Shown here in pieces: positions 1 to 64,000 of a DNA stretch of 64,000 bases. Each line of letters begins with the position of its first letter. Within the stretch, counting starts at the first letter, position 1. Location: NCBI RefSeq assembly GCF_900155365.1, contig NZ_LT699739.1:366333-430332 (forward strand), in the 5' to 3' direction. Made by a program: the position numbers and the translations under genes. Under the pieces are notes generated by a model. The model worked only from the letters and a program-made list of their open reading frames with translations. It did not search any database and had not been told where the DNA came from. The DNA comes from Collinsella bouchesdurhonensis (lineage in GTDB: Bacteria > Actinomycetota > Coriobacteriia > Coriobacteriales > Coriobacteriaceae).

Positions 1-901
1 TACAGGCGATATTCTCCCCCGTCACCGGATGCGTAAAGCGAACGCTCCAGGAATGAAGGAACTGGCGATCGAGCCCTAGGTCAGCGTGACCCGCATTGCG
101 CTTGCCGTAAAGCGGGTCGCCCACAAGCGGATGATTGATATGACGCATGTGCACGCGAATCTGATGCGTGCGCCCGGTATACAGATGGCATTCAACAAGC
201 GTGTAGCCATCGTCTCCGCGCTGCGCCTCAAAGCGTTCGAGCACCTGAAACGTGGTAATGGCCTGGCGTGCAAACGGGTCATCGGATACGGCCATCTTCA
301 CGCGGTCGCGCGTGGAGCGAGCGATACCGGTGTTGATGGTTCCAGAATCAAGCGAAATGTATCCGTGGCACAAGGCGATATAGCGACGGTCAAGCGTGCG
401 CGTGCGAATAAGATTTTGCAATTCGCGTTGAGTGTCATCGTCCTTAGCGGCAAGCATGAGACCCGAAGTATCGCGGTCCAAGCGGTGCACAATGCCAGGA
501 CGGTCCTCTCCCTGAACGGTACCCAAATGATCGATTCCGCAATGATATACAAGCGCATTGGCAAGCGTACCCGAATCATGTCCATGAGCTGGATGGCATA
601 CGAGACCACGCTGCTTGGACAAAACAATCAGGTAATCATCCTCATAGCGAATATCCAGAGGAATCGCCTGAGGCACAATCTCGGTAGATTCGTCAACTTC
701 GGGCAGCTCAACAGAAATTCGGTCGCCAGCAGAAACAGCGTATTTCTTAGAAGCGCAGGTCTCACCGTTCACATCGACGGAGCCTGCCTCGAGCAAACGC
801 GCGCAAGCAGAACGCGAGGGCATGCCTGACTGAGCGCCAAGATAGGCATCGATACGCGAGCCGGCATCGGATATATCGACCAAATAATGCATGTCGGCCA
901 T
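1..901 (-). CDS. rluD: Ribosomal large-subunit pseudouridine synthase, RluA/RluD family (3' end outside window)
   Basis: Makes pseudouridine in 23S rRNA. Reading from 901 gives 300 codons without a stop up to the window edge, so the C-terminus is missing. Residues about 12-70 look like an S4 RNA-binding domain. The catalytic motif HRLDRDTSG is at residues 139-147, with D142 as the expected catalytic aspartate. A second conserved stretch, GRTHQIRVHMRH, follows further on. The ATG overlaps the lspA stop by one base (TGATG), so the two genes are probably translationally coupled; the lspA-rluD pair is common in Gram-positives. The family is certain. Whether the target is the RluD position set (1911/1915/1917) or another RluA-family site cannot be told from sequence alone. 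Confidence 0.92.
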   Translation of the reverse strand, partial: MADMHYLVDISDAGSRIDAYLGAQSGMPSRSACARLLEAGSVDVNGETCASKKYAVSAGDRISVELPEVDESTEIVPQAIPLDIRYEDDYLIVLSKQRGLVCHPAHGHDSGTLANALVYHCGIDHLGTVQGEDRPGIVHRLDRDTSGLMLAAKDDDTQRELQNLIRTRTLDRRYIALCHGYISLDSGTINTGIARSTRDRVKMAVSDDPFARQAITTFQVLERFEAQRGDDGYTLVECHLYTGRTHQIRVHMRHINHPLVGDPLYGKRNAGHADLGLDRQFLHSWSVRFTHPVTGENIAC

Positions 902-1491
902 CAAGAGTCACCCTTCTTACGAGCTGCACGCTTTGCTTCGCGCTTGGCGCGCGCCTGGGCATCGCGACGGTTGAGTTCCTCTGTCGCATCGATCTTATTG
1001 GCGGGAGAAAAGAACGTGAACCCGATGAATGCCAAAACAACTCCAACGGTGATGCCGATATCGGCAACATTGAAGACAGGGAAATCGATGAACTCCGTGG
1101 CAAAAAAATCAACAACATAGCCGCACGTCAAGCGATCGATTGCATTGCCCACAGCGCCGCCTACAACCATGGCGAGACCAACAACTTCAAGATGCGAAAG
1201 CAACGGGGTCTTCCATAGGTACCATACCGTAGCAGCGATTACCGCCAAGGCGAGCAGAACAAAAGCTCCGCCCAGGCCCTCACCAAGAGAAAACGCTGCA
1301 CCCACGTTTTGCACATAGAACAGACGAATCACACCTGGTATGAGCTCGGGGCCGGGCACGCCCAAGGCAAGAGCGTTACGCACGACCGCCTTGGTGATCT
1401 GGTCGAGCACCAAAAAGAGAGCGGAAATGCCGGCGGCAGCGGCAAAGCGCCACACACGACTAGGACTCATCTCGGGCTGTTGCTGTTTCAT
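901..1491 (-). CDS. lspA: Lipoprotein signal peptidase (signal peptidase II)
   Basis: Membrane aspartyl protease that removes the signal peptide from diacylglyceryl-modified prolipoproteins. The 196-residue protein has four hydrophobic segments and both catalytic aspartate motifs: NAIDR and FNVADIGIT. The C-terminus is a short Lys/Arg/Ala-rich cytoplasmic tail. I chose the ATG at 1491 because AAGGAG lies five bases upstream; the frame stays open to 1536 but has no ribosome site there. It is preceded by the ileS terminator and overlaps rluD, so lspA-rluD may form a separate two-gene unit. Confidence 0.95.
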   Translation of the reverse strand: MKQQQPEMSPSRVWRFAAAAGISALFLVLDQITKAVVRNALALGVPGPELIPGVIRLFYVQNVGAAFSLGEGLGGAFVLLALAVIAATVWYLWKTPLLSHLEVVGLAMVVGGAVGNAIDRLTCGYVVDFFATEFIDFPVFNVADIGITVGVVLAFIGFTFFSPANKIDATEELNRRDAQARAKREAKRAARKKGDS

Positions 1492-1531
1492 TCGTACTCC
1501 TTGCCAGCAGTTTTTCTGCAAAACCATATCA

Positions 1532-1569
1532 CACAAAAGGGGGTCACCGATGAAATCGATGACCCCTCG
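1532..1569 (-). terminator. Intrinsic terminator after ileS
   Basis: On the minus strand a 12-bp stem (GGGGTCATCGAT / ATCGGTGACCCC, one G-T pair) with a TTC loop is followed by CTTTTGTG. It lies 35 bases past the ileS stop and just before lspA, so it should separate the two transcripts at least partly. Confidence 0.75.
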
Positions 1570-1602
1570 ACACGCACATGAAAGGATGCGGATACGGTAC
1601 CG

Positions 1603-4407
1603 CTATTCCCCCAGCGCGGCGGCGCAACGAGCGCAGATATGCTCATGAGCGCCGTACGTCGCAACATCGGTACGATAGTTCCAGCAGCGGTTACAGCACT
1701 CGCCATCGGCAGGCTCGATCGTAGCGGTCAGCTCGTCACCGGACGTCAGCTCAACGGCAGAGACGATGTAGAACTCGGCAAGGTCGACGGCCTTGTCGCC
1801 GCAAAGCAGCTCATACATCTCGGCAGGAACGGTCGCCTTGACCTTGACCTGTTGGCTCTTGGTGAAGGTACCGGCAGCGCGCGCCTCCTCGAGCGCCTTG
1901 GTGACAACGGAACGAAGCTCAAGCGAAGCCTCGAGAATGCCCTCGAACTCATTAGCCTCTTCAAAAGTGATGGGGCTCTTGTACCAATCGAGCAGTGCAG
2001 CGTACTTTTGGTTGTCCACGATGCCTGCGGGCGCATACGCCATAACCTCGTCTGTGGTATAGGCGAGAATGGGCTGCATGTCGCGCAGCAGCATAGAGAG
2101 CAGCTCTGCAAGGACGGTCTGAGCGCTGCGGCGCTTGAGAGAGCCGAGCTTCTCGCAGTACAGGCGATCTTTCAGAGCGTCCAAATAGACATTGGAGAGC
2201 TCAGTGACCACAAAGTCGTACAGAGCGCGGTAAGCGCGCGGGAACTCATAGGAGGCATAGGCGTCATCGACCTCGGCCTGCACCTGAGTCAGACGAGCAA
2301 CCATGAGCTTGTCAAGCGGCATAAGCTCGTCGAACGCAACGCGGTCATGCTCGGGATCGAACTGCCCCTCAAGCTCGGAAAGCAGGAAGCGATACGTGTT
2401 GCGGAAACGACGATACGCATCGGAGGTACGAGCGAGGATCTCGTGATCGATGGAGACATCAGAGCTGGTATCGACCGAGGATACCCACAGGCGAATGATA
2501 TCGGCACCCATCTCGTCGCAGACCTTATTGGGGTCGATCACGTTGCCAAGCGACTTGGACATCTTGCGACCCTTGCCGTCCAGGGTAAAGCCCTGGGACA
2601 CAACTGCCTTGTACGGGGCAATATCGTTGGCGCCCACAGAGGTGAGAAGCGAGCTCTGGAACCATCCGCGATGCTGATCGGAACCCTCAAGATAGACATC
2701 AGCGGGATACTGAAGCTCGTCGCGATATTCGCAAACAGCCTTCCAGGAGACGCCGGAATCCCACCACACATCGAGAATATCGCGGTCGGTCTTAAGATGA
2801 TGGCCACCGCACTTAGGGCAGACACAGGCGTCGCCCAGATAGCTTGCGGGCTCATCGGTAAACCAAGCATCGGAGCCCTTCTCGTGGAAGAGCTTGATCA
2901 CGGCGTCGAGCGTGTCGTCGTTCATGACCTTCTCGCCGCAGTCGGCACAGGTATAGCTCGGGATAGGCACACCCCAGTTGCGCTGGCGGGAAATACACCA
3001 GTCAGGGCGCTGCTCGACCATGGCACCAATACGATTGGCCGCATGCGCGGGATACCACTTCACATGGTTCTTGATCTGATCGGCAGCAATCTCGCGCAGA
3101 CCGGTCTTGTCCATAGATACAAACCACTGGTCGGTGGCACGGAAAAGAACCGGATGCTTGCAGCGCCAGCAGTGAGGATAGCTGTGCGTGATCTTCTTCT
3201 CCATCACAAGCGTGCCGCGCTCGCGAAGGAACTCGATAATGTGAGGGTTGGCCTCATCGGTATCCATGCCGCTGAAGGGACCACCGCAGCCAAATTCATC
3301 GCCCACGTAGAACTTGCCGTCATCATCGACCGGCATGCAGATATCCATGCCTTCCTTGACGCAAACGTAGTAGTCGTCGGCGCCATGGCCAGGAGAGTTA
3401 TGGACGATACCGGTACCGTCTTCGGTTCCAACGTAATCGGCAAGAAGCGCCACGCCCTCAACGCCATCAAAGACGGGCTGCTTATAGTGCAGATGATAAA
3501 AGACCTCGGCATCGACTACATAGTCGGCGCCGTCGACCTGAACCGGGGTGTACTCCCACCCAAATTGCTCGCAGCAAGAAGGAGCGAGCTTCTCGAGCAT
3601 GATCTCGGCGCGACCGTCGTGTTCAACAGCAACATACTTCTCGCCGGGCTTGAGGGATACCGCCTGGTCGGAAGGAATGGTCCACGGGGTCGTGGTCCAA
3701 ATAATAAAATCGACAGGACCGTCGAAACCCTCCAAGCCCGCAGGCTTGCTCATGAGCTCAAAGCGGACAAAAATCGAGGGGGACGTCTCGTCGGAGTACT
3801 CGATCTCTGCCTCGGCGAGAGCGGTATGGCAATGCTTGCACCAGTGAACGGGCTTATGGCCGCGATAGATCATACCGCGATCGAACATGGCCTTGAAAAC
3901 CTCGATATCGGCAGCGTCATGCTGGTGATACAGCGTCAAGTAGGGATTGTCCCAATCGCCGAGCACGCCCAGACGACGGAAACCCGCCTTCTGGAGCTCG
4001 ATATTCTCGACAGCGAACTCGTTGCAGAGCTCGCGGATCTTCGCCACCGGGGTCTCATTGAACTTGGCGGTACCGAGCTTCTCTTCGACCTTGTGCTCGA
4101 TGGGCTGACCATGGCAGTCCCATCCCGGAACGTAGGGGGTCTCATAGCCCTGCATGGCCTGATAGCGGTTGATGATGTCCTTAGAGATCTTGTTCATGGC
4201 ATGGCCGATGTGAATCGGGCCGTTTGCATACGGAGGTCCGTCGTGTAGGACGAACTTCTTGTGTCCCTCGTTCTTTTTCAAAACCTGCTCATAGACCTTG
4301 TTGTCCTGCCAGTCCTTGAGACGCTTGGGCTCGGACTTGGAAAGACCGGCGCGCATGGGAAACCCGGTCTTGGGCAGGTTCATGGTCTGTTTGTACTCGT
4401 TGGCCAC
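1603..4407 (-). CDS. ileS: Isoleucyl-tRNA synthetase
   Basis: Class I synthetase that charges tRNA-Ile and edits valine. The 934-residue product carries the HIGH-type motif PIHIGHAMNK near residue 65, the editing (CP1) domain in the first half, KMSKS as GRKMSKSLGN near residue 600, and a C-terminal zinc-binding pair CNRCW / CARC, as in the bacterial FPG-ending family. I took the GTG at 4407 as start because AAAGGGG sits five bases upstream; an in-frame ATG at 4455 lies inside the leader beyond the terminator stem and has no ribosome site. Expression is expected to be controlled by the Ile T-box directly upstream. Confidence 0.96.
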   Translation of the reverse strand: MANEYKQTMNLPKTGFPMRAGLSKSEPKRLKDWQDNKVYEQVLKKNEGHKKFVLHDGPPYANGPIHIGHAMNKISKDIINRYQAMQGYETPYVPGWDCHGQPIEHKVEEKLGTAKFNETPVAKIRELCNEFAVENIELQKAGFRRLGVLGDWDNPYLTLYHQHDAADIEVFKAMFDRGMIYRGHKPVHWCKHCHTALAEAEIEYSDETSPSIFVRFELMSKPAGLEGFDGPVDFIIWTTTPWTIPSDQAVSLKPGEKYVAVEHDGRAEIMLEKLAPSCCEQFGWEYTPVQVDGADYVVDAEVFYHLHYKQPVFDGVEGVALLADYVGTEDGTGIVHNSPGHGADDYYVCVKEGMDICMPVDDDGKFYVGDEFGCGGPFSGMDTDEANPHIIEFLRERGTLVMEKKITHSYPHCWRCKHPVLFRATDQWFVSMDKTGLREIAADQIKNHVKWYPAHAANRIGAMVEQRPDWCISRQRNWGVPIPSYTCADCGEKVMNDDTLDAVIKLFHEKGSDAWFTDEPASYLGDACVCPKCGGHHLKTDRDILDVWWDSGVSWKAVCEYRDELQYPADVYLEGSDQHRGWFQSSLLTSVGANDIAPYKAVVSQGFTLDGKGRKMSKSLGNVIDPNKVCDEMGADIIRLWVSSVDTSSDVSIDHEILARTSDAYRRFRNTYRFLLSELEGQFDPEHDRVAFDELMPLDKLMVARLTQVQAEVDDAYASYEFPRAYRALYDFVVTELSNVYLDALKDRLYCEKLGSLKRRSAQTVLAELLSMLLRDMQPILAYTTDEVMAYAPAGIVDNQKYAALLDWYKSPITFEEANEFEGILEASLELRSVVTKALEEARAAGTFTKSQQVKVKATVPAEMYELLCGDKAVDLAEFYIVSAVELTSGDELTATIEPADGECCNRCWNYRTDVATYGAHEHICARCAAALGE

Positions 4408-4455
4408 GAATACCCCTTTCGTATACACGCGGACGCTCTCGCGTCCTTTGGGCAC

Positions 4456-4740
4456 AAAAAATGCGCCCGTCCCTACAAGCTGGGACGAAGCGCTCTCATG
4501 CGGTATAGCCGCTCATGCTCTTCGTTTAACCACCCAGCTTAGATGCACAGGCAACCACGTATGCCTCGCATCCGATACTCGGCTGGCCTATATCGGCGAC
4601 CATCCCGGCGACGCCTACTGAGGATATGCTCCCGTTGGGGCCGCAGCTCCGGGGTGATTTTCATACGGGCGCGCACGTCGAACTTTCAGCCAAGGTCCAA
4701 CTCTCTGATGTGCGCGTATGACCGATTACTCGTCCCCATC
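4456..4740 (-). promoter_or_regulatory. Ile-specific T-box leader of ileS
   Basis: RNA switch that senses uncharged tRNA-Ile. Visible on the minus strand: GATGGGGACGAGTA at the start (stem I base and AGTA S-turn, from 4740), the AGAGAG..GG..GGCTGAAAG distal stem I elements, and GAAAATCACCCC, where ATC at 4658-4656 is the isoleucine specifier and CCCC pairs with the GGGG of the stem base. The T-box core CTGGGTGGTT lies around 4529-4538. AAGCTGGG (4540-4533) can pair exactly with CCCAGCTT (4484-4477) as antiterminator, or the latter can join the GTCCC/GGGAC terminator stem followed by GGGCGCATTTTTT. This supports transcriptional attenuation. The Ile specifier matches the gene it precedes. Confidence 0.9.
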
Positions 4741-4803
4741 AACGCTTAACAGGTTTGTATGCTAGCACGAACGAACAGTGCGAGCATCGATGTTTTACAA
4801 AGC

Positions 4804-4845
4804 AAAAAAAGCGGGACAAAATCGTCGTAGGATTTTGTCCCGGCC
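4804..4845 (-). terminator. Intrinsic terminator after the zinc-ribbon gene
   Basis: Minus-strand stem GGGACAAAATC / GATTTTGTCCC (11 bp, 7-base loop) extended by GC pairs and followed by seven T residues. It ends the transcript of the zinc-ribbon gene just before the ileS leader. Confidence 0.85.
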
Positions 4846-4855
4846 ATATGTCGCA

Positions 4856-5389
4856 TTACTCTGCAGAGGCGTCTTCGCCAAGCTTCTTGCCACACGACAT
4901 GCAGAAAGCATCGCCCTCGACAACAGGAGCGCCGCACGCGGGGCACACGGGACCGACGGTAGATGCAACGGGGGCTTCTGCCTGCTGCTGCGCGGCAAAG
5001 GCATCCTTGATCTCGGCGATAGGTTTGCCGCAACCGGAACAGAACAGATCACTCACGCCCATGCGCGCTCCGCAGAAGGGGCATGCAAATGTGGTGGCAG
5101 CCTGAGCCGCCTGCTGCGCCTGACGCTCAAGCTCATCGAGCTGTGCCTGAAGCGATGCACGCTCGGCATCGACAGCTGCGATGCCATCATAAAGAGGCTC
5201 GCGGCCCAAACGAAACTCAGGAGTATCCTTGGTGACATCATAAAGGCTTGCACCAAGCTGGGCCGCAAGCGCCTGCCGGCGTTTCGCAGCATCGTTCATC
5301 TGCATCTTGATCTTCTGCGTATCCACGGCACGACCAGCGCTAGCCATGCCTCGATTCATAGAGGCTTGAATATCATCAAAAAAGCCCAT
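4856..5389 (-). CDS. Zinc-ribbon protein with an N-terminal helical/coiled-coil region
   Basis: Not a named family that I recognise. The 177-residue protein begins MGFFDDIQ, continues as a charged, Ala/Gln-rich helical segment (about residues 10-100, likely coiled coil), then has two zinc ribbons: CPFCG..CSGCG (about 104-125) and CPACG..CMSCG (about 148-169). No signal peptide or membrane segment. Start at 5389 is supported by GAGAGG upstream; an ATG five codons earlier lacks a better site. It has its own terminator and stands alone between ileS and the alcohol dehydrogenase gene. Double zinc ribbons of this kind often serve as protein or nucleic-acid docking modules; no function is claimed. 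Confidence 0.85.
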   Translation of the reverse strand: MGFFDDIQASMNRGMASAGRAVDTQKIKMQMNDAAKRRQALAAQLGASLYDVTKDTPEFRLGREPLYDGIAAVDAERASLQAQLDELERQAQQAAQAATTFACPFCGARMGVSDLFCSGCGKPIAEIKDAFAAQQQAEAPVASTVGPVCPACGAPVVEGDAFCMSCGKKLGEDASAE

Positions 5390-5517
5390 TGGCATTCCTC
5401 TCATTGCTTATGGATAGAATCCCATTTAATAAGGACACTATGCCACATCAAGGTGAAGTAGTGCTAAATAGCGAGGTTTATCATGGCATCCTGACAGCGC
5501 TGCCCACAGCGCATTCT

Positions 5518-6603
5518 CTAGCTGAGACGTTTGCCAAAAGCGTCGGCGTCCTTGATAGCCTGAGCAAATCTACCGTCGCTAAAGGGCTCGGGGTTGCCCT
5601 GCCTCCATTCGTTGGTAGCATGGGCAGCCTCACAAAGTGCAGGAATAAAGCTCTCATCCAAGCCGACAGCCTCGAGCGTCACCGGGAGGCCGAGTTTCTT
5701 GTTGAAGGCAGCATAGCGAGCAAGATTTTCCTCATCACCGATATAGGCGAGCAAAACGAGGACGCCAAAACTTACGACTTCACCATGAAGATAGCTGCCT
5801 GGGCGGTCAATCGAGCAGCTCGCATTGTAGAAAGCATGAGCGACGCTTGAGTTGTAGTAGAAATCAGTCTGGTTGGTGAGGTTTGAGACATAACCCGTGT
5901 TGACCACGATATCAAGCGCAATCTGTCGCACAGCCTCCGAGCTCGCGCTTGCACGTACATCGGCCAAGCCTTGCTCTCCATAGGTGAAAAGAGGCTCAGA
6001 GCAAGTGCGAGCCAGGGCCAAGCCCAAAGCAGCGGTATGCTCCAAGTTTCCAGCACTGGTGGCATACTCCACCTCGGGTTGCTTTGAAAGCGCGTCACCG
6101 ATACCAGCCCAGAAGTACTCTGCAGGCGCCGCTGCGATAATCGCAGGGTTGATAAAAATGTGGTCGGGACAATGCGGGTAGCTATACCCCTCGAGCGAAC
6201 CGTCGGCGTTGTACACGACGGCGATGGCAGTACCTGCCGAGCAGTTTGAGCAGATGGTGGGAACTGAAAACACTATTTTGTTGAGCTCGATATTCGCCGT
6301 TTTCACCGTATCGATGGCCTTACCGCCGCCGATCGCGAAGAGTACGTCTGCAGCCTGGGCCAAAGGACTGTTAACGATCTTGGCAATATTCTCTCGCGTG
6401 CTGTTCTTGCCGTACACATGACGACCGAGCACTTCGATATCAGTGCCAGCAACTGTAGCCTCGATACCGGGAGCAGCTGCCGCAAGAGCGCGTTCACCAC
6501 CGATTAACATGATCTTTTTAGCCTTATGAAGCGTCAAGACCTCAGGAATCGCATCAAAGCAATCCTCGCCGATCGTGTAGTTGCTCAACTCGACAGTTCG
6601 CAT
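5518..6603 (-). CDS. Iron-containing alcohol dehydrogenase family protein (GldA/HcxA-like)
   Basis: NAD(P)H-dependent group III dehydrogenase of 361 residues. The nucleotide-binding motif GGGKAIDTVKT is near residue 92. Metal ligands of the family are visible as the D in GIGDALSK, and the histidines in VAHAFYNA and YLHGEVVSFG. The overall layout is closest to glycerol dehydrogenase and the hydroxycarboxylate dehydrogenase YbdH/HcxA group; the substrate (glycerol, 2-oxoacid or another short carbonyl) cannot be assigned. ATG at 6603 has GAAGGGC six bases upstream. Monocistronic, with an inverted repeat about 130 bases upstream that may be an operator. Confidence 0.85.
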   Translation of the reverse strand: MRTVELSNYTIGEDCFDAIPEVLTLHKAKKIMLIGGERALAAAAPGIEATVAGTDIEVLGRHVYGKNSTRENIAKIVNSPLAQAADVLFAIGGGKAIDTVKTANIELNKIVFSVPTICSNCSAGTAIAVVYNADGSLEGYSYPHCPDHIFINPAIIAAAPAEYFWAGIGDALSKQPEVEYATSAGNLEHTAALGLALARTCSEPLFTYGEQGLADVRASASSEAVRQIALDIVVNTGYVSNLTNQTDFYYNSSVAHAFYNASCSIDRPGSYLHGEVVSFGVLVLLAYIGDEENLARYAAFNKKLGLPVTLEAVGLDESFIPALCEAAHATNEWRQGNPEPFSDGRFAQAIKDADAFGKRLS

Positions 6604-6730
6604 GGAATGCCCTTCTCGAAACGATAATCGACGGACTCATGAGAGACCGCCACGCTTGCACGCGATGCCATAATTCTGATAACGCACCGCGGCCCACCTG
6701 ACGAAAAACAAATCCTTAACAAACGCCACA

Positions 6731-6750
6731 GCTTCGATACGAATCGAAGC
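6731..6750. promoter_or_regulatory. Perfect 8-bp inverted repeat, candidate operator
   Basis: GCTTCGAT-ACGA-ATCGAAGC: two exact 8-bp arms with a 4-base spacer, in the gap between ftsH and the alcohol dehydrogenase gene and outside the ftsH terminator. It has no T-run, so it is a better fit to a regulator binding site for the dehydrogenase gene than to a terminator. The remaining gap (6604-6730) shows no gene. Confidence 0.4.
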
Positions 6751-6771
6751 GATTTCCAAACCCATGTATAC

Positions 6772-6813
6772 AAAAAATGCCTCGCAGCCTCAAACACGTG
6801 AGGCATGCGAGGC
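6772..6813 (-). terminator. Intrinsic terminator after ftsH
   Basis: Minus-strand hairpin with outer arms GCCTCGCA / TGCGAGGC and an inner GCCTCA..TGAGGC helix, followed by ATTTTTT. It lies about 40 bases past the ftsH stop. Confidence 0.85.
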
Positions 6814-6850
6814 GTGCATCAAAGACGGGACGAAAGTCCCAAGTAATCAA

Positions 6851-8740
6851 TTACTGCGCTTTAGGCATCAGCGGATTCTCGCGCGAAAGAAGCGTCATGA
6901 ACTCCTCGCCGGTAATGGTTTCCTTCTTATAGAGATAGCGAGCAAGCTCGTGCAGCTTGAACTTATTCTCCTTCAAGATCTGCATAGCTCGGGCGTGAGC
7001 TTCCTCAATCAGCTTTACCACCAGGGCGTCCACCTGCTCGGCCGTTCCAGGGGCGCAGGTAAGCGAGGTATCCTGGTTGAGATACTGGTTTTGAACCGTA
7101 CCCAAAGCCATCATGCCAAACTCATCGGACATACCAAAACGCGTGATCATGTTGCGCGCGAGCTTCGTTGCCTGCTCGATATCATTGGCAGCGCCTGTCG
7201 TCATCTCACCGAAGATGAGCTCCTCGGCAGCACGGCCACCGCAGTAGACCGCAAGCTTATCAAGAATCTCCTGCTTGGTCGTCAGGAACTTCTCATCTTC
7301 CTCAACCTGCATCGTGTAACCAAGGGCACCCGAGGTACGCGGCACGATTGTAATCTTGGTGACAGGGGCAGAACCCTTCTGGCGCGCCGCCACGATGGCA
7401 TGGCCGATCTCGTGATACGAAACAACCTGCTTCTCATGATCGGAAAGAACCGTGGACTTACGCTGCTGGCCGGCAATGACCACCTCAACCGACTCTTCGA
7501 AATCATCCTGGGTAGCGCGCTTGCGGCCCATGCGAACGGCACGAAGGGCACCCTCGTTGATGATGTTCGCAAGATCGGCACCGGACGCGCCCGGCGTGGC
7601 GCGCGCGATGGCGGTAAGATCAATTGGCGGCTGCACCTTAACGTCTTTAGCATGAAGCTCAAGGATCGACTTGCGTCCGCTAAGGTCGGGAAGCTCGACG
7701 GGGATACGACGATCAAAGCGACCGGGACGAAGCAGCGCCGGATCCAAGCTGTCAGGACGGTTAGTGGCCGCAAGAACAACGATGCCCTTATGGTTATCGA
7801 AACCATCCATCTCGGTCAAAAGCTGGTTCAGGGTCTGTTCACGCTCATCGTTACCCGAAAGCCCACCGCCATCGCGTTTCTTGCCAACGGTATCGATTTC
7901 GTCAATAAAGACAATACACGGGGCTTTTTCCTTGGCCTGTTTGAACAGGTCACGCACCTTTGCGGCACCACGGCCCACAAACATCTCGACAAATTCCGAG
8001 CCGGAGATGGAGAAGAACGGCACACCGGCTTCACCGGCAACCGCCTTGGCAAGCAGGGTCTTACCAGTACCCGGAGGTCCCACGAGCAGAGCGCCGCGGG
8101 GAAGCTTAGCGCCAATCTCCTCATAACGCTTTGGGTTTTCGAGGAAGTCAACAACTTCCTTCAGGGACTCCTTGGCCTCTTCCTGACCAGCGACGTCCTT
8201 AAATGTCACGCCCACGTCTTTGGAAGCGATCACGCGCGCGCCAGACTTACCAAGACCGCCGCCGCCAAAACCGCCGCCAAAGTTCATCGACGGACCGTCG
8301 TCGCCCATGGCCTTCTTCATCTTACGGTTGAGCCACCAGCCAACAAAGAAGAAGATGGCGATGGGAAGCACCATAGTGAGCAGATAGTACATCATAAGCC
8401 CGGAGTTCTTATCAGGAACCACCGAGGTCAGAGAGGCACCGGCATCGAGCACGCGATCGGTAAAGCCCGAATCGTTGGGGACTCCCACCGTCTTATAGGC
8501 GATATCCTCGCTCTCACCCTTCTTGGTGTAGTAAATCGTGTAGTCGTCCGTGTTGTATTCGACCTTATCGACCTTCTTCTTTTTCAAAGCGGTCACAAAT
8601 GTCGAATAATCTGTCTCGGTGATCTGCTGGGTGCGTCCCAAATTGGGAAACAGCACCGTGCTGAGCACAAGATAGACAACGAACGCGATAAGAACGTAGA
8701 GGATCATATTCCGTCTACGCTTGCGATCATCCATCTCCAT
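6851..8740 (-). CDS. ftsH: ATP-dependent zinc metalloprotease FtsH
   Basis: Membrane-anchored AAA+ protease that degrades misfolded membrane proteins and selected regulators. The 629-residue protein has TM helices at about 12-31 and 116-137 flanking an extracytoplasmic domain, a Gly-rich linker (154-164), Walker A GPPGTGKT (221-228), Walker B IVFIDEID (276-283), the second region of homology [20 protein letters not shown] (325-344), and the zinc motif HEIGH at 443-447 (most FtsH have HEAGH; HExxH is intact). ATG at 8740 is preceded by GGAG eight bases away. Divergent from cobO, with a good promoter candidate in the gap and a strong terminator downstream, so it is monocistronic. Confidence 0.97.
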
Positions 8741-8776
8741 TGGCAATACTCCATCTCGAGAATTGTTGATTACTGT

Positions 8777-8806
8777 TTGATACCCTATCGACAATAAGAT
8801 AATCAA
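8777..8806 (-). promoter_or_regulatory. Candidate sigma-70-type promoter of ftsH
   Basis: Minus strand TTGATT (8806-8801), 18-base spacer, TATCAA (8782-8777). Transcription would start about 30 bases upstream of the ftsH ATG. Match is fair, not perfect. Confidence 0.4.
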
Positions 8807-8885
8807 ATTGTTTTCGAAGCGAAGCTCCCCCCAGCGATAAGCTCATAAAGACATATGTCGCGTATACGAAAGGCTCGAGAATACG

Positions 8886-9422
8886 ATGGCTCAACTCGAA
8901 TGTGGAAAAGTGCAAATCTATACCGGAGACGGCAAGGGCAAGACCACCGCAGCGCTCGGTCTTTCCCTTCGCGCTCGCGGGCTAGGGCTCGACGTCCTTT
9001 TTCTCCAGTTTGCAAAAAAGCTCGTCTGCGCCGAACACGAGATAGCGCCACAGATAGGCCTCGAAATTGCACAAGCCACGCGGGAAACGCCAGAACTATG
9101 CGCACAGCAGATCTTGAATCTAGCGCACTGGGCACTGGCGCCAGCGGGAGACGCTCCAGACGCGAGCATCCCCATCGCTGCACGGAATAAGCCCGTAGAC
9201 GTACTCGTGCTCGATGAGGTGGGCTACGCGATGCATCAAGGCTACGTAACGCGAGCAGACATCGAAAAGCTCATCGCGTCAAAACCCGCCACAACCGAGC
9301 TGGTGCTTACAGGACGCGGATTGCTAGACCTTGCCGACAGAGCGGACCTGGTCACCGAAATGGTTCCGATAAAACACTATTTTGACGAAGGCCTTCTCGC
9401 CCGGCGCGGCATCGAGTACTAG
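8886..9422 (+). CDS. cobO: Cob(I)yrinic acid a,c-diamide / corrinoid adenosyltransferase, CobO (BtuR) type
   Basis: Transfers the adenosyl group of ATP to reduced corrinoids to give coenzyme-B12 forms. The 178-residue protein has the P-loop GDGKGKTT (14-21) typical of the CobA/CobO/BtuR fold, the VLVLDEVG Walker-B-like strand, and the family C-terminal segment ELVLTGRG. No other cobalamin genes are nearby, so it more likely serves corrinoid uptake and activation than a linked synthesis pathway. Ribosome site before the ATG is weak (GAGA). Its TAG overlaps the stop of the convergent MATE gene in a shared CTAG. Confidence 0.88.
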   Translation: MAQLECGKVQIYTGDGKGKTTAALGLSLRARGLGLDVLFLQFAKKLVCAEHEIAPQIGLEIAQATRETPELCAQQILNLAHWALAPAGDAPDASIPIAARNKPVDVLVLDEVGYAMHQGYVTRADIEKLIASKPATTELVLTGRGLLDLADRADLVTEMVPIKHYFDEGLLARRGIEY

Positions 9423-10798
9423 AGCGCAATCTCAAAACGTTCCTGGCGCTCGCGAGCGCGGCCCAGCCAGTTACCGGAGTGATGGTAGATGGCAAAAAGA
9501 ATCGCCGTCACAACCCAGGTAACAGGGTACACCATGAGCATCGTGCCCATTTCGTGATGCAGCGGCACGACTGTGAAAAGCCAAATGATACGAAGAACGC
9601 AGGTACCCAACAAAGTCAAGATCATGGGTTGCAGGCTTACGCCCGAACCTCGAATGGCTCCGGAGGCATTATCGACCACAGAGTAGAAAATGTAGAAGGG
9701 CGCAACATAGTGAATCATCAGGCGCGTGTAATATGTCACGTCGACGTCATCAATAAAGAAACGCGATAGCGGATCGACGAAGAAAATCAGCAGCAAGGAC
9801 AAAGAGCCCACGAGCACAAGCGACATGACAAGCGAGGTGTGGTAGCCCTCACGCATGCGCCGGTAATTGCGCGCCCCAAAGTTCTGCGCCGTAAACGTCG
9901 TAAGCGCCACACCAAGTGCCTCTACGACCAGCCAGACAAACACATCGAGTCGGCTTGCCAGGCCACAGCCCGTAACCGCATCGGCACCAAAGCTGTTGAT
10001 GGTGGATTGCACGATGATGTTGGAAATCGAATAAGCAGCAGATTGAATGCCAAGAGGCAAACCGCACGACACCATATTCTTCAAGATTACGGGGTCGATA
10101 CGCATTCGGCAAAACTCGAGTCGCCAAGCCCCCTCGGCCTTATGCATACGGTGAAGAATCAGCATACAGCTGTTTGCGATGGCGAGAGCCGTAGCGATGC
10201 CGCAGCCCAGTGCTTCGAGGCGAAGCCAGACCACGAACACAAGATCGAGCGCGATGTTGACAATGCAGCTCACAGCCGTGATCAAAGCGGGCCCACGTGT
10301 ATCGCCCACCGCACGCAAGAGGGCCACGCCCATGTTCATCATGAGCGTAAAGGTCATGGCGCCCAGATAGCAACGCGAATAGAGAATCGAATCGTGAAGA
10401 AGCTCTTCGGGCGTGCCCATGAGGCGCAGGATATCGGGGATAAAGATCACGCCAAAAGCGGTAACGCAAAGGCCGATGAGCAGCGAAAGCGTCATGGCCG
10501 TGTGCACGGCGCGAGAGAGTCTCTCATCATCTTTTTGCCCAAAAAACTGTCCGGCACAAACGGCACAGCCAGCACCGAGGCCGACGCAAAAACCAACGAC
10601 AAGCTCGGTCAAGCACGTAGTTGCTTGAATGCCACCGAGGGCGTCTTTGCCGCCAAATTGTCCGACAACGAATGTGTTGATAAGCGTGTACGCTTGCTGA
10701 AAAAAGGAACTGAAGAAAATGGGAATGCACAGCGTAAACAGCTGCTTCCAGATTACGCCCTCGGTAACGTCGACAGCAGTTTCCTTCGGCCTCGCCAT
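9419..10798 (-). CDS. MATE-family multidrug/cation exporter
   Basis: Predicted 459-residue polytopic membrane protein with about 12 hydrophobic segments arranged in two repeats; the family exports drugs or metabolites using H+ or Na+ gradients. Characteristic parts: GVIWKQLFTLCIPIFFSSFFQ at the start, GQFFGQKDDERL loop, and the matching second-half GVALTTFTAQNFGARNY. ATG at 10798 follows AAGGGGG by five bases; the frame runs on to 10855 without a ribosome site. No regulator is adjacent and the substrate cannot be predicted. Convergent with cobO with no room for a terminator between them. Confidence 0.88.
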   Translation of the reverse strand: MARPKETAVDVTEGVIWKQLFTLCIPIFFSSFFQQAYTLINTFVVGQFGGKDALGGIQATTCLTELVVGFCVGLGAGCAVCAGQFFGQKDDERLSRAVHTAMTLSLLIGLCVTAFGVIFIPDILRLMGTPEELLHDSILYSRCYLGAMTFTLMMNMGVALLRAVGDTRGPALITAVSCIVNIALDLVFVVWLRLEALGCGIATALAIANSCMLILHRMHKAEGAWRLEFCRMRIDPVILKNMVSCGLPLGIQSAAYSISNIIVQSTINSFGADAVTGCGLASRLDVFVWLVVEALGVALTTFTAQNFGARNYRRMREGYHTSLVMSLVLVGSLSLLLIFFVDPLSRFFIDDVDVTYYTRLMIHYVAPFYIFYSVVDNASGAIRGSGVSLQPMILTLLGTCVLRIIWLFTVVPLHHEMGTMLMVYPVTWVVTAILFAIYHHSGNWLGRARERQERFEIAL

Positions 10799-10913
10799 TT
10801 CGCCCCCTTCTCTTCCCTTAAGCGCGACAGCACCATAGGGTACGCCGACACGCAAAGAGCTTCAAGCGACGATTTGCAAAACATGCAACGTGCGTGCGGA
10901 TTAGTCAAAAAGA

Positions 10914-11822
10914 TTAAGCGAACATCCCGGGACGGTAATGATAGTCATTGGGAACATGGGGGCAAAGCTGCCAAAATGCCACCGCGCTCGCCGCCGCCAC
11001 ATTTAAGGAATCCACTCCGTGTGCCATCGGGATGCGAATGGTCTTATCGCAACCGCGGATCGTACGCGCCTGCAGACCTTCCCCTTCGGTACCCATAAAG
11101 ATGGCGAGACGCTCGCACTCCTGAAGTTCAGGAGCATCCAAAGAGACGGATTCGTCTGTCAACGCCATGGCCGCGCACTCAAATCCAGCCTGGTGCAGCA
11201 CGTTCAAACCATCATGTGGCCAGACGCGTGCCTCGGTTCCAATACGAGTCCAAGGAACCTGAAAAACGGTTCCCATCGACACGCGGACAGCACGACGATA
11301 CAAAGGGTCGCAGCATGTGGGACTCACCAGAATGCCATCGACGTTAAGGGCTGCCGCACTCCTGAAGATGGCGCCGACATTCGTATGATCAACAATTCCC
11401 TCGAGCACGCAGACGCGCACGGAGCGTCCCTCGGCACGCGTATTCAACGCGGCAAGAAAGGCGCTCGCATCGGCCAGCGGTGGGCGACGAAACGCAGCGA
11501 GCGCGCCACGCGTCACCGTAAAACCGGTAAGATCGCGCATGAGGTCCATCGACCCTACAAACGCAGGAATATCGAGTTCGGGACGCTCCTGTTCCAAACG
11601 CTCAAAAAACGGCTGCAGCTGAGGCACCCAACGCTCACCCAAAAGAAAGCTCACCGGCTCGAGGCCTGCATCAACGGCGCGCTCGATCACCTTGGCGCTC
11701 TCGGCGATAAAGATGCCTTTCTCGGGCTCAAGGACACAACGAAGCTCACGCTCCGTCAATTTGGTATAGGCATCAAGGCGCTTGTCCTCAAGGGACTCGA
11801 TACGTATGAGCTGAACTGCCAC
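10914..11822 (-). CDS. RNA 2'-O-ribose methyltransferase, TrmH (SpoU) family
   Basis: SAM-dependent SPOUT methyltransferase of 302 residues acting on tRNA or rRNA ribose. An N-terminal substrate-binding region (about 1-110) precedes the SpoU domain with its three knot motifs: NVGAIFRSAAAL, FMGTEGEGL and IRIPMAHGVDSLNVAAASAV. Starts with GTG at 11822, three bases after the folA stop, with GGGGAG inside the end of folA as ribosome site. It therefore forms the last gene of a thyA-folA-methyltransferase unit. The exact RNA target is unknown. Confidence 0.9.
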   Translation of the reverse strand: MAVQLIRIESLEDKRLDAYTKLTERELRCVLEPEKGIFIAESAKVIERAVDAGLEPVSFLLGERWVPQLQPFFERLEQERPELDIPAFVGSMDLMRDLTGFTVTRGALAAFRRPPLADASAFLAALNTRAEGRSVRVCVLEGIVDHTNVGAIFRSAAALNVDGILVSPTCCDPLYRRAVRVSMGTVFQVPWTRIGTEARVWPHDGLNVLHQAGFECAAMALTDESVSLDAPELQECERLAIFMGTEGEGLQARTIRGCDKTIRIPMAHGVDSLNVAAASAVAFWQLCPHVPNDYHYRPGMFA

Positions 11823-11825
11823 GCG

Positions 11826-12353
11826 CTACTCCCCCGCTCTCTCATCACGACGTCGGTACGTGGCGAACTCATAGAAAACGCCAGCATCGCCTTCGCCTTC
11901 GGCGACCTGTTGCATCTCGGAACGAGAGACGACAACCCATGCAGGGTCCTCATCAAGATTGGGAAAATACGTATCGGAATTGCGCAGACAATGATTGCGA
12001 GTCACTTCCGCTTCGCAGCAATAGGGCAAAAGCTGCTCATACACTTTGCCCCCACCGACAACCCAAGCGAGCTCAGAGGGCTCAAGAGCAGCGAGCGCTT
12101 CTTCGATAGTATGGACAACCTCGGCACCACGACACAAGAACAGCGGGTCGCGCGTTAAAACGATATTGCGACGATCTTTGAGTGGACGCGCACCGGGAAA
12201 GCTCTCGAGCGTCTTGCGGCCCATAATGACAGTATGGCCTTTGGTGCAAGAGACAAAATGGCGCATGTCGGCACGGTTGGAGACAACCATGTCTCCGTTT
12301 GCGCCAATACCCCAATCGTCACATACTGCAACGATTGCCTTCAAATTATCCAT
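11826..12353 (-). CDS. folA: Dihydrofolate reductase
   Basis: Reduces dihydrofolate to tetrahydrofolate with NADPH. The 175-residue protein begins AIVAVCDDWGIGANGDMV (Met20-loop region), has TVIMGRKTLESFPGARPL with the NADPH-binding GRKT, and WVVGGGKVYEQLL in the C-terminal half. Lies 42 bases after thyA, whose reaction produces dihydrofolate, and three bases before a TrmH-family gene, so the pair works as a folate cycle in one transcript. Confidence 0.95.
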   Translation of the reverse strand: MDNLKAIVAVCDDWGIGANGDMVVSNRADMRHFVSCTKGHTVIMGRKTLESFPGARPLKDRRNIVLTRDPLFLCRGAEVVHTIEEALAALEPSELAWVVGGGKVYEQLLPYCCEAEVTRNHCLRNSDTYFPNLDEDPAWVVVSRSEMQQVAEGEGDAGVFYEFATYRRRDERAGE

Positions 12354-12395
12354 TGGTTAAACCTCTCACTCATGCGACATGTTGGTCAAATCGAC

Positions 12396-13244
12396 TTACA
12401 CCGCAATGGGAATGTTCTTGATCTGGGGCCCGTGCTCATACTCCTCCACGATCAAATCATCGGTTGTAAAATCGTAAAAATTCGTCACCTCGGGATTGAG
12501 GGACACACGCGGCGCAGGGTACTGAGGACGTGCGATAAGCTCGCGAACGATATCGACATGACGGTCATAAATGTGCGCATCGACGATCACATGAAGCAGC
12601 TCGCCTGCAATCATTCCGCAACTTTGCGCCACCATCATCAGCAGAATCGCATATTGGCAGACGTTCCAATTATTAGCGGCGAGGATATCTTGGCTACGCT
12701 GCATAAGCACCATGTTAAGCGTAGGCTTCTCGTCTCCGGGCTGCTCCGTGACGTTGTAGGTCACGCTGTAGGCGCATGGATAGAGGTGCATCTCGGACAA
12801 GTCGCTGAAGGTGTACATGTTGGTCATGATACGACGCGAGAATGGCGTGTGCTGCAGATCATATAAAACGCGGTCCATCTGATCGAAGTCGCCCTCGGCG
12901 TAATGGGACTTCTGCGCAATCTGATAGCCGTACGCTTTACCGATTGAGCCCGTCTCATCGGCCCATTCATCCCAAATATGGCTATGAAGATCGTTGATAT
13001 TATTGGATTTACGCTGATAAATCCAAAGGATCTCGTCCATAGCGCTTTTGAGCGCCGTGCGTCGCAGGGTCAGCGCGGGAAACTCCTCACGCAAGTCGTA
13101 CCGATTGGTGACGCCAAAATTCTTGATGGTATAAGCAGGGGTACCATCCTCCCAGTGGGGACGGACCTTCTGGCCTTCGGTCGTCGTGCCATTATCGAGA
13201 ATATCCTGGCACATGGAAACAAAGAGTTCATCGGCCTTGCTCAT
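12396..13244 (-). CDS. thyA: Thymidylate synthase (divergent active-site subfamily)
   Basis: Methylates dUMP to dTMP using methylene-tetrahydrofolate. 282 residues. The catalytic cysteine is C157 in HLYPCAYSVTYNV, where the classical sequence is PPCH..xQFYV: the His and Gln after the Cys are replaced. RSQDILAANNWNVCQYAIL keeps the dUMP-binding Asp and Asn, and HVIVDAHIYDRHVD keeps the His/Tyr pair. Start at 13244 (GGAGG five bases upstream); the open frame extends upstream to 13397 without signals. A similar PCAY variant occurs in other anaerobe ThyA proteins as far as I recall, so it is probably active rather than decayed. Confidence 0.9.
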   Translation of the reverse strand: MSKADELFVSMCQDILDNGTTTEGQKVRPHWEDGTPAYTIKNFGVTNRYDLREEFPALTLRRTALKSAMDEILWIYQRKSNNINDLHSHIWDEWADETGSIGKAYGYQIAQKSHYAEGDFDQMDRVLYDLQHTPFSRRIMTNMYTFSDLSEMHLYPCAYSVTYNVTEQPGDEKPTLNMVLMQRSQDILAANNWNVCQYAILLMMVAQSCGMIAGELLHVIVDAHIYDRHVDIVRELIARPQYPAPRVSLNPEVTNFYDFTTDDLIVEEYEHGPQIKNIPIAV

Positions 13245-13342
13245 CAGCGCCTCCAAACGATAGCGAGCGATGCATCCCATTGTACGACAGCAAGCATCGA
13301 GGCTCTCATACCCATATCCGACGCACATGGATACCCCAGTAA

Positions 13343-13369
13343 TAAAAAGGCGAGCCCGAAGACCCGCCC
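13343..13369 (-). terminator. Intrinsic terminator after ffh
   Basis: Minus-strand stem GGCGGGTC / GGCTCGCC (two G-T pairs) with a TTCG loop, followed by TTTTTATT. Separates the long ffh operon from thyA. Confidence 0.75.
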
Positions 13370-13402
13370 AAAAACAGATGAAATTGTCTGTGTTCAAAAG
13401 AA

Positions 13403-14854
13403 CTACTTGCGGCGCATCTGCTGCTCCATCTGGCGCAGCATGTCCATATCGGCGCCGCCGCCACGGCCCGGCATACCGCCCATGGCGCCCAAATTGCCCA
13501 TACCGGGAATAGCGGGCATGCGCATCTTCTTACCCTTCTTGCCTTTTTTCCCGCTCGCTTGCTGCTGCATCGAGCGCATCTTCCCCATCATTTTGTTCAT
13601 CTCGCCCCATTGCTTCATGAGGGAATTGACATCTGCCGGGGTCGTGCCCGAGCCACGGGCAATGCGAGCGCGGCGCTGGCCGTTGATGATCGAAGGCTTA
13701 AGACGCTCGGCTTTGGTCATGGAGTGGATGATGGCCTCGTTGCGATCAAAGATCTTCTCATCCAGATTGCCACCCATCTGATTCAAAGCGCGTTGGCCGC
13801 CCGGAAGCTTGGAAAGAATGCCCTTCATGCCGCCCATTTTCTTGACAGCGGCCATCTGCTCGAGCATGTCATCCATGGTAAAGCCGTCACGAAGCATGCG
13901 CTTGGCATTTTCAATCTGCTTGGCGTCGGCCATCTCCTGTGCCTGCTCGATAATGCCAACGACGTCACCCATGCCCAAGATGCGCTTGGCCATGCGATCG
14001 GGATAGAACGTCTCGAGCGAATCGGGCTTCTCGCCCATCGAGACAAACTTGATGGGCTTACCGGTAACCTGGCGCACGGAAAGGGCACCGCCGCCACGGG
14101 CATCGCCGTCGAGCTTGGAAATGATGACGCCGTCAAAGTCGGTGCGCTCGGCAAACGTGGAGACCACGTTGACGATGTCCTGACCGGTCATGGCGTCCAC
14201 AACCATCAGAACCTGGTCGGGCTTGACCGCACGCTTGATATCGACGGCCTCCTGCATCATCTGCTCGTCGATCTGCAGACGACCGGCGGTATCGACAATG
14301 ACCACGTCGCGCATATTGTCGACAGCCTCGCGAATAGAACCGCGGGCAATCTCGACCGGGTCTTTGCCATCACCGCGGAAGACCGGCACACCGATCTCGC
14401 CGCCCAGGGTGGCGAGCTGATCGGCTGCAGCGGGACGGTACACGTCGCACGCGGCGAGCAAAGGGCTACGACCCTGCTTCTTGAGCAGGTAGGCAAGTTT
14501 TACAGCGGCAGTGGTCTTGCCAGAACCCTGAAGACCCACGAGCATGATCACATTGGGGATACGGCTTGAGAGAACAAGCTTGCTCTCGGTGGAACCCAAA
14601 AGCTCGGTAAGCTCATCAAGCACGATCTTGACGACGTTTTGTGCCGGGGTGAGTGACTCCATGACCTCGGCGGTCATGCAGCGCTCTTTGGTCTTTGCGA
14701 CAAAATCCTTGACGACCTTGAAGTTGACGTCGGCCTCAAGCAGCGCCATGCGAATATCGCGCATAGCACTCGTGATATCGGCCTCGGTCAGCTTGCCCTT
14801 GCCGCGCAGGCGGTCAAAAGTATCGTTCAGGCGATCGGAAAGGCTGTTGAACAT
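13403..14854 (-). CDS. ffh: Signal recognition particle GTPase Ffh
   Basis: Binds signal sequences on ribosomes together with 4.5S RNA and docks with FtsY. 483 residues in the order N domain (1-90), G domain with GLQGSGKT (107-114), DTAGR and TKLDGDARGG, then the Met-rich M domain. The C-terminal 45 residues are Lys- and then Gly/Met-rich (KKGKKGKKMRMP), as in other SRP54 proteins. Directly follows ftsY (three-base gap) with GGAG before the ATG, so SRP and its receptor are co-transcribed. Confidence 0.97.
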   Translation of the reverse strand: MFNSLSDRLNDTFDRLRGKGKLTEADITSAMRDIRMALLEADVNFKVVKDFVAKTKERCMTAEVMESLTPAQNVVKIVLDELTELLGSTESKLVLSSRIPNVIMLVGLQGSGKTTAAVKLAYLLKKQGRSPLLAACDVYRPAAADQLATLGGEIGVPVFRGDGKDPVEIARGSIREAVDNMRDVVIVDTAGRLQIDEQMMQEAVDIKRAVKPDQVLMVVDAMTGQDIVNVVSTFAERTDFDGVIISKLDGDARGGGALSVRQVTGKPIKFVSMGEKPDSLETFYPDRMAKRILGMGDVVGIIEQAQEMADAKQIENAKRMLRDGFTMDDMLEQMAAVKKMGGMKGILSKLPGGQRALNQMGGNLDEKIFDRNEAIIHSMTKAERLKPSIINGQRRARIARGSGTTPADVNSLMKQWGEMNKMMGKMRSMQQQASGKKGKKGKKMRMPAIPGMGNLGAMGGMPGRGGGADMDMLRQMEQQMRRK

Positions 14855-14857
14855 CGA

Positions 14858-15781
14858 CTACTCCTTGTCGCCGTTGCCCACCAGGGCACGGCAGAACTCG
14901 TGGGCATCAAAACGCTGCAGATCCTCGACCTGCTCGCCCACACCGATACGGAAGATGGGAAGCTTGAGCTTGGAGGCAACAGCCATGGCGATACCGCCTT
15001 TGGCCGTGCCGTCGAGCTTTGTCATAATGATACCGTCAAGACCCAGCGCCTCATTGAACTCCAAGGCCTGATTCAGGCCGTTTTGTCCCGTTGCGGCATC
15101 AATTACAAGAACCACGCGCACGGGCATGGGGCCCGCTGCCGCAGAGGCGGCGCGCTTGCGCGTGACATTAACCACCTTGGCAAGCTCGCGCATAAGGTCG
15201 GCGCTTGTGTGCAAGCGGCCGGCGGTATCGATCAACACCAGCTCGCTTCCGCACTTGTCGGCCTCGTCCAAGACGTCATAGCAAACGCTCGCAGGGTCGC
15301 TGCCTCGATCACGCTTGACAACGGAAACGCCCGCGCGCTTGCCCCAAACGTCCAGCTGCTCGATTGCGGCAGCGCGAAAGGTGTCGGCGCTGCCGATAAT
15401 CACGTTTTTCCCCTCATGGGCAGCGGCACTGGCAATCTTTCCCACCGTAGTGGTCTTACCGGCTCCGTTAATACCCACGAACAAGACGACGGAAGGCGTG
15501 TCGTCAAAGGGATCGAACTCAGGGCTCACAAAGGTTTCGGACAGGCGGTCGATCAGCGCCTCGCGCAACTGTCGAGCGGAGGTAAGATTGCGCTTCGCTG
15601 CCATATCGCGCAGATCATCGGTAACCTGCATGGCGATGTCGGCGCCCATATCGCCCATGACGAGCGTATCCTCAAGATCCTCCCAGAAGTCCTCGGTAAC
15701 GTCGCCGCCAAAATAGAAAATCTGGTTAAGCGCCTCGCGACTGCGCTCAAGTCCACGCGAAAGCGAATCAAAGAAACCCAT
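14858..15781 (-). CDS. ftsY: Signal recognition particle receptor FtsY
   Basis: Membrane-associated GTPase receptor of SRP. 307 residues: a short N domain and the G domain with GINGAGKT (103-110), DTAGRLHT and TKLDGTAKGG. It lacks the long acidic A domain of E. coli FtsY, as is usual in Gram-positives. The ATG follows the smc stop directly (no gap), pointing to coupled translation in smc-ftsY-ffh. Confidence 0.97.
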   Translation of the reverse strand: MGFFDSLSRGLERSREALNQIFYFGGDVTEDFWEDLEDTLVMGDMGADIAMQVTDDLRDMAAKRNLTSARQLREALIDRLSETFVSPEFDPFDDTPSVVLFVGINGAGKTTTVGKIASAAAHEGKNVIIGSADTFRAAAIEQLDVWGKRAGVSVVKRDRGSDPASVCYDVLDEADKCGSELVLIDTAGRLHTSADLMRELAKVVNVTRKRAASAAAGPMPVRVVLVIDAATGQNGLNQALEFNEALGLDGIIMTKLDGTAKGGIAMAVASKLKLPIFRIGVGEQVEDLQRFDAHEFCRALVGNGDKE

Positions 15782-18700
15782 CTACGCGTTCACAACCTTT
15801 CCGGTCTCTCGGTCGAGCCTCTGGCTAACCACGCGGCTCACGCCGTCGGCCTGCATCGACACACCATACAAGACATCAGCATCTTCCATCGTACGACGCT
15901 GATGAGAGATAACAAGCAACTGAGTGCTTTGACGCAAAACATCGATGGCGCCGATGAGCTTAGACAGGTTGGAGTCGTCAAGGGCGGCCTCAACCTCGTC
16001 GAGCACATAAAACGGCACCGTACGCGTACGATAGACCGCAAACAGAAGCGCCAAAGCCGTCAGACTCTTTTCGCCACCGCTCATAAGCATCATCTTGGTG
16101 ATGCGCTTGCCGCGTGGCTGCGCCACCACCTCGATACCGGTCTGCGCGGGATGCTCGGGGTCGGTCATCTCGAGATGCGCCTGACCACCCGGGAAGAGCA
16201 TGGAGAAGACCTCGCGGAAATTTGCATCGACGGCCTCGAAGGTCGTCAGGAACTGACGGCGCATCTTTCGGTCGATGGCCTGAGAAATCTTCGTAAGCGA
16301 AGTGCGGGCGCTCTCGAGGTCTGCCAGCTGAGTGGCAACATAATCCGCACGCTCGCGAAGACGCTCATACTCCTCGAAAGCCACCTGATTCACCGGGCCC
16401 AAATTGTTGATCTGACGCGCAAGGTCGGCAAGCTCGCGCTCGCAGGCCGCGCGGTCGTCGGGCGCAGGCAGAGAAAGCGCCTCCTCGAGCACTGTCTTGC
16501 CATCGGCGGTAATGGCCTTGATGGCTGCCTCGACTTGCACCTCGAGCTTGCCTCGTGCAACCTTGACCTCGCCCTGAGCGGCCTTGGCCTCATCAACCTC
16601 ACCTTTTGCACGCTCCACTTCGGCGCGCGCGTCGGCGATTGTCTTCTTAAGCGACGCGGAGTCGGCCTCCTCGATAGACGCCTGATCTCGCAAACGAGCA
16701 GCCCAGTCAAGAGCGCGCTCAGACAAGGCTTGATAGCGGTCATGCAACGGATCGACACGAAGGCGCAAGACCTCAAGCGAACGCGATGCCTGACGCGTGG
16801 AGCGAATGCGGCGGTCAATCCCTTCGAGCCGATGCTCGAGCTCAGGTTTACGAGCTTCAAGACTGCGCAAGCGTTCGGAAGACTGTGCCAAACGGACCTT
16901 GGCATCAGCGAGCTTGCTCGCAGCCTCGGAATCTTCGCGGCGTAGCGCCTCGAGTTCGTCGCTTGCATCCTCGATCTCGAGAGCAAGCGAATCGGCGCGT
17001 TCGCGCTCGGAATCACGCGTCGTCGCGAGTTCATCCAGACGTGGCTGAGCCTCGCGTACGGCGCTCGCCGACTGCTCACGACGGCGCTCAACCTGCTTGC
17101 GCTCGGATTGCGATTGGTTATACGACTGCTCCAAGCGACCGATTTCAGAAAGCAAGGAGCGCTTTTCCCCCTCGATACGAGCGATATCGCCCGCAACCTC
17201 CGCCTCAGCGGATCGCGCCTGAGCCACGGCGTCGGAAGCCTCCGAAACCTGATGACCGGCATGTTCGAACACGGAGGAAAGATCGGGCTCAAGGCCCTCG
17301 AGAGTGCGGATACGGCGCTTGCGCTCAAGTGCGCCATCGGCGGCATCGCCCGCAGAACCGACGCGAACAGCGCCACCGGAAGTAACGCGTGCGCCGTCGC
17401 GCGTCACGTACATGACGCCCGGAATGGCGGGGGCGCCAAGAGCCTCGTCAAGGGAATCGACAACATAGACGCCGCCGAGGATGGACGCCACAGCACAAGC
17501 AAAACCATCGCGAACACTCAGGCGCTCAACCAACCGGAAACCAGCAGCGCTGGCAGCCGGGTCTGTACCCGCAGCATCGCACGAAAGCAGCAAAGCCTCA
17601 CCAGAAGCGCCCTTCTGCTCGACAGCAAAGGAACCCAAACGGGCAAGTGCCTGCTCATCAGTAGTGACCAAAGCATCGATATCGGAAGAAAGCAGGCTTT
17701 CCACTAAAGACTCAAGGTCTTCTGGAGCCTCGATAAGATCGCCCAGTCGCGCAGCGATATCCCCAGCATGGGAATTTGCAATGGTAGAAGTAAGCGGAGA
17801 GGCACCTTTTGCGCGCTCGTCGAGCTTTTTCAAACTGGCAAGCTCGCTTCTCACTTCGGAAAGATGCTGGCGAGCTTCGGTCTCGCGAGCACGAAGCTCC
17901 TCAAGAGCACGCTGGGCAAGATCAATGGCGCCCTTCGCGTCCTCGCGGCGCTGGGCCGTCGAGGTGAGTTCGGCATCGAGCTCCTCTGCACGACTCCGGC
18001 GGTTTTCGAGAGAGGCCGCCAAATTTTCCATCTGCTCATCGAGCTGGTCGAGACGCGATGCATACATCGAATCCTCGAGCTCCGCATTAGAGATCGTCTC
18101 TTTGACCTTGACGTATTCAAGCGCCGCTGCATCGGCGGCACGCTGGGCATCACGCTGATCGCGCGTGAGCGCGGTGATGGAAACGTCAAGCTCTTTACGA
18201 CGCGCATGGAGCTTCTCGGCTGCCGGAGCAGCCTCGTCCACATCCTCTCGCGCAATATGCGCTGCAGCGCGCACCTCATCAAGTTGGGCAGAAATCTGTT
18301 CGAGCTCGTCCGCAACGCGTTTACGCTGATGTTCAGAAGAAGATAGCGTGCCGCGCATCTCGGAAAGTCGAGACACCATGTTGCGGCCCTTTTCTTCGAG
18401 CAAGCGCATATCGGAGCCAATGCGGCCCACGACATCTTGCATATGGCGACGCTGCTCGCCAAGGTCGCCGACGAACAGGCCCTTTTCCTCAAGCATGACC
18501 TGGAGCTTCTCAAGCTCGCGCTGTTTCTCGCCCAAGCGATAGTTCGCAAGCTCGAACGCAGCATCGGCCTCACGCGACGAAGACTCCATATCGCCCCAGG
18601 AAGCCTGGAGGCGGCGCAGCTCATCAACAGCAAGAATCTGCGTAAGCTCGTTGGCTCGATCGGTAAGGTCGCGGTACTTCCTCGCTCGATCAACCTGACG

Positions 18701-19318
18701 CTCAAGGGGGCGCAGCTGGCGGGTAATCTCGCGATTGATATCGCGAGCACGCTTGAGATGCTCATCCATGGAAGCAATCTTTTTGAGCGCGCGCTCCTTG
18801 CGACGCTTGTGTTTGGAAATGCCGGCCGCCTCTTCAATCAGAGCACGGCGCTCCTCAGGACGGCTTTGCAAGATGGCATCGAGTTTTCCCTGGCTGATGA
18901 TGGAATGAGTATCTTTGCCCAGCCCGGAATCATGCAGGATATCCTGGATGTCCATAAGCCTGCAGGGGCTCGAATTAATCAGATACTCCGACTCGCCCGA
19001 ACGATACATGCGCCTCGTAACGGCGACCTCGTTAAAGTCGACCGGAAGCATATGGTCAGAATTATCCAAAACAAGAGTGACCTCCGCCACGCCAACGGGT
19101 TTTCGCGCCGACGAGCCGGAGAAAATGACATCTTCCATGGCCTGGCCGCGCAGCTGCTTGGCACTCTGTTCGCCCAAAACCCAAAGGATAGCGTCTGAAA
19201 TATTGGATTTACCCGAACCATTGGGACCCACGATAACCGTCAGTCCGGGTTCGAAGGACATATGCGCACGATCGGCAAAGGACTTAAAGCCCTTGAGTGT
19301 CAGGGACTTGAGATACAC
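15782..19318 (-). CDS. smc: Chromosome segregation/condensation ATPase SMC
   Basis: Core of the bacterial condensin complex. 1178 residues, the usual SMC length: N-terminal ATPase half with GPNGSGKS (31-38), two long heptad coiled-coil arms, a globular hinge (about 500-650), and the C-terminal half with signature LMSGGEKSLTALALLFA and Walker B YVLDEVEAALDDSN. The partner genes scpA and scpB are not in this window. Lies between rnc (11-base gap) and ftsY, an order shared with B. subtilis. Confidence 0.97.
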   Translation of the reverse strand: MYLKSLTLKGFKSFADRAHMSFEPGLTVIVGPNGSGKSNISDAILWVLGEQSAKQLRGQAMEDVIFSGSSARKPVGVAEVTLVLDNSDHMLPVDFNEVAVTRRMYRSGESEYLINSSPCRLMDIQDILHDSGLGKDTHSIISQGKLDAILQSRPEERRALIEEAAGISKHKRRKERALKKIASMDEHLKRARDINREITRQLRPLERQVDRARKYRDLTDRANELTQILAVDELRRLQASWGDMESSSREADAAFELANYRLGEKQRELEKLQVMLEEKGLFVGDLGEQRRHMQDVVGRIGSDMRLLEEKGRNMVSRLSEMRGTLSSSEHQRKRVADELEQISAQLDEVRAAAHIAREDVDEAAPAAEKLHARRKELDVSITALTRDQRDAQRAADAAALEYVKVKETISNAELEDSMYASRLDQLDEQMENLAASLENRRSRAEELDAELTSTAQRREDAKGAIDLAQRALEELRARETEARQHLSEVRSELASLKKLDERAKGASPLTSTIANSHAGDIAARLGDLIEAPEDLESLVESLLSSDIDALVTTDEQALARLGSFAVEQKGASGEALLLSCDAAGTDPAASAAGFRLVERLSVRDGFACAVASILGGVYVVDSLDEALGAPAIPGVMYVTRDGARVTSGGAVRVGSAGDAADGALERKRRIRTLEGLEPDLSSVFEHAGHQVSEASDAVAQARSAEAEVAGDIARIEGEKRSLLSEIGRLEQSYNQSQSERKQVERRREQSASAVREAQPRLDELATTRDSERERADSLALEIEDASDELEALRREDSEAASKLADAKVRLAQSSERLRSLEARKPELEHRLEGIDRRIRSTRQASRSLEVLRLRVDPLHDRYQALSERALDWAARLRDQASIEEADSASLKKTIADARAEVERAKGEVDEAKAAQGEVKVARGKLEVQVEAAIKAITADGKTVLEEALSLPAPDDRAACERELADLARQINNLGPVNQVAFEEYERLRERADYVATQLADLESARTSLTKISQAIDRKMRRQFLTTFEAVDANFREVFSMLFPGGQAHLEMTDPEHPAQTGIEVVAQPRGKRITKMMLMSGGEKSLTALALLFAVYRTRTVPFYVLDEVEAALDDSNLSKLIGAIDVLRQSTQLLVISHQRRTMEDADVLYGVSMQADGVSRVVSQRLDRETGKVVNA

Positions 19319-19329
19319 CTATGCCTCGC

Positions 19330-20058
19330 TTATCCAAGCTTTTTCTTCAAAATGACGCCGTTATGCGTGTAGCCCATACGCTCGAGTGCGTCGAGAGCAG
19401 CTGCGGCTTCGGCCTCTTTCTTTGAAGATCCCGTACCGCGCCCACGGCGAATGCCATCGACGAGCGCAACCGCCGTGAAAGTGGGCGCATGCGCAGGACC
19501 GCTCGTGTCCACAAGCTTATACGCAGGAGGATCAAAGCGGTCACCCTGCACACACTCCTGCAAAAAGGATTTGGGATTCGAGGGATGCTCGGCACGCTCG
19601 GTTGCCAGATGCGGCTTGAGCGTACGCGAGATGAACGCCTCGGCAACATCCCAGCCACCATCGAGGTACATGGCGCCGACAAGAGACTCATAGACGTTTT
19701 CGAGCGCGGAGTGCATGCCGCGCGCGCCCGTCCCCGTCTCGGAGGCACCAAAGACGATGCATTTGTCGATACCAAGCTCGAGGCCTACATCGGAAAGCGT
19801 GGCGCCAGAAACCAGCGACACCTTAAGGCGCGTCAACTTGCCCTCATCAAAATTGGGATAGGCTTTAAACAGGGCAAGCGCCACAATAGAGCCCAAAATC
19901 GAGTCGCCCAGAAACTCCAAGCGCTCGTAGGATGCAGAGACGGGCTGGCCTTCTACAGCAGAAGGATGCGTAATGGCAGAACGAAGCAAATCGCGATCGG
20001 TAAACGTATAATCACAGATCGCCTCCGCCCGATTCATTTTTTCAGCGATCGAATACAC
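19330..20058 (-). CDS. rnc: Ribonuclease III
   Basis: Cleaves double-stranded RNA in rRNA and mRNA processing. 242 residues: endonuclease domain with ERLEFLGDSILG (family signature, catalytic acidic residues) and ENVYESLVGAMYLDGG, followed by a C-terminal dsRNA-binding domain ending in KKEAEAAAALDAL. I chose the GTG at 20058, five bases after the acpP stop, because GGGGGA inside the acpP end gives an eight-base spacing; the ATG seven codons later has only an A-run before it. Confidence 0.95.
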   Translation of the reverse strand: MYSIAEKMNRAEAICDYTFTDRDLLRSAITHPSAVEGQPVSASYERLEFLGDSILGSIVALALFKAYPNFDEGKLTRLKVSLVSGATLSDVGLELGIDKCIVFGASETGTGARGMHSALENVYESLVGAMYLDGGWDVAEAFISRTLKPHLATERAEHPSNPKSFLQECVQGDRFDPPAYKLVDTSGPAHAPTFTAVALVDGIRRGRGTGSSKKEAEAAAALDALERMGYTHNGVILKKKLG

Positions 20059-20062
20059 GCGC

Positions 20063-20305
20063 TCATTCCCCCAGAGCGGACTTGATGGCTACGATAGCCT
20101 CCGCTACAGAATTGATTGCTTCGAGTTTCTCATCATCGATCTCGATATCGAACTCGTCTTCCATCGCAGTAACAAGCTGGAGGCGATCGAGAGAATCGGC
20201 ATCAAGATCGTCAAATGTGGTCTCTTCGGTGATCTCATCGGCATTGATGCCGAGTACATCGCTAGCGATGTCGGCAACCTTCTCAAAAATCTCAGAATGC
20301 TCCAT
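20063..20305 (-). CDS. acpP: Acyl carrier protein
   Basis: Carries growing acyl chains on phosphopantetheine. 80 residues, strongly acidic, with the attachment serine S38 in DADSLDRLQL. Sits between plsX and rnc. A strong ribosome site AAAGGAG precedes the ATG. With plsX and coaD nearby, the region supplies CoA, ACP and the acyl-phosphate used for phospholipid synthesis. Confidence 0.97.
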   Translation of the reverse strand: MEHSEIFEKVADIASDVLGINADEITEETTFDDLDADSLDRLQLVTAMEDEFDIEIDDEKLEAINSVAEAIVAIKSALGE

Positions 20306-20395
20306 TGTGGGCTCCTTTCACCCATACACGGACACGGCACGCGGCCGCGACGCATTAACAGTGTGATTTTACCGCATCGGCCCAACAGAGACCGG

Positions 20396-21415
20396 TTAGC
20401 GAACGATGTTCTCCATGGATGAGGCGAGCTTATCCACGAGACCCTCGCGAACGGCATAGGCAGAAGCCAGCGTACCGTTTTTAATAGCCTCCACACTGGT
20501 GGCTCCATGGCCAATAAGGACAACGCCACGAAGGCCCAAAAGAATCGCTCCGCCCTTGGCATCGCCCGAAAGCTTGGCCTTGAGCTCTTTTAACCCGTCC
20601 TTAACGAGAAGCGCGGCGATCTTTCCGCCCAAAGACCCCATGAGCACACCTTTAAGCTCGCTCATGAGCAGCTTTGCGGCTCCCTCGGTTGCCTTAAGCG
20701 CAACGTTTCCGGCAAAACCATCGGTAGCAACAACATCAAAGTTACCGGAGGTCAAGTCCGTGCCCTCGCAGTTACCCGCAAAGCCCGGCACGCTCTTGCC
20801 CATGTGCAAGAAACACTCTTTGGTGAAATGCGATCCCTTGGTGTCCTCGGAGCCGTTGGACAAAAGGCCTACACGAGGATTTAAAATGCCGCAGACGACC
20901 TTCGCATACGTAGCACCCATCTGAGCAAAACGAACGAGGTCTTCCACTTCGACATCGGGATTGGCTCCCATATCGCACAAAACGGTCAAACCGCCCTGCC
21001 GGTTAGGAAGCGCCGAGGTAAGGCACGGACGAATAGGGCGACGTGTGCCCTCGCTCTCGTACTTAAAAGGAGTTACATAGGCGGTGGCGGCAGCGGTGAT
21101 GGCACCGGTAGCGCCGGCGGAGAAAAAAGCATCCGCCGTGCCCTTTTTGACGGCTCGGCAACCAATCACCACCGACGACTTGCGCTTATGCATGACAGCC
21201 TGAATGGGATCGTCCTCCATCGTGATGACATCGGGAGCCACCAGCGGCTCGACGCGCTCATGCTTCTTTGCAAACGCCTCGACAATATCCTGAGGACCCA
21301 CGGCCACAACGGTAAGATCGGCATCGGCAGCAAGCGCGGCCTCGATGCCGGCCATGACGACCGACGGTTCCTCGTCTCCGCCCATGACATCCACGCAAAC
21401 ACGAACCTTATCCAT
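20396..21415 (-). CDS. plsX: Phosphate acyltransferase PlsX
   Basis: Converts acyl-ACP to acyl-phosphate, the donor for PlsY in phosphatidic acid synthesis; peripheral membrane enzyme. 339 residues beginning VCVDVMGGDEEPSVV, with family motifs FFSAGATGAITAAA, CDMGANPDV, LLSNGSEDTKG and DGFAGNVALKATEG. ATG at 21415 follows GGGAGAG; the frame continues upstream to 21490 through a hairpin without start signals. Followed at 90 bases by acpP. Confidence 0.96.
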   Translation of the reverse strand: MDKVRVCVDVMGGDEEPSVVMAGIEAALAADADLTVVAVGPQDIVEAFAKKHERVEPLVAPDVITMEDDPIQAVMHKRKSSVVIGCRAVKKGTADAFFSAGATGAITAAATAYVTPFKYESEGTRRPIRPCLTSALPNRQGGLTVLCDMGANPDVEVEDLVRFAQMGATYAKVVCGILNPRVGLLSNGSEDTKGSHFTKECFLHMGKSVPGFAGNCEGTDLTSGNFDVVATDGFAGNVALKATEGAAKLLMSELKGVLMGSLGGKIAALLVKDGLKELKAKLSGDAKGGAILLGLRGVVLIGHGATSVEAIKNGTLASAYAVREGLVDKLASSMENIVR

Positions 21416-21436
21416 GAACTCTCCCTCTATAGCGAA

Positions 21437-21461
21437 ATGGCCGACTCGAAGAGCCGGCCAT
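21437..21461 (-). terminator. Hairpin between rpmF and plsX, partial terminator or processing site
   Basis: Minus strand ATGGCCGGCTC-TTC-GAGTCGGCCAT forms a strong stem, followed by only TTTCG. It lies 20 bases before the plsX ATG. The weak T-run makes a full terminator unlikely; it may set the ratio of rpmF to plsX mRNA or mark an RNase site. Confidence 0.4.
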
Positions 21462-21534
21462 GTCTGTTCCAGATCTATCACGCCATGCAAAACAAGATCG
21501 ATGATGCAGCGCGCAGCATTACCTTAAGCAAAAG

Positions 21535-21714
21535 CTACTCGGTAACGATGACCTCGCGATCCTTGTAGAAGCCACAGTTGGGGCAGACGTGATGCGGAAG
21601 CTTGACGGCGCCGCAACGAGGGCAAACGGAGCGAGACGGGGCGTCAATCTTCATGTTGGCGGAACGACGGGTGTGCACAGCTCCACGACCCTTTTTTTGC
21701 TTAGGTACTGGCAT
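21535..21714 (-). CDS. rpmF: 50S ribosomal protein L32 (zinc form)
   Basis: 59-residue ribosomal protein starting MPVPKQKKGRGAVHTRRSAN, with the zinc ribbon CPRC (31-34) and CPNC (44-47) intact, so this is the C+ form. AAGGAAGG precedes the ATG. The yceD-rpmF pairing is widespread in bacteria and often continues into plsX, as here. Confidence 0.96.
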   Translation of the reverse strand: MPVPKQKKGRGAVHTRRSANMKIDAPSRSVCPRCGAVKLPHHVCPNCGFYKDREVIVTE

Positions 21715-21836
21715 GATGACCTTCCTTATACATAACTATTGCCTGGCACAATTACGCGCAAGCACCGATACTATCACATTCCACTGGGTTTTGGTGGAAG
21801 TTTTTCTCCATCAAGAGTTGACCATACAATAGCGGT

Positions 21837-22391
21837 CTACTCATCAAACTTAAGATTTTTCAATGCCGCAAAAGGATTGGAATCCGAAGCGGCATAATCG
21901 TCCTTCTGCTTATCCTCACATGCGCAGGGAGCCTCGTTAAGATTCGCTCCGCACGTGGGACAAAGGCCAGCGCAATCGGGACGGCAGAGAACCACAAAAG
22001 GCGTGTCCATCACGACGGCATCGGCAATGGCATCAGAAAGATCGATGGTGCGGTCCTCGCTCACAAGCTCGAACCCGTCCTCATAGCTCTCCGGGTCCTC
22101 TGGCTCCTCAAAGAGGTAGTACTCCTCGATCTCGCCCGCGACCTCAAAGTGGGCAACATCGAGACAGCGATCGCACTCGCCGGTGACATGCGCGCGAACG
22201 ATACCCGTAGCAAGAACGCCGTCGCCGGTATTGGTGAGCATCACATCATAGGAAATGCCATCGTCAAGAGAAAAGGACTTCTCCCCCGCTTTATAGGTCG
22301 CGGCATCGATGTGCCCAGCGACCGGGAGGGTATCGCCGGGATTCTCGATTTTGTCCTCAAGGCTGACGACAACAGAAGCAAACTGCGACAT
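21837..22391 (-). CDS. yceD: YceD/DUF177 family protein (23S rRNA accumulation factor)
   Basis: 184 residues. DUF177 proteins are linked to 23S rRNA accumulation and ribosome assembly and usually precede rpmF, as here. Visible: GECDRCLD in the first half, an acidic middle, and a C-terminal zinc-like cluster CRPDCAGLCPTCGANL plus CACE, which is typical of the Gram-positive form. The ATG at 22391 lies two bases after the stop of the upstream coiled-coil gene, indicating coupling; a TTG three codons earlier is possible but less likely. Confidence 0.9.
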   Translation of the reverse strand: MSQFASVVVSLEDKIENPGDTLPVAGHIDAATYKAGEKSFSLDDGISYDVMLTNTGDGVLATGIVRAHVTGECDRCLDVAHFEVAGEIEEYYLFEEPEDPESYEDGFELVSEDRTIDLSDAIADAVVMDTPFVVLCRPDCAGLCPTCGANLNEAPCACEDKQKDDYAASDSNPFAALKNLKFDE

Positions 22392-22393
22392 GA

Positions 22394-22897
22394 TTACCAA
22401 GCGCCATTCTGCTGAGCGGAGTTAGCGCCCTCGTTGAGCTGCTGACGACAACGGGCAACCGTGCCGGTCAAGCTCTTGAGGTTCTCCTCAAGGTGAGTGA
22501 ACACCTGCTCGGCATAGTCCTCGGCAGCATAGCGCGTCTCGCGCTCATACTGCTGGGCACGATCGCGAATATCATCCGCCTGCTGCTGAGCCAGACGAAC
22601 AATCTCCTGCTCGCCCGCGATAGTGAGCGCCTGCTGCTGGGCATCGGCGATAATCGAATCGGCCTGTGCGGTGGCGCTGGCCATCAACTCATCGCGCTCC
22701 TTGAGGATGCGGCGGGATTTTTGCCATTCCTCCGGATAGCTCATGCGGATCTCGTCAAGAATATTGAAGAAGACCTCCGTTTCGATGACCTTGAACTGCT
22801 GGTTCTTGCCGAAAGGTGGCCTTGCTTCCTCGATAAGCCCCTCGAGTTCGTCTACGAGGCTTTCGATCCTCTCGCCAGGAAAGTTGTCCCCAGCCAT
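22394..22897 (-). CDS. DivIVA-like coiled-coil septation protein, SepIVA-like
   Basis: 167 residues: an N-terminal segment (ERIESLVDELEGLIEEAR), then ETEVFFNILDEIRMSYPEEW, then a long Ala/Gln/Glu-rich coiled coil (about 70-150). No membrane segment. In Mycobacterium the homologous neighbourhood (rnc, DUF177, Rv2927c) encodes SepIVA, a DivIVA-domain protein needed for septation, and the position, size and coiled coil here fit it. Similar proteins are sometimes labelled ATP synthase subunit B-like, which is a coiled-coil artefact. ATG at 22897 has GGGAG five bases upstream. Confidence 0.75.
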   Translation of the reverse strand: MAGDNFPGERIESLVDELEGLIEEARPPFGKNQQFKVIETEVFFNILDEIRMSYPEEWQKSRRILKERDELMASATAQADSIIADAQQQALTIAGEQEIVRLAQQQADDIRDRAQQYERETRYAAEDYAEQVFTHLEENLKSLTGTVARCRQQLNEGANSAQQNGAW

Positions 22898-22983
22898 CCT
22901 GTCTCCCTTCGTTTGCTTATAATCAACCGATAATAGTAGCACATGAACAGTATCGCCTTGCACAAAGTGGTGGCTTGTGTTGC

Positions 22984-23481
22984 TTACTTGAATCGCTCCG
23001 CAAGGGCATGCGCCACATTGTCGGGAACAAAGCCGGACACATCGCCCCCAAGCGAGGCAATCTGCCGCACAACCGAAGACGAAATATAACCATACTGCGG
23101 AGCGCTCATCACAAAAATCGACTCAAGGTCTGCATCCAGGCGATAGTTTAAATCGGCCTGCTGCAATTCGTACTCAAAGTCGGTCATAGCGCGAAGGCCT
23201 TTGACAAGAGCGCCCGCCTTAATCTCATGGGCAAAATCAACCAGGAGGCCGCAAAAAGGCCTCACTTGCACATTCTCAAGATCGACAAGAGCCTCGGTAG
23301 CAAGTCGGACGCGCTCATCAAGGGAAAAAACGGGACCGCTACCGCCTTTACCAAGCGACTCGGCAACAGCAACCGTCACCTGAGAGAACATACGGGATGC
23401 ACGTCGCACCACATCGATATGACCATATGTGATAGGGTCAAACGTACCGGGGACGAGTGCATGGTCGATGGTTTTAATCAT
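22984..23481 (-). CDS. coaD: Phosphopantetheine adenylyltransferase
   Basis: Penultimate step of CoA synthesis: 4'-phosphopantetheine plus ATP to dephospho-CoA. 165 residues with the nucleotidyltransferase motif GTFDPITYGHID near the N-terminus, KGLRAMTDFEYELQQ in the middle, and YGYISSSVVRQIASLGGDVSGFVP near the end, all standard. Follows rsmD by 41 bases; the rsmD-coaD pair is conserved across bacteria. Confidence 0.96.
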   Translation of the reverse strand: MIKTIDHALVPGTFDPITYGHIDVVRRASRMFSQVTVAVAESLGKGGSGPVFSLDERVRLATEALVDLENVQVRPFCGLLVDFAHEIKAGALVKGLRAMTDFEYELQQADLNYRLDADLESIFVMSAPQYGYISSSVVRQIASLGGDVSGFVPDNVAHALAERFK

Positions 23482-23522
23482 AATCTGCCTTCGTTGGTGG
23501 TTATAGTTAAAGCAAGCTAAAG

Positions 23523-24125
23523 CTAGCGATCGATATCCTCGATGGTAAGCGAGCCGTCGAAACGCAAAAGATCGACAGCGGTAGAGCCGTAGCGCTTCTC
23601 GCGCTCGACAATAAAGCCATCCGGCCGCGGCCCTTCGTCCGCAGCAGCATGCTCGACGAGAACAAGAGCGCCGGAAGCCAGCAATCCCGATTTGACAAGG
23701 GATTCCGCAAGTTGCGTGGCCGGGTCTGCCCCCAACGCATACGGAGCGTCGACCATCACAAGGTCGAACGGCGCTCCCTCAATACGACCGCGCGCTGCCG
23801 AAGCAAGGCAATCGGCGCAAAATACGCGATACGATGAGCGTGGAGCACAGAGCGACTCAAGATTTTTGCGCACCAGAGCCGCGGCAGAACGATTGATGTC
23901 AAAAAAGGCGGCGAAAGCAGCACCGCGCGAGAGCATCTCGATTCCCAATGCGCCTGATCCCGCAAAGGCATCGAGCACCCGAGCGCCTTCGATCCCCTGA
24001 GGAAGCGAAGAGTCGACCATCGATGCCATGGCCTCCCTCACGCGATCGGTCGTAGGCCTTGTGACGTCTCTCCCCTGCGGCTCGGCGATCTTGCGCCCAC
24101 GCCATTGTCCGGAGATGATTCTCAT
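23523..24125 (-). CDS. rsmD: 16S rRNA (guanine-966-N2) methyltransferase
   Basis: SAM-dependent methyltransferase of 200 residues. Starts MRIISGQWRGRKIAEP, as RsmD does, followed by RPTTDRVREAMASM and the SAM-binding VLDAFAGSGALGIEMLSRG. The catalytic motif IV, usually DPPY, reads DAPY (FDLVMVDAPYALG). The ATG overlaps the recG stop (ATGA), so the genes are coupled. Confidence 0.92.
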   Translation of the reverse strand: MRIISGQWRGRKIAEPQGRDVTRPTTDRVREAMASMVDSSLPQGIEGARVLDAFAGSGALGIEMLSRGAAFAAFFDINRSAAALVRKNLESLCAPRSSYRVFCADCLASAARGRIEGAPFDLVMVDAPYALGADPATQLAESLVKSGLLASGALVLVEHAAADEGPRPDGFIVEREKRYGSTAVDLLRFDGSLTIEDIDR

Positions 24126-26296
24126 CCTCCGCTTACCTCCTTAAAGATATTTCCATACCGTTCGACAACCTGCAGGCGCAACGGAAGCGTAGCCTGCGAG
24201 GACAAAGTAGGAGCATACCGCAAAAGCTCGCGCGCGTCCTCGTGTGCCGCCTCGATAATATCGGTGTCGGCATCAAGATCGACAAAGCGCAAGGTCACAC
24301 CGCCATGCTGACGAAGCCCCAAAATCTCTCCCTCATGCCTAAGACGAAGGTCCTCCTCGGCAAGCGTAAAGCCGTCGTTGCTCTTCTCGAGCGATTCGAG
24401 CCGGTCGCTCGCAACAGTATGTTTAGAACTCGAAAGCTGCGAGAGGACAAAACACGAACCGGGCAAGCTGCCACGGCCCACGCGTCCACGGAGCTGATGC
24501 AGCGTCGCCAAACCAAATCGCTCGCCGTTTTCGATAATCATCACCGTGGCTCGGGGAACATCCACACCCACCTCGACCACCGTGGTCGCCACGAGAATAT
24601 CCACCTCTCCTCCGCGGAAGGCATCGATCACGCGGTCCTTGTCACGCGGGGAGAGGCGCCCATGAAGCGCGGCTATACGTGCCTCGGGGAACAGATGGGA
24701 CAGGTGCTCGACCTCCGATTCGACAGAATGCAGATGTTGGGCCGAAACAGGGCGCCCCAGCTCATCGAGTTCCAAGCCAGGTTGGACGTCAAGCTCATCT
24801 TGATCGTCCTTTTCGCAGACAAGTGGGCAAATAACGTATGCCTGCTGGCCCTCTTCAAGAGCAGCGCGCAGCGCGCCATAGGCGATATCACGATTTGCAT
24901 CGGCAAGAACGCGCGTTGTCACACCCGCACCCGCAACGGGCCTATGCTTGATAATGCTCGTCTCAAGGTCACCGTAAACCGAAAGCGCGAGCGTACGCGG
25001 AATCGGGGTAGCGGTCATAACGAGCAAGTCGGCGCCGGGCCCTTTGGCACGCAAAAGATTACGCTGTCCCACACCAAAACGATGCTGCTCGTCAATCACC
25101 ACAAGCGAAAGATGCGAAAAGACAACGTCATCCCCCAGCACAGCGTGGGTTCCAAAGAGGATGTCGAGCTCGCCGCAGCCAAGGGCAAGCAGGATACGGT
25201 CGCGCTCTGCAGCAGATGTCGATCCGGTAAGCAACGCGCAGCGCACGCCAGCTTGCTCGAGAACGGGCATGCATGAAGAAGCATACTGACGAGCCAACAC
25301 AGAGGTAGGCGCCATTACACAGGCCTGTGTGCCCGTATCCGCGCACGAGGCCAGTGCAACCATCGCGACGGCCGTCTTTCCCGTTCCCACATCGCCCAAG
25401 AGTAAACGATTCATAATGCGATCAGAGCTTTGCATGTCAGTCAAAATCTCATCGACAGCCGCTTGCTGCTCGTCGGACAGCGCAAAGGGAAGAGACTTCA
25501 AGACAGCAGAAACGTGCTCCTTGACCATATGCTTCACAGGAGTAATGCCCAATAGATTAGCGTCGTTGCGCAATCGAAGGGCGAGCTGCAGGTATAGGAC
25601 CTCATCATAGGCAAGCCTGCGGCGAGCAAGCGTGACCTCGGCGAGAGACGAAGGAAAATGAATGGAGCGCAACGCGCGCGAGATGCTCATAAGGCGGCGT
25701 CGTGAGCGCAGTTTGGCGGGCATAGGATCGCAAAACACATCCGCTGTCTCGCAGGCAACAGAAACAATACGGCGCATCCAGGCTGCGCTCAGGCCCTCGC
25801 ACGCACCGTGCACCGGCACAATCGCGCCCAGGGAGGAAGACGAATCGAGTCGCTCATAATGCGGTGAAGCCATTTGTTTAAAGCCGTAGGCAAACTCCAC
25901 CTTCCCCATAACGGCAAGACGGTCACCAGGCTTGAGCTGCTTTGCAATCCAGGGCTGCTTGAAAAACGAAACGCGCAGAACACCCGAATCATCTACAAGC
26001 ATCACCTCAGTCACAATCAGACGAGGCCTCGGGCGTTTTTCCATCACGCGATCCACGGTGGCTATGATGGTGCACACCTGCCCCAGCGGCGCGGTCTCGA
26101 TACTGTAGCCACGCGTGAAATCGAGATAGCGCCGCGGAATATGAAGGAGGAGGTCCCCCACCGTCTCGATACCGAGCCTACGGAGAGCCTCCTCACGTGC
26201 ACCCGAAACATATTTAAGACGCGAAACATCCTGCGCAAGGATGCCCGTCCGAGAAAGACGCGCGGAAGCCTCGGGTGTCATAATTGCGCGCGTCAT
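24122..26296 (-). CDS. recG: ATP-dependent DNA helicase RecG
   Basis: Branch-migrating helicase that remodels stalled forks and recombination intermediates. 724 residues: N-terminal wedge/OB region (GIETVGDLLLHIPRRYLDF, then TEVMLVDDSGVLRVSFFKQPW), Walker A LGDVGTGKTAVA near residue 300, DEQH box VIDEQHRFG, MTATPIPRTLALS, and the C-terminal motif VI region LHQLRGRVGRG. ATG at 26296 with AGGA nine bases away; it lies 10 bases after fakA. Overlaps rsmD at the 3' end. Confidence 0.96.
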   Translation of the reverse strand: MTRAIMTPEASARLSRTGILAQDVSRLKYVSGAREEALRRLGIETVGDLLLHIPRRYLDFTRGYSIETAPLGQVCTIIATVDRVMEKRPRPRLIVTEVMLVDDSGVLRVSFFKQPWIAKQLKPGDRLAVMGKVEFAYGFKQMASPHYERLDSSSSLGAIVPVHGACEGLSAAWMRRIVSVACETADVFCDPMPAKLRSRRRLMSISRALRSIHFPSSLAEVTLARRRLAYDEVLYLQLALRLRNDANLLGITPVKHMVKEHVSAVLKSLPFALSDEQQAAVDEILTDMQSSDRIMNRLLLGDVGTGKTAVAMVALASCADTGTQACVMAPTSVLARQYASSCMPVLEQAGVRCALLTGSTSAAERDRILLALGCGELDILFGTHAVLGDDVVFSHLSLVVIDEQHRFGVGQRNLLRAKGPGADLLVMTATPIPRTLALSVYGDLETSIIKHRPVAGAGVTTRVLADANRDIAYGALRAALEEGQQAYVICPLVCEKDDQDELDVQPGLELDELGRPVSAQHLHSVESEVEHLSHLFPEARIAALHGRLSPRDKDRVIDAFRGGEVDILVATTVVEVGVDVPRATVMIIENGERFGLATLHQLRGRVGRGSLPGSCFVLSQLSSSKHTVASDRLESLEKSNDGFTLAEEDLRLRHEGEILGLRQHGGVTLRFVDLDADTDIIEAAHEDARELLRYAPTLSSQATLPLRLQVVERYGNIFKEVSGG

Positions 26297-26306
26297 ATCG
26301 CACGTC

Positions 26307-27971
26307 CTATTCGATCGAGAAGATCACCGGATAGAGCGGCTGCTCACCACGGTGCGAATCGATCTCAAGATCAGGCTGGGCCTCCTCGATAGCAGAAAGG
26401 AGGTCTTCGAAGTCATCATCAGACATATCGGCGCCGGCGAGAATGGTGAGTGTATCGCCCTCCTCCTCGTCTTGCATGCGATTGATGCAGTCGACGGTGA
26501 CCTGGGCCACATCGGAGCCTACGATATCGATAGAGCCAGAGATGATGCCCATGACGTCGCCGGCATGAATCGGGCTGCCATCGGAAGCGGAGCTATCGCG
26601 GACAGCGGTCGTAACCTCGCCATCGCGTACTTCGGAGACAGCCTCTGTCATGGTCTCGACAACCTCATCGAGCGAAGCGTCAGGAACAACGGTAAACAGA
26701 GCCGAGAAGGCCTGGGGAACGGTCTTGGTGGGAACAACTGCAACGCGCTTGTTCTCGCAAGCAGACGCAGCGGCCTCGGCTGCCATACGGATATTGCCGT
26801 TATTGGGAAGGATGATGACGGATTCAGCGTTCACCTGGTCCACTGCAGCCAAAAGGTCGGCAGTGGAGGGATTCATGGTCTGTCCGCCAGAGACGATCAT
26901 ATCGACACCGAGCGACTTCAGGATCTCGGCCTGGCCGGAACCGGCAGCCACGGCAACAAAACCGAGCGGCTTCGCGGGCTCGGCGGCGGCAGCCTGATCG
27001 GCCTTGATCTTTGCAGTGCGCTCGTGGGACTCCATATCCATGTTGTGGATGAAGACCTCGTAGACCTGGCCGTACTTGAGCATATGAGCCAAAATCTTAT
27101 CGGGGGTATTGGAGTGCACGTGCACCTTATAGTCGGGGTAAGCGCCTACGAGAAGCTCGCAATCGCCCATGGAGGCGAGGAACTTGAGGCACTTCTCCTC
27201 ATCGAACTTCTTCTCTGCCTTGAAGAGGAACTCGTTGCAATAGCGGAACTCAGAGCCCTCCCAGTCATCATTGGCCTCAATCTCGACACGACCGAGCGCG
27301 TTTTCCTTCGCAGAGCTGGCATCGGCATCAAACGTAGCCGAAAAGCCCTCGATATTGGACGTGCGGCCCAAGGCAGCCGAGACGAAATTCTCGACAAAGA
27401 TGGCAAAACCGAACGCACCGGAGTCGACCACGCCGTTCTCCTTGAGAACGGGCAGCAAGTCGGGCGTACGCGCCACAGACTGATAGGCCTCGACCACGAT
27501 GGCGTCAAGCGCATCGGCGGGAGTCATTTTCTTCTTGGCACATTCATCAGCCTTGGTGGAAATATCGCGCAGCACCGTAAGAATGGTGCCCTCCACCGGC
27601 TTACGAACAGCCTGGAAAGCGACTTTCACGGCGTTGCGAAGGGCTGCAGCGATATCGGCGGCGCTCACGGGGTTACTCGCCGAGATAAGGCCTTCAGCCA
27701 CACCTCGAAGAATCTGCGAAGTAATAACACCGGAGTTACCACGAGCGCCCATGAGGGAGCCATGGGTGATGGCAGCGGCGATAGCCTCGATATTGGCATC
27801 TGCGGGCAGCTCCGCCACCTCCTTGACGACAGAAGCCAAAGTCAAGGACATATTGGTACCGGTGTCGCCATCGGGCACGGGGAAGACATTGAGCTTGTTG
27901 ATCTCCTCGGCCTTATCGGCTACCGCTTTCGCGGCAATGGGAAAGCAGGTGCGGATGGTATTGGCAATCAT
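26307..27971 (-). CDS. fakA: DAK2-domain fatty acid kinase subunit FakA (YloV/DhaL family)
   Basis: ATP-binding subunit that phosphorylates fatty acids delivered by a FakB (DegV) partner, feeding acyl-phosphate into phospholipid synthesis. 554 residues: DhaL domain with NVFPVPDGDTGTNMSLTL (about 28-45) and GARGNSGVITSQILRG, a middle domain, and a C-terminal FakA domain with GQTMNPSTADLLAAV and ILPNNGNI. The FakB partner is not in the window. The ATG at 27971 is preferred over an upstream TTG. Linked to gls24 on one side and recG on the other, the yloU-yloV-recG order of Firmicutes. Confidence 0.92.
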   Translation of the reverse strand: MIANTIRTCFPIAAKAVADKAEEINKLNVFPVPDGDTGTNMSLTLASVVKEVAELPADANIEAIAAAITHGSLMGARGNSGVITSQILRGVAEGLISASNPVSAADIAAALRNAVKVAFQAVRKPVEGTILTVLRDISTKADECAKKKMTPADALDAIVVEAYQSVARTPDLLPVLKENGVVDSGAFGFAIFVENFVSAALGRTSNIEGFSATFDADASSAKENALGRVEIEANDDWEGSEFRYCNEFLFKAEKKFDEEKCLKFLASMGDCELLVGAYPDYKVHVHSNTPDKILAHMLKYGQVYEVFIHNMDMESHERTAKIKADQAAAAEPAKPLGFVAVAAGSGQAEILKSLGVDMIVSGGQTMNPSTADLLAAVDQVNAESVIILPNNGNIRMAAEAAASACENKRVAVVPTKTVPQAFSALFTVVPDASLDEVVETMTEAVSEVRDGEVTTAVRDSSASDGSPIHAGDVMGIISGSIDIVGSDVAQVTVDCINRMQDEEEGDTLTILAGADMSDDDFEDLLSAIEEAQPDLEIDSHRGEQPLYPVIFSIE

Positions 27972-28000
27972 ATTGGGTGAATCTCCGAACAAGAAGAGGG

Positions 28001-28354
28001 TTAGCCGCGGGACTTAAGGGCATCGACGTGAATGGCGATCTTGAGGTGAGCCGGGTCGATCTGGGCAATCTCGGCCAGGGTGAACGACACCGAGCTCGTG
28101 AGGTTCGCACAGACGGACTTCATGTTGACGCCATTTTCGAGCACGACATGAAGGTCCACGACAAGACCGTCTTCGGTGCTCGACACCATGACGCCCTTGC
28201 GCAGACGCTGGCCGGGAAGAAGGCGCACGCTCTCGGCGCCCTGAAGCTGCTCGGCCATGCCAACCACGCCGTAGCAAGACATAGCGGCATACCCAGCGAT
28301 ATCGGCGATGACGTCGTTAGAGACACTCAAGGTGCCAGGAATGGTTTCACACAC
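28001..28354 (-). CDS. Asp23/Gls24 (YloU) family envelope stress protein
   Basis: 117 residues starting with GTG at 28354 (AAAGGAG six bases upstream); the frame is open to 28402 but without a start signal. The family is recognised from TLSVSNDVIADIAGYAAMSC, a Gly/Val core, and VDLHVVLENGVNMKSVCANL. Asp23/Gls24 proteins are small cytoplasmic or membrane-associated proteins tied to cell-envelope and alkaline stress; the biochemical role is not known. It precedes fakA, as yloU precedes yloV. Confidence 0.88.
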   Translation of the reverse strand: MCETIPGTLSVSNDVIADIAGYAAMSCYGVVGMAEQLQGAESVRLLPGQRLRKGVMVSSTEDGLVVDLHVVLENGVNMKSVCANLTSSVSFTLAEIAQIDPAHLKIAIHVDALKSRG

Positions 28355-28412
28355 AGAAATCTCCTTTCCAGATGCATACCAAGCATCGGTTTGCGGGAGC
28401 AATCATCCTTGT

Positions 28413-28441
28413 ATTTTACAACGCAAGCGCATGTAAATCAG
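28413..28441 (-). promoter_or_regulatory. Candidate promoter of the gls24-fakA-recG-rsmD operon
   Basis: Minus strand CTGATT (28441-28436), 17-base spacer, TAAAAT (28418-28413). Start of transcription would be about 50 bases before the gls24 GTG. It lies after the rpmB terminator, consistent with rpmB being a separate transcript. Confidence 0.45.
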
Positions 28442-28524
28442 TAATCAATCAAGCGCACACATGATGAGCGGAGTACGGGTGCGGCATGAATCCTCAACAA
28501 ACAGATGGCTATCGATCCGAGATA

Positions 28525-28552
28525 TCAAAAAAGCCACCCGAAGGTGGCTTTC
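28525..28552 (-). terminator. Intrinsic terminator after rpmB
   Basis: Minus-strand AAAGCCACC-TTCG-GGTGGCTTTTTTG: 9-bp stem, UUCG-type tetraloop, T6 run. Confidence 0.9.
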
Positions 28553-28609
28553 AAGTTCGTGACGGAGCCGATGTATCGGCATGTTCACGCGTGGCTGCCG
28601 CGAAAGAAC

Positions 28610-28798
28610 TTAGGAACGGGCGACCTTGCCGGACTTAAGGCAGGAGGTGCAGACGTTCATCTTACGACGCTGGCCGTTGACGACAACGTAGACACGCTGA
28701 ATGTTGGGACGGAACTTGCGGATGGAGACGCGGTGAGAGTGGCTGACAGAGCGACCAGCAACGGGGTGCTTACCGCAGATTTCGCAAACTTTGGACAT
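28610..28798 (-). CDS. rpmB: 50S ribosomal protein L28 (zinc form)
   Basis: 62 residues starting MSKVCEICGKHPVAGRSVSHSHR, with two Cys pairs CEIC (5-8) and CTSC, so a zinc-binding C+ L28. ATG at 28798 follows AAGGAGG by seven bases; the frame continues to 28852 without a start signal. Flanked by its own promoter candidate and a strong terminator. In B. subtilis rpmB is likewise next to yloU-yloV. Confidence 0.96.
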   Translation of the reverse strand: MSKVCEICGKHPVAGRSVSHSHRVSIRKFRPNIQRVYVVVNGQRRKMNVCTSCLKSGKVARS

Positions 28799-28853
28799 GT
28801 GTAACCCTCCTTGGGCGGCGTATGTTGTTGATGCCGCGTGAACAAACAGCATT

Positions 28854-28881
28854 GCACTATATCACAGAAATGAAATAGTGC
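28854..28881 (-). promoter_or_regulatory. Candidate rpmB -10 element inside an inverted repeat
   Basis: Minus-strand TATAGT at 28861-28856 is a good -10; no convincing -35 is seen 16-18 bases upstream. GCACTAT (28854-28860) and ATAGTGC (28875-28881) form a 7-bp inverted repeat with a 14-base spacer over the same place, so a regulator could bind here. Confidence 0.35.
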
Positions 28882-29127
28882 GCGATATTTACACAATGAA
28901 CTTGGAAAACCATAGATACGTGGAGCAGACCGTTCCCAAGCAAATGCGCAGGCTATCATACCCCACTTTCGCCTGCGTGCAAGAGCTAAAAGTGAAGAGT
29001 GGCGATTATGGGCGCCGGCAGCGCACTTATCGCACTTATATATAAGGTCGAGCCCATCTTCCGCAATGGACCAATCTTTAGGGGCGCGTTTACGTTAAGA
29101 CAGAATAGCTTCTTTCGATTTCTTTAT

Positions 29128-29140
29128 TGAAACGCTTCAT
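29128..29140. promoter_or_regulatory. Candidate adhE operator, copy 1 (TGAAACGCTTCAT)
   Basis: TGAA-ACGC-TTCA is a partial palindrome with 4-base half sites and a 4-base spacer, the spacing seen in Rex operators (TGAA-N4-TTCA core of TTGTGAA-N4-TTCACAA). Copy 2 is 148 bases downstream. The half sites are shorter than full Rex consensus, so another regulator is possible. Confidence 0.4.
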
Positions 29141-29275
29141 CTTTCGATTCAAACGAAGAAACGACACCTGGGCGTAAAAACGATGACGATATAGCTATTC
29201 ATCTGCGAAATCCCAGAGGAACAAACCGTTTGCCTCCTCCAGATTCTCGCCATAATTGAATACCGAAATCGAAAG

Positions 29276-29288
29276 TGAAACGCTTCAT
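29276..29288. promoter_or_regulatory. Candidate adhE operator, copy 2 (TGAAACGCTTCAT)
   Basis: Identical to the copy at 29128-29140 over 13 bases; here preceded by AG, giving AGTGAA-ACGC-TTCATT, slightly closer to a Rex site. It lies about 105 bases before the adhE ATG. Confidence 0.4.
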
Positions 29289-29392
29289 TTATGCCATTTA
29301 TCGACAAAAAGCTACCGCTCGCATCCAAACGCGCATGTATGTCATAGAATTTCAGCTCGTAGGCACAGCCCAACTAAGAGGAGGAGCTTAGC

Positions 29393-32038
29393 ATGGCAAA
29401 AAAGCCAACGACTGACGCCGCGCCCGAGATCGTGGACAACATCGACGCCCTCGAGGCAAAGCTCGCGCGCATGCGTGAAGCGCAGAAGGTCTTCGCCACC
29501 TATACCCAGGAGCAGGTCGATAAGATCTTCTACGAGGCAGCCCTCGCTGCGAATAAGGCCCGTATCCCCCTGGCCAAGATGGCCATTGAGGAGACCGGCC
29601 GTGGCGTTCTTGAGGACAAGATCATCAAGAACCACTACGCCGCCGAGTATATTTATAACGCTTACAAGGACACCAAGACCTGTGGCGTGCTCGAGCGCGA
29701 CGAGGCTTATGGCATCACCAAGATCGCTGAGCCCATCGGCATCGTCGGTGCCGTCATCCCGACCACCAACCCCACTTCTACTGCGATCTTCAAGACTCTG
29801 ATTTGCCTGAAGACGCGCAACGCAATCATCATCTCCCCGCACCCCGCTGCTGCCAAGTGCACTATCGCCGCAGCCAAGCTCGTGCTCGACGCCGCCGTCA
29901 AGGCCGGTGCTCCCGAGGAGATCATCGGCTGGGTCGACGTACCTTCCATCGATTTGACCGGCAAGGTCATGGCTGACGTCGATATCATCCTGGCCACCGG
30001 TGGCCCGGGCATGGTCAAGGCCGCCTATAGCTCCGGTAAGCCCGCACTGGGCGTCGGCGCAGGCAACACCCCCGTCGTCATCGATGACACTGCCGACATC
30101 AAGCTGGCTGTCAACTCCATCATTCACTCCAAGACGTTCGACAACGGTATGATCTGCGCCTCCGAGCAGTCCGTGACCGTCATCGATAGCGTCTACAAGG
30201 AGGTCAAAGAGGAGTTCACCCGCCGCGGCTGCTACTTTGTCAAGAAGGGCAAGGAGCTCGAGGCCCTGCGCGAGGCTATGTTCAAGAACGGCGCTCTCGA
30301 CCACCGCATCCCCGGCATGGCTGCCGCCAAGATCGCCGAGCTCGCCGGTATCGAGGTTCCCGCCAAGACCAAGATCTTGATCGCCGAGGTCACCTCGACC
30401 GACCCCGAGAAGGAAGAGTTCAGCCACGAGAAGCTCTCCCCCGTCCTCGCCATGTACCATGCCAAGGACTTCCAGGAGGCAGTGGACAAGGCCGAGCACC
30501 TCGTGCTCGCCGGCGGCCCGGGTCACACCGCGTCGCTCTACGTCCACCCCGCCCAGAGCGAGAAGATCTCCCTGTTCGAGAACACCATGAAGGCCTGCCG
30601 CATCGTCATCAACACCCCCTCCTCGCAGGGCGGCATCGGTGACCTGTACAACTTCGGCATGAAGCCGTCCTTGACCCTGGGCTGCGGCTCCTGGGGCGGC
30701 AACTCCGTCTCCGAGAACGTTGGGGTGAAGCACTTGATCAACGTCAAGACCGTCGCGGAGCGCCGCGAGAACATGCTGTGGTTCCGCGCTCCCGAGAAGG
30801 TGTACTTCAAGAAGGGCTCCACGCCTGTGGCGCTCGACGAAATCGGCCGCGTCATGGGCAAGAAGCGCGCCTTCATCGTGACCGACCAGTTCCTGTTCAA
30901 GAATGGCAACACCCGCGCTATCGAGGCTAAGCTCGACGAGATGGGCATCGCGCACGACTGCTTCTATGATGTTGAGCCCGACCCCTCCCTGCAGTGTGCT
31001 CGCCGTGGTGCCGCCCAGATGCGCCTGTTCGAGCCCGATGTGATCATCGCCGTCGGCGGCGGCTCCGCCATGGACGCCGGCAAGATCATGTGGGTCATGT
31101 ACGAGCATCCCGAGGTCAACTTCGAGGATATGGCCATGGACTTCATGGATATCCGCAAGCGCGTCTACACCTTCCCCGAGATGGGTCAGAAGGCCTACTT
31201 CGTCGCCGTCCCCACCTCTTCGGGTACCGGTTCCGAGTGCACGCCGTTCGCGATCATCACCGACAAGGAAACCGGCATCAAGTGGCCGCTTGCCGATTAC
31301 CAGCTGATGCCCAAGATGGCTATCGTCGACGTCGACAACGCCATGACCGCCCCGCGCGGCCTCACCGCTGCTTCCGGCATCGATGTCATGACCCACGCCA
31401 TCGAGTCCTATGTCTCCATCATGTCTTCCGACTACACGCGTGGCCTTTCCGAGCGCGCTGCCAAGCTCGTATTCGAGAACCTGCCCTCCAGCTTTGAGAA
31501 CGGCGCCAAAGACCCGCATGCCCGCGAGGAGATGCACAACGCCTCCTGCATGGCCGGCATGGCATTCGCCAACGCCTTCCTGGGCCTCAACCACTCCATG
31601 GCCCACAAGCTCGGCGCCTTCCATCACATCCCGCACGGCCTGGCAAACGCTGTCATCCTGACGCGCGTCATGCGCTACAACGCTGCTGAGGCACCGGTCA
31701 AGATGGGTACCTTCTCGCAGTACCCCTACCCCAACGCGCTGCACGCCTACGCCGACATGGCCCGCTATTGCGGCATTGAGGGCAAGGACGATGCAGAGGT
31801 CTTCGAGAACTTCATCGCTAAGCTCACCGAGCTGTGCGATTTCATCGGCGTTAAGAAGACGATCGCCGAATACGGTGTGGACGAGAAGTATTTCTTGGAT
31901 ACACTTGATGAGATGACCGAGCAGGCGTTCAACGACCAGTGCACCGGCGCCAATCCGCGCTACCCGCTCATGAGCGAAATCAAGGAGCTCTACCTGGACG
32001 CATACTACGGCCGTGAGCCGCAGAGCTACGGCGTCTAA
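29393..32038 (+). CDS. adhE: Bifunctional acetaldehyde-CoA / alcohol dehydrogenase AdhE
   Basis: Converts acetyl-CoA to acetaldehyde and ethanol, regenerating two NAD+ in fermentation; forms long filaments called spirosomes in other bacteria. 881 residues, normal AdhE length. N-terminal aldehyde dehydrogenase half has catalytic C255 in DNGMICASEQS; C-terminal iron-dependent alcohol dehydrogenase half has AVGGGSAMDAGKIMW and the metal-site region NHSMAHKLGAFHHIPHG. AGGAGGAG precedes the ATG and codon use is strongly C/G-ending, suggesting high expression. Long regulatory leader upstream, strong terminator downstream. Confidence 0.98.
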   Translation: MAKKPTTDAAPEIVDNIDALEAKLARMREAQKVFATYTQEQVDKIFYEAALAANKARIPLAKMAIEETGRGVLEDKIIKNHYAAEYIYNAYKDTKTCGVLERDEAYGITKIAEPIGIVGAVIPTTNPTSTAIFKTLICLKTRNAIIISPHPAAAKCTIAAAKLVLDAAVKAGAPEEIIGWVDVPSIDLTGKVMADVDIILATGGPGMVKAAYSSGKPALGVGAGNTPVVIDDTADIKLAVNSIIHSKTFDNGMICASEQSVTVIDSVYKEVKEEFTRRGCYFVKKGKELEALREAMFKNGALDHRIPGMAAAKIAELAGIEVPAKTKILIAEVTSTDPEKEEFSHEKLSPVLAMYHAKDFQEAVDKAEHLVLAGGPGHTASLYVHPAQSEKISLFENTMKACRIVINTPSSQGGIGDLYNFGMKPSLTLGCGSWGGNSVSENVGVKHLINVKTVAERRENMLWFRAPEKVYFKKGSTPVALDEIGRVMGKKRAFIVTDQFLFKNGNTRAIEAKLDEMGIAHDCFYDVEPDPSLQCARRGAAQMRLFEPDVIIAVGGGSAMDAGKIMWVMYEHPEVNFEDMAMDFMDIRKRVYTFPEMGQKAYFVAVPTSSGTGSECTPFAIITDKETGIKWPLADYQLMPKMAIVDVDNAMTAPRGLTAASGIDVMTHAIESYVSIMSSDYTRGLSERAAKLVFENLPSSFENGAKDPHAREEMHNASCMAGMAFANAFLGLNHSMAHKLGAFHHIPHGLANAVILTRVMRYNAAEAPVKMGTFSQYPYPNALHAYADMARYCGIEGKDDAEVFENFIAKLTELCDFIGVKKTIAEYGVDEKYFLDTLDEMTEQAFNDQCTGANPRYPLMSEIKELYLDAYYGREPQSYGV

Positions 32039-32060
32039 CAGTAGCAACTTCGGGTTTGAG

Positions 32061-32097
32061 GGGAGGTAACACGCAATAGGCGGTTACCTCCCTTTTT
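32061..32097 (+). terminator. Intrinsic terminator after adhE
   Basis: GGGAGGTAAC / GTTACCTCCC (10-bp stem, 12-base loop) followed by TTTTT, 22 bases past the adhE stop. Confidence 0.88.
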
Positions 32098-32139
32098 CAT
32101 ACGTCGGTTGCCCATCTGGGCAGAAGGGATGCATCGATC

Positions 32140-32907
32140 ATGAAACTTCCGGAGAACAAGGTCGAGCTGGTAAAGCGCGGCAACAAGGTCGTCTATGACC
32201 TGGGCGATAAGATGGTGAAGGTCTTCAACGAGACAAAACCGCTGTCCGATGTCTTCAACGAGGCGCTCAACCTTGCCCGCATCAACGAGTGCGGCATCCG
32301 CAGCCCTCAGGTGCTGCAGGTATCCGAAATCGAAAACGGTGGTGGCTGGGCCATGGAGACCACCAAGATCCCCGGCACCGTGATGGCGGAGAAGATGCAG
32401 GCGGAGCCCGGTCACTTCTACGAGTATCTCGAGCAGTTTGTGGACCTCTTGATTGAGATTCACAGCTATCGCTGCCAGCAGCTCAACCGCCAGAAGGACA
32501 AGTATTCCCGCATGATTAAGAGCCTCGACGGAATCGACGGCACGACCCGCTACAACCTCCTTGAGCGTCTTGATGGCATGAAGAAGGATACGTGTGTGTG
32601 CCATGGCGACTTCAATCCCACGAACATCATCATTGGTGAAGACGGCAAGCTCTATGTCTGCGACTGGGCTCACGCCACCCAGGGTGAGCCTGCGGCAGAC
32701 GCAGCCATGACGTATCTGCTCCTCTCCATCCAGGACAAGCAGCAAGCCGACACCTTCCTTGAAATGTATTGTGACCGCTCCGGCACGCCGATGCAGGTTG
32801 TGCGTCAGTGGATGCCTGTTGTCGCCGCCTCAGAACTTGCCCGCAACCGTGAAGGCCAGGATCGTGACGCGCTCTTGAGCTGGGTCGATGTTGTGGACTA
32901 TCAGTAA
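32140..32907 (+). CDS. Aminoglycoside phosphotransferase (APH/choline kinase)-family kinase
   Basis: 255-residue protein-kinase-like small-molecule kinase. The N-lobe includes KVVYDLGDKMVKVF; the catalytic loop is VCHGDFNPTNII with D157 as expected base, and the metal-binding aspartate is D175 in VCDWAHATQGEPAADAAM. APH-fold enzymes phosphorylate antibiotics, choline, homoserine, sugars and other small molecules. Nothing here indicates drug resistance; the sequence is equally consistent with a metabolic kinase. It follows adhE after a terminator, so read-through or its own promoter is needed. Substrate unknown. Confidence 0.8.
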   Translation: MKLPENKVELVKRGNKVVYDLGDKMVKVFNETKPLSDVFNEALNLARINECGIRSPQVLQVSEIENGGGWAMETTKIPGTVMAEKMQAEPGHFYEYLEQFVDLLIEIHSYRCQQLNRQKDKYSRMIKSLDGIDGTTRYNLLERLDGMKKDTCVCHGDFNPTNIIIGEDGKLYVCDWAHATQGEPAADAAMTYLLLSIQDKQQADTFLEMYCDRSGTPMQVVRQWMPVVAASELARNREGQDRDALLSWVDVVDYQ

Positions 32908-32970
32908 GCCACAGGTGCGTCTGGGCCGTTAGTCGAGCCGTATATCAACCCAAGCAACCCGAACACATAA

Positions 32971-33008
32971 CGCCGCGGGTCGATGCGAAATTGCATCGAC
33001 CCGCGGCG
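32971..33008. terminator. Long perfect hairpin between convergent genes
   Basis: CGCCGCGGGTCGATGC and its exact complement (16 bp) around a 6-base loop, between the kinase gene (+) and the thiamine pyrophosphokinase gene (-). No T-run on either side, so it may stop transcription from both sides only weakly or protect mRNA 3' ends. Confidence 0.6.
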
Positions 33009-33032
33009 TCTATCGTTAAAAACCAAGAATTG

Positions 33033-33713
33033 TTAGCAATAAAGCCAGCAGGCGATTACGCCTTCATGACATTGAACGCTAGCCCGAGATGATTCAACAA
33101 CATTGGAGATGCCCCAGTCGGAGAGCAAGGGCATTTGAGCATGATCGACATTCCAGCAAAAACCTTGCTCAGACACTTCCGCCCCAACGCTTACGGGAAT
33201 GCACGAAAAACGGCGACCCTGGGCCGCGCAAATCTCCCAAGCGTCATTCGCATGAAGAATCCGCGCTTCAAAATCGTCTTCGATAACGCGAACAGAGGAT
33301 CGTGCTCCGGCAAGACGCCCGAGCACGCCAAGCGCATGATCGGGAGCGCCTCCAGACACGCATGTACACACAATCTCGGCAAGAGGCCAGCGCTTCTCGA
33401 TCGCACGCAACGCCAGGGCAAGATCGGTCGCATCCTTATGGGGGTCATAGCGCTCAACCTCAAAAGAAGCAGCCTTGATACGCGATTGTGCCTCCTCGAC
33501 AAGGCGAAGACCGCGCTCCCCCACCGTATCGGCATCGCCGCAAAACAGATCGCACGAAAGACCGGCATCGAGAACGGCATCTAAGCCGCGATCGACCGCA
33601 ACGATATGAGCACAGCCCCGTGCCGCACAACAAATCGTTTTAGCGGAAGAGCGATCTGGGGAGCCACCGACGATGAGAACACAATCGACATCCGAATTAG
33701 ACAAGGCCCTCAT
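33033..33713 (-). CDS. thiN: Thiamine pyrophosphokinase
   Basis: Makes thiamine diphosphate from thiamine and ATP. About 226 residues. Family signs: GGSPDRS near the start, LFCGDADTVGE (in place of the usual GDFDS), YDPHKDATDLALALRAIEKR (the D-x-TD magnesium/ATP motif), and SGGAPDHALGVLGRL. The start is uncertain: ATG at 33713 is tight against AGGGAG; TTG at 33704 is an alternative, and the frame is open to 33776. The 5' end overlaps a possible small Cys-rich frame. In B. subtilis thiN lies just upstream of rpmB; here adhE and the kinase gene separate them. Confidence 0.85.
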   Translation of the reverse strand: MRALSNSDVDCVLIVGGSPDRSSAKTICCAARGCAHIVAVDRGLDAVLDAGLSCDLFCGDADTVGERGLRLVEEAQSRIKAASFEVERYDPHKDATDLALALRAIEKRWPLAEIVCTCVSGGAPDHALGVLGRLAGARSSVRVIEDDFEARILHANDAWEICAAQGRRFSCIPVSVGAEVSEQGFCWNVDHAQMPLLSDWGISNVVESSRASVQCHEGVIACWLYC

Positions 33714-33843
33714 CTCCCTCAAACCCTTCGTACACCTCGATATCGTCAAGATAGGCGGCCTGTGCAGCCTCTGCACGTCGCCGCATCAGCTCTGCACAGA
33801 GGCCACAATGAGAACATCCATTTGCGCAGAGCTGCCCGGGAAT
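33697..33843 (-). CDS. Possible small Cys-rich reading frame between the HAD gene and thiN
   Basis: Directly after the HAD TGA, the same frame stays open for 48 codons. It encodes a cluster C-x3-C-x2-C-x2-C (residues 6-16: CANGCSHCGLC), a helical charged stretch AELMRRRAEAAQAAYLDD, and an acidic end. It stops at 33697, 17 bases inside thiN. The only ATG (33786) would remove all Cys residues and give 29 residues; a complete version would need an ATT start or read-through of the TGA. A 9-bp inverted repeat (33787-33795 with 33826-33834) lies right after the TGA. It may be chance; the Cys spacing and position are the reasons for listing it. Confidence 0.3.
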   Translation of the reverse strand: MPGQLCANGCSHCGLCAELMRRRAEAAQAAYLDDIEVYEGFEGDEGLV

Positions 33844-34545
33844 TCAGTCCTCATACGAAAGAATGCGATCAAGTGTGAGCTCGGTAAAGGAATCGATGAA
33901 GATATCGCAATTCGCCTGGACGTCCGAACGGGGGGCACGGCCTTCGGGATCAAAGATGCCCACACGGCGATACCCCGCAGAAGCGGAGCTGATAAGACCG
34001 AACGGCATGTCCTCGAATACCCAGACATCCGTATGGTCGACATCCTTCATGCCGTGGATCTCGCCCAGCTTTTCCAGCGCCAAATTGTATACATCCGGAT
34101 GGTCTTTAGAAGCACCGGCGTCTGCCGTCGTGACGATTACATCGAAGTAACGACCGATGCCCAACGCATCAAGACCGATTTGAACCGACTCCGCAGGGGT
34201 TGATGTGGCAATAGCCATCGGAATGCCCGCATCATACGCAGACTTCAAGAAATCGGCTACTCCCTCGCGGACAGAAACCTCTTCACTGTAGCCGCGCGCA
34301 AGCATGCCCAAAAGACGGTCATAGACCTCTTGCGCGTCTTTACCGACGCCCCACTTACGATGGTATCCCTCGCACTCGCCCATAACGGAAAGGGACTCGA
34401 ATTCGGCAAAATCATCAGCCACGGTATCGACACCGTACGTCTTGAGCAGTGCAGGCTGTATGCGCAGCCACATTCCCATGGACTGCAAAATAGTGCCGTC
34501 GCAATCAAAGATAAATGCACGGGGCATCTTCTGGTCGAGTGTCAT
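33844..34545 (-). CDS. HAD-superfamily hydrolase (beta-phosphoglucomutase/phosphatase-like)
   Basis: 233 residues, Haloacid dehalogenase fold with an alpha-helical cap. Motif I FIFDCDGTIL carries D14 (nucleophile) and D16; motif II is IATSTPAE; the lysine of motif III is in ASKDHPDVY; motif IV is VFEDMPFGLISSASAG. The closest groups are beta-phosphoglucomutase and sugar-phosphate phosphatases. It is divergent from the glycogen operon with overlapping -35 elements, so a role with hexose phosphates is plausible but not shown. GAGGGG precedes the ATG. Confidence 0.85.
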   Translation of the reverse strand: MTLDQKMPRAFIFDCDGTILQSMGMWLRIQPALLKTYGVDTVADDFAEFESLSVMGECEGYHRKWGVGKDAQEVYDRLLGMLARGYSEEVSVREGVADFLKSAYDAGIPMAIATSTPAESVQIGLDALGIGRYFDVIVTTADAGASKDHPDVYNLALEKLGEIHGMKDVDHTDVWVFEDMPFGLISSASAGYRRVGIFDPEGRAPRSDVQANCDIFIDSFTELTLDRILSYED

Positions 34546-34656
34546 AAAATCCCCTCTCGGAAGACTGGCCTGGAACGAAAAACCAATACATCAAACAGTG
34601 TCCATGGTAGCAAAACACCAAACCAAGACGAAGGACACCGAAAGCCGCGCATCTAA

Positions 34657-34708
34657 ATCGAAAATACGATAATCGTAAGTTGTCAAGCGTCGTTCACCCA
34701 TGGATTAA
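34657..34708. promoter_or_regulatory. Divergent promoter region of the HAD gene and glg operon with a 13-bp palindrome
   Basis: TACGAT-A-ATCGTA (34665-34677) is a perfect odd palindrome. Beside it, TTGTCAA (34680-34686) supplies a consensus TTGACA -35 on the minus strand (34686-34681) and TTGTCA on the plus strand (34680-34685). The corresponding -10 boxes are weak: TTCGAT (34662-34657) for the HAD gene and GATTAA (34703-34708) for glg. The palindrome lies within the minus-strand promoter and just upstream of the plus-strand one. Weak -10 boxes suit activator or repressor control. The 106-base glg leader also holds ACCTT-AAAA-AAGGT followed by TATTTTTT (34757-34778), a weak attenuator-like hairpin. 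Confidence 0.4.
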
Positions 34709-34814
34709 AATCGACCGCCCCGCGCTCCCATGAGCAGGAAAGAGCTGGGAAGTGCTACCTTAAAAAAGGTTATTTTTTCCTTGGAAGACCCCGACATTCG
34801 ATGGACTGATTATC

Positions 34815-36941
34815 GTGAGCAAACAAAACGAAACCCTTGCCACAACCACCGTCGAGTCCTCCCTCGCCATCAGCAAAGACGATATCTATCTATTTGGCCA
34901 AGGCACTTGGCTCGGCTGCGCCGAAAAGCTCGGCTCCCACCCCGACATCGAAGATGGAACCCGCGGATGGAGTTTTGCCGTTTGGGCACCAGCGGTCCGA
35001 AGCGTAAGCGTTGTTGGAGATTTCAACGCGTGGACACCGGGGACGCATCCCCTTGCACGCGTGCATCAAAGCGATATCTGGCAGGGCTTTATCTCCGGAC
35101 TCAAGGCCGGTGAGCTGTACAAATACGCGCTGGAAACGGATTCTGGGGAGATCCTTTTCAAGGCAGATCCCATGGCAGTGGCAGATGAGCTTCCGCCGGG
35201 AACTGCCTCGAAGCTGTGGTCGCTCGATGGCTACAAGTGGAACGATGAGCTATGGCTCGAGCAGCGCCGCGCCTCAAACCACATGAAACAGCCCCTCAAT
35301 ATCTATGAGGTGCACCTGGGCAGCTGGAATCGCCATGGCAATGAGCCCCAGGGAGAGCCGCGCGAAGATGGAACCTATCCCGGCCCGGGCGACCCCTTCC
35401 CCGCCCAGCGTGGAACGTATTACAGCTACCTCGACCTTGCGCAGGAGCTTGTGCCGTACGCAAAAGATATGGGTTATACCCATATCGAAATCTTGCCGAT
35501 AACCGAGCATCCCTTCGACGGATCATGGGGCTATCAAACAACGGGCTACTACGCTACCACGGCGCGCTTTGGGACGCCTCAGGAGTTCATGCAGCTTGTC
35601 GATACCGCCCACCAAGCAGGTATCGGCGTCATCATGGACTGGGTCCCCGGCGGATTTTGCGCAGATGCCCATGGTCTCGCCACGTTCAATGGGCATATGC
35701 TCTACGAACACGAGATTCACCCCAACTGGGGAACGCACAAGTTCGACTTCTCGCGCCCCGAGGTAGTGAGCTTTCTTACTGCCAACATCTTGTTCTGGCT
35801 CGAGAACTTCCATATCGATGGCATCCGCATGGACGGCGTCTCGAGCATGCTCTATCTCAACTTCGGAATCGACAACGAATCCGATAAAAAATTCAACGCC
35901 CTAGGAACCGAGGAGGACCTGGATGCCAGCGCCTTCATTCGCTCCGTCAACACCTGTGTGTCCGAGCGCATGCCCGACGTGATGATGATCGCCGAGGAAT
36001 CCACAGCTTGGCCCCTCGTCACCTATCCGCCAAGCGAAGGCGGCTTGGGCTTCCACTACAAGTGGGATATGGGATGGATGAACGATACCCTGCATTACAT
36101 GCAAACCGATTTTCCCTGGAGACCCGGCAATCACGGACTGCTTACGTTTTCGATGATGTACGCCTTTAACGAGAACTTCGTGCTGCCGCTCTCACACGAC
36201 GAAGTCGTCAACGGCAAATGCTCACTGATCGGCCGTATGCCCGGAGATTGGTGGCGCCAGTTCGCCGGCATGCGCACGCTCGCGTTTTACCAGATAACGC
36301 ACCCGGGAGCAAAGCTCAACTTCATGGGCAATGAAATCGCTCAGTTCATCGAATGGCGCTACTACGAGTCCATTCAGTGGTTCTTAACACATGAATACGA
36401 GACCCACCGCAACCAGCAGCAATTCGTCAAAGCCCTCAACGCGTTTTATCTCGAACAACCCGCACTCTTTGAGCGCTCCTACACTCCGGACGGCTTTGAG
36501 TGGATCGATGCCGACAACGCCGATCAGTCCATTGTGACCTTTGTGCGCCATGGCGACGACCCAAAAGACGACCTGCTCATCCTTATCAACTTCGACCCGG
36601 CATCCTATGAGCGATTCCGTATAGGCGCCCCATGCGAAGGCGACTGGAAGCTCGTCTTCAATAGCGATGATGCGCGCTACGGAGGCTCTGACTATCCCGT
36701 GCGCGAGCTTGTTTCAAGCGAACCGGTTGCCTGGAACGGCAGGGAGAACTCAATCGAAACTCCCGTACCCGGTCTTGCCGGCCTTGTATTCCGCAGGATT
36801 GGGCCCTCGAGCTACGTGCCGCCCAAGGCATCCGCGCGCAAGCGTTCAAAGACCCCCGCTAAGGCATCTGCCAAAGCGTCCATTAAAACCAAAAAGAAGA
36901 AATCCCAGCGCAGCAGCGCACGCAAAGGAGAGAATGCATGA
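34815..36941 (+). CDS. glgB: 1,4-alpha-glucan branching enzyme with a basic C-terminal tail
   Basis: Introduces alpha-1,6 branches into glycogen. 708 residues: an N-terminal CBM48-like domain (FAVWAPAVRSVSVVGDFNAW, about 55-75), the GH13 barrel with nucleophile D340 (GIRMDGVSSM), acid/base E394 (MMIAEESTAWP) and D462 (LPLSHDEVVNGK), then a beta-sandwich domain. After about residue 665 comes an extra tail of about 40 residues with 15 Lys/Arg, rich in Ala and Ser (TPAKASAKASIKTKKKKSQR), which branching enzymes usually lack. Starts with GTG at 34815 and has no clear ribosome site. Its stop overlaps the glgP start (ATGA). Confidence 0.95.
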   Translation: MSKQNETLATTTVESSLAISKDDIYLFGQGTWLGCAEKLGSHPDIEDGTRGWSFAVWAPAVRSVSVVGDFNAWTPGTHPLARVHQSDIWQGFISGLKAGELYKYALETDSGEILFKADPMAVADELPPGTASKLWSLDGYKWNDELWLEQRRASNHMKQPLNIYEVHLGSWNRHGNEPQGEPREDGTYPGPGDPFPAQRGTYYSYLDLAQELVPYAKDMGYTHIEILPITEHPFDGSWGYQTTGYYATTARFGTPQEFMQLVDTAHQAGIGVIMDWVPGGFCADAHGLATFNGHMLYEHEIHPNWGTHKFDFSRPEVVSFLTANILFWLENFHIDGIRMDGVSSMLYLNFGIDNESDKKFNALGTEEDLDASAFIRSVNTCVSERMPDVMMIAEESTAWPLVTYPPSEGGLGFHYKWDMGWMNDTLHYMQTDFPWRPGNHGLLTFSMMYAFNENFVLPLSHDEVVNGKCSLIGRMPGDWWRQFAGMRTLAFYQITHPGAKLNFMGNEIAQFIEWRYYESIQWFLTHEYETHRNQQQFVKALNAFYLEQPALFERSYTPDGFEWIDADNADQSIVTFVRHGDDPKDDLLILINFDPASYERFRIGAPCEGDWKLVFNSDDARYGGSDYPVRELVSSEPVAWNGRENSIETPVPGLAGLVFRRIGPSSYVPPKASARKRSKTPAKASAKASIKTKKKKSQRSSARKGENA

Positions 36942-39367
36942 CAAAGATTTTCGAAACCCCACAGCAGTTCGCCGATGAATATCTGCGCGTTCTGACCGCC
37001 GAAGTTGGAAAGGACCTTGCCGGCTGCACCAACACCGAGCGCTACCAGGCACTCGCCAAACTTATTGCCCAAAAGGCAAACCAGCAGTTTGCGCAGTCCG
37101 ACTCGGAAAACGCCAAAAGCGACAAGAAAAAGGTCTACTATTTCTCGCTGGAGTTCCTGCTTGGTCCCCTGCTCGATAACTACCTGCTCAACTATGGTAT
37201 CCGCGATGTTGTCACCGAGGGCCTGGACAGCATGGGCATCAAGCTCGACGATGTCTTGGCCGAAGAGGGAGACCCTGGCCTGGGCAATGGCGGTCTGGGC
37301 CGCCTTGCCGCCTGCTTCCTCGACTCTATGGCCGCCGAGGGCATCTTGGGCTTTGGCAACGGCATGCGCTACCGCTACGGACTCTTCCGTCAAAAAATCG
37401 AGGGCGGACGCCAAGTCGAGGTAACCGATAACTGGCTCGACAAGGGCTACCCGTGGGAAACGCGACATGACGAGAGCTCCGTCATCGTTCGTTTTGGCGG
37501 AGAGGTTGTTCGCCATGAAGACGAAAGCGGAAAGTTCTGGTTTAGCCAAGAGGGCGGAGAGATGGTAAAGGCCGTCCCCTATGACGTGCCCATCATTGGC
37601 ATGGATGGCAAGACCGTGAATCGTCTGCGCCTGTGGAGCGCCGAGCCCGCACAAGAGGACTTCGACCTTGATGCATTCAACCGTGGCGATTACGCCGCTG
37701 CCGCGAAGTTCCGCACCGATGCCGAGGCGATCTCGGAAATCCTGTATCCCAACGATGCAGGCGAGCATGGTCGCATCCTGCGCCTTAAGCAGGAGTATCT
37801 GTTCGTTGCCGCCGGCCTTGCGTCCATCATCCGCAACTTCAAGTTCGATCACCCCGATGCCGACTGGAAACGCTTCCCCGAGCTCGTGGCAATCCACACC
37901 AACGACACGCACCCCGCCATGTGCGGCGCCGAACTGATGCGCCTGCTGGTGGATGAAGAAGGCCTGGATTGGGATACCGCCTGGGACATCGTGACCAAGA
38001 GCATTTCCTACACCAACCATACTGTTCTTCCCGAAGCCCTGGAAAAGTGGCCGATCGATACCTTCCAGCGCCTTCTTCCGCGTGTCTACATGTACATCGA
38101 CGAGATCAATCGCCGCTATATGGAATCCTTCCCGCGCGAGGGCGAAGGTTGGCAAGATCGCCTGCGCAACACCGCTATCCTTTGGGATGGACAGGTGCGC
38201 ATGGCAAACCTCTCCGTCGTCTGCTCCCATTCCGTCAACGGCGTGGCACAGATTCATACCGACATCCTCAAGCGCGAGACGCTGCATGATTTCTATGCGA
38301 TGACGCCCGAGAAGTTCAACAATAAGACCAATGGCATCTCGCCGCGTCGCTTCCTCGCAAACGCCAACCCCTCGCTTGCCCGGCTCATCACCGAAAAGAT
38401 CGGTGACGGCTGGCTGCGCGACGCCGAGGAGCTCAAGCGCCTTGAAGCCTTTGCAAATGACGATGCCTTCCTCGATGCGCTCGCTGCATCCAAACGCGAG
38501 AACAAGGAGCGCCTCGCTCGCTACATCGCTACGCAGACCGGTGTTGAGCTCGATGTGGATTCCATCTTCGACGTTCAGGTCAAGCGCTTCCATGCCTACA
38601 AGCGTCAACTGCTAAACATCTTCAAGGTCATGGACATCTACAACAGGATGCTTGCAGACCCGAGCTACAAACCGCATAAGACTTCGTTCATCTTCGCGGG
38701 CAAAGCAGCAAGCGCGTACACCTTTGCCAAGGAAACGATTCGCCTCATCAACTCCGTGGCCGACGTTGTGAACAACGACGAGCGCGTCAACGACTACATC
38801 AAGGTCGCCTTCGTTCCCAACTTCGCCGTTTCCAACGCCCAGCTTATCTACCCCGCTACCGAAATCTCCGAGCAGATCTCGACGGCTGGCAAAGAGGCGT
38901 CGGGAACCTCGAACATGAAGCTCATGATGAACGGAGCCCTTACCCTGGGCACCCTCGACGGCGCGAACATCGAAATCGCCGAGCTTGCGGGTATGCAAAA
39001 CGAAAAGATCTTCGGCATGAAAGTCGATGAAGTCGAGGCACTGCGCCGCGGCAACTACTTTGCATGGGACGTGGTGAACAACGATCGTGAACACATTGGC
39101 CGCTGCGTCAAGCAGCTCGTCGATGGCACCTTTGGTGCGCTCTCCGGCAACTTTGAGAGCATTCATGCCGAACTCATGAACAACAACGACTACGACTTTG
39201 TCATCGCCGATTTCGCGAGCTACACGCAGGCCTGGCGCGAGCTTACGGATTCCTACGACGACACACGTGAGTGGCAGCGCAAGGCACTGGCCAATATCGC
39301 GAATTCTGGGCACTTCTCGAGCGACCGCACCATCCGTGAGTACGCTCGCGATATCTGGCACGTATAG
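36938..39367 (+). CDS. glgP: Glycogen (alpha-glucan) phosphorylase
   Basis: Releases glucose-1-phosphate from glycogen chain ends. 809 residues, standard GT35 length. N-terminal VYYFSLEFLLGPLLDNYLLN, GDPGLGNGGLGRLAACFLDSM, the HTNDTHPAM loop, and the pyridoxal-phosphate lysine K661 in EASGTSNMKLMMNGALTLGT followed by LDGANIEI. No sign of the Ser-14 phosphorylation segment of animal enzymes. Translation is coupled to glgB. Having breakdown and synthesis genes in one transcript means flux must be set at enzyme level. Confidence 0.97.
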   Translation: MTKIFETPQQFADEYLRVLTAEVGKDLAGCTNTERYQALAKLIAQKANQQFAQSDSENAKSDKKKVYYFSLEFLLGPLLDNYLLNYGIRDVVTEGLDSMGIKLDDVLAEEGDPGLGNGGLGRLAACFLDSMAAEGILGFGNGMRYRYGLFRQKIEGGRQVEVTDNWLDKGYPWETRHDESSVIVRFGGEVVRHEDESGKFWFSQEGGEMVKAVPYDVPIIGMDGKTVNRLRLWSAEPAQEDFDLDAFNRGDYAAAAKFRTDAEAISEILYPNDAGEHGRILRLKQEYLFVAAGLASIIRNFKFDHPDADWKRFPELVAIHTNDTHPAMCGAELMRLLVDEEGLDWDTAWDIVTKSISYTNHTVLPEALEKWPIDTFQRLLPRVYMYIDEINRRYMESFPREGEGWQDRLRNTAILWDGQVRMANLSVVCSHSVNGVAQIHTDILKRETLHDFYAMTPEKFNNKTNGISPRRFLANANPSLARLITEKIGDGWLRDAEELKRLEAFANDDAFLDALAASKRENKERLARYIATQTGVELDVDSIFDVQVKRFHAYKRQLLNIFKVMDIYNRMLADPSYKPHKTSFIFAGKAASAYTFAKETIRLINSVADVVNNDERVNDYIKVAFVPNFAVSNAQLIYPATEISEQISTAGKEASGTSNMKLMMNGALTLGTLDGANIEIAELAGMQNEKIFGMKVDEVEALRRGNYFAWDVVNNDREHIGRCVKQLVDGTFGALSGNFESIHAELMNNNDYDFVIADFASYTQAWRELTDSYDDTREWQRKALANIANSGHFSSDRTIREYARDIWHV

Positions 39368-39397
39368 GTAACCGTCAATCGGCAAAAGGAGAAACCG

Positions 39398-40546
39398 ATG
39401 AGCAAGAAGGAATGCATTGCCATGCTCCTCGCAGGAGGACAAGGCAGTAGGCTGGGTGCATTAACCAGCAAGATCGCTAAACCAGCCGTCTCCTTCGGCG
39501 GCAAGTTCAGGATTATCGACTTTTCGCTGTCGAACTGCGCCAATTCGGGCATCGATACGGTGGGAGTGCTTACGCAATATCGCCCCTACCTCCTCAACTC
39601 CTACGTGGGCTCTGGCGAGGCATGGGATCTGGACGAGCGCGGCGCCGGCGTATCGATTCTGCCCCCTTACGCCACACAGGAAGGCGGCAGCTGGTACGCA
39701 GGGACCGCCGATGCCGTTGCGCAAAACATCGGCTACATCAAAGAGCATGACCCCGAATATGTTTTGATTCTTTCTGGCGACCATCTCTATCGCATGGATT
39801 ATCGCAAGATGCTCAAGTCGCATATCGAGCATAACGCCGATCTCACGATTTCGGTCATGCCCGTACCCTGGGAAGAGGCCAGCCGCTTCGGCATCATCAC
39901 CAAGGACCCCGAGGACGATCGCATCCTCAAGTTTACGGAGAAGCCCGAGAAGCCCGATTCCAACCTTGCCTCCATGGGCATTTACATCTTCAGCACCAAG
40001 CTTTTGATTGATGCCCTCGAGGAAGATGCCCTCGACCCGCGCTCCAGTCATGATTTTGGCAAGGACATCATCCCCAAACTTCTTGAAGAAAACCGCCGTC
40101 TGTACTGCTATGAGTTCCATGGCTTCTGGAAAGACGTCGGCACCATTTCGAGCTTCCACGAAACCTCGATGGATCTGCTGGGCGAAAATCCCGAGTTCGA
40201 CCTGTTCGACAAGAACTTCCCCATCATGAGCAACGTCACCACGCGCCCACCGCACTACATTGGATCAGATGCGCGCGTCGAGGATTGCTTGATCTCAAAT
40301 GGATGCAAGGTCTTTGGCTCCGTGCGCCACTCCATCATCTCGACCGACTGCGTAATTGACGAGCGCGCCGTCGTTGAGGATTCGGTGCTGCTACCCGGCG
40401 CCCATGTCAAGGCCGGCGCCCACGTGGCCCGTGCGATTCTGGGCGAAAACTCGACGGTCGAAGAAGACGTCAAGCTCGGCAGCGTTGACGTTACAAAGGA
40501 CACCGCCGTCGTTGGTAATGATGTCGTGATCGGGAAGGGGGAATGA
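39398..40546 (+). CDS. glgC: Glucose-1-phosphate adenylyltransferase, catalytic subunit
   Basis: Makes ADP-glucose, the committed step of glycogen synthesis. 382 residues: N-terminal nucleotidyltransferase domain with [22 protein letters not shown] (usually GGRGTRL) and [16 protein letters not shown], catalytic region [28 protein letters not shown], and a C-terminal left-handed beta-helix. Pairs with glgD four bases downstream, so the active form is expected to be a GlgC-GlgD heterotetramer as in Bacillus and clostridia. Ribosome site AAAGGAG. Confidence 0.96.
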
Positions 40547-40550
40547 ACCG

Positions 40551-41684
40551 ATGATCAACCGTAAAGCCATCGGCTACATCACCGCAAACTATACCTGTCG
40601 CACGAGCTCCAAGCTCACCGAATGCCGTCCCCTGGCGGCCCTGCCAGTCTTTGGCCGCTATCGCCTGATCGACTTCCCGCTCTCCAACATGATGAACGCC
40701 GGCATCAAAACCGTCGGCGTCGTGATGCCGAGCAATTACCGCTCGCTTATCGACCATATGGAGTCGGGCCGCGATTGGATGCTCGACCGCAAAAAAGGCG
40801 GCCTGTTCTTGCTCCCCGGCAACGCATTCGGCGCCTCCAAGCGTGGCATGCGCTTCCTGCTGCGCGACATCATCGCCAACAAGACGCTCTTCCAGCGCTC
40901 CGACCTGCCCTATGTGGTCATGTGCGGATGCAACATCATCTTCAACATCGACCTCGCCGAAATCATCGATGCCCACGAGCGCTCTGGCGCCCACGCCACG
41001 ATGGTGTACTGTCGCGCAGAGCGCGAACACGACGATGACGTAACCGCTCTGGAAATTGGCGAGGCGGGACGCGTGCACGCCCTACACGCCGGATGCTCCT
41101 TCGGCGACAACAAATTCCTTGACTGCTGCGTCATCAACCGAAACGTGCTGCTCGACATTATCGACAACTATCAAGACGTTGATCATCTGGACCTCTTTGA
41201 GGCCATCGAGCCCGAGTTCGGCCGCATCGACGTATGCTCTTACGAGTTCAAGGACCTGGCATTCGGTGTCTTTGATGAGCAGTCTTACTACCAGCGCTCC
41301 ATGGAGATGCTGCGCCCCGACCTGAACGACCGCTTGTTCAACCCCGATCGTCCCATCATGACCAAGGCACACGACGCACCGCCCGCAAAGTACTGCACGG
41401 GCAGCACGGTGTGCAACTCCTTGGTGTCTGCAGGATGTTTGATTCAAGGTACGGTACGCGGGTCCATCCTTGCACGCGACGTTATCGTTGAGCACGGCGC
41501 CTCGGTATCGAACTCGATCATCATGCAGAGCTGCGTGATTCGTAGCGGGGCGCGCGTGGAGAACGCCATCGTCGATAAGAACAACGTGATTCCGGCGCAG
41601 ACAGAGCTGCGTGGCACCCCCGACGCAACCCTCATCATCCCCAAGGCGCCCCTGGCGACCAAGGAGCTTGCAACCCTTGACTAA
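40551..41684 (+). CDS. glgD: Glucose-1-phosphate adenylyltransferase, regulatory subunit GlgD
   Basis: 377 residues, GlgC-like fold but without the GGxGxRL pyrophosphorylase loop at the N-terminus (starts MINRKAIGYITANYTCRTSS), while keeping RPLAALPVFGRYRLIDFPLSNMMNAGI and the C-terminal beta-helix. This is the known pattern of GlgD, a modulatory partner that raises GlgC activity, so it should not be read as a broken glgC. Follows glgC after a four-base gap. Confidence 0.94.
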   Translation: MINRKAIGYITANYTCRTSSKLTECRPLAALPVFGRYRLIDFPLSNMMNAGIKTVGVVMPSNYRSLIDHMESGRDWMLDRKKGGLFLLPGNAFGASKRGMRFLLRDIIANKTLFQRSDLPYVVMCGCNIIFNIDLAEIIDAHERSGAHATMVYCRAEREHDDDVTALEIGEAGRVHALHAGCSFGDNKFLDCCVINRNVLLDIIDNYQDVDHLDLFEAIEPEFGRIDVCSYEFKDLAFGVFDEQSYYQRSMEMLRPDLNDRLFNPDRPIMTKAHDAPPAKYCTGSTVCNSLVSAGCLIQGTVRGSILARDVIVEHGASVSNSIIMQSCVIRSGARVENAIVDKNNVIPAQTELRGTPDATLIIPKAPLATKELATLD

Positions 41685-41730
41685 CCCCAACGGTTCACGT
41701 GACCCGCGACAAAGAAAGGAAACCCAGCAT

Positions 41731-43497
41731 ATGACCGAAGCGGCAACCAAACCCCTCCATGTGGTGTTCGCGAGCGCGGAGGCCGCTCCGTTTGTCAAGA
41801 CGGGTGGCCTTGGCGATGTCGCGGGCTCGCTCCCCCATGCCTTGAAGGCGGCTGGGGCAGAAGTCATCGTGATGGTGCCCAAATACTCCACAATCGATAG
41901 CTCCTACCTCAACCAGATGGAGCATGTCACCGATTTTTACGTGCCCCTGGGATGGCGCAACGAGTACTGCGGCCTTGAGCGCCTCGTGTACGACGGCATC
42001 ACGTATCTGTTTGTAGACAACGAGCGCTATTTTAAGCGCGATTATCCGTATGGCTTTTTTGACGATGGCGAACGCTTCGCATTCTTCTCCAAAGCCATCT
42101 GCGAGTCCCTGCAGCACCTACCAGATGGTTTTGTCTGCGATATCCTGCACTGCAACGACTGGCACACCGCCATGGCGCCTGTGTTTTTGCGCGAGTTCTA
42201 CCAGGGTCTTCCCCTGTACGAAAACGTGCGCACCGTCTATTCCATCCACAACATCGCGTTCCAGGGGCAATTCAGCGACTTTGTCCTCGGCGATATCCTG
42301 GGACTCGGCGGCGTGGAAGCCGCGGCACGCCAGCTGAGAAGCGATGCCGATTCCATCAACTACATGCTCGGCGCCATCAACTACTCCGACGCCATTACAA
42401 CCGTATCTCCCAGTTATGCAGAAGAGATTCGCACGCCCGAATACGGCGAGGGCCTCGACGGCGCCCTGCGTCGCCGTCAAAATGTCCTGCACGGCATCGT
42501 CAACGGCATCGACGTGGCGCGCAATGATCCGGCACACGACAAGCGCATCGCTGCACCCTACTCGATAGAAGACATGACGGGCAAGGCGCTTTGCAAGAAG
42601 GCCATTCAAGAAGAGCTGGGGCTTGAGGTACGAGACGACCGTCCCCTCCTGGTTATGGTTACGCGCCTCACCAGGCAAAAGGGTATGGATCTGGTCATGT
42701 ACTGCCTTGAGCGTATCCTCGACGGTGGTGTTCAGGTGGCAGTTCTGGGCACGGGCGATGCCGACTACGAAGATGCCCTGCGCTGGTATCAATCGGTCTA
42801 TCCCAGTCAGATGGCGGCACGCATTGAGTTCGATCCGGCGCTTTCGCAGCGGATGTATGCCGGTGCCGATATGTTCCTCATGCCCTCGCTCTTTGAGCCA
42901 TGCGGATTATCCCAAATGATTGCCATGCGCTATGGCACCCTGCCCATCGTACGCGAAACGGGCGGCCTTCGTGATACCGTGACCCCGTACAACCAGTACA
43001 CGGGAGAAGGCACAGGTTTTTCGTTCGCACACTTCAATGGTGAGGAAATGGGCGATACGGTCTTCCGCGCGGCACGTCTGTTCTGGGACGAGCCCAGCGT
43101 ATGGAAGAAGCTTGTATTCCAGGCCATGTCCTGCGACTTTAGCTGGACGGCATCTGCTGCGCGCTATCTTGACCTTTACCTGAGCCTGCACCCGGATTGC
43201 AGCCTGCCTCAACCTGAGGCAGCACCCAAATCGGCCGCCGCTGGCAAACCAAAAGCCGAAGCTGCCAAAGGCACCCCGGCTGCCAAGCCCAAGCCTACGG
43301 CAAAGTCCGCATCGACGCGAATGCGCAAGACGACCGCTGCAAAAGCAGAGACCTCTTCGAACTCGACAAAAACCGCCGAGAATCCCGCGAAATCGGTCAG
43401 GGCGCGCAAAACGAGCGGCAACGGCACAAAAAAGGCCGCCTCGCGCAAGATGTCCTCCACCGAGCCGAAAGGCCGCAGCCGATCAAACAGTAAGTAA
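41731..43497 (+). CDS. glgA: Glycogen synthase (ADP-glucose) with a long basic C-terminal tail
   Basis: Transfers glucose from ADP-glucose to the glycogen chain. 588 residues. The catalytic GT5 part (1 to about 490) has KTGGLGDVAGSLP (from K23), HCNDWHTAM, VTRLTRQKGMD, and MPSLFEPCGLSQMIAMRYGTLPI. The last 96 residues (493-588) form a low-complexity tail of Ala, Lys, Ser, Thr and Pro with 24 Lys/Arg and five Glu; typical GlgA ends near residue 480-490. ATG at 41731 is after AAAGGA; the frame is open further upstream but overlaps glgD. Last gene of the operon, followed by a strong terminator. Confidence 0.95.
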   Translation: MTEAATKPLHVVFASAEAAPFVKTGGLGDVAGSLPHALKAAGAEVIVMVPKYSTIDSSYLNQMEHVTDFYVPLGWRNEYCGLERLVYDGITYLFVDNERYFKRDYPYGFFDDGERFAFFSKAICESLQHLPDGFVCDILHCNDWHTAMAPVFLREFYQGLPLYENVRTVYSIHNIAFQGQFSDFVLGDILGLGGVEAAARQLRSDADSINYMLGAINYSDAITTVSPSYAEEIRTPEYGEGLDGALRRRQNVLHGIVNGIDVARNDPAHDKRIAAPYSIEDMTGKALCKKAIQEELGLEVRDDRPLLVMVTRLTRQKGMDLVMYCLERILDGGVQVAVLGTGDADYEDALRWYQSVYPSQMAARIEFDPALSQRMYAGADMFLMPSLFEPCGLSQMIAMRYGTLPIVRETGGLRDTVTPYNQYTGEGTGFSFAHFNGEEMGDTVFRAARLFWDEPSVWKKLVFQAMSCDFSWTASAARYLDLYLSLHPDCSLPQPEAAPKSAAAGKPKAEAAKGTPAAKPKPTAKSASTRMRKTTAAKAETSSNSTKTAENPAKSVRARKTSGNGTKKAASRKMSSTEPKGRSRSNSK

Positions 43498-43529
43498 CCA
43501 CACACCTATACAAAAGGTATCAAGCGCTG

Positions 43530-43577
43530 ATACGGGATGTTGTGGCAGTTAAGCTGCAACATCCCGTATTTTCTTTT
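43530..43577 (+). terminator. Intrinsic terminator of the glg operon
   Basis: ATACGGGATGTTG / CAACATCCCGTAT, a perfect 13-bp stem with a 14-base loop, then TTTCTTTT. Confidence 0.9.
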
Positions 43578-43583
43578 GGATTC

Positions 43584-43612
43584 TTGTAAACTTGTACAGT
43601 GCTTTTTATACA
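43584..43612 (+). promoter_or_regulatory. Candidate promoter of the GH13-GH77 gene
   Basis: TTGTAA (43584-43589), exact 17-base spacer, TATACA (43607-43612). It follows the glg terminator at once and leaves a short leader of about 15 bases, so the fusion gene is transcribed apart from glg. Confidence 0.55.
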
Positions 43613-43634
43613 TCCATCAAAGGAATAACCGTCG

Positions 43635-46600
43635 ATGACTTTCCGACACAACTCCCGTTCCCCTCAATTTAGAAGCCCCTTTGGAGCAGTCCCCTGCAAC
43701 ACGACAGTGCGCCTGAGCTGCCAGGTCGATAGCTGCCAAGCTCAAGAAACAACATGCACGCTGCGCATCTGGATCGATGGCGAAGGCGAAACGCTCATTG
43801 CCATGGATCGTGGCGAAAACGGCATGTTCTCGACAACGTTTACCAGGGACACACCGGCTATCGTCTGGTACTCGTTCATCATTTGCCAGGCCGACGGCAC
43901 CGAAGTGCGCATCGGAGCCCCGGCGGGCGCCCAGGGCGGCGAGGGCGTTGTCTATGACTACACAGAAGTTCCCTCGTTCCAGCTCACGGTGTATCAGCCG
44001 CGCCGCCAGCGCCCTGCATGGTATGAAAATGGCATTGCCTATCAAATCTTCCCGGACCGCTTTGCGCGCGACGCTGCCTGGCGCGAGCGAACTGCAACCG
44101 AATGCGCAAAGCCCCGACGCGGCAGCACCAAGCACCTCATAGAGGATTGGTCCACACCCCCCACCTATAGCAGAAACCCCGACGGCTCCATTACCTCATG
44201 GGACTTCTACGGCGGATCGCTCAAGGGCATCGAAGAAAAACTCCCCCACTTGAGCGAAATGGGCATTACGGCAATCTACCTCAACCCCATTTTCGAAGCT
44301 GTGAGCAATCATCGATACGACACGGCAAACTATCTGCATATCGATCCGATGCTGGGAACCGACGGAGACTTTCGCGACCTATGCCAAGCAGCACACGAGC
44401 ATGGCATCGGCATCATTCTCGATGGCGTCTTTAACCATACGGGCGACGACTCAATCTATTTCAACCGTTACGAGAACTATCCCGCTCCTGGCGCCTGGCA
44501 AGGTGGAACTTCACCCTGGAGAGACGCCTTCAACTTCAACGAAGACGGGACCTACGAGTGCTGGTGGGGCGTAACCAACATGCCGGCGCTCAACGAAAAC
44601 TCCCCCGCCGTTCGTGAGCTATTGCTGGGAAAAGACGGCGTGATTCGCCACTGGCTACGCATGGGTGCCGACGGCTGGCGCCTGGATGTGGCAGACGAGC
44701 TTACCGATGGTTTTATCGCCGAAATCAAGCGAGCGGCGACTACCGAAAAGCCCGACGCGCTCGTACTGGGTGAAGTCTGGGAAGACGCTTCGAATAAGAT
44801 CAGCTATGGCAATCTTCGTCGCTACCTGCTGGGCGATGAGCTCGATGCGGCCATGAACTATCCGTTCCGCGACATGGTGATCGGCTTTCTTACCGGCGCT
44901 GAGGGCATCGACGCCTACCGTGCCGCCGAGACGATCGAGTCGCAAAGCGAGAACTATCCTGCGGAGGCCTTGCGCTGCTCGCTCAACCTTCTGAGCAGCC
45001 ATGACCGCGCACGCATCATCTCGGTTTTAGGCGGGATGGACAATCCGGATGGCATTCCCGAAAACGAGCGGGCAACATGGCGTCTGTCAGGCGACAAGCT
45101 CGGTCTTGCCAAGGGCCGATTCTGGCTCGCCACGCTCATGCAGATGACCTATCCGGGCGTACCGTGCATTTATTACGGCGATGAAGCAGGCCTGCAAGGC
45201 GCCACAGACCCCGGCAACCGCTCAACCTACCCATGGGGACATGAAGACCTGGATTTCCAGGCTATGATTAAAAACGCCGCCTCTCTTCGCCGGTCTATGC
45301 CGCTACTTGGAACCGCATCGATTGAGGCTCGAGCTCTCGATGCCGACGTCCTCATGTACACGAGGCACGGCGCTCACAACGAGCACGTGAGCATGCTCAT
45401 CAATCGCGATTCCTGCAACACGCATACGGTGCGCATTCCGTTTATGGGAGAAGCCGCGACCGACCTCATTTCTGGGCACACCCTCCGCGCAGATGTCGAT
45501 GGCATGACGACGGTAACGCTGTACCCCCTGGGCAGTGCTGCTGTCTATTTTCATTCGCGCGAGCGCCTGCAAAAGCCGCTTTGCCACGGTTGGGGCGTGA
45601 TGTGCCACGTCACTTCCATCCCCTGTGAGGGCAAGCCCGGTACCCTGGGCGCTCCAGCACGTCGCTTTGTCGATCATCTACAGGAAATGGGAGCATCGTA
45701 TTGGCAGGTTCTGCCTCTCAACCCAACCGATGAACATCGTTCTCCCTACGCTGGCCCTTCTGCCTTTGCAGGCAATATCGACCTCTTGGAGGAAGACTGC
45801 GCCGCGCTTCAAAAGCAATATCGCGCATTCATCGCAAGCGATGGCGAACACCAAGCTGATTTTCGCGCTTTCGCCGAGCGCGCAAGCACCTGGCTCGACC
45901 CCTACTGCGCATTCGCAGCAGTGAAAGATGTGCACGACGGAGCATCCCGACATACCTGGGAAGAAAAGCTTTCGCGCTACGATATCGCGATTCTCGACGA
46001 CCCTGCCTATCGAGAACGCGCACGCTTCCATACCTTCGCGCAATATCGTTTTGACTGCGAGTGGCGCGAGCTTAAACGCTACGCCAACGAGCGCGGTATT
46101 CGCATCATCGGCGATATCCCCATGTACGTCTCGGACGATTCTGCCGATACCTGGAGCGAACCGGAGATGTTCCAACTCGATGCAGCGGGATTGCCGGCAG
46201 AAATCGCCGGCACTCCACCCGACCGCTTCTCCGAGACAGGACAAGTTTGGGGAAACCCCACGTTCCGTTGGCGCCATATGCACGACGACGGCTACGTATG
46301 GTGGACTGAGCGTCTGCGCCGTTCTCTCGATCTTTATGACGAGGTGCGCCTGGACCACTTCCTTGGCTTCCAGTCGTACTTCTCCATCCCTGCCGGGATG
46401 ACCGGTTCCGCAGGCCGATGGATTCCCGGTCCCGGTCTGGAACTGTTCGAACACATTCACGAAAAGCTGGGACCCCTGCCCTTCATAGCCGAGGACCTGG
46501 GGTATCTCACACCCGCCGTGCGCGCGCTCAAAGTGCAGTGCGGCTTCCCCGGTATGGATGTACTTGAGTTTAGCGACGATGATCCCCGTTTCTCAATGCC

Positions 46601-46931
46601 CGACAATCCGGCAAACGTGGTTTACACCTCAACCCATGACACCTCAACACTCATGGGCTGGGTGAAATCTCGCTGGTTTGCAAACGCAAGCGAAAACGAT
46701 CCGGAGCTTCAACAAACCGCCCTCGACATGATCGAACGTGCATTCAAAAGCAGCAGTCCTCTTGTTATGCTTACGCTCCAAGACGTGATGCTCTTGGGCG
46801 ATGATGCTCGCATGAATGTTCCCGGGACCACCGGCGGCAATTGGTCTTGGCAGGCAACCGAAAAAGAACTCGAGGCCTCGATTGAGCGCATGAAAGAAGT
46901 TGCGGTGCGTTGCGGACGAGCTCTTATGTGA
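43635..46931 (+). CDS. GH13 alpha-glucan hydrolase fused to GH77 4-alpha-glucanotransferase
   Basis: One 1098-residue chain. Residues about 1-125: beta domain like the N-module of neopullulanase. 130-640: GH13 barrel, AYQIFPDRF (135-143), DGVFNHTG, nucleophile D351 (GWRLDVADE), acid/base E380 (VLGEVWED) and D457 (LSSHDRA), then a C-terminal beta domain. 650-1098: complete GH77 (MalQ) with SPYAGPSAFAGN, GDIPMYVSDDSADTW, nucleophile D907 (VRLDHFLGF), E953 (IAEDLG) and D1002 (STHDTSTLMGW). No signal peptide, so cytoplasmic. Both active sites look intact. It likely cleaves or debranches glycogen or maltodextrins and re-shuffles the oligosaccharides for GlgP. Own promoter; ribosome site AAAGGA 11 bases before the ATG. 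Confidence 0.93.
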   Translation: MTFRHNSRSPQFRSPFGAVPCNTTVRLSCQVDSCQAQETTCTLRIWIDGEGETLIAMDRGENGMFSTTFTRDTPAIVWYSFIICQADGTEVRIGAPAGAQGGEGVVYDYTEVPSFQLTVYQPRRQRPAWYENGIAYQIFPDRFARDAAWRERTATECAKPRRGSTKHLIEDWSTPPTYSRNPDGSITSWDFYGGSLKGIEEKLPHLSEMGITAIYLNPIFEAVSNHRYDTANYLHIDPMLGTDGDFRDLCQAAHEHGIGIILDGVFNHTGDDSIYFNRYENYPAPGAWQGGTSPWRDAFNFNEDGTYECWWGVTNMPALNENSPAVRELLLGKDGVIRHWLRMGADGWRLDVADELTDGFIAEIKRAATTEKPDALVLGEVWEDASNKISYGNLRRYLLGDELDAAMNYPFRDMVIGFLTGAEGIDAYRAAETIESQSENYPAEALRCSLNLLSSHDRARIISVLGGMDNPDGIPENERATWRLSGDKLGLAKGRFWLATLMQMTYPGVPCIYYGDEAGLQGATDPGNRSTYPWGHEDLDFQAMIKNAASLRRSMPLLGTASIEARALDADVLMYTRHGAHNEHVSMLINRDSCNTHTVRIPFMGEAATDLISGHTLRADVDGMTTVTLYPLGSAAVYFHSRERLQKPLCHGWGVMCHVTSIPCEGKPGTLGAPARRFVDHLQEMGASYWQVLPLNPTDEHRSPYAGPSAFAGNIDLLEEDCAALQKQYRAFIASDGEHQADFRAFAERASTWLDPYCAFAAVKDVHDGASRHTWEEKLSRYDIAILDDPAYRERARFHTFAQYRFDCEWRELKRYANERGIRIIGDIPMYVSDDSADTWSEPEMFQLDAAGLPAEIAGTPPDRFSETGQVWGNPTFRWRHMHDDGYVWWTERLRRSLDLYDEVRLDHFLGFQSYFSIPAGMTGSAGRWIPGPGLELFEHIHEKLGPLPFIAEDLGYLTPAVRALKVQCGFPGMDVLEFSDDDPRFSMPDNPANVVYTSTHDTSTLMGWVKSRWFANASENDPELQQTALDMIERAFKSSSPLVMLTLQDVMLLGDDARMNVPGTTGGNWSWQATEKELEASIERMKEVAVRCGRALM

Positions 46932-46987
46932 CAGAAATAGGCTTGTTGAGTTTTAAGAACAAATCAGGGCAGATTCGGGTACAGTAG

Positions 46988-46997
46988 GCAACGTTGC
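46988..46997. promoter_or_regulatory. Short perfect palindrome before the FmdB-type gene
   Basis: GCAACGTTGC, imperfectly extended to 16 bases (TAgGCAACGTTGCtTA), 30 bases before the fmdB-type ATG. Could be an operator; short enough to arise by chance. Confidence 0.25.
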
Positions 46998-47027
46998 TTA
47001 CATCGTATACCTTAAGAGGAGAGTTTC

Positions 47028-47282
47028 ATGGCACGGTACGACTATCGCTGCGGCTCATGCGGCAAAGTCTTTGAGGTCGAGCATGGTATGACAGAGCACC
47101 CGGACATCGTATGCCCCGAGTGTGGCGGCGCCACCGAGCGCGTCTTTAACGCAAGTGGCATTAAATTCGAAGGCTCAGGCTTCTATAACACCGACCAGCG
47201 CGGTGGCTCTTCGAGCACCTCGGCGACGTCGGGCGCATCAAGTGAGACGCATTCCTGCGCCGATTGCCCCCATAACAACTAA
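47028..47282 (+). CDS. FmdB-family zinc-ribbon protein
   Basis: 84 residues. The N-terminal zinc ribbon reads YDYRCGSCGKVFEV..CPECGG, the FmdB/CxxC_CxxC_SSSS pattern, followed by the typical Ser/Gly-rich linker (GGSSSTSATSGASS) and a terminal CADCPHNN. The family was named from a putative formamidase regulator but its real function is unsettled. Strong ribosome site AGAGGAGAG. Sits alone before a convergent terminator. Confidence 0.88.
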   Translation: MARYDYRCGSCGKVFEVEHGMTEHPDIVCPECGGATERVFNASGIKFEGSGFYNTDQRGGSSSTSATSGASSETHSCADCPHNN

Positions 47283-47304
47283 GCGTCCATCGCTATGCAG
47301 CTAA

Positions 47305-47340
47305 AAGCGCCCGGCAGTTTATTCAGACTGCTGGGCGCTT
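47305..47340. terminator. Bidirectional terminator between fmdB-type gene and rsmB
   Basis: AAGCGCCCGGCAGT / ACTGCTGGGCGCTT (14 bp, one G-T pair) with an 8-base loop; the minus-strand side ends in CTTTT, so it fits rsmB termination better than the plus-strand gene. Confidence 0.7.
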
Positions 47341-47395
47341 CGCGTTGACAGGGCGTTGACAGAAAAACATGGCAAAACAAACCCGTGGACTTTTG

Positions 47396-48793
47396 TCATA
47401 TTTGATAGATGAGGCGGGCGCAGAAATGGCCATCGAAGTCTGTGGGCGAAAGAGGGGTGGACTGGAAGAGCCCACGCATGTCCTCTCGCTCGCAAATATA
47501 TGCCATAGCCTCAGTCTCGTCTTTGAAGGGATCGGCTTCGTGCAGCGGGGCAAGCTTGAATGCACGTCCCTGCTCCGATTGCAAAAACGCATCGATTACC
47601 TGCTCGTTTTCTTCCTCGAGTACCGAACAGGTGGCATAGATCAACTCGCCTCCAGGCTTCACACGACGCGAAGCCTCCTGCAATAGCTGCAGTTGCAACT
47701 TGGGAAGACCGTCCTCGGCATCGCTTGAAACCAAACGCCAGGGAATCTCGGGATGCCGGCGCATGGTGCCCGTACCCGAACAGGGCGCATCCAAAAAGAC
47801 CGTATCGAACAAGGTGCGCTCGCCTGCAACATCGATGCGTGCAAGCGTCGCATCAAGATTACAACCATCACCCGGCGCAAATTCGATTCCCTTGGCAAGA
47901 CCGGCTTGCTCCAGGCGCAGGCGATTGATTTCGCATTTTGCCGCAGAAAGATCTACGGCAACATGACGCCCGCGCAGCCCGAATCGATTCGCACGGCATG
48001 CCATGACATACGTCTTGATACCGCGCCCGGCCCCGATCTCCAAACATGAGCCAGGACGCACGGCTGAGGCAGCAATGAGCTGGGCATTAAGATCGGAAAT
48101 CACCAGTTTGCCCTGAGCCAGATCACTCGACGCGGCAACGACCGCGGGAGACCCCACCAGATAAGAGCCCCCAAGCACAGAAGGCTCAAGACAGTCCGAC
48201 ACATCGCCGGAACAAACAGCATCGGGACACATACAAGCGCAGGTTGGGGCGGCAATGCCATTGAGGCAAAGCGATTTTCCGCCAAAGCCACGGTGCGCAA
48301 GGGAAGCGTCGAGCATGCAAGCAAGCCAAGCGGGAATTCCCTGGCGACGAGCGCGGGCAGTGAGCTCGCGCTCGCCATCGGAAATATCCGTGGCCGCAAA
48401 AAACGCAGCGCGCCCCTCGTCGACGCGACGAAGCACCGCGTTCGCAAGGCCCGCCGCAGAGCGTGCTTGCGAACGCACGAGTTCAACGCCCTGACTCACC
48501 GCAACATGCCCCGGAGTATCGAGATAGAGCATCTCAAACGCAGGGATGCGCAGGGCCATGCGCACACGAGCAGAAACCTTAGAAGGCTTGGCAATATAGC
48601 GATCAAGCGCCTCGTCAAGCGCACCCACGGTGGCGGTCACGCCCAAGGCAAGGGTCAAAGCAAATGCCTCGTCGCGCGCATCGGACAACGTTCCTGTAGA
48701 AGCCGCCAGGATGTCGCGGACAAAGCCCCGACCATCCTGGGCCTCCATGAGCGCACTCAACGCGCGGCGACGCGCAGGTGAAAGCTTGGTCAC
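47396..48793 (-). CDS. rsmB: 16S rRNA (cytosine-C5) methyltransferase, RsmB/NOP2 family
   Basis: 465 residues: N-terminal NusB-like helical domain (about 1-140) and a C-terminal SAM methyltransferase with SCLEIGAGRGIKTYVMA, and the two catalytic cysteines in LDAPCSGTGTMRRHPEI and YATCSVLEEENE. GTG start at 48793 overlaps the fmt stop (GTGA), with GGGAG nine bases upstream in fmt. Last gene of metK-priA-def-fmt-rsmB. Confidence 0.93.
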   Translation of the reverse strand: MTKLSPARRRALSALMEAQDGRGFVRDILAASTGTLSDARDEAFALTLALGVTATVGALDEALDRYIAKPSKVSARVRMALRIPAFEMLYLDTPGHVAVSQGVELVRSQARSAAGLANAVLRRVDEGRAAFFAATDISDGERELTARARRQGIPAWLACMLDASLAHRGFGGKSLCLNGIAAPTCACMCPDAVCSGDVSDCLEPSVLGGSYLVGSPAVVAASSDLAQGKLVISDLNAQLIAASAVRPGSCLEIGAGRGIKTYVMACRANRFGLRGRHVAVDLSAAKCEINRLRLEQAGLAKGIEFAPGDGCNLDATLARIDVAGERTLFDTVFLDAPCSGTGTMRRHPEIPWRLVSSDAEDGLPKLQLQLLQEASRRVKPGGELIYATCSVLEEENEQVIDAFLQSEQGRAFKLAPLHEADPFKDETEAMAYICEREDMRGLFQSTPLSPTDFDGHFCARLIYQI

Positions 48794-49716
48794 GAGAGCA
48801 TCTCCCAGGCAAGGCCATCGCCATGCAGCCCCGCCGCCCAAGCGCTCGCATCCATCTGACGCTTGCCATCGGGCTTAACGGACATGACCTCGAGCACGCC
48901 ATCCGAGCAACCGATATAGACACGCTTACCCTGGCAAATAAGCTCACCCGCGGCACAAACGGGAGCAGCCCCATCCGTGCCTTCGGCACGCATAATGCGC
49001 ACGGGCTTCCCGGCAGCAATGCAGCGCGCAGGGGCCGCATCAGAAGAGGCGAGCACGCGGCGCAGGTTGACAAGAACGCTTTCCTGCGGGTCCAAACGCA
49101 TCTCGGCCTTAGAGATCTTCTGAGCGTGAGTGACAAGGGACTCGTCTTGCTCTGTCCACACCGCAGTCTCATCGGCAAGGGCCGGAAGAGTATCGCACAG
49201 AAGATCTGCGCCCAGCTGTGCCAGCTCGGCGGTAAGCTCGTCGGCAGTCTTGCCCGCCACCGAGCAGCTCGCCTGAGCGCAGTAGGCGCCGGTATCGACA
49301 CCATGGCCGATACGCATGATGGAAATGCCGGCACGCTCGTCGCCAGCCAGAATCGCACGCTGAATGGGGGCAGCACCGCGCCAGCGCGGCAGCAGCGACG
49401 CATGCACGTTCACGATACCGAGCGGTGCCATATGCAAAACCTCATCGGGCAGGATGCAGCCGTAGGCGGCAACGCAGAAGATATCGGCATCGGCCTCATG
49501 CAAACGATCCATGACCTCCGGGGTGATGCGCGTGGCTTCCATCACGGGGATATCGAGCTCAAGAGCCGCAGCTTTTACGGGAGAGGGCTCGAGCTTCTTT
49601 CCGCGGCTGCGCACGGCGTCGGGGCGCGTAAGCACCAAGACCACCTCGAAGCGCGAAGCAAGCTCACGCAGGGACGGCACGGCAAAATCCGGCGTGCCCA
49701 TGAATACAACGCGCAT
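48790..49716 (-). CDS. fmt: Methionyl-tRNA formyltransferase
   Basis: Formylates initiator Met-tRNA. 308 residues starting MRVVFMGTPDFAVPSL, with the active-site block GIVNVHASLLPRWRGAAPIQRAI (Asn-His) and the Asp of GVDTGAYCAQ, and a C-terminal tRNA-binding domain. Pairs with def, which removes the formyl group; both are in one operon. AAAGGAG precedes the ATG. Confidence 0.96.
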   Translation of the reverse strand: MRVVFMGTPDFAVPSLRELASRFEVVLVLTRPDAVRSRGKKLEPSPVKAAALELDIPVMEATRITPEVMDRLHEADADIFCVAAYGCILPDEVLHMAPLGIVNVHASLLPRWRGAAPIQRAILAGDERAGISIMRIGHGVDTGAYCAQASCSVAGKTADELTAELAQLGADLLCDTLPALADETAVWTEQDESLVTHAQKISKAEMRLDPQESVLVNLRRVLASSDAAPARCIAAGKPVRIMRAEGTDGAAPVCAAGELICQGKRVYIGCSDGVLEVMSVKPDGKRQMDASAWAAGLHGDGLAWEMLS

Positions 49717-49737
49717 TCGTGCGCTCCTTTCCAGCTA

Positions 49738-50283
49738 CTACTCCGTCTCGCCAGGCCTGGCACCGCGAGCGCGCGCCTCCTGATAATCATGGAGGGCGGC
49801 AATCCTTTTGCCGGGAGCCAAACGCTCGAACATCGTCTTGCCATGGAGATGGTCGATCTCGTGCTGCAGACACACGCACATCAGATCGCCTGCCGCCTCA
49901 TAGCGCATGAGGTTCGCGTCGAGGTCATATGCCTCGACAACCACGTGATCGGGACGAGAAATCTCGCAGTTAATACCCGGAATGGACAAGCAGCCCTCGT
50001 TATAAGGTGCAAGCGTGTCCGACTGCTCCACGATAACGGGATTGATAAGCACATAAGGGTCGTAGTCATCGGCGCCCGTATAGTCGGTATCGATAACCAC
50101 GAGCTGAATAAGCTCGCCAATCTGCGGAGCAGCAAGGCCGCAGCCGCCGTTGTCAAACATCATCTGCTTCATGCGCTCGGCCAGGCGCTCGATCTCCGGC
50201 CCAATCTCGGTGATCTCGGCGCACTCCTGGCGAAGACGAGGGTCGGGCGATATCACGATGCCGTTTATCTCCATTGACGCCAT
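49738..50283 (-). CDS. def: Peptide deformylase
   Basis: Metal-dependent removal of the N-formyl group from nascent proteins. 181 residues with all three motifs: GCGLAAPQIG, EGCLSIPG and QHEIDHLHG (metal ligands Cys, His, His). Two starts are possible: ATG at 50283, two bases from AAGGAG, or ATG at 50274, eleven bases away; neither spacing is ideal, and the difference is three residues. Confidence 0.95.
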   Translation of the reverse strand: MASMEINGIVISPDPRLRQECAEITEIGPEIERLAERMKQMMFDNGGCGLAAPQIGELIQLVVIDTDYTGADDYDPYVLINPVIVEQSDTLAPYNEGCLSIPGINCEISRPDHVVVEAYDLDANLMRYEAAGDLMCVCLQHEIDHLHGKTMFERLAPGKRIAALHDYQEARARGARPGETE

Positions 50284-50313
50284 CGCTCCTTTCTAATTTG
50301 TGCGGCCCCGCAT

Positions 50314-52785
50314 CTACATCAGGTCGTATGCATCCACATCGACACTCAAGCTGATGCCCTCGCGGGAACCGACGCTCGCAAGTGCGGCACGTATACAGTC
50401 TGAAACATGGTACCCCACCGGGGTCTTACATATAAAGTGGAACCTAAATCGGTCTTTTGCACGCTCAATTACGCAGGGAACGGGACCAAGCAAAACCGGG
50501 GAGGATGGGGGTTCGAGCCCCTCATCTTCGGATAGCGGCGTGAGACCGATAGCAGACGTCGGGTTGTCAATACCCATTTGAGCACGGACAGCCGCTGCAA
50601 GCTCCTCGATATAACGCCGGCAGGCGCGCTCGTCGGCACCCCAAACCACGACATTGGTCAGCCTCACAAAAGGCGGATAGGCCGCCTCCTCACGCTGGGC
50701 AAGGTCGCTCTCAGTGAATATGGAACGGTCATGCGTCGCCACGGCGCGAATCACCGGATCGTCCGGCAAATAGGTCTGGATAATCACGCGACCCGCTTGC
50801 TCTCCCCTGCCCGCACGGCCCGCGAGCTGTTCGTATAGGTCAAAAGCGCGCTCGGATGCGCGAAAGTCGGGCATCTTAAGAGCATAGTCGGCATTCACCA
50901 CGGCGGCGAGCGTTACCTCGGGAAAGTCGAGTCCCTTCGCAATCATCTGCGTACCAAGAAGAACCGCACACTCTGCGGCGTCAAAGCGCTCGAGCAGCTC
51001 CTTGTGGGCATCCTTGCCGCGAGTCGAATCGGCATCCATGCGAATGACCTCAACGTCGTTGGGCAGCAGCTGGATAAGAGCATCCTCCACCTGCTGGGTG
51101 CCCAGCCCCATCTTCGCAAGATATCGACTTCCGCACTTAGGACAAGCGGAACCCACAGCAGGATAGGGACGCACGCGATACGTAGCACCGCAGGTGTGGC
51201 ACTCAAGGGTATGCGTGCGCTCATGATAGGTAAGCGCCGTCGAGCAATGCTTGCAAGTTGGCACGCAACCGCATTCCCGGCACATCAAAAAGGGAGCGAA
51301 TCCTCGGCGATTATGCAAAAGGACAGCCTTCTCCCTACGCTCCGCCACGCCCAGGAGCGCCTCTCGAAGCTCCTTGGAAAACATCGAGCGACTCCCGCCA
51401 ATAAACTCACGGCGCAAGTCGCATATGGTAACTTCGGGCAAACGCGCGGCACCGGGTCGCTCGGGCATGCAAACACGCAGCCAACGCTGGCCCGCATACT
51501 CCCCTGCACGGCAGCGGGCAAGAGCCTCCGAACTAGGCGTTGCAGAACCAAGCACGAGAGGGCACCCATAGACCGAAGCCATATGCGCCGCCACCTCGCG
51601 CGCGTGATAGCGCGGCGAAGACCCTTGCTTATAAGATTGCTCATGCTCCTCATCGATGATGATGATCCCGGGATTGCGCAGGGGGCAAAACAGCGCCGAG
51701 CGCGCACCCACCACCACGCGGGCGGTCCCAGCTGCAACCATATCCCACTGATCGCGGCGCTCGCCAGCCGAAAGACGCGAATGAAAGACCGCGACTCGCG
51801 AGCCAAAGCGCGAGCGAAAGCGTCCCACGGTCTGAGCGGTAAGCGAAATCTCGGGGACAAGAACAAACGCCGACTTGCCATCCTCAAGCACCCGCTCGAT
51901 GGCAGAAAGGTACACCTCGGTCTTGCCCGAACCGGTCACGCCATCGACAACAACCACACGACCGGCCGCATCATCGCGCGCATGCTCGATGGCTTCGAGC
52001 GCCTCTTGCTGCCCTGCCGTGAGCGCAACGGGCGCCGCACCATTGGCAGAAGACAACGTCGTCGCATCCTCGCATCCGCGCCATGCGCGACGTTCTTCGA
52101 CACGCACCACGCCGCGACGCTCGAGGGCGCGCACCGTGGCGGACATGTCGGTATAGAGAACGCGCAGCTCGCGCGTGGTCACCGGCCCGCAGGCCAGAGC
52201 GTCGAGCACCTGTCGCTGGCGTACGGCCCGTGCGGCCGGCTCAAAAGAGCGGCCTTCTTCGGTAAGGGACACCCATCGCTCGTGCGCTTCGGACGTGGCA
52301 GGCGCCTCCACGCGATAGGACCCTTTGGCGTCGCGCACAAGACGAGGCGTCCCACCGGGAGGCAAAAAGAGCCGCAGGCACTCGGAAACCGAAGCCACAT
52401 ACTCACGCGCCATCCAAAAGGCGATGCGTGCAGACTGCTCGGTAAAAGCAGGCGCAGCCAAGATATCGCGAATGCACTTGATGCGCGAAGGATGGGGCAC
52501 GGAGCCCTCCCCGCTCAAAGGCAAGCTGTCCATGCGCTCGCAGATGTAGCCCAGGGCCATACGGGGCCCAAAGGGCACAAGCGCCGTAGCGCCAACAAGC
52601 GCCGTAGCTCCCAGTTCTTCTGGCACGCCATAGGTAAACGGCTCCGAAAGCGCACGTGAGGGAATATCAACCACCACGCGCACGTAGGCACACGGGGCGG
52701 CAGATAAGGAAGAGGCGCCCGCGAGAGCAGGCGCCTCCTTCGGCTTACTATCCAATTGGGGAAAGAGCGAGGGCTGCTTGTTCAT
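50314..52785 (-). CDS. priA: Primosomal replication restart helicase PriA
   Basis: Recognises stalled forks and reloads the replicative helicase. 823 residues: N-terminal DNA-binding part, Walker A VVDGVTGSGKTEVYL near residue 282, DEEH motif IIIDEEHEQSYK, and the Cys-rich zinc insertion CRECGCVPTCKHC / CHTCG / CPKCG between the helicase lobes, then LGTQMIAKGLDFPEV and AGRAGRG. Directly after metK (19-base gap) and before def (30-base gap). priA-def-fmt-rsmB is a conserved Gram-positive order. Confidence 0.96.
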   Translation of the reverse strand: MNKQPSLFPQLDSKPKEAPALAGASSLSAAPCAYVRVVVDIPSRALSEPFTYGVPEELGATALVGATALVPFGPRMALGYICERMDSLPLSGEGSVPHPSRIKCIRDILAAPAFTEQSARIAFWMAREYVASVSECLRLFLPPGGTPRLVRDAKGSYRVEAPATSEAHERWVSLTEEGRSFEPAARAVRQRQVLDALACGPVTTRELRVLYTDMSATVRALERRGVVRVEERRAWRGCEDATTLSSANGAAPVALTAGQQEALEAIEHARDDAAGRVVVVDGVTGSGKTEVYLSAIERVLEDGKSAFVLVPEISLTAQTVGRFRSRFGSRVAVFHSRLSAGERRDQWDMVAAGTARVVVGARSALFCPLRNPGIIIIDEEHEQSYKQGSSPRYHAREVAAHMASVYGCPLVLGSATPSSEALARCRAGEYAGQRWLRVCMPERPGAARLPEVTICDLRREFIGGSRSMFSKELREALLGVAERREKAVLLHNRRGFAPFLMCRECGCVPTCKHCSTALTYHERTHTLECHTCGATYRVRPYPAVGSACPKCGSRYLAKMGLGTQQVEDALIQLLPNDVEVIRMDADSTRGKDAHKELLERFDAAECAVLLGTQMIAKGLDFPEVTLAAVVNADYALKMPDFRASERAFDLYEQLAGRAGRGEQAGRVIIQTYLPDDPVIRAVATHDRSIFTESDLAQREEAAYPPFVRLTNVVVWGADERACRRYIEELAAAVRAQMGIDNPTSAIGLTPLSEDEGLEPPSSPVLLGPVPCVIERAKDRFRFHFICKTPVGYHVSDCIRAALASVGSREGISLSVDVDAYDLM

Positions 52786-52804
52786 GCCTCAATTCTAACC
52801 CAGG

Positions 52805-54088
52805 CTACGCGCTCATGCCGCACAGCGCGCGAAGTTCATCGACGCGATCTGTCTTCTCCCACGTAAAGTCTGGATCGTTGCGACCAAAGTGCCCATAAGC
52901 AGCGGTCTTCTCGTAAATCGGACGACGCAGATCGAGGTCGCGGATGATAGCACCGGGCCGCAGGTCAAACGTCTTGTTGATGGCCTCGACGATGCGATCT
53001 TCATCCACATGGGCGGTACCAAAGGTATCGACCATAACGGAGAGCGGCTTAGAAACGCCAATGGCGTAGGCAAGCTCGATCTCGCAGCGATCGGCAAGAC
53101 CAGCAGCAACCACGTTCTTGGCAACCCAGCGTGCGGCATAGGCAGCAGAACGGTCGACCTTGGTGCAATCCTTGCCCGAGAAGGCACCGCCGCCATGACG
53201 GCCCATGCCGCCATAGGTATCGACGATGATCTTGCGGCCGGTAAGGCCGGTGTCGCCCATCGGGCCACCAACGACAAAACGACCGGTGGGGTTAACGTAG
53301 ATGTCGGCATCGCGCCAATCGATGCCCTCGGCATCCATAACGGGGGCAATCACGTGCTTGATCATGTCGTTCTTGATGATGCCCATATCCTCGATCTCGG
53401 CAGCGTGCTGCGTGGAAACGACGATAGTGTCCACGCCCGCGGGCTTGCCGTCCTCGTAGCGGACGGTGACCTGAGTTTTGCCATCGGGACGCAGGTAATC
53501 CAAAGTGCCGTCATGGCGAACTTCGGCCAGACGCTCCGCCAGGCGGCTCGCCAGGTAATGCGGCATGGGCATCAACGTCGAGGTCTCGTTTGAAGCGTAA
53601 CCGAACATCATGCCCTGGTCACCTGCACCGATCAGGTCGATCGGGTCGGTGGTGACACCGGTCTGGGTCTCGTAGGATTCGTCCACGCCCTGAGCGATAT
53701 CGGGGCTCTGCTCGTGGATAAGGCTCATGACACCGCACGTATCGCAGTCAAAGCCGTACTTCGCGCGGTCATAGCCGATGCGGCGAATGGTGTCGCGTGC
53801 GATCTGCTGCACGTCAACATAAGCCTGCGTGCGAATCTCGCCGGCAACGATCACGGTTCCGGTAGTCACGAGTGTCTCGCATGCGCAACGGACGTTGTCA
53901 ACGTTGGCGGGTACGCCGTTGGGCGCCACGTAGCCTTGGGCCTGCAACGCGGCCTCCTTGGCAAGAATGGCGTCGAGAATGGCGTCGGACACCTGGTCTG
54001 CGATCTTGTCGGGATGTCCCTCGGTCACAGATTCTGATGTGAACACGAAGTTGCCGCGATCGGAGGTGGAACGATTAGTAGCTGGCAT
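52805..54088 (-). CDS. metK: S-adenosylmethionine synthetase
   Basis: Makes SAM from methionine and ATP. 427 residues, slightly longer than the common 380-400. Begins [29 protein letters not shown] and has [33 protein letters not shown] and [19 protein letters not shown], all diagnostic. AAAGGGG six bases before the ATG. First gene of the operon containing three later genes of which one (rsmB) uses SAM. I saw no known SAM riboswitch in its leader; a possible -10 TAGAAT is at 54161-54156. Confidence 0.97.
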
Positions 54089-54284
54089 GGCATGCCCCTT
54101 TCAATAACGCGCCCGACGACCGTTACCATTCCGTCGAGCATATGTGTAGGCAGACATTCTACTCCGCTGCCTATTAAACGCAATCAAGTGTAGTCCTCCC
54201 GGGTCATTAACGCTCCCGCCAGTTGTGCCATTTGCACCGAATAATTCGTGAGTGGCCCCGTGCTGCGCCAAGGCCCTCCCGTGG

Positions 54285-54290
54285 TAGAAT
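54285..54290 (+). promoter_or_regulatory. Candidate -10 of the AEC transporter gene
   Basis: TAGAAT about 50 bases before the ATG; no clear -35. The rest of the metK-AEC gap (54089-54339) shows no gene. Confidence 0.35.
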
Positions 54291-54339
54291 CACACGCTGT
54301 TTTACCTTGCGAACCACCACAACCATCAAAGGCTAGCCC

Positions 54340-55293
54340 ATGACCTTCATGACCATCTTTTTGCAGATGCTCACCTTGTGTATCCCCATCGTTGGCGGCA
54401 TCGTTGCCGCACGCGCGGGATTTCTCGACCAAAAGATGAATACCGCCCTCACGCGACTCGTCATGAACATCACCTTGCCCTGCATGGTCGTCGCCTCCGT
54501 GGGCGCAAACGAGACCCTGCCAGAAACACCCGTTCTCCTCACGCTTCTCGCCGCTTCCATCGTCGGCTATGCCATCGCGGCAATCATCGCGTTCATGGTC
54601 ACCGCGCTCATGCGCACGCCCGCAACCGAGCGCAGCGCCTGGCACTTCTCCATCACCTTTGGCAACGTGGGCTTTATCGGCTATCCTGCGCTTTCCGCCA
54701 TCTTCGGGCCGCAAGCCGTGCTCTACGCCGCAATCGCCAACATCCCCTTCAACCTGTTCAATTTCAGTATCGGGGCAGCTATGGTAAAAGCCGGCGCCCA
54801 CGACGCGCAAGAGCAGCGCAACCACACGCTTGGCGAACGCCTGCGCGAGCTTGTCCACGACGCAGCGAATCCAACGTTTTTCGCAAGCTTCATCTTGCTC
54901 GCCCTTGTCTTGTTGGGCATACATGACCTTGGGATCCTTGGAGACGGTTTGACGACAATCGGCAACTTCACCACGCCGGCGGTGCTCCTCATGCTCGGCT
55001 CCACCCTCGCGAGCTATAACGCACGCGAGATGCTTGGAAACTGGCGCGCCTATGTGGCAGGAGCCGCGCGCTTGATTCTCGTTCCGTGCGCGATTCTCCT
55101 CATCTTGGGCGGCTTCGTCACCGATCCGCTGGCACAAGGCGTGCTCGTGGTGGGAAGCGCCATGCCCGCCGCCAGCAACGGCGTGCTGTTCAGCCTCCTA
55201 TACGGAGTTGACCCCAAACCGATGATGCAGGCGAACTTCGTGACCATCGTGGCATCGATTTTGACCATCCCACTCATCACGCTAATGGTGTAG
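54340..55293 (+). CDS. AEC (auxin efflux carrier)-family transporter
   Basis: 317-residue membrane protein with about ten hydrophobic helices in two halves; the family exports organic acids such as malate or malonate in bacteria. Motifs: MNITLPCMVVASV, SITFGNVGFIGYPALSAIFG with the conserved N-x-G-F-x-G-x-P, and the matching second-half VVGSAMPAASNGVLFSLLYG. A short loop after TM5 carries charged residues. ATG at 54340 with AAAGG eight bases away. Substrate unknown; alone in its transcript. Confidence 0.88.
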   Translation: MTFMTIFLQMLTLCIPIVGGIVAARAGFLDQKMNTALTRLVMNITLPCMVVASVGANETLPETPVLLTLLAASIVGYAIAAIIAFMVTALMRTPATERSAWHFSITFGNVGFIGYPALSAIFGPQAVLYAAIANIPFNLFNFSIGAAMVKAGAHDAQEQRNHTLGERLRELVHDAANPTFFASFILLALVLLGIHDLGILGDGLTTIGNFTTPAVLLMLGSTLASYNAREMLGNWRAYVAGAARLILVPCAILLILGGFVTDPLAQGVLVVGSAMPAASNGVLFSLLYGVDPKPMMQANFVTIVASILTIPLITLMV

Positions 55294-55431
55294 CGGCAAG
55301 ACCGACCGCCGAACAGCAACAGAAGTCAGAGCGTGAGACGCTTTAGGGCCTCTCGCGCCTCCAACGAGTGTTGATATCCGTCATTTACGCCGATACCGCG
55401 CTCCGTATAACGTTCGCGCCCGCTTGTGCTC

Positions 55432-55437
55432 TATAAT
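55432..55437 (+). promoter_or_regulatory. Candidate -10 of gltX
   Basis: Exact TATAAT; the -35 region (AACGTT at 17 bases) is poor. Would give a leader of about 40 bases. It is the only consensus -10 in the gap before gltX. Confidence 0.5.
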
Positions 55438-55479
55438 GCATGGGTCAAACAGTTGAACCTATCTATGCAAGGAGCATCC

Positions 55480-56952
55480 ATGAGCTCAGACGTTCGCGTC
55501 CGCTTCGCACCGTCGCCCACCGGCAAGCTGCACATCGGCGGCGCTCGTACCGCCATCTACAATTGGGCATTTGCCCGCGCCAATGGCGGCACCTTCATCC
55601 TGCGCATCGACGATACCGACCCCACCCGTTCTACCGACGAAAACACTCAGATCATTTTGCGTGCCATGCGCTGGCTGGGTCTTGACTGGGACGAGGGTCC
55701 GGAAGTCGGCGGCGAGCACGGCCCCTATGCTCAGACTGAGCGCCTGGACCTGTATCGTGCCGCTGCCCAAAAGCTTTGGGACGAGGGCCGTGCCTATCCG
55801 TGCTTCTGCACCCCCGAAAAGCTCGCCGAAGATCGTGCTGCCGCCCAGGCGCGCAAGGACCCGTTCCAGGGTTACCAGCGCACCTGCCGCAATATCGACC
55901 CCGCAGAGGCTCGCGCCCGCATCGACGCCGGCGAGCCGTATGTCTTGCGCATCAAGGTCCCCGAGGACCGCGGCGACGTAGTGATTCACGATGCCGTCCA
56001 CGGTGAGGTTACGTTTAACGCCCGCGAGCTCGACGACTTCGTCATCTTCCGCTCCGACGGCACCCCCACGTACAACTTCGCGACCGTTGTCGACGATGCC
56101 ATGATGGGCATCACCCACGTCATCCGCGGCGACGACCACCTTTCCAACACGCCGCGCCAGGTTATGGTCTACGAGGCACTCGGAGCCCCCGTGCCCACGT
56201 TCGCGCACATCTCCATGATTTTGGGCGCTGACGGCAAGAAACTCTCCAAGCGCCATGGCGCCACCTCCGTGGAGGAGTACCGCGACCAGGGCTACCTGTC
56301 CGATGCCTTCGTCAATTACCTGGCTCTGCTCGGCTGGTCCCTCGATGGCGAAACGACCATCGTTCCCCGCGACGTGCTTGCCTCCAAATTCTCGCTCGAT
56401 CACGTGTCCAAGAACCCGGCTACGTTCGATCCCAAGAAGCTCGACTGGATCCAAGCGGAGTACATTCGCACCATGACCGACAAGGAGTTCGCCGATAAGA
56501 TCATGGTTCCGGAGCTACATGAGGCCGGCTTGATCGAAGGCAACCTTGAGTACGATGAGGCTTGGATCGATGCGCTTGCCGCCATCGCAAAGCCGCGTAC
56601 CAAGTTCCCGGCAGATGTCGTTACGGTAGCCTCCCCCATCTTCGCCACTGCCGAGACGCTCGAGTACGACGAGAAGTCCGTGGCCAAAGGTCTCGCCAAA
56701 GAGGGTATGGCCGCCATTCTCGATGAGGCCGAAGCGGCACTCGCCGACGTTGAGTGGACGCCTGCGGCCATCGATGCCGCCCTGGAGCCGTTGCCCGAAA
56801 AGCTCGACCTCAAGAAGCGCATCGTCTTTCAGGCCGTTCGCGTGGCGATCTGCGGCAACCTGGTGAGCCCCCCGCTTTCGGACACCATGGCGCTCATCGG
56901 CCGCGAAGACTGCATGGCCCGCATCGCCCGCGCCAAGACGATGGCTTTGTAA
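55480..56952 (+). CDS. gltX: Glutamyl-tRNA synthetase
   Basis: Charges tRNA-Glu (and possibly tRNA-Gln if GatCAB is present elsewhere). 490 residues: HIGH-type motif APSPTGKLHIGGARTA (from residue 10), IDDTDPTRS, and the KMSKS-type DGKKLSKRHG near residue 255, then the C-terminal anticodon-binding helices. AAGGAG five bases before the ATG at 55480; the open frame begins earlier, at 55426, inside the promoter. Followed by a terminator. Confidence 0.97.
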   Translation: MSSDVRVRFAPSPTGKLHIGGARTAIYNWAFARANGGTFILRIDDTDPTRSTDENTQIILRAMRWLGLDWDEGPEVGGEHGPYAQTERLDLYRAAAQKLWDEGRAYPCFCTPEKLAEDRAAAQARKDPFQGYQRTCRNIDPAEARARIDAGEPYVLRIKVPEDRGDVVIHDAVHGEVTFNARELDDFVIFRSDGTPTYNFATVVDDAMMGITHVIRGDDHLSNTPRQVMVYEALGAPVPTFAHISMILGADGKKLSKRHGATSVEEYRDQGYLSDAFVNYLALLGWSLDGETTIVPRDVLASKFSLDHVSKNPATFDPKKLDWIQAEYIRTMTDKEFADKIMVPELHEAGLIEGNLEYDEAWIDALAAIAKPRTKFPADVVTVASPIFATAETLEYDEKSVAKGLAKEGMAAILDEAEAALADVEWTPAAIDAALEPLPEKLDLKKRIVFQAVRVAICGNLVSPPLSDTMALIGREDCMARIARAKTMAL

Positions 56953-56983
56953 GTCCCCTGCAGTCACACGAATACAGTCTTTC

Positions 56984-57014
56984 AAAAGAGCTCGGTCCAC
57001 CGCCGGGCTCTTTT
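56984..57014 (+). terminator. Intrinsic terminator after gltX
   Basis: AAAAGAGCTCGG / CCGGGCTCTTTT with one G-T pair, ending in TTTT; 30 bases past the stop. Confidence 0.8.
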
Positions 57015-57022
57015 CCTATCTC

Positions 57023-57281
57023 AAACGCGCGCGAAGCGCACACTTCCTTTCTCCCCGCTTAGCCGTAGGGACGCGAATGCCCTATTCTAGTAGCCAGCTC
57101 TTCCGGGTGCCGTGCCGTTTGATTTCGCTAGATTCCGCACGAACGGCCTCAAAACGTGCGCGAAGCGCACACTTCTTTTCCCTCCCGCTTAGCCGTAGGG
57201 ACGCGAATGCCCTATCCTAGAGGCGCTTGGCATGCCGAGTTTCGGTAGATTCCGCACGCAAAGAAGCGTCCAGTGGACGCT
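57023..57281. repeat. Two tandem copies of a roughly 129-bp intergenic element
   Basis: Copy 1 starts at 57023, copy 2 at 57152. Near-identical parts: GCGCGAAGCGCACACTTC (with a GTGCGC-GAA-GCGCAC hairpin in copy 2), CCGCTTAGCCGTAGGGACGCGAATGCCCTAT-CTAG (TAGGG / CCCTA hairpin), and AGATTCCGCACG near the end. The segments between (57091-57130 and 57221-57245) have diverged. No coding frame. Together with the inverted repeat below it fills most of the 400-base gap between gltX and the serine dehydratase gene. It could be a repeated intergenic element of this genus or a duplicated control region. Confidence 0.8.
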
Positions 57282-57325
57282 TCGTCTTGCGCAGGACCTG
57301 ACCGAGCCGAAACTCGGCATGCCAA
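57227..57325. repeat. 19-bp perfect inverted repeat with an inner hairpin, before sdaA
   Basis: TTGGCATGCCGAGTTTCGG (57227-57245) and its exact complement (57307-57325) enclose 61 bases that hold a second hairpin, GAAGCGTCC-AGT-GGACGCTTC (57263-57283). The right arm ends 27 bases before the serine dehydratase ATG. As RNA it would make a long structured leader; as DNA it resembles the end of a small palindromic element. Confidence 0.75.
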
Positions 57326-57352
57326 CCGCCAGCCTCGCAGTTAGGAGCCCTC

Positions 57353-58957
57353 ATGTCTGGAACCCCGCAAACACTTGCCACAACCTCAGCATTCGAGGTC
57401 CTCGGCCCCATCATGGTGGGCCCCTCGTCTTCCCACACCGCTGGTGCATTGCGCTGCGCGCAGGTCGCCGCCTCACTTGTCGACGGAGACGTCACCGACG
57501 TGACCTTCACGCTTTGGAACAGCTTTGCCCACACCTACCGAGGCCACGGTACAGACCGTGCCCTCGTGGCCGGCATCTTGGGCCTCGATACCGATGATGA
57601 GCGCATCCGCGACGCCTTCGACATCGCACACGCTCGTGGGCTCAGCTACGCCTTCGTCGTTGCCGGCGACGACGGCTCCATCCATCCCAACACCGTCGAT
57701 ATCGATATGAAAAACGCCCGCGGCGAGTCCATGCAGGTGCGCGGCGAAAGCCTCGGCGGAGGCAAGATGCGCATCAGTCGCATCAACGGCGTGGGCGTCG
57801 ATATCTCCGGCATGTACAGCACCTTGTTCGTAGCCCATCGCGACCTTCCGGGCGTGCTTGCCGCCCTCACCAACTTGCTCGCCTATGCGCATGTCAACAT
57901 CGCCTTTTGCCGCACATACCGCACCGAGCAGGGCGGTCAGGCGTACTCCGTCTTCGAGACCGACGGAGCCGCCTGTGGCGAGGTGCTCCCCGTACTCAAA
58001 AATCTCGATCACGTAGACTTTGCAACCTTTATCGAGCTGCCCGGATCTGCCTCTTCGCTCTCCCCCGGCGTCTCGACACCCGAGCTCTTTGATGACGGCG
58101 CCCAACTTCTCGATGCCTGCCGCGAGCGCAAGATGAGCATTGGCGCCGTCATGGAGCTACGCGAACATCGCCTCATCGGCGAGGAGCGCGCCCGTGCCTC
58201 CATGGCGCGCACCCTCGACGTCATGCGCGAGGAGACCAGCGCGCCCCTCGCGAACCCCACGCCCTCTCTTGGCGGATTCCTGGGCGGCGAAGCGCAACGC
58301 GTAGCAACGGCTTCGGAAACAACGCGTCTCTCCCTTTTGGGCGAGGTCCAAACCGCCGCGACCGCCAAAGCCATGGCGGTGCTCGAGCGAAGCGCATCCA
58401 TGGGCGTCATCGTCGCAGCGCCTACGGCAGGCTCCTCCGGCATCGTCCCTGGATGCGTCTTGGCACTGGCCGAGCATCTTGACGCCAGCGACGAGACCAT
58501 CATAGAGGCGCTCTTCTGCGCGGCAGCCATCGGACTCAACCTTACGACCTCAGCCTGCGTAGCAGGAGCCGAAGGCGGTTGCCAAGCCGAGGTCGGAAGC
58601 GCTGCCGCCATGGCGGCAGCGGCACTCGTCCAGATGATGGGCGGCACGCCCGAGCAGGCACTCCACGCTTCCTCTTTGGCACTCTCCAACCTCTTGGGCC
58701 TCGTATGCGACCCGGTGGGCGGACTCGTGGAAGTACCCTGCCAAATACGAAACGCCATTGGAGTGGCAGCCGCATTCTCCTCCGCACAGCTCGCACTTTC
58801 CGGCATAGCCAGCCTTGTCCCCTTTGACGAGATGGCAAAAGTCATGCTCAGCGTAGGCCATGCCCTGCCCGCAAGCCTTCGCGAGACCGCACGCGGCGGC
58901 ATTGCCCAGGCGCCCTCCGCGCTCTCGGCATGTGCCCGCTGCGGCATCTGCGCCTAG
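57353..58957 (+). CDS. sdaA: L-serine dehydratase (deaminase), single-chain [4Fe-4S] type
   Basis: Converts serine to pyruvate and ammonia using an oxygen-sensitive iron-sulfur cluster. 534 residues in the order beta domain (GPIMVGPSSSHTAGALR, 18-34), an ACT-like regulatory segment (FVAHRDLPGVLAALTNLLAYAHVNI), then alpha domain (SIGAVMELRE..). Cluster cysteines C410, C452 and C463 have the same spacing (42 and 11) as in the Legionella enzyme. A conserved C-terminal ARCGICA tail may occupy the active site as in that enzyme. Fused form of the two-gene SdaAB-SdaAA of Bacillus. No clear ribosome site apart from AGGAG nine bases upstream. Confidence 0.95.
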   Translation: MSGTPQTLATTSAFEVLGPIMVGPSSSHTAGALRCAQVAASLVDGDVTDVTFTLWNSFAHTYRGHGTDRALVAGILGLDTDDERIRDAFDIAHARGLSYAFVVAGDDGSIHPNTVDIDMKNARGESMQVRGESLGGGKMRISRINGVGVDISGMYSTLFVAHRDLPGVLAALTNLLAYAHVNIAFCRTYRTEQGGQAYSVFETDGAACGEVLPVLKNLDHVDFATFIELPGSASSLSPGVSTPELFDDGAQLLDACRERKMSIGAVMELREHRLIGEERARASMARTLDVMREETSAPLANPTPSLGGFLGGEAQRVATASETTRLSLLGEVQTAATAKAMAVLERSASMGVIVAAPTAGSSGIVPGCVLALAEHLDASDETIIEALFCAAAIGLNLTTSACVAGAEGGCQAEVGSAAAMAAAALVQMMGGTPEQALHASSLALSNLLGLVCDPVGGLVEVPCQIRNAIGVAAAFSSAQLALSGIASLVPFDEMAKVMLSVGHALPASLRETARGGIAQAPSALSACARCGICA

Positions 58958-59028
58958 CGTTTTACAACGCCGCCGTTTCCGCACCTCAAATGCTCCTCAA
59001 AAAGTGGTGAAAACTCCATGTCGTGCAT

Positions 59029-59054
59029 CCTATTCAAGATCGAATAGGTATAAT
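59029..59054 (+). promoter_or_regulatory. Palindromic operator candidate joined to a consensus -10 (L,D-transpeptidase gene)
   Basis: CCTATTC (59029-59035), six bases, GAATAGG (59042-59048), immediately followed by TATAAT (59049-59054). The palindrome fills the spacer between -35 and -10, where repressors or spacer-twisting regulators bind. The -35 itself is poor. Confidence 0.5.
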
Positions 59055-59101
59055 CGCCTTTGCTAGATGGCAAGTTTTCAATCAAATCGAGGAAAGACCC
59101 G

Positions 59102-60769
59102 ATGGCATTTGATGCACAATCCGGGAACGGTGGCGTAACCCCGCCTCAGCCCGTGACGCCCAACTCCACCAGAATCATGCCCCCTGTCCCACAGGCAGCT
59201 CGCACCCGTTCGGCAAGCACGCGCGCCCAGCAGCCTGCTGGCGCACACCGCGCGCCCACTCATATGGCTCCTTCCAAGGCCGCTTCAAATGCAGGCGATT
59301 CTGCACCCCGAGAGCCCAAGAACCGTAAGCATGGCAAGATCGCAGCCGCCATCGTGGGAGGCGTCGTTGTCGTAGCCTATATCGCCGGCGTCATCGCCTT
59401 CTCCAATATCTACTATCCCAATACGTCGATTGCCGGCGTGGATGTGTCTCTTGCCACAGCAAACACTGCTGCGGAGCGAATCGAATCCTCACTTGCAAAC
59501 TACTCGATGCACCTCACCGGCTGCGGCATGGACTGGACCTTTACGCCTGCCAAAGGGACATTCTCCATCGACGCTAAAGCCGAGGCACAAGCCGTTCTAG
59601 CGGGAGATTCAGCCTTCCTCTGGCCCGTCAAGCTCATCCGATCGCTCGCCATGGGTAACGCCAAGGAAAACCTCGCCTCTCTCGACGAGACAATCAAGGC
59701 AACCTACGACAAGGACGCCTTTAACCAGGAGCTCTCCGCTGCCATCGATGCCTTCAACCAAGACCGACCCGGCACCTTCGATGCCGCCGGCGCCTATGAC
59801 GCCGATGCCGGCAAGTTCACCGTCGAAAAGGCGCGTTCGAGCCAGCGCATAAATGCCGATACGGTAACAAAGGCGGCAACGGAAGCCATCGAGCATGCTC
59901 AGTCCACCTGCTCCCTTGATGATTCTGCCTACGAGCCCCTCGCCGGAGGCGCCACCGACGAACAGCTCCAAAAGGCCTGCGACGCAGCAAATGAGTTGCT
60001 CGGCGTCAACGTGAATCTCAAGATGGGCGGAGCCACCGTGGCTACGCTCAACGGCGCCCAGATGTGCAAGTGGATCACTTTCGACGATTCACTCAAGCCC
60101 ACGCTCAACCACGATCAGCTTGCCGAATGGATTCACAACCTCGCCGTGACCAAGCTCGATACCGCCGGCAGCGAGCGCACCTACACGCGCCCGGATGGCA
60201 AGCAAGTCACCATCGGCGGCGGCACTTATGGCTGGATCAGCGACGAGGCATCCCTCGCCCAGATGATCCAAGACGCCGTTGCCAACAAGCAGACGGGCGA
60301 TATCGACATCCCCACCAAGCAGACCGCTGCAAAATACACCGATGCGGGCCAGCCCGATTGGGGCGCCTATGTCGACGTCGACCTTTCCGAGCAGCACGCG
60401 CGCTACTACGATGCAGACGGCAATCTCAAGTGGGAATCTGGCATCATTTCAGGCAATCCCAATGAGGGCAATGCGTCCTCTACCGGCATTTACTCCATCA
60501 ACAACAAGGAGCGCAACGTTAAGCTCACCGGCAAAAAAGATCCAGAGACCGGAGAGCCCATCTACATCTCCTACGTTGATTACTGGATGTCCTTCATCGG
60601 CGGTGCCGTGGGCCTTCATGACGCCAACTGGCAAGCATCTTCAAGCTTCTCCAATCCCAATGCCTACCTGAGCGTGGGCAGCCACGGATGCATCAACCTT
60701 CCGCCCTCCAAAGCAGCAGAGCTCTACGACATGATCAATGTCGGCGACTGCGTAGTCGTGCACAACTAG
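59102..60769 (+). CDS. Membrane-anchored L,D-transpeptidase (YkuD family)
   Basis: Makes 3-3 peptide cross-links in peptidoglycan or attaches proteins to it. 555 residues: Pro/Ala/Arg-rich cytoplasmic N-terminus (1-78), one TM helix (about 80-103), an extracellular tandem PG-binding_4 (VanW-associated) region (about 110-400), and the C-terminal YkuD domain with H506 (GLHDAN) and the catalytic C530 in SVGSHGCINLP. ATG at 59102 has GAGGAAAG upstream; an upstream TTG at 59060 lies next to the -10 and is unlikely. L,D-transpeptidation suggests beta-lactam-tolerant cross-linking is available in this organism. Confidence 0.93.
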   Translation: MAFDAQSGNGGVTPPQPVTPNSTRIMPPVPQAARTRSASTRAQQPAGAHRAPTHMAPSKAASNAGDSAPREPKNRKHGKIAAAIVGGVVVVAYIAGVIAFSNIYYPNTSIAGVDVSLATANTAAERIESSLANYSMHLTGCGMDWTFTPAKGTFSIDAKAEAQAVLAGDSAFLWPVKLIRSLAMGNAKENLASLDETIKATYDKDAFNQELSAAIDAFNQDRPGTFDAAGAYDADAGKFTVEKARSSQRINADTVTKAATEAIEHAQSTCSLDDSAYEPLAGGATDEQLQKACDAANELLGVNVNLKMGGATVATLNGAQMCKWITFDDSLKPTLNHDQLAEWIHNLAVTKLDTAGSERTYTRPDGKQVTIGGGTYGWISDEASLAQMIQDAVANKQTGDIDIPTKQTAAKYTDAGQPDWGAYVDVDLSEQHARYYDADGNLKWESGIISGNPNEGNASSTGIYSINNKERNVKLTGKKDPETGEPIYISYVDYWMSFIGGAVGLHDANWQASSSFSNPNAYLSVGSHGCINLPPSKAAELYDMINVGDCVVVHN

Positions 60770-60791
60770 TAACACGCTCAAACGTCAATAG

Positions 60792-60830
60792 AAAAACGGC
60801 GGACCCTTGAAATGGGGTCCGCCGTTTTTT
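60792..60830. terminator. Bidirectional intrinsic terminator
   Basis: AAAAACGGCGGACCC / GGGTCCGCCGTTTTTT, 10-bp GC core with T-runs on both strands, between the L,D-transpeptidase gene and the convergent TetR gene. Confidence 0.92.
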
Positions 60831-60858
60831 GTAATCCAGCAACGTCCTAAACGCCGCC

Positions 60859-61485
60859 CTAGGCGTCGAGGCGCTTCTCCAGTGACATCAAGCCGTGCTG
60901 CGTAAGATCATTTGCAACGGCAGAAACTTGCTCGATAGGAATCGATCCGTCCGAAAGCACCCACGCTCGGTAAATACCTACGATGCCGCTGAGCAAAAAC
61001 GAAAGATAGTACTCAAAGAGTTCATCGGGCAAGTCGCTCGGCACCAAATTGCCGTCGAGCAGCGCACGTTCGAGCGGCTTACGAATACGAGTAATGAGCT
61101 CTTCGGGCGGCAACAGCTCAAACAGACGTTTATTGATGACGATGTTTTGACTTACCACATGATTCACCGTTGCGAAAAACGTATCAGCGGCAACTTGCAC
61201 GTCTTTGGCGCTTTCGGCCTGGTGTCCGCTCAAAGCCTCCTCTACCGTATTGACGATATAGTCGACCGATTCCTCGGCAACAGCATCGAGCAGGCCATCG
61301 ATACTGCCAAAATGCAGGTAAAACGTCTTTCGATCGATGTCTGCCTCGCGCGCTATCGAGCTGATGGTGATTTCGCTCAGGTCCTTCTTCTCGAGAAGCT
61401 TCTCAAACGCGGCAAGGATCGCCTTGCGCGTGCGCACAACGCGACGGTCAACGCGCACGCCCTTTTCCGTTTTAATATTGGCCAT
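60859..61485 (-). CDS. TetR-family transcriptional regulator
   Basis: 208 residues. N-terminal helix-turn-helix: RRVVRTRKAILAAFEKLLEK, then ITISSIAREADIDRKTFYLHFGS (about 37-60), the standard TetR DNA-reading segment. The C-terminal ligand domain is all-helical and unassigned. ATG at 61485 follows AAAAGGGG; the frame is open far upstream but across the promoter region. Divergent from the radical SAM gene, the classical arrangement for a local repressor; a direct repeat in the gap is the candidate binding site. Confidence 0.9.
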   Translation of the reverse strand: MANIKTEKGVRVDRRVVRTRKAILAAFEKLLEKKDLSEITISSIAREADIDRKTFYLHFGSIDGLLDAVAEESVDYIVNTVEEALSGHQAESAKDVQVAADTFFATVNHVVSQNIVINKRLFELLPPEELITRIRKPLERALLDGNLVPSDLPDELFEYYLSFLLSGIVGIYRAWVLSDGSIPIEQVSAVANDLTQHGLMSLEKRLDA

Positions 61486-61525
61486 CACAACCCCTTTTGT
61501 AGAAGAAGATACGAACCTAGATACC

Positions 61526-61568
61526 TTTGTTGAATAGACACAATAGACTTTTCTACGTTTGTTGAATA
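61526..61568. promoter_or_regulatory. Direct repeat TTTGTTGAATA x2, candidate TetR operator
   Basis: TTTGTTGAATA at 61526-61536 and again at 61558-61568, exactly 32 bases apart (about three DNA turns). The second copy overlaps the -35 of the radical SAM promoter; the first lies toward the TetR gene. Direct rather than inverted, so each may be one half of a degenerate site. Confidence 0.45.
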
Positions 61569-61587
61569 TATCACGTTTGGGTACTAT
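61559..61587 (+). promoter_or_regulatory. Candidate promoter of the radical SAM gene
   Basis: TTGTTG (61559-61564), 17-base spacer, TACTAT (61582-61587). Gives a leader of about 140 bases before the ATG. I saw no known riboswitch in that leader. Confidence 0.5.
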
Positions 61588-61736
61588 TCCTGTAGCGAAT
61601 GCGTCAGGCGGTGCAATTTCGCAGATGTCGTCCACAAGCGACTCGTTACCGCATCTACGACCCCAGCCGCTTCTCTCGAAGACCGAGAGACCCCGCACCG
61701 CCCGACCACTCGTCGATATCAACCAGGAGGGTACAC

Positions 61737-63164
61737 ATGGCACTCAAGGAAACCGCAGAGCGCGCTGCGCTCAACAAGCTCATCGACTATCTGGACGAAG
61801 ACCCCGTAAAGCACGTTGATAAGATCATGGACCTCATCAACAAGCTGGTACCGGATAACGTTTTCCCCACTCAGCGCGAGGCGTTCACCAACGTCATCAA
61901 GAGTCGCGGCAACTGGTACGACCTTATCATGCGCGCATTTAAGCTAAATCCCGAGATGCGCACACGCTTGCTCAAGACCCTCATTGTCGACGGCAATATC
62001 CTGGCGTGGCCCGAGCAGGAGCAAAACCGCGATAAATACCAGTGCAATATCCCCTGGGCCATCCTCCTCGACCCCACAAGCGCATGCAACCTGCATTGCA
62101 CGGGCTGCTGGGCAGCAGAATACGGGCACAGGCAAAACCTCTCTTTTGAAGATATCGACTCCATCGTCACTCAGGGCAAAGCGCTGGGTACGCATATGTA
62201 CATCTACACCGGCGGTGAGCCCCTGGTGCGCAAGGCAGATCTTATCCGCATCTGCGAGAAACACCCCGATTGCGCGTTCCTGTGCTTTACCAACGCAACG
62301 CTTATCGACGAGCAGTTCTGTCAGGACATGATTCGCGTGGCCAACTTTGTTCCCGCCATCTCGGCCGAGGGTAACGAGCATACCACCGACGCCCGTCGCG
62401 GAGAGGGCACCTATAAGAAGATCGAGCGCGCAATGAAGCTCTTGCGCGAGCATGACCTGCCCTTTGGCATCTCATGCTGCTGGACCAAAGCAAATGCAGA
62501 TGCCGTTGCCACCGAGGAGAACATCGACTGGATGATTAACGAGGGCGCGCTGTTCTGCTGGTACTTCCACTTCATGCCCGTCGGACGCGGCGCCACAGCC
62601 GACCTCATCCCCACACCCGAGCAACGCGAGCGCATGTATCACTTCGTACGCGAGATGCGCGAGAAAAAGCCGCTGTTCACGCTCGACTTCCAAAACGACG
62701 GTGAGTACGTGGGCGGATGCATTGCCGGCGGCCGTCGCTACCTGCATATCAACGCCGCAGGCGACGTAGAGCCCTGCGTGTTTATCCACTACTCCAACGC
62801 CAACATCCATGACATGAGTCTTCTTGATGCGCTGCGCTCTCCCCTGTTCATGAAGTACTACGAGAATATGCCGTTTAACGACAACTACCTCAAGCCGTGC
62901 CCCATGCTCGAGAATCCCGATGTCCTGCCGAAGATGGTCGCGGAATCCGGCGCACACTCTACGGACCTCGTAGAGCAAGAGACGCCCGAGCAGCTGCGTG
63001 AGAAGACCAAGGCCGCAGCTGAGGCCTGGAGCCCCGTTGCCGACCGCCTGTGGACGGATGAGAACGATCCCTTGTACACCAAGCGCCGCAACGATCGCAC
63101 TCAGGGCATGGCCGAGTCCGACATGCACAAGTTCGCCGCCCAGGGCCGCACTCTCAAGCAATAA
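61737..63164 (+). CDS. Radical SAM protein of unknown substrate
   Basis: 475 residues. N-terminal helical region of about 100 residues, then the radical SAM core with cluster cysteines C117, C121, C124 (SACNLHCTGCW), MYIYTGGEPLVRK, and AISAEGNEHTTDARRGEGTY. The C-terminal part (INAAGDVEPCVFIHYSNANIHDMSL, then LKPCPMLENPDVL) resembles a reduced SPASM/twitch region with few cysteines. AGGAGG before the ATG at 61737 fixes the start. No peptide precursor or lipid gene is adjacent, so peptide maturation, lipid modification or other chemistry cannot be separated. Likely controlled by the divergent TetR protein. Confidence 0.88.
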   Translation: MALKETAERAALNKLIDYLDEDPVKHVDKIMDLINKLVPDNVFPTQREAFTNVIKSRGNWYDLIMRAFKLNPEMRTRLLKTLIVDGNILAWPEQEQNRDKYQCNIPWAILLDPTSACNLHCTGCWAAEYGHRQNLSFEDIDSIVTQGKALGTHMYIYTGGEPLVRKADLIRICEKHPDCAFLCFTNATLIDEQFCQDMIRVANFVPAISAEGNEHTTDARRGEGTYKKIERAMKLLREHDLPFGISCCWTKANADAVATEENIDWMINEGALFCWYFHFMPVGRGATADLIPTPEQRERMYHFVREMREKKPLFTLDFQNDGEYVGGCIAGGRRYLHINAAGDVEPCVFIHYSNANIHDMSLLDALRSPLFMKYYENMPFNDNYLKPCPMLENPDVLPKMVAESGAHSTDLVEQETPEQLREKTKAAAEAWSPVADRLWTDENDPLYTKRRNDRTQGMAESDMHKFAAQGRTLKQ

Positions 63165-63202
63165 TGTGACAAAAAGTCGACAGGTTTATTTTGTCACATT
63201 TT
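63165..63202 (+). terminator. AT-rich hairpin after the radical SAM gene
   Basis: TGTGACAAAA (63165-63174) and TTTTGTCACA (63189-63198), a perfect 10-bp stem, followed by TTTT. It begins directly at the stop codon. Could also be a regulator site. Confidence 0.6.
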
Positions 63203-63227
63203 CACGAGTCCTCCATATAGGTAGACA

Positions 63228-63263
63228 AACGCTCTCCCGGCACAATGCCGAGAGAGCGTTTTT
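63228..63263. terminator. Bidirectional intrinsic terminator
   Basis: AACGCTCTCCCGGCA / TGCCGAGAGAGCGTTTTT (one mismatch) around CAA, between the radical SAM gene and the convergent membrane-protein gene. T5 on the plus strand. Confidence 0.85.
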
Positions 63264-63314
63264 ACCTAACAAATCTAAAGTGTTGACGATATGGGCCGCT
63301 GCCCTGGCACTCCC

Positions 63315-64000
63315 CTATGCGCGAGGCTTCTTTTGCTTCTTTTTGAACTGAGATGGGGACACAGTGATGCCATCTGCCGACTGGCGCACCGTCCTTCGAG
63401 CAACAGGCTTTTTGCGCGAAGGGCCCGAAGACGCGGCGCCGTTGACGCTCGAGCGATGGGAAGACGATGCGGACGCTCCCTCAAGAGACCCGACAGAAGC
63501 CAGCGGAGCAGCAATCTCGTCTTCATGATGCGAGGGATGGCTGCGCTTCTTACCCTTCTTGTGCGCAGAGCCGGATGAGGAGGATGTGGCCGATCCAGAT
63601 GAATCCTTACCAAAGCGACGCAGCACACGGTCCCAGCGAGCATGAATGCTCGCGTTGTGAGCGCTTTTAAGACCCAGAAGCGGCGCCGCCAGGATAGTGG
63701 GAGCAATAAACGTGATAAGGCGCCACAGAAGATATCCTGCTGTTGCAGCAGAGCCAAAGAAATGGCCCAGAAACAGTGCGAAGCCGCCTTCGGCACCACC
63801 GGTGCCGCCCGGCAGAGGAACCGCAGAAGAAAGCAGCTGCACAAAAGCGCTCGCCGCCATGACCGAGAAAAAGTCGACCTCGTGCTTACCAAAGGCGAGC
63901 ATCAAAAAATATGGCACCAAATAGAAGAAAGCAAGCTGCAGCATGGTGATGATGACGGTAAGCACCATCGAAGAGAAATGCCCGGCAGAAAGCTTGAACT
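63315..64000 (-). CDS. Flippase-like/LPG synthase TM-domain membrane protein, C-terminal part (5' end outside window)
   Basis: Open to the window edge on the minus strand; 227 codons visible. Hydrophobic helices end with SSAVPLPGGTGGAEGGFALFL, the conserved PGG-x-G-x-E block of the UPF0104/LPG_synthase_TM (YbhN, AglD-like) family, then two more helices. The last 115 or so residues form a low-complexity cytoplasmic tail rich in Ser, Lys, Arg and His (SSGSATSSSSGSAHKKGKKR .. SPSQFKKKQKKPRA). Family members assist transfer or flipping of lipid-linked substrates; the substrate here is unknown. Confidence 0.85.
   Translation of the reverse strand, partial: FKLSAGHFSSMVLTVIITMLQLAFFYLVPYFLMLAFGKHEVDFFSVMAASAFVQLLSSAVPLPGGTGGAEGGFALFLGHFFGSAATAGYLLWRLITFIAPTILAAPLLGLKSAHNASIHARWDRVLRRFGKDSSGSATSSSSGSAHKKGKKRSHPSHHEDEIAAPLASVGSLEGASASSSHRSSVNGAASSGPSRKKPVARRTVRQSADGITVSPSQFKKKQKKPRA

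Follow-up and report, generated by a model that had tools for sequence, protein, structure and literature searches.

Lysine-rich C-terminal arms of predicted disorder on GlgB and GlgA of Collinsella bouchesdurhonensis and its relatives as candidate polyanion tethers

The glycogen branching enzyme GlgB and the glycogen synthase GlgA encoded in the window, the 64,000-nucleotide stretch of DNA from the gut bacterium Collinsella bouchesdurhonensis analysed here, both end in basic tails (Table 1). We interpret them, with a probability of about 0.58, as selected, disordered polycation arms, in which spaced lysines on near-neutral small-residue spacers would tether the enzymes to a polyanion. Within the operon, the arms are nearly restricted to the pair of enzymes that build the polymer.

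Table 1. Genes and C-terminal features of the glycogen operon in the window.
Feature	Position	Strand	Basis or remark
glgB, glycogen branching enzyme, 708 aa	34815..36941	+	NCBIfam equivalog and Pfam
GlgB C-terminal tail, 48 aa, net +15	36795..36938	+	past residue 660
Conserved linker SSYVPP at the GlgB tail start	36807..36824	+	motif, identity, confident model
glgP, no arm (control)	36938..39367	+	basic extension in 0/121 related loci
glgC, no arm (control)	39398..40546	+	basic extension in 1/136 related loci
glgD, no arm (control)	40551..41684	+	basic extension in 0/139 related loci
glgA, glycogen synthase, 588 aa	41731..43497	+	NCBIfam equivalog; ATG after AGAAAGGA
GlgA C-terminal lysine-rich arm, 102 aa, net +18	43189..43494	+	past residue 486

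Both enzymes belong to their expected families. GlgB scored 800.9 bits against NCBIfam NF003811 (cut-off 741) and carried the full set of Pfam domains (CBM_48, Alpha-amylase, Alpha-amylase_C), and GlgA scored 658.4 bits against NF001898 (cut-off 603), its start (ATG 41731) lying within a longer open frame from 41611. The GlgB family models end at residue 660, and matches to solved GlgB chains stop at residues 653–665 of the window GlgB. Matches of the window GlgA to solved chains stop at 483–494, with one partial match stopping at 427. The two proteins have the same domains as classical bacterial GlgB and GlgA and cores that end where the solved-structure matches end, but they continue for 48 and 102 extra residues.

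The original prediction described basic tails with 15 Lys/Arg at the GlgB end and 24 Lys/Arg against five Glu in the last 96 residues of GlgA. Our counts agree: there are 11 Lys, 5 Arg, 1 Glu and no Asp in the 48 residues past GlgB residue 660, the last 38 of which form the lysine-rich arm proper and hold 15 Lys/Arg, and 17 Lys, 7 Arg, 5 Glu and 1 Asp in the 102 residues past GlgA residue 486. The tails are predicted to be mostly disordered, with AlphaFold2 pLDDT values below 50 for GlgA 501–588 and GlgB 678–708; the alignment behind the GlgB model is shallow, and six further low stretches lie outside its tail. The GlgB tail opens with ten residues that were modelled confidently (block mean 91) and were 59% identical among 30 family representatives; identity fell to 34% and 30% in the two following blocks of ten. 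Of 120 basic GlgB tails, 63 carried the pattern S[SPT][YF]x[APS], which was picked post hoc, close to their start.

That GlgP, GlgC and GlgD lack such tails was also predicted, and it proved correct for these three proteins, as well as for the product of the next gene in the window; the GlgP, GlgC and GlgD of related loci together included one tailed exception in 396. We surveyed 495 genes from 690,674 bases (37%) of the window's own genome, with GlgA added by hand. When the final 45 residues of 479 sufficiently long proteins were compared for both net charge and Lys/Arg/Ala/Pro/Ser/Thr content, GlgB was equalled or exceeded only by topoisomerase I, and GlgA only by topoisomerase I and GlgB. 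Over the last 90 residues, a span exceeding the GlgB tail, three other proteins matched GlgB and none matched GlgA. When the GlgA tail of a relative was used to search the genome, there was no match, although an empty result is uninformative for such a search.

To compare tails across the class, we used a non-random set of 146 genomes, comprising every one of the 43 from the genus, a further 19 from the family, and genomes of other families selected to cover a spread of genera and to have both genes placed. A tail was defined by at least 25 residues and a net charge of +5 (20 residues in the mostly-Bacillota loci described below). Seven genomes (G032, G200, G248, G276, G277, G346, G389) were dropped because a gene was missing, truncated or broken. 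Among the 139 genomes with both ends readable, 62 had both tails, 56 had only the GlgB tail, 21 had neither, and none had only the GlgA tail; two GlgB ends that continue into GlgC-like sequence (G275, G282) were scored as having no tail. A GlgA tail was found only beside a GlgB tail. Given these counts, the tail distribution is most simply explained by an older GlgB arm and a later addition of the GlgA arm. On a FastTree phylogeny of the joined GlgA and GlgB cores, in which change counts cannot separate gain from loss, the GlgA tail changed five times. One of these changes may be spurious, because G306 (89% complete, both tails) is 59% identical to the query in GlgA and 39% in GlgB, which makes its place in the tree doubtful.

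Both tails were above the threshold in all 42 genus genomes with readable ends, the GlgB tail of G024 passing marginally through a counted part of the core (~13 real residues). The GlgB tails of G104 and G116 were similarly short (14 residues) despite the presence of both genes. Restriction of the tails to one group, a possibility raised in the original prediction, was not supported: short basic tails were found in 15 of 51 GlgB proteins from loci mostly of Bacillota, the 65 loci of this set being best matches to GlgA and not a random draw.

In 21 close species, pN/pS was 0.30 for the GlgA tail and 0.40 for the GlgB tail, compared to 0.045 and 0.033 for the respective cores. The non-majority fraction per non-synonymous site was 0.010 (GlgA) and 0.013 (GlgB) in Lys/Arg columns of the tails and 0.074 and 0.093 in Ala/Thr/Ser/Pro columns, a ~7-fold difference (one-sided p = 2e-16 for GlgA and 1e-5 for GlgB) to which the aligner may contribute by favouring lysine–lysine matches, an effect that would be stronger for the gap-rich GlgA tails than for the GlgB tails, whose alignment contains few gaps. 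The small-residue columns changed at close to the rate of four-fold sites in the cores, which was 0.085 where the majority base was C (n = 187), 0.127 for G (n = 119), 0.156 for T (n = 14) and 0.286 for A (only n = 4); therefore, low mutation of A-rich codons is an unlikely cause of Lys/Arg conservation. Because the Lys/Arg columns changed so much less than the drifting small-residue columns, the alignments indicate that the positive charge of the tails is under selection. Tail lysines were less constrained than core lysines, with ~0.023 non-majority residues per column (our own arithmetic, 0.010 per site × 2.33 sites for AAG) compared to 0.008.

The lysines are also regularly spaced. Gaps of four and five residues between Lys/Arg made up 24.6% and 26.5% in 42 GlgA tails (10.4% and 8.0% in shuffles) and 22.1% and 13.1% in 98 GlgB tails (10.4% and 7.3%), in a test that omitted the first fifth of GlgA tails, the first 11 residues of GlgB tails, and 20 of the 21 close species.

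The GlgA arms of Coriobacteriaceae have one further feature and probably a second. Their first fifth is acidic and proline-rich: in 55 GlgA tails of the family, a set that omits G042 (kept in the genome count) for an unreadable base in its tail, the net charge of the first fifth was zero or negative in 52 and averaged −0.146 per residue, compared to 0.142 to 0.188 in the other fifths. At the opposite end, plain C-anchored identity did not make the last residues stand out against the remaining tail (0.296 vs 0.303–0.343), but the composition-corrected excess identity was 0.081 there and 0.014–0.020 further in. A pattern picked after viewing the ends was present in 40 of the 55 tails and nowhere else in the tails; it was absent from the window's own GlgA. 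A basic C-terminal end element is thus likely to recur in these arms.

Selection for positive charge fits polyanion binding, and the probable role of the tails is to stick, as arms, to a partner of negative charge. Polyphosphate, one of the partners originally proposed, can be rejected as a necessary one where it is made by PPK1. The genome that contains the window has PPK1 (PF02503), as do 275 of the 396 genomes of the class, and 11 tailed genomes that are at least 97% complete (G016, G024 with its marginal GlgB tail, G026, G083, G126, G131, G148, G159, G186, G189, G192) had no listed PPK1. PASK polyphosphate tracts are poly-acidic and rich in Ser and Lys; judged by composition only, the tails lack this combined richness, with 2.6% Glu, 1.2% Asp and 8.3% Ser in 120 GlgB tails and 9.5%, 1.3% and 3.5% in 55 GlgA tails. 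The suggested resemblance to histone H1 and HU tails stood as far as composition and lysine spacing are concerned, the tails sharing Lys/Ala richness and regular lysines with H1-like tails, HC2 and HupB. It did not extend to family membership, since a Pfam search with five tails at E values up to 1 returned no family, whether histone, HC2 or HU; the topoisomerase I tail alone matched HC2, weakly and below the cut-off.

A further parallel is provided by the lysine repeats of actinobacterial topoisomerase I (TopA), whose likeness to H1 is stated in the available text of a topoisomerase review (PMC7398561). As in TopA, the tails are C-terminal, low-complexity, Lys-rich arms with small-residue spacers and predicted disorder, and the TopA of the same genome has such an arm. 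According to the same text, Streptomyces topoisomerase I that lacks its lysine repeats comes off DNA more easily and shows lower processivity. The TopA arm serves a DNA enzyme, whereas GlgB and GlgA are enzymes of glycogen synthesis and are not known to have a charged polymer as substrate. The parallel is inexact also because zinc ribbons precede the lysine arm in the window's own TopA, while the studied actinobacterial enzymes are described as lacking zinc fingers (PMC7398561, available text). Our literature search on GlgB and GlgA tails found nothing, and the terms "disordered", "lysine-rich" and "C-terminal tail" were absent from the available portion of a 2024 review of prokaryotic alpha-glucan enzymes (PMC11046441).

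We propose that the arms keep GlgB (and, within Coriobacteriaceae, GlgA as well) tethered on or close to a polyanion, which by analogy with the TopA repeats on DNA would most likely be nucleic acid. Because the glycogen polymer is neutral, it is not obvious what a polycation arm would do on glycogen itself. The GlgB arm could site the branching enzyme or prevent its exclusion from the growing glycogen condensate. The GlgA arm, which is set off from the enzyme by an opening fifth that is acidic and rich in proline and which often bears the likely basic end element, may add a second contact, possibly with the GlgB arm. A more specific version, in which the GlgB arm of Atopobiaceae and Coriobacteriaceae is a nucleic-acid tether siting glycogen synthesis at the nucleoid, RNA or polysomes and the GlgA arm leads to a two-enzyme assembly, is tentative and on balance doubtful.

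Charge selection could also serve solubility or protein–protein contact. As entropic bristles, the disordered charged tails would solubilise or space the enzymes in crowded glycogen condensates with no specific binding. Low complexity and highly variable tail length between genomes (102–466 residues for GlgA within the genus) fit this explanation, as does the report, in the available text of PMC12706056, that glycogen undergoes phase separation under E. coli-like conditions and keeps fluorescent proteins out. However, a bristle needs no preference for positive over negative charge, and Lys/Arg columns in the GlgA tail were better conserved than Glu columns (0.010 vs 0.049 per site); nor would it account for GlgP, GlgC and GlgD having no tail. 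We consider it unlikely. Adhesion between the tails, with the acidic first fifth of GlgA contacting the basic GlgB arm to form an assembly or coacervate at the growing particle, would suit the charge layout of the GlgA tails and their exclusive occurrence beside GlgB tails. The window's GlgA tail has only six acidic residues in total, however, and because a tailless GlgA accompanies an armed GlgB in 56 genomes, holding the pair together, as originally envisaged, cannot be the whole role; adhesion between the tails seems quite improbable. A regulatory tail, switched in activity or retention by lysine acetylation or another modification, would agree with the individual conservation of lysines (invariant in 40 of 52 Lys columns in GlgA tails and 14 of 21 in GlgB tails) and with acetylation of the TopA repeats, called likely from unpublished preliminary work in the available text of PMC7398561; the drift of residues flanking the lysines would be unusual for enzyme-recognised sites. 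We consider a regulatory tail very unlikely. Slippage in GC-rich DNA adding tolerated Ala, Lys, Thr and Pro codons to protein ends might produce variable, low-complexity tails, but such a neutral origin is already contradicted by pN/pS well below 1, mixed synonymous Ala and Thr codons, lysines kept while their neighbours drift at close to four-fold-site rates, and the finding of such C-terminal tails on only three proteins, topoisomerase I, GlgB and GlgA, in the sampled part of the genome.

Polyanion tethering bears on the unsettled question of where bacteria form glycogen and how the enzymes stay with a polymer that can exclude proteins on condensing. It would show that the lysine-repeat arms of DNA enzymes have been reused in a storage pathway, and related genera with armed and unarmed GlgA offer a ready natural comparison. 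If the partner is indeed nucleic acid, the tether would be a built-in device for siting the glycogen body without a scaffold protein, and the sugar store would be built at a chosen site in the cell, with the GlgA arm contributing an acidic hinge and a basic end element.

The GlgB and GlgA proteins of the window both extend beyond their enzymatic cores. The GlgB tail had 48 residues beyond residue 660 (11 Lys, 5 Arg, 1 Glu and no Asp) and the GlgA tail had 102 residues beyond residue 486 (17 Lys, 7 Arg, 5 Glu and 1 Asp). Matches to solved structures stopped at residues 653–665 of GlgB and, with one partial match excepted, at residues 483–494 of GlgA. Composition and the ends of these matches thus confirmed the original prediction's observation of basic tails on both enzymes. 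In AlphaFold2 models run with 23-row alignments, residues 501–588 of GlgA and 678–708 of GlgB had pLDDT values below 50 and no secondary structure, and GlgB residues 661–670 were modelled confidently. The gene order was glgB, glgP, glgC, glgD and glgA (ATG at 41731, preceded by AGAAAGGA), and then one GH13-amylomaltase gene; glgP, glgC, glgD and this last gene were named by reading translations. In related loci, a basic extension was found in 0 of 121 GlgP, 0 of 139 GlgD and 1 of 136 GlgC proteins (locus L246), which bore out the claim that the arms are a feature of the polymer-building pair.

Coordinates of the tailed enzymes and of other features in the same genome (own-genome loci L338, L347 and L351 lie on contig C15)
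Feature	Location	Strand	Length	Description
glgB	window, 34815-36941	+	708 aa	basic C-terminal tail
glgA	window, 41731-43497	+	588 aa	basic C-terminal tail
GH13-amylomaltase gene	window, 43635-46931	+	1098 aa	single gene directly 3' of glgA; reads as GH13 enzyme joined to amylomaltase (MalQ)
DNA topoisomerase I	L351:18112-19980	-	622 residues readable	zinc ribbons and C-terminal KKTTA-type lysine arm
Rho	L338:8040-10268	-		highly charged N-terminal extension of ~320 residues ahead of Rho_N domain
BMC-domain shell protein	L347:18297-18995	-		long Lys/Ala/Pro-rich N-terminal extension
BMC-domain shell protein	L347:19003-19701	-		near-identical to, and adjoining, the preceding protein

To place the tails within their own genome (1,876,212 bases, 15 contigs), 495 genes were called from 690,674 bases (37%), with GlgA, missed by the caller, added by hand. 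Two measures, small/basic composition and net charge, were compared over the last 45 residues of 479 proteins. On both together, only topoisomerase I equalled or surpassed GlgB, and only topoisomerase I and GlgB equalled or surpassed GlgA. Over the last 90 residues, a span exceeding the GlgB tail, three other proteins matched GlgB and none matched GlgA. Similar stretches away from the C-terminus were found in Rho and two BMC shell proteins.

In the class Coriobacteriia, the ends of both proteins could be read in 139 genomes (146 minus 7 dropped); a tail was defined as at least 25 residues with a net charge of at least +5 beyond the core. Both tails were present in 62 genomes, only the GlgB tail in 56, and neither in 21; no genome had the GlgA tail alone. 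Families f1, the window's own, and f2 were inferred to be the Coriobacteriaceae and the Atopobiaceae, respectively, from loci bearing names such as Enorma, Olsenella and Lancefieldella. In f1, 56 genomes had both tails and three only that of GlgB, all three from genus g5, whose GlgA stops four residues past the core. The numbers with both, GlgB only and neither were 4, 51 and 5 in f2 and 2, 2 and 12 in f3, and neither tail occurred in f5 (one genome), f6 (two) and f13 (one). The FastTree phylogeny built from the concatenated cores implied five changes of the GlgA tail, the one in genome G306 being doubtful, and seven of the GlgB tail. Among 65 further loci, mostly Bacillota by title, 15 of 51 closed GlgB (one bearing a Coriobacteriaceae title) and 0 of 63 closed GlgA proteins carried a basic tail 20 or more residues long. 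Restriction of the tails to one group is therefore refuted for GlgB, and on the simplest reading the arm arose earlier on GlgB than on GlgA and is also more widespread there.

The window's genus is represented in the collection by 43 species, the window's own genome included. Across 42 genomes, GlgA tails ranged from 102 to 466 residues (net +12 to +46) and GlgB tails from 25 to 128 residues (net +5 to +32), the window's own being short members of the set. Two GlgB tails were weak cases: that of G026 had a net charge of +5, and that of G024, counted as 51 residues and +7, extends only ~13 residues past the core. Unusual architectures were also seen. The draft genome G389 (L207, L298, L322) had glgB split into two frames and a GlgA whose 246-residue Glu/Lys/Ala tail differed from all the rest; in L306/L307 (G282, G275) the GlgB open frame (1061 aa) continues into GlgC-like sequence, an apparent GlgB-GlgC fusion; and L036, L038, L043, L051–L053 and L055, mostly titled Oscillospiraceae/Ruminococcaceae, had another kind of GlgA fusion with ~635–664 more residues.

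GlgB tails open with a conserved linker. Among 120 tails it belonged to the Ser-Ser-Tyr-x-Pro type in 63 and to the Leu-Pro type in 33 (patterns chosen after inspecting the tails), and the first ten residues showed 59% identity between 30 family representatives. In GlgA, the first fifth of the tail was acidic (net charge of 0 or below) in 52 of 55 members of the window's family and the remainder was basic. Many GlgA tails, though not the window's own, close with a basic end element such as KATSVSAARKTTTRKKR, for which a plain identity test showed no conservation and a composition-corrected test did. Lys/Arg gaps of four or five residues were far commoner than in shuffled tails; short-repeat duplication could contribute to this spacing.

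The selection analysis covered a set of 21 close species within the window's genus. The pN/pS ratios were higher in the tails than in the cores (GlgA, 0.30 vs 0.045; GlgB, 0.40 vs 0.033). Deviation per non-synonymous site was 0.010 (GlgA) and 0.013 (GlgB) in columns with a Lys/Arg majority, compared to 0.074 and 0.093 in Ala/Thr/Ser/Pro columns (p = 2e-16 and 1e-5, one-sided rank test). Lys columns were invariant in 40 of 52 cases vs 14 of 82 for Ala in GlgA tails, and in 14 of 21 vs 4 of 26 in GlgB tails. Deviation at core four-fold synonymous sites was 0.085 to 0.286 depending on the majority base, the highest value coming from four sites; by this comparison the tail spacers evolve at a nearly neutral rate and the lysines far more slowly. 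Tail lysines were freer than folded-core lysines (~0.023 vs 0.008 per column, our own arithmetic for comparison).

The likeliest role of the tails is that of a polyanion-binding arm. The original prediction had proposed that they may hold GlgA and GlgB together or tether the pair to a polyanion. Pairing fails as a general function, since 56 of the 139 genomes have a tail on GlgB and none on GlgA. Tethering is plausible and is strengthened by the selection data; polyphosphate made by PPK1 (PF02503) is not a required partner, as PPK1 is absent from the listings of 11 tailed genomes with a completeness of at least 97%. No paper on lysine-rich or disordered GlgA or GlgB tails was found by title or abstract start in a search outside which most subscription papers and preprints lie, and this absence is not proof of novelty; the terms 'disordered', 'lysine-rich' and 'C-terminal tail' were absent from the searched part of PMC11046441.

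The nearest tested precedent for a polyanion-binding arm comes from actinobacterial topoisomerase I, whose lysine repeat is described in a review as making the enzyme more stable on DNA and more processive (PMC7398561). The genome's own topoisomerase I carries a tail of the same kind as GlgB and GlgA, with a weak, below-cut-off Pfam match to histone H1-like HC2 (E = 3.6e-4). This arm sits behind zinc ribbons, whereas the studied actinobacterial enzymes are described in that review as lacking them (PMC7398561). Glycogen has been reported to phase-separate and exclude fluorescent proteins in E. coli-like conditions (PMC12706056), from which we infer that an arm holding GlgB at a defined place would be useful.
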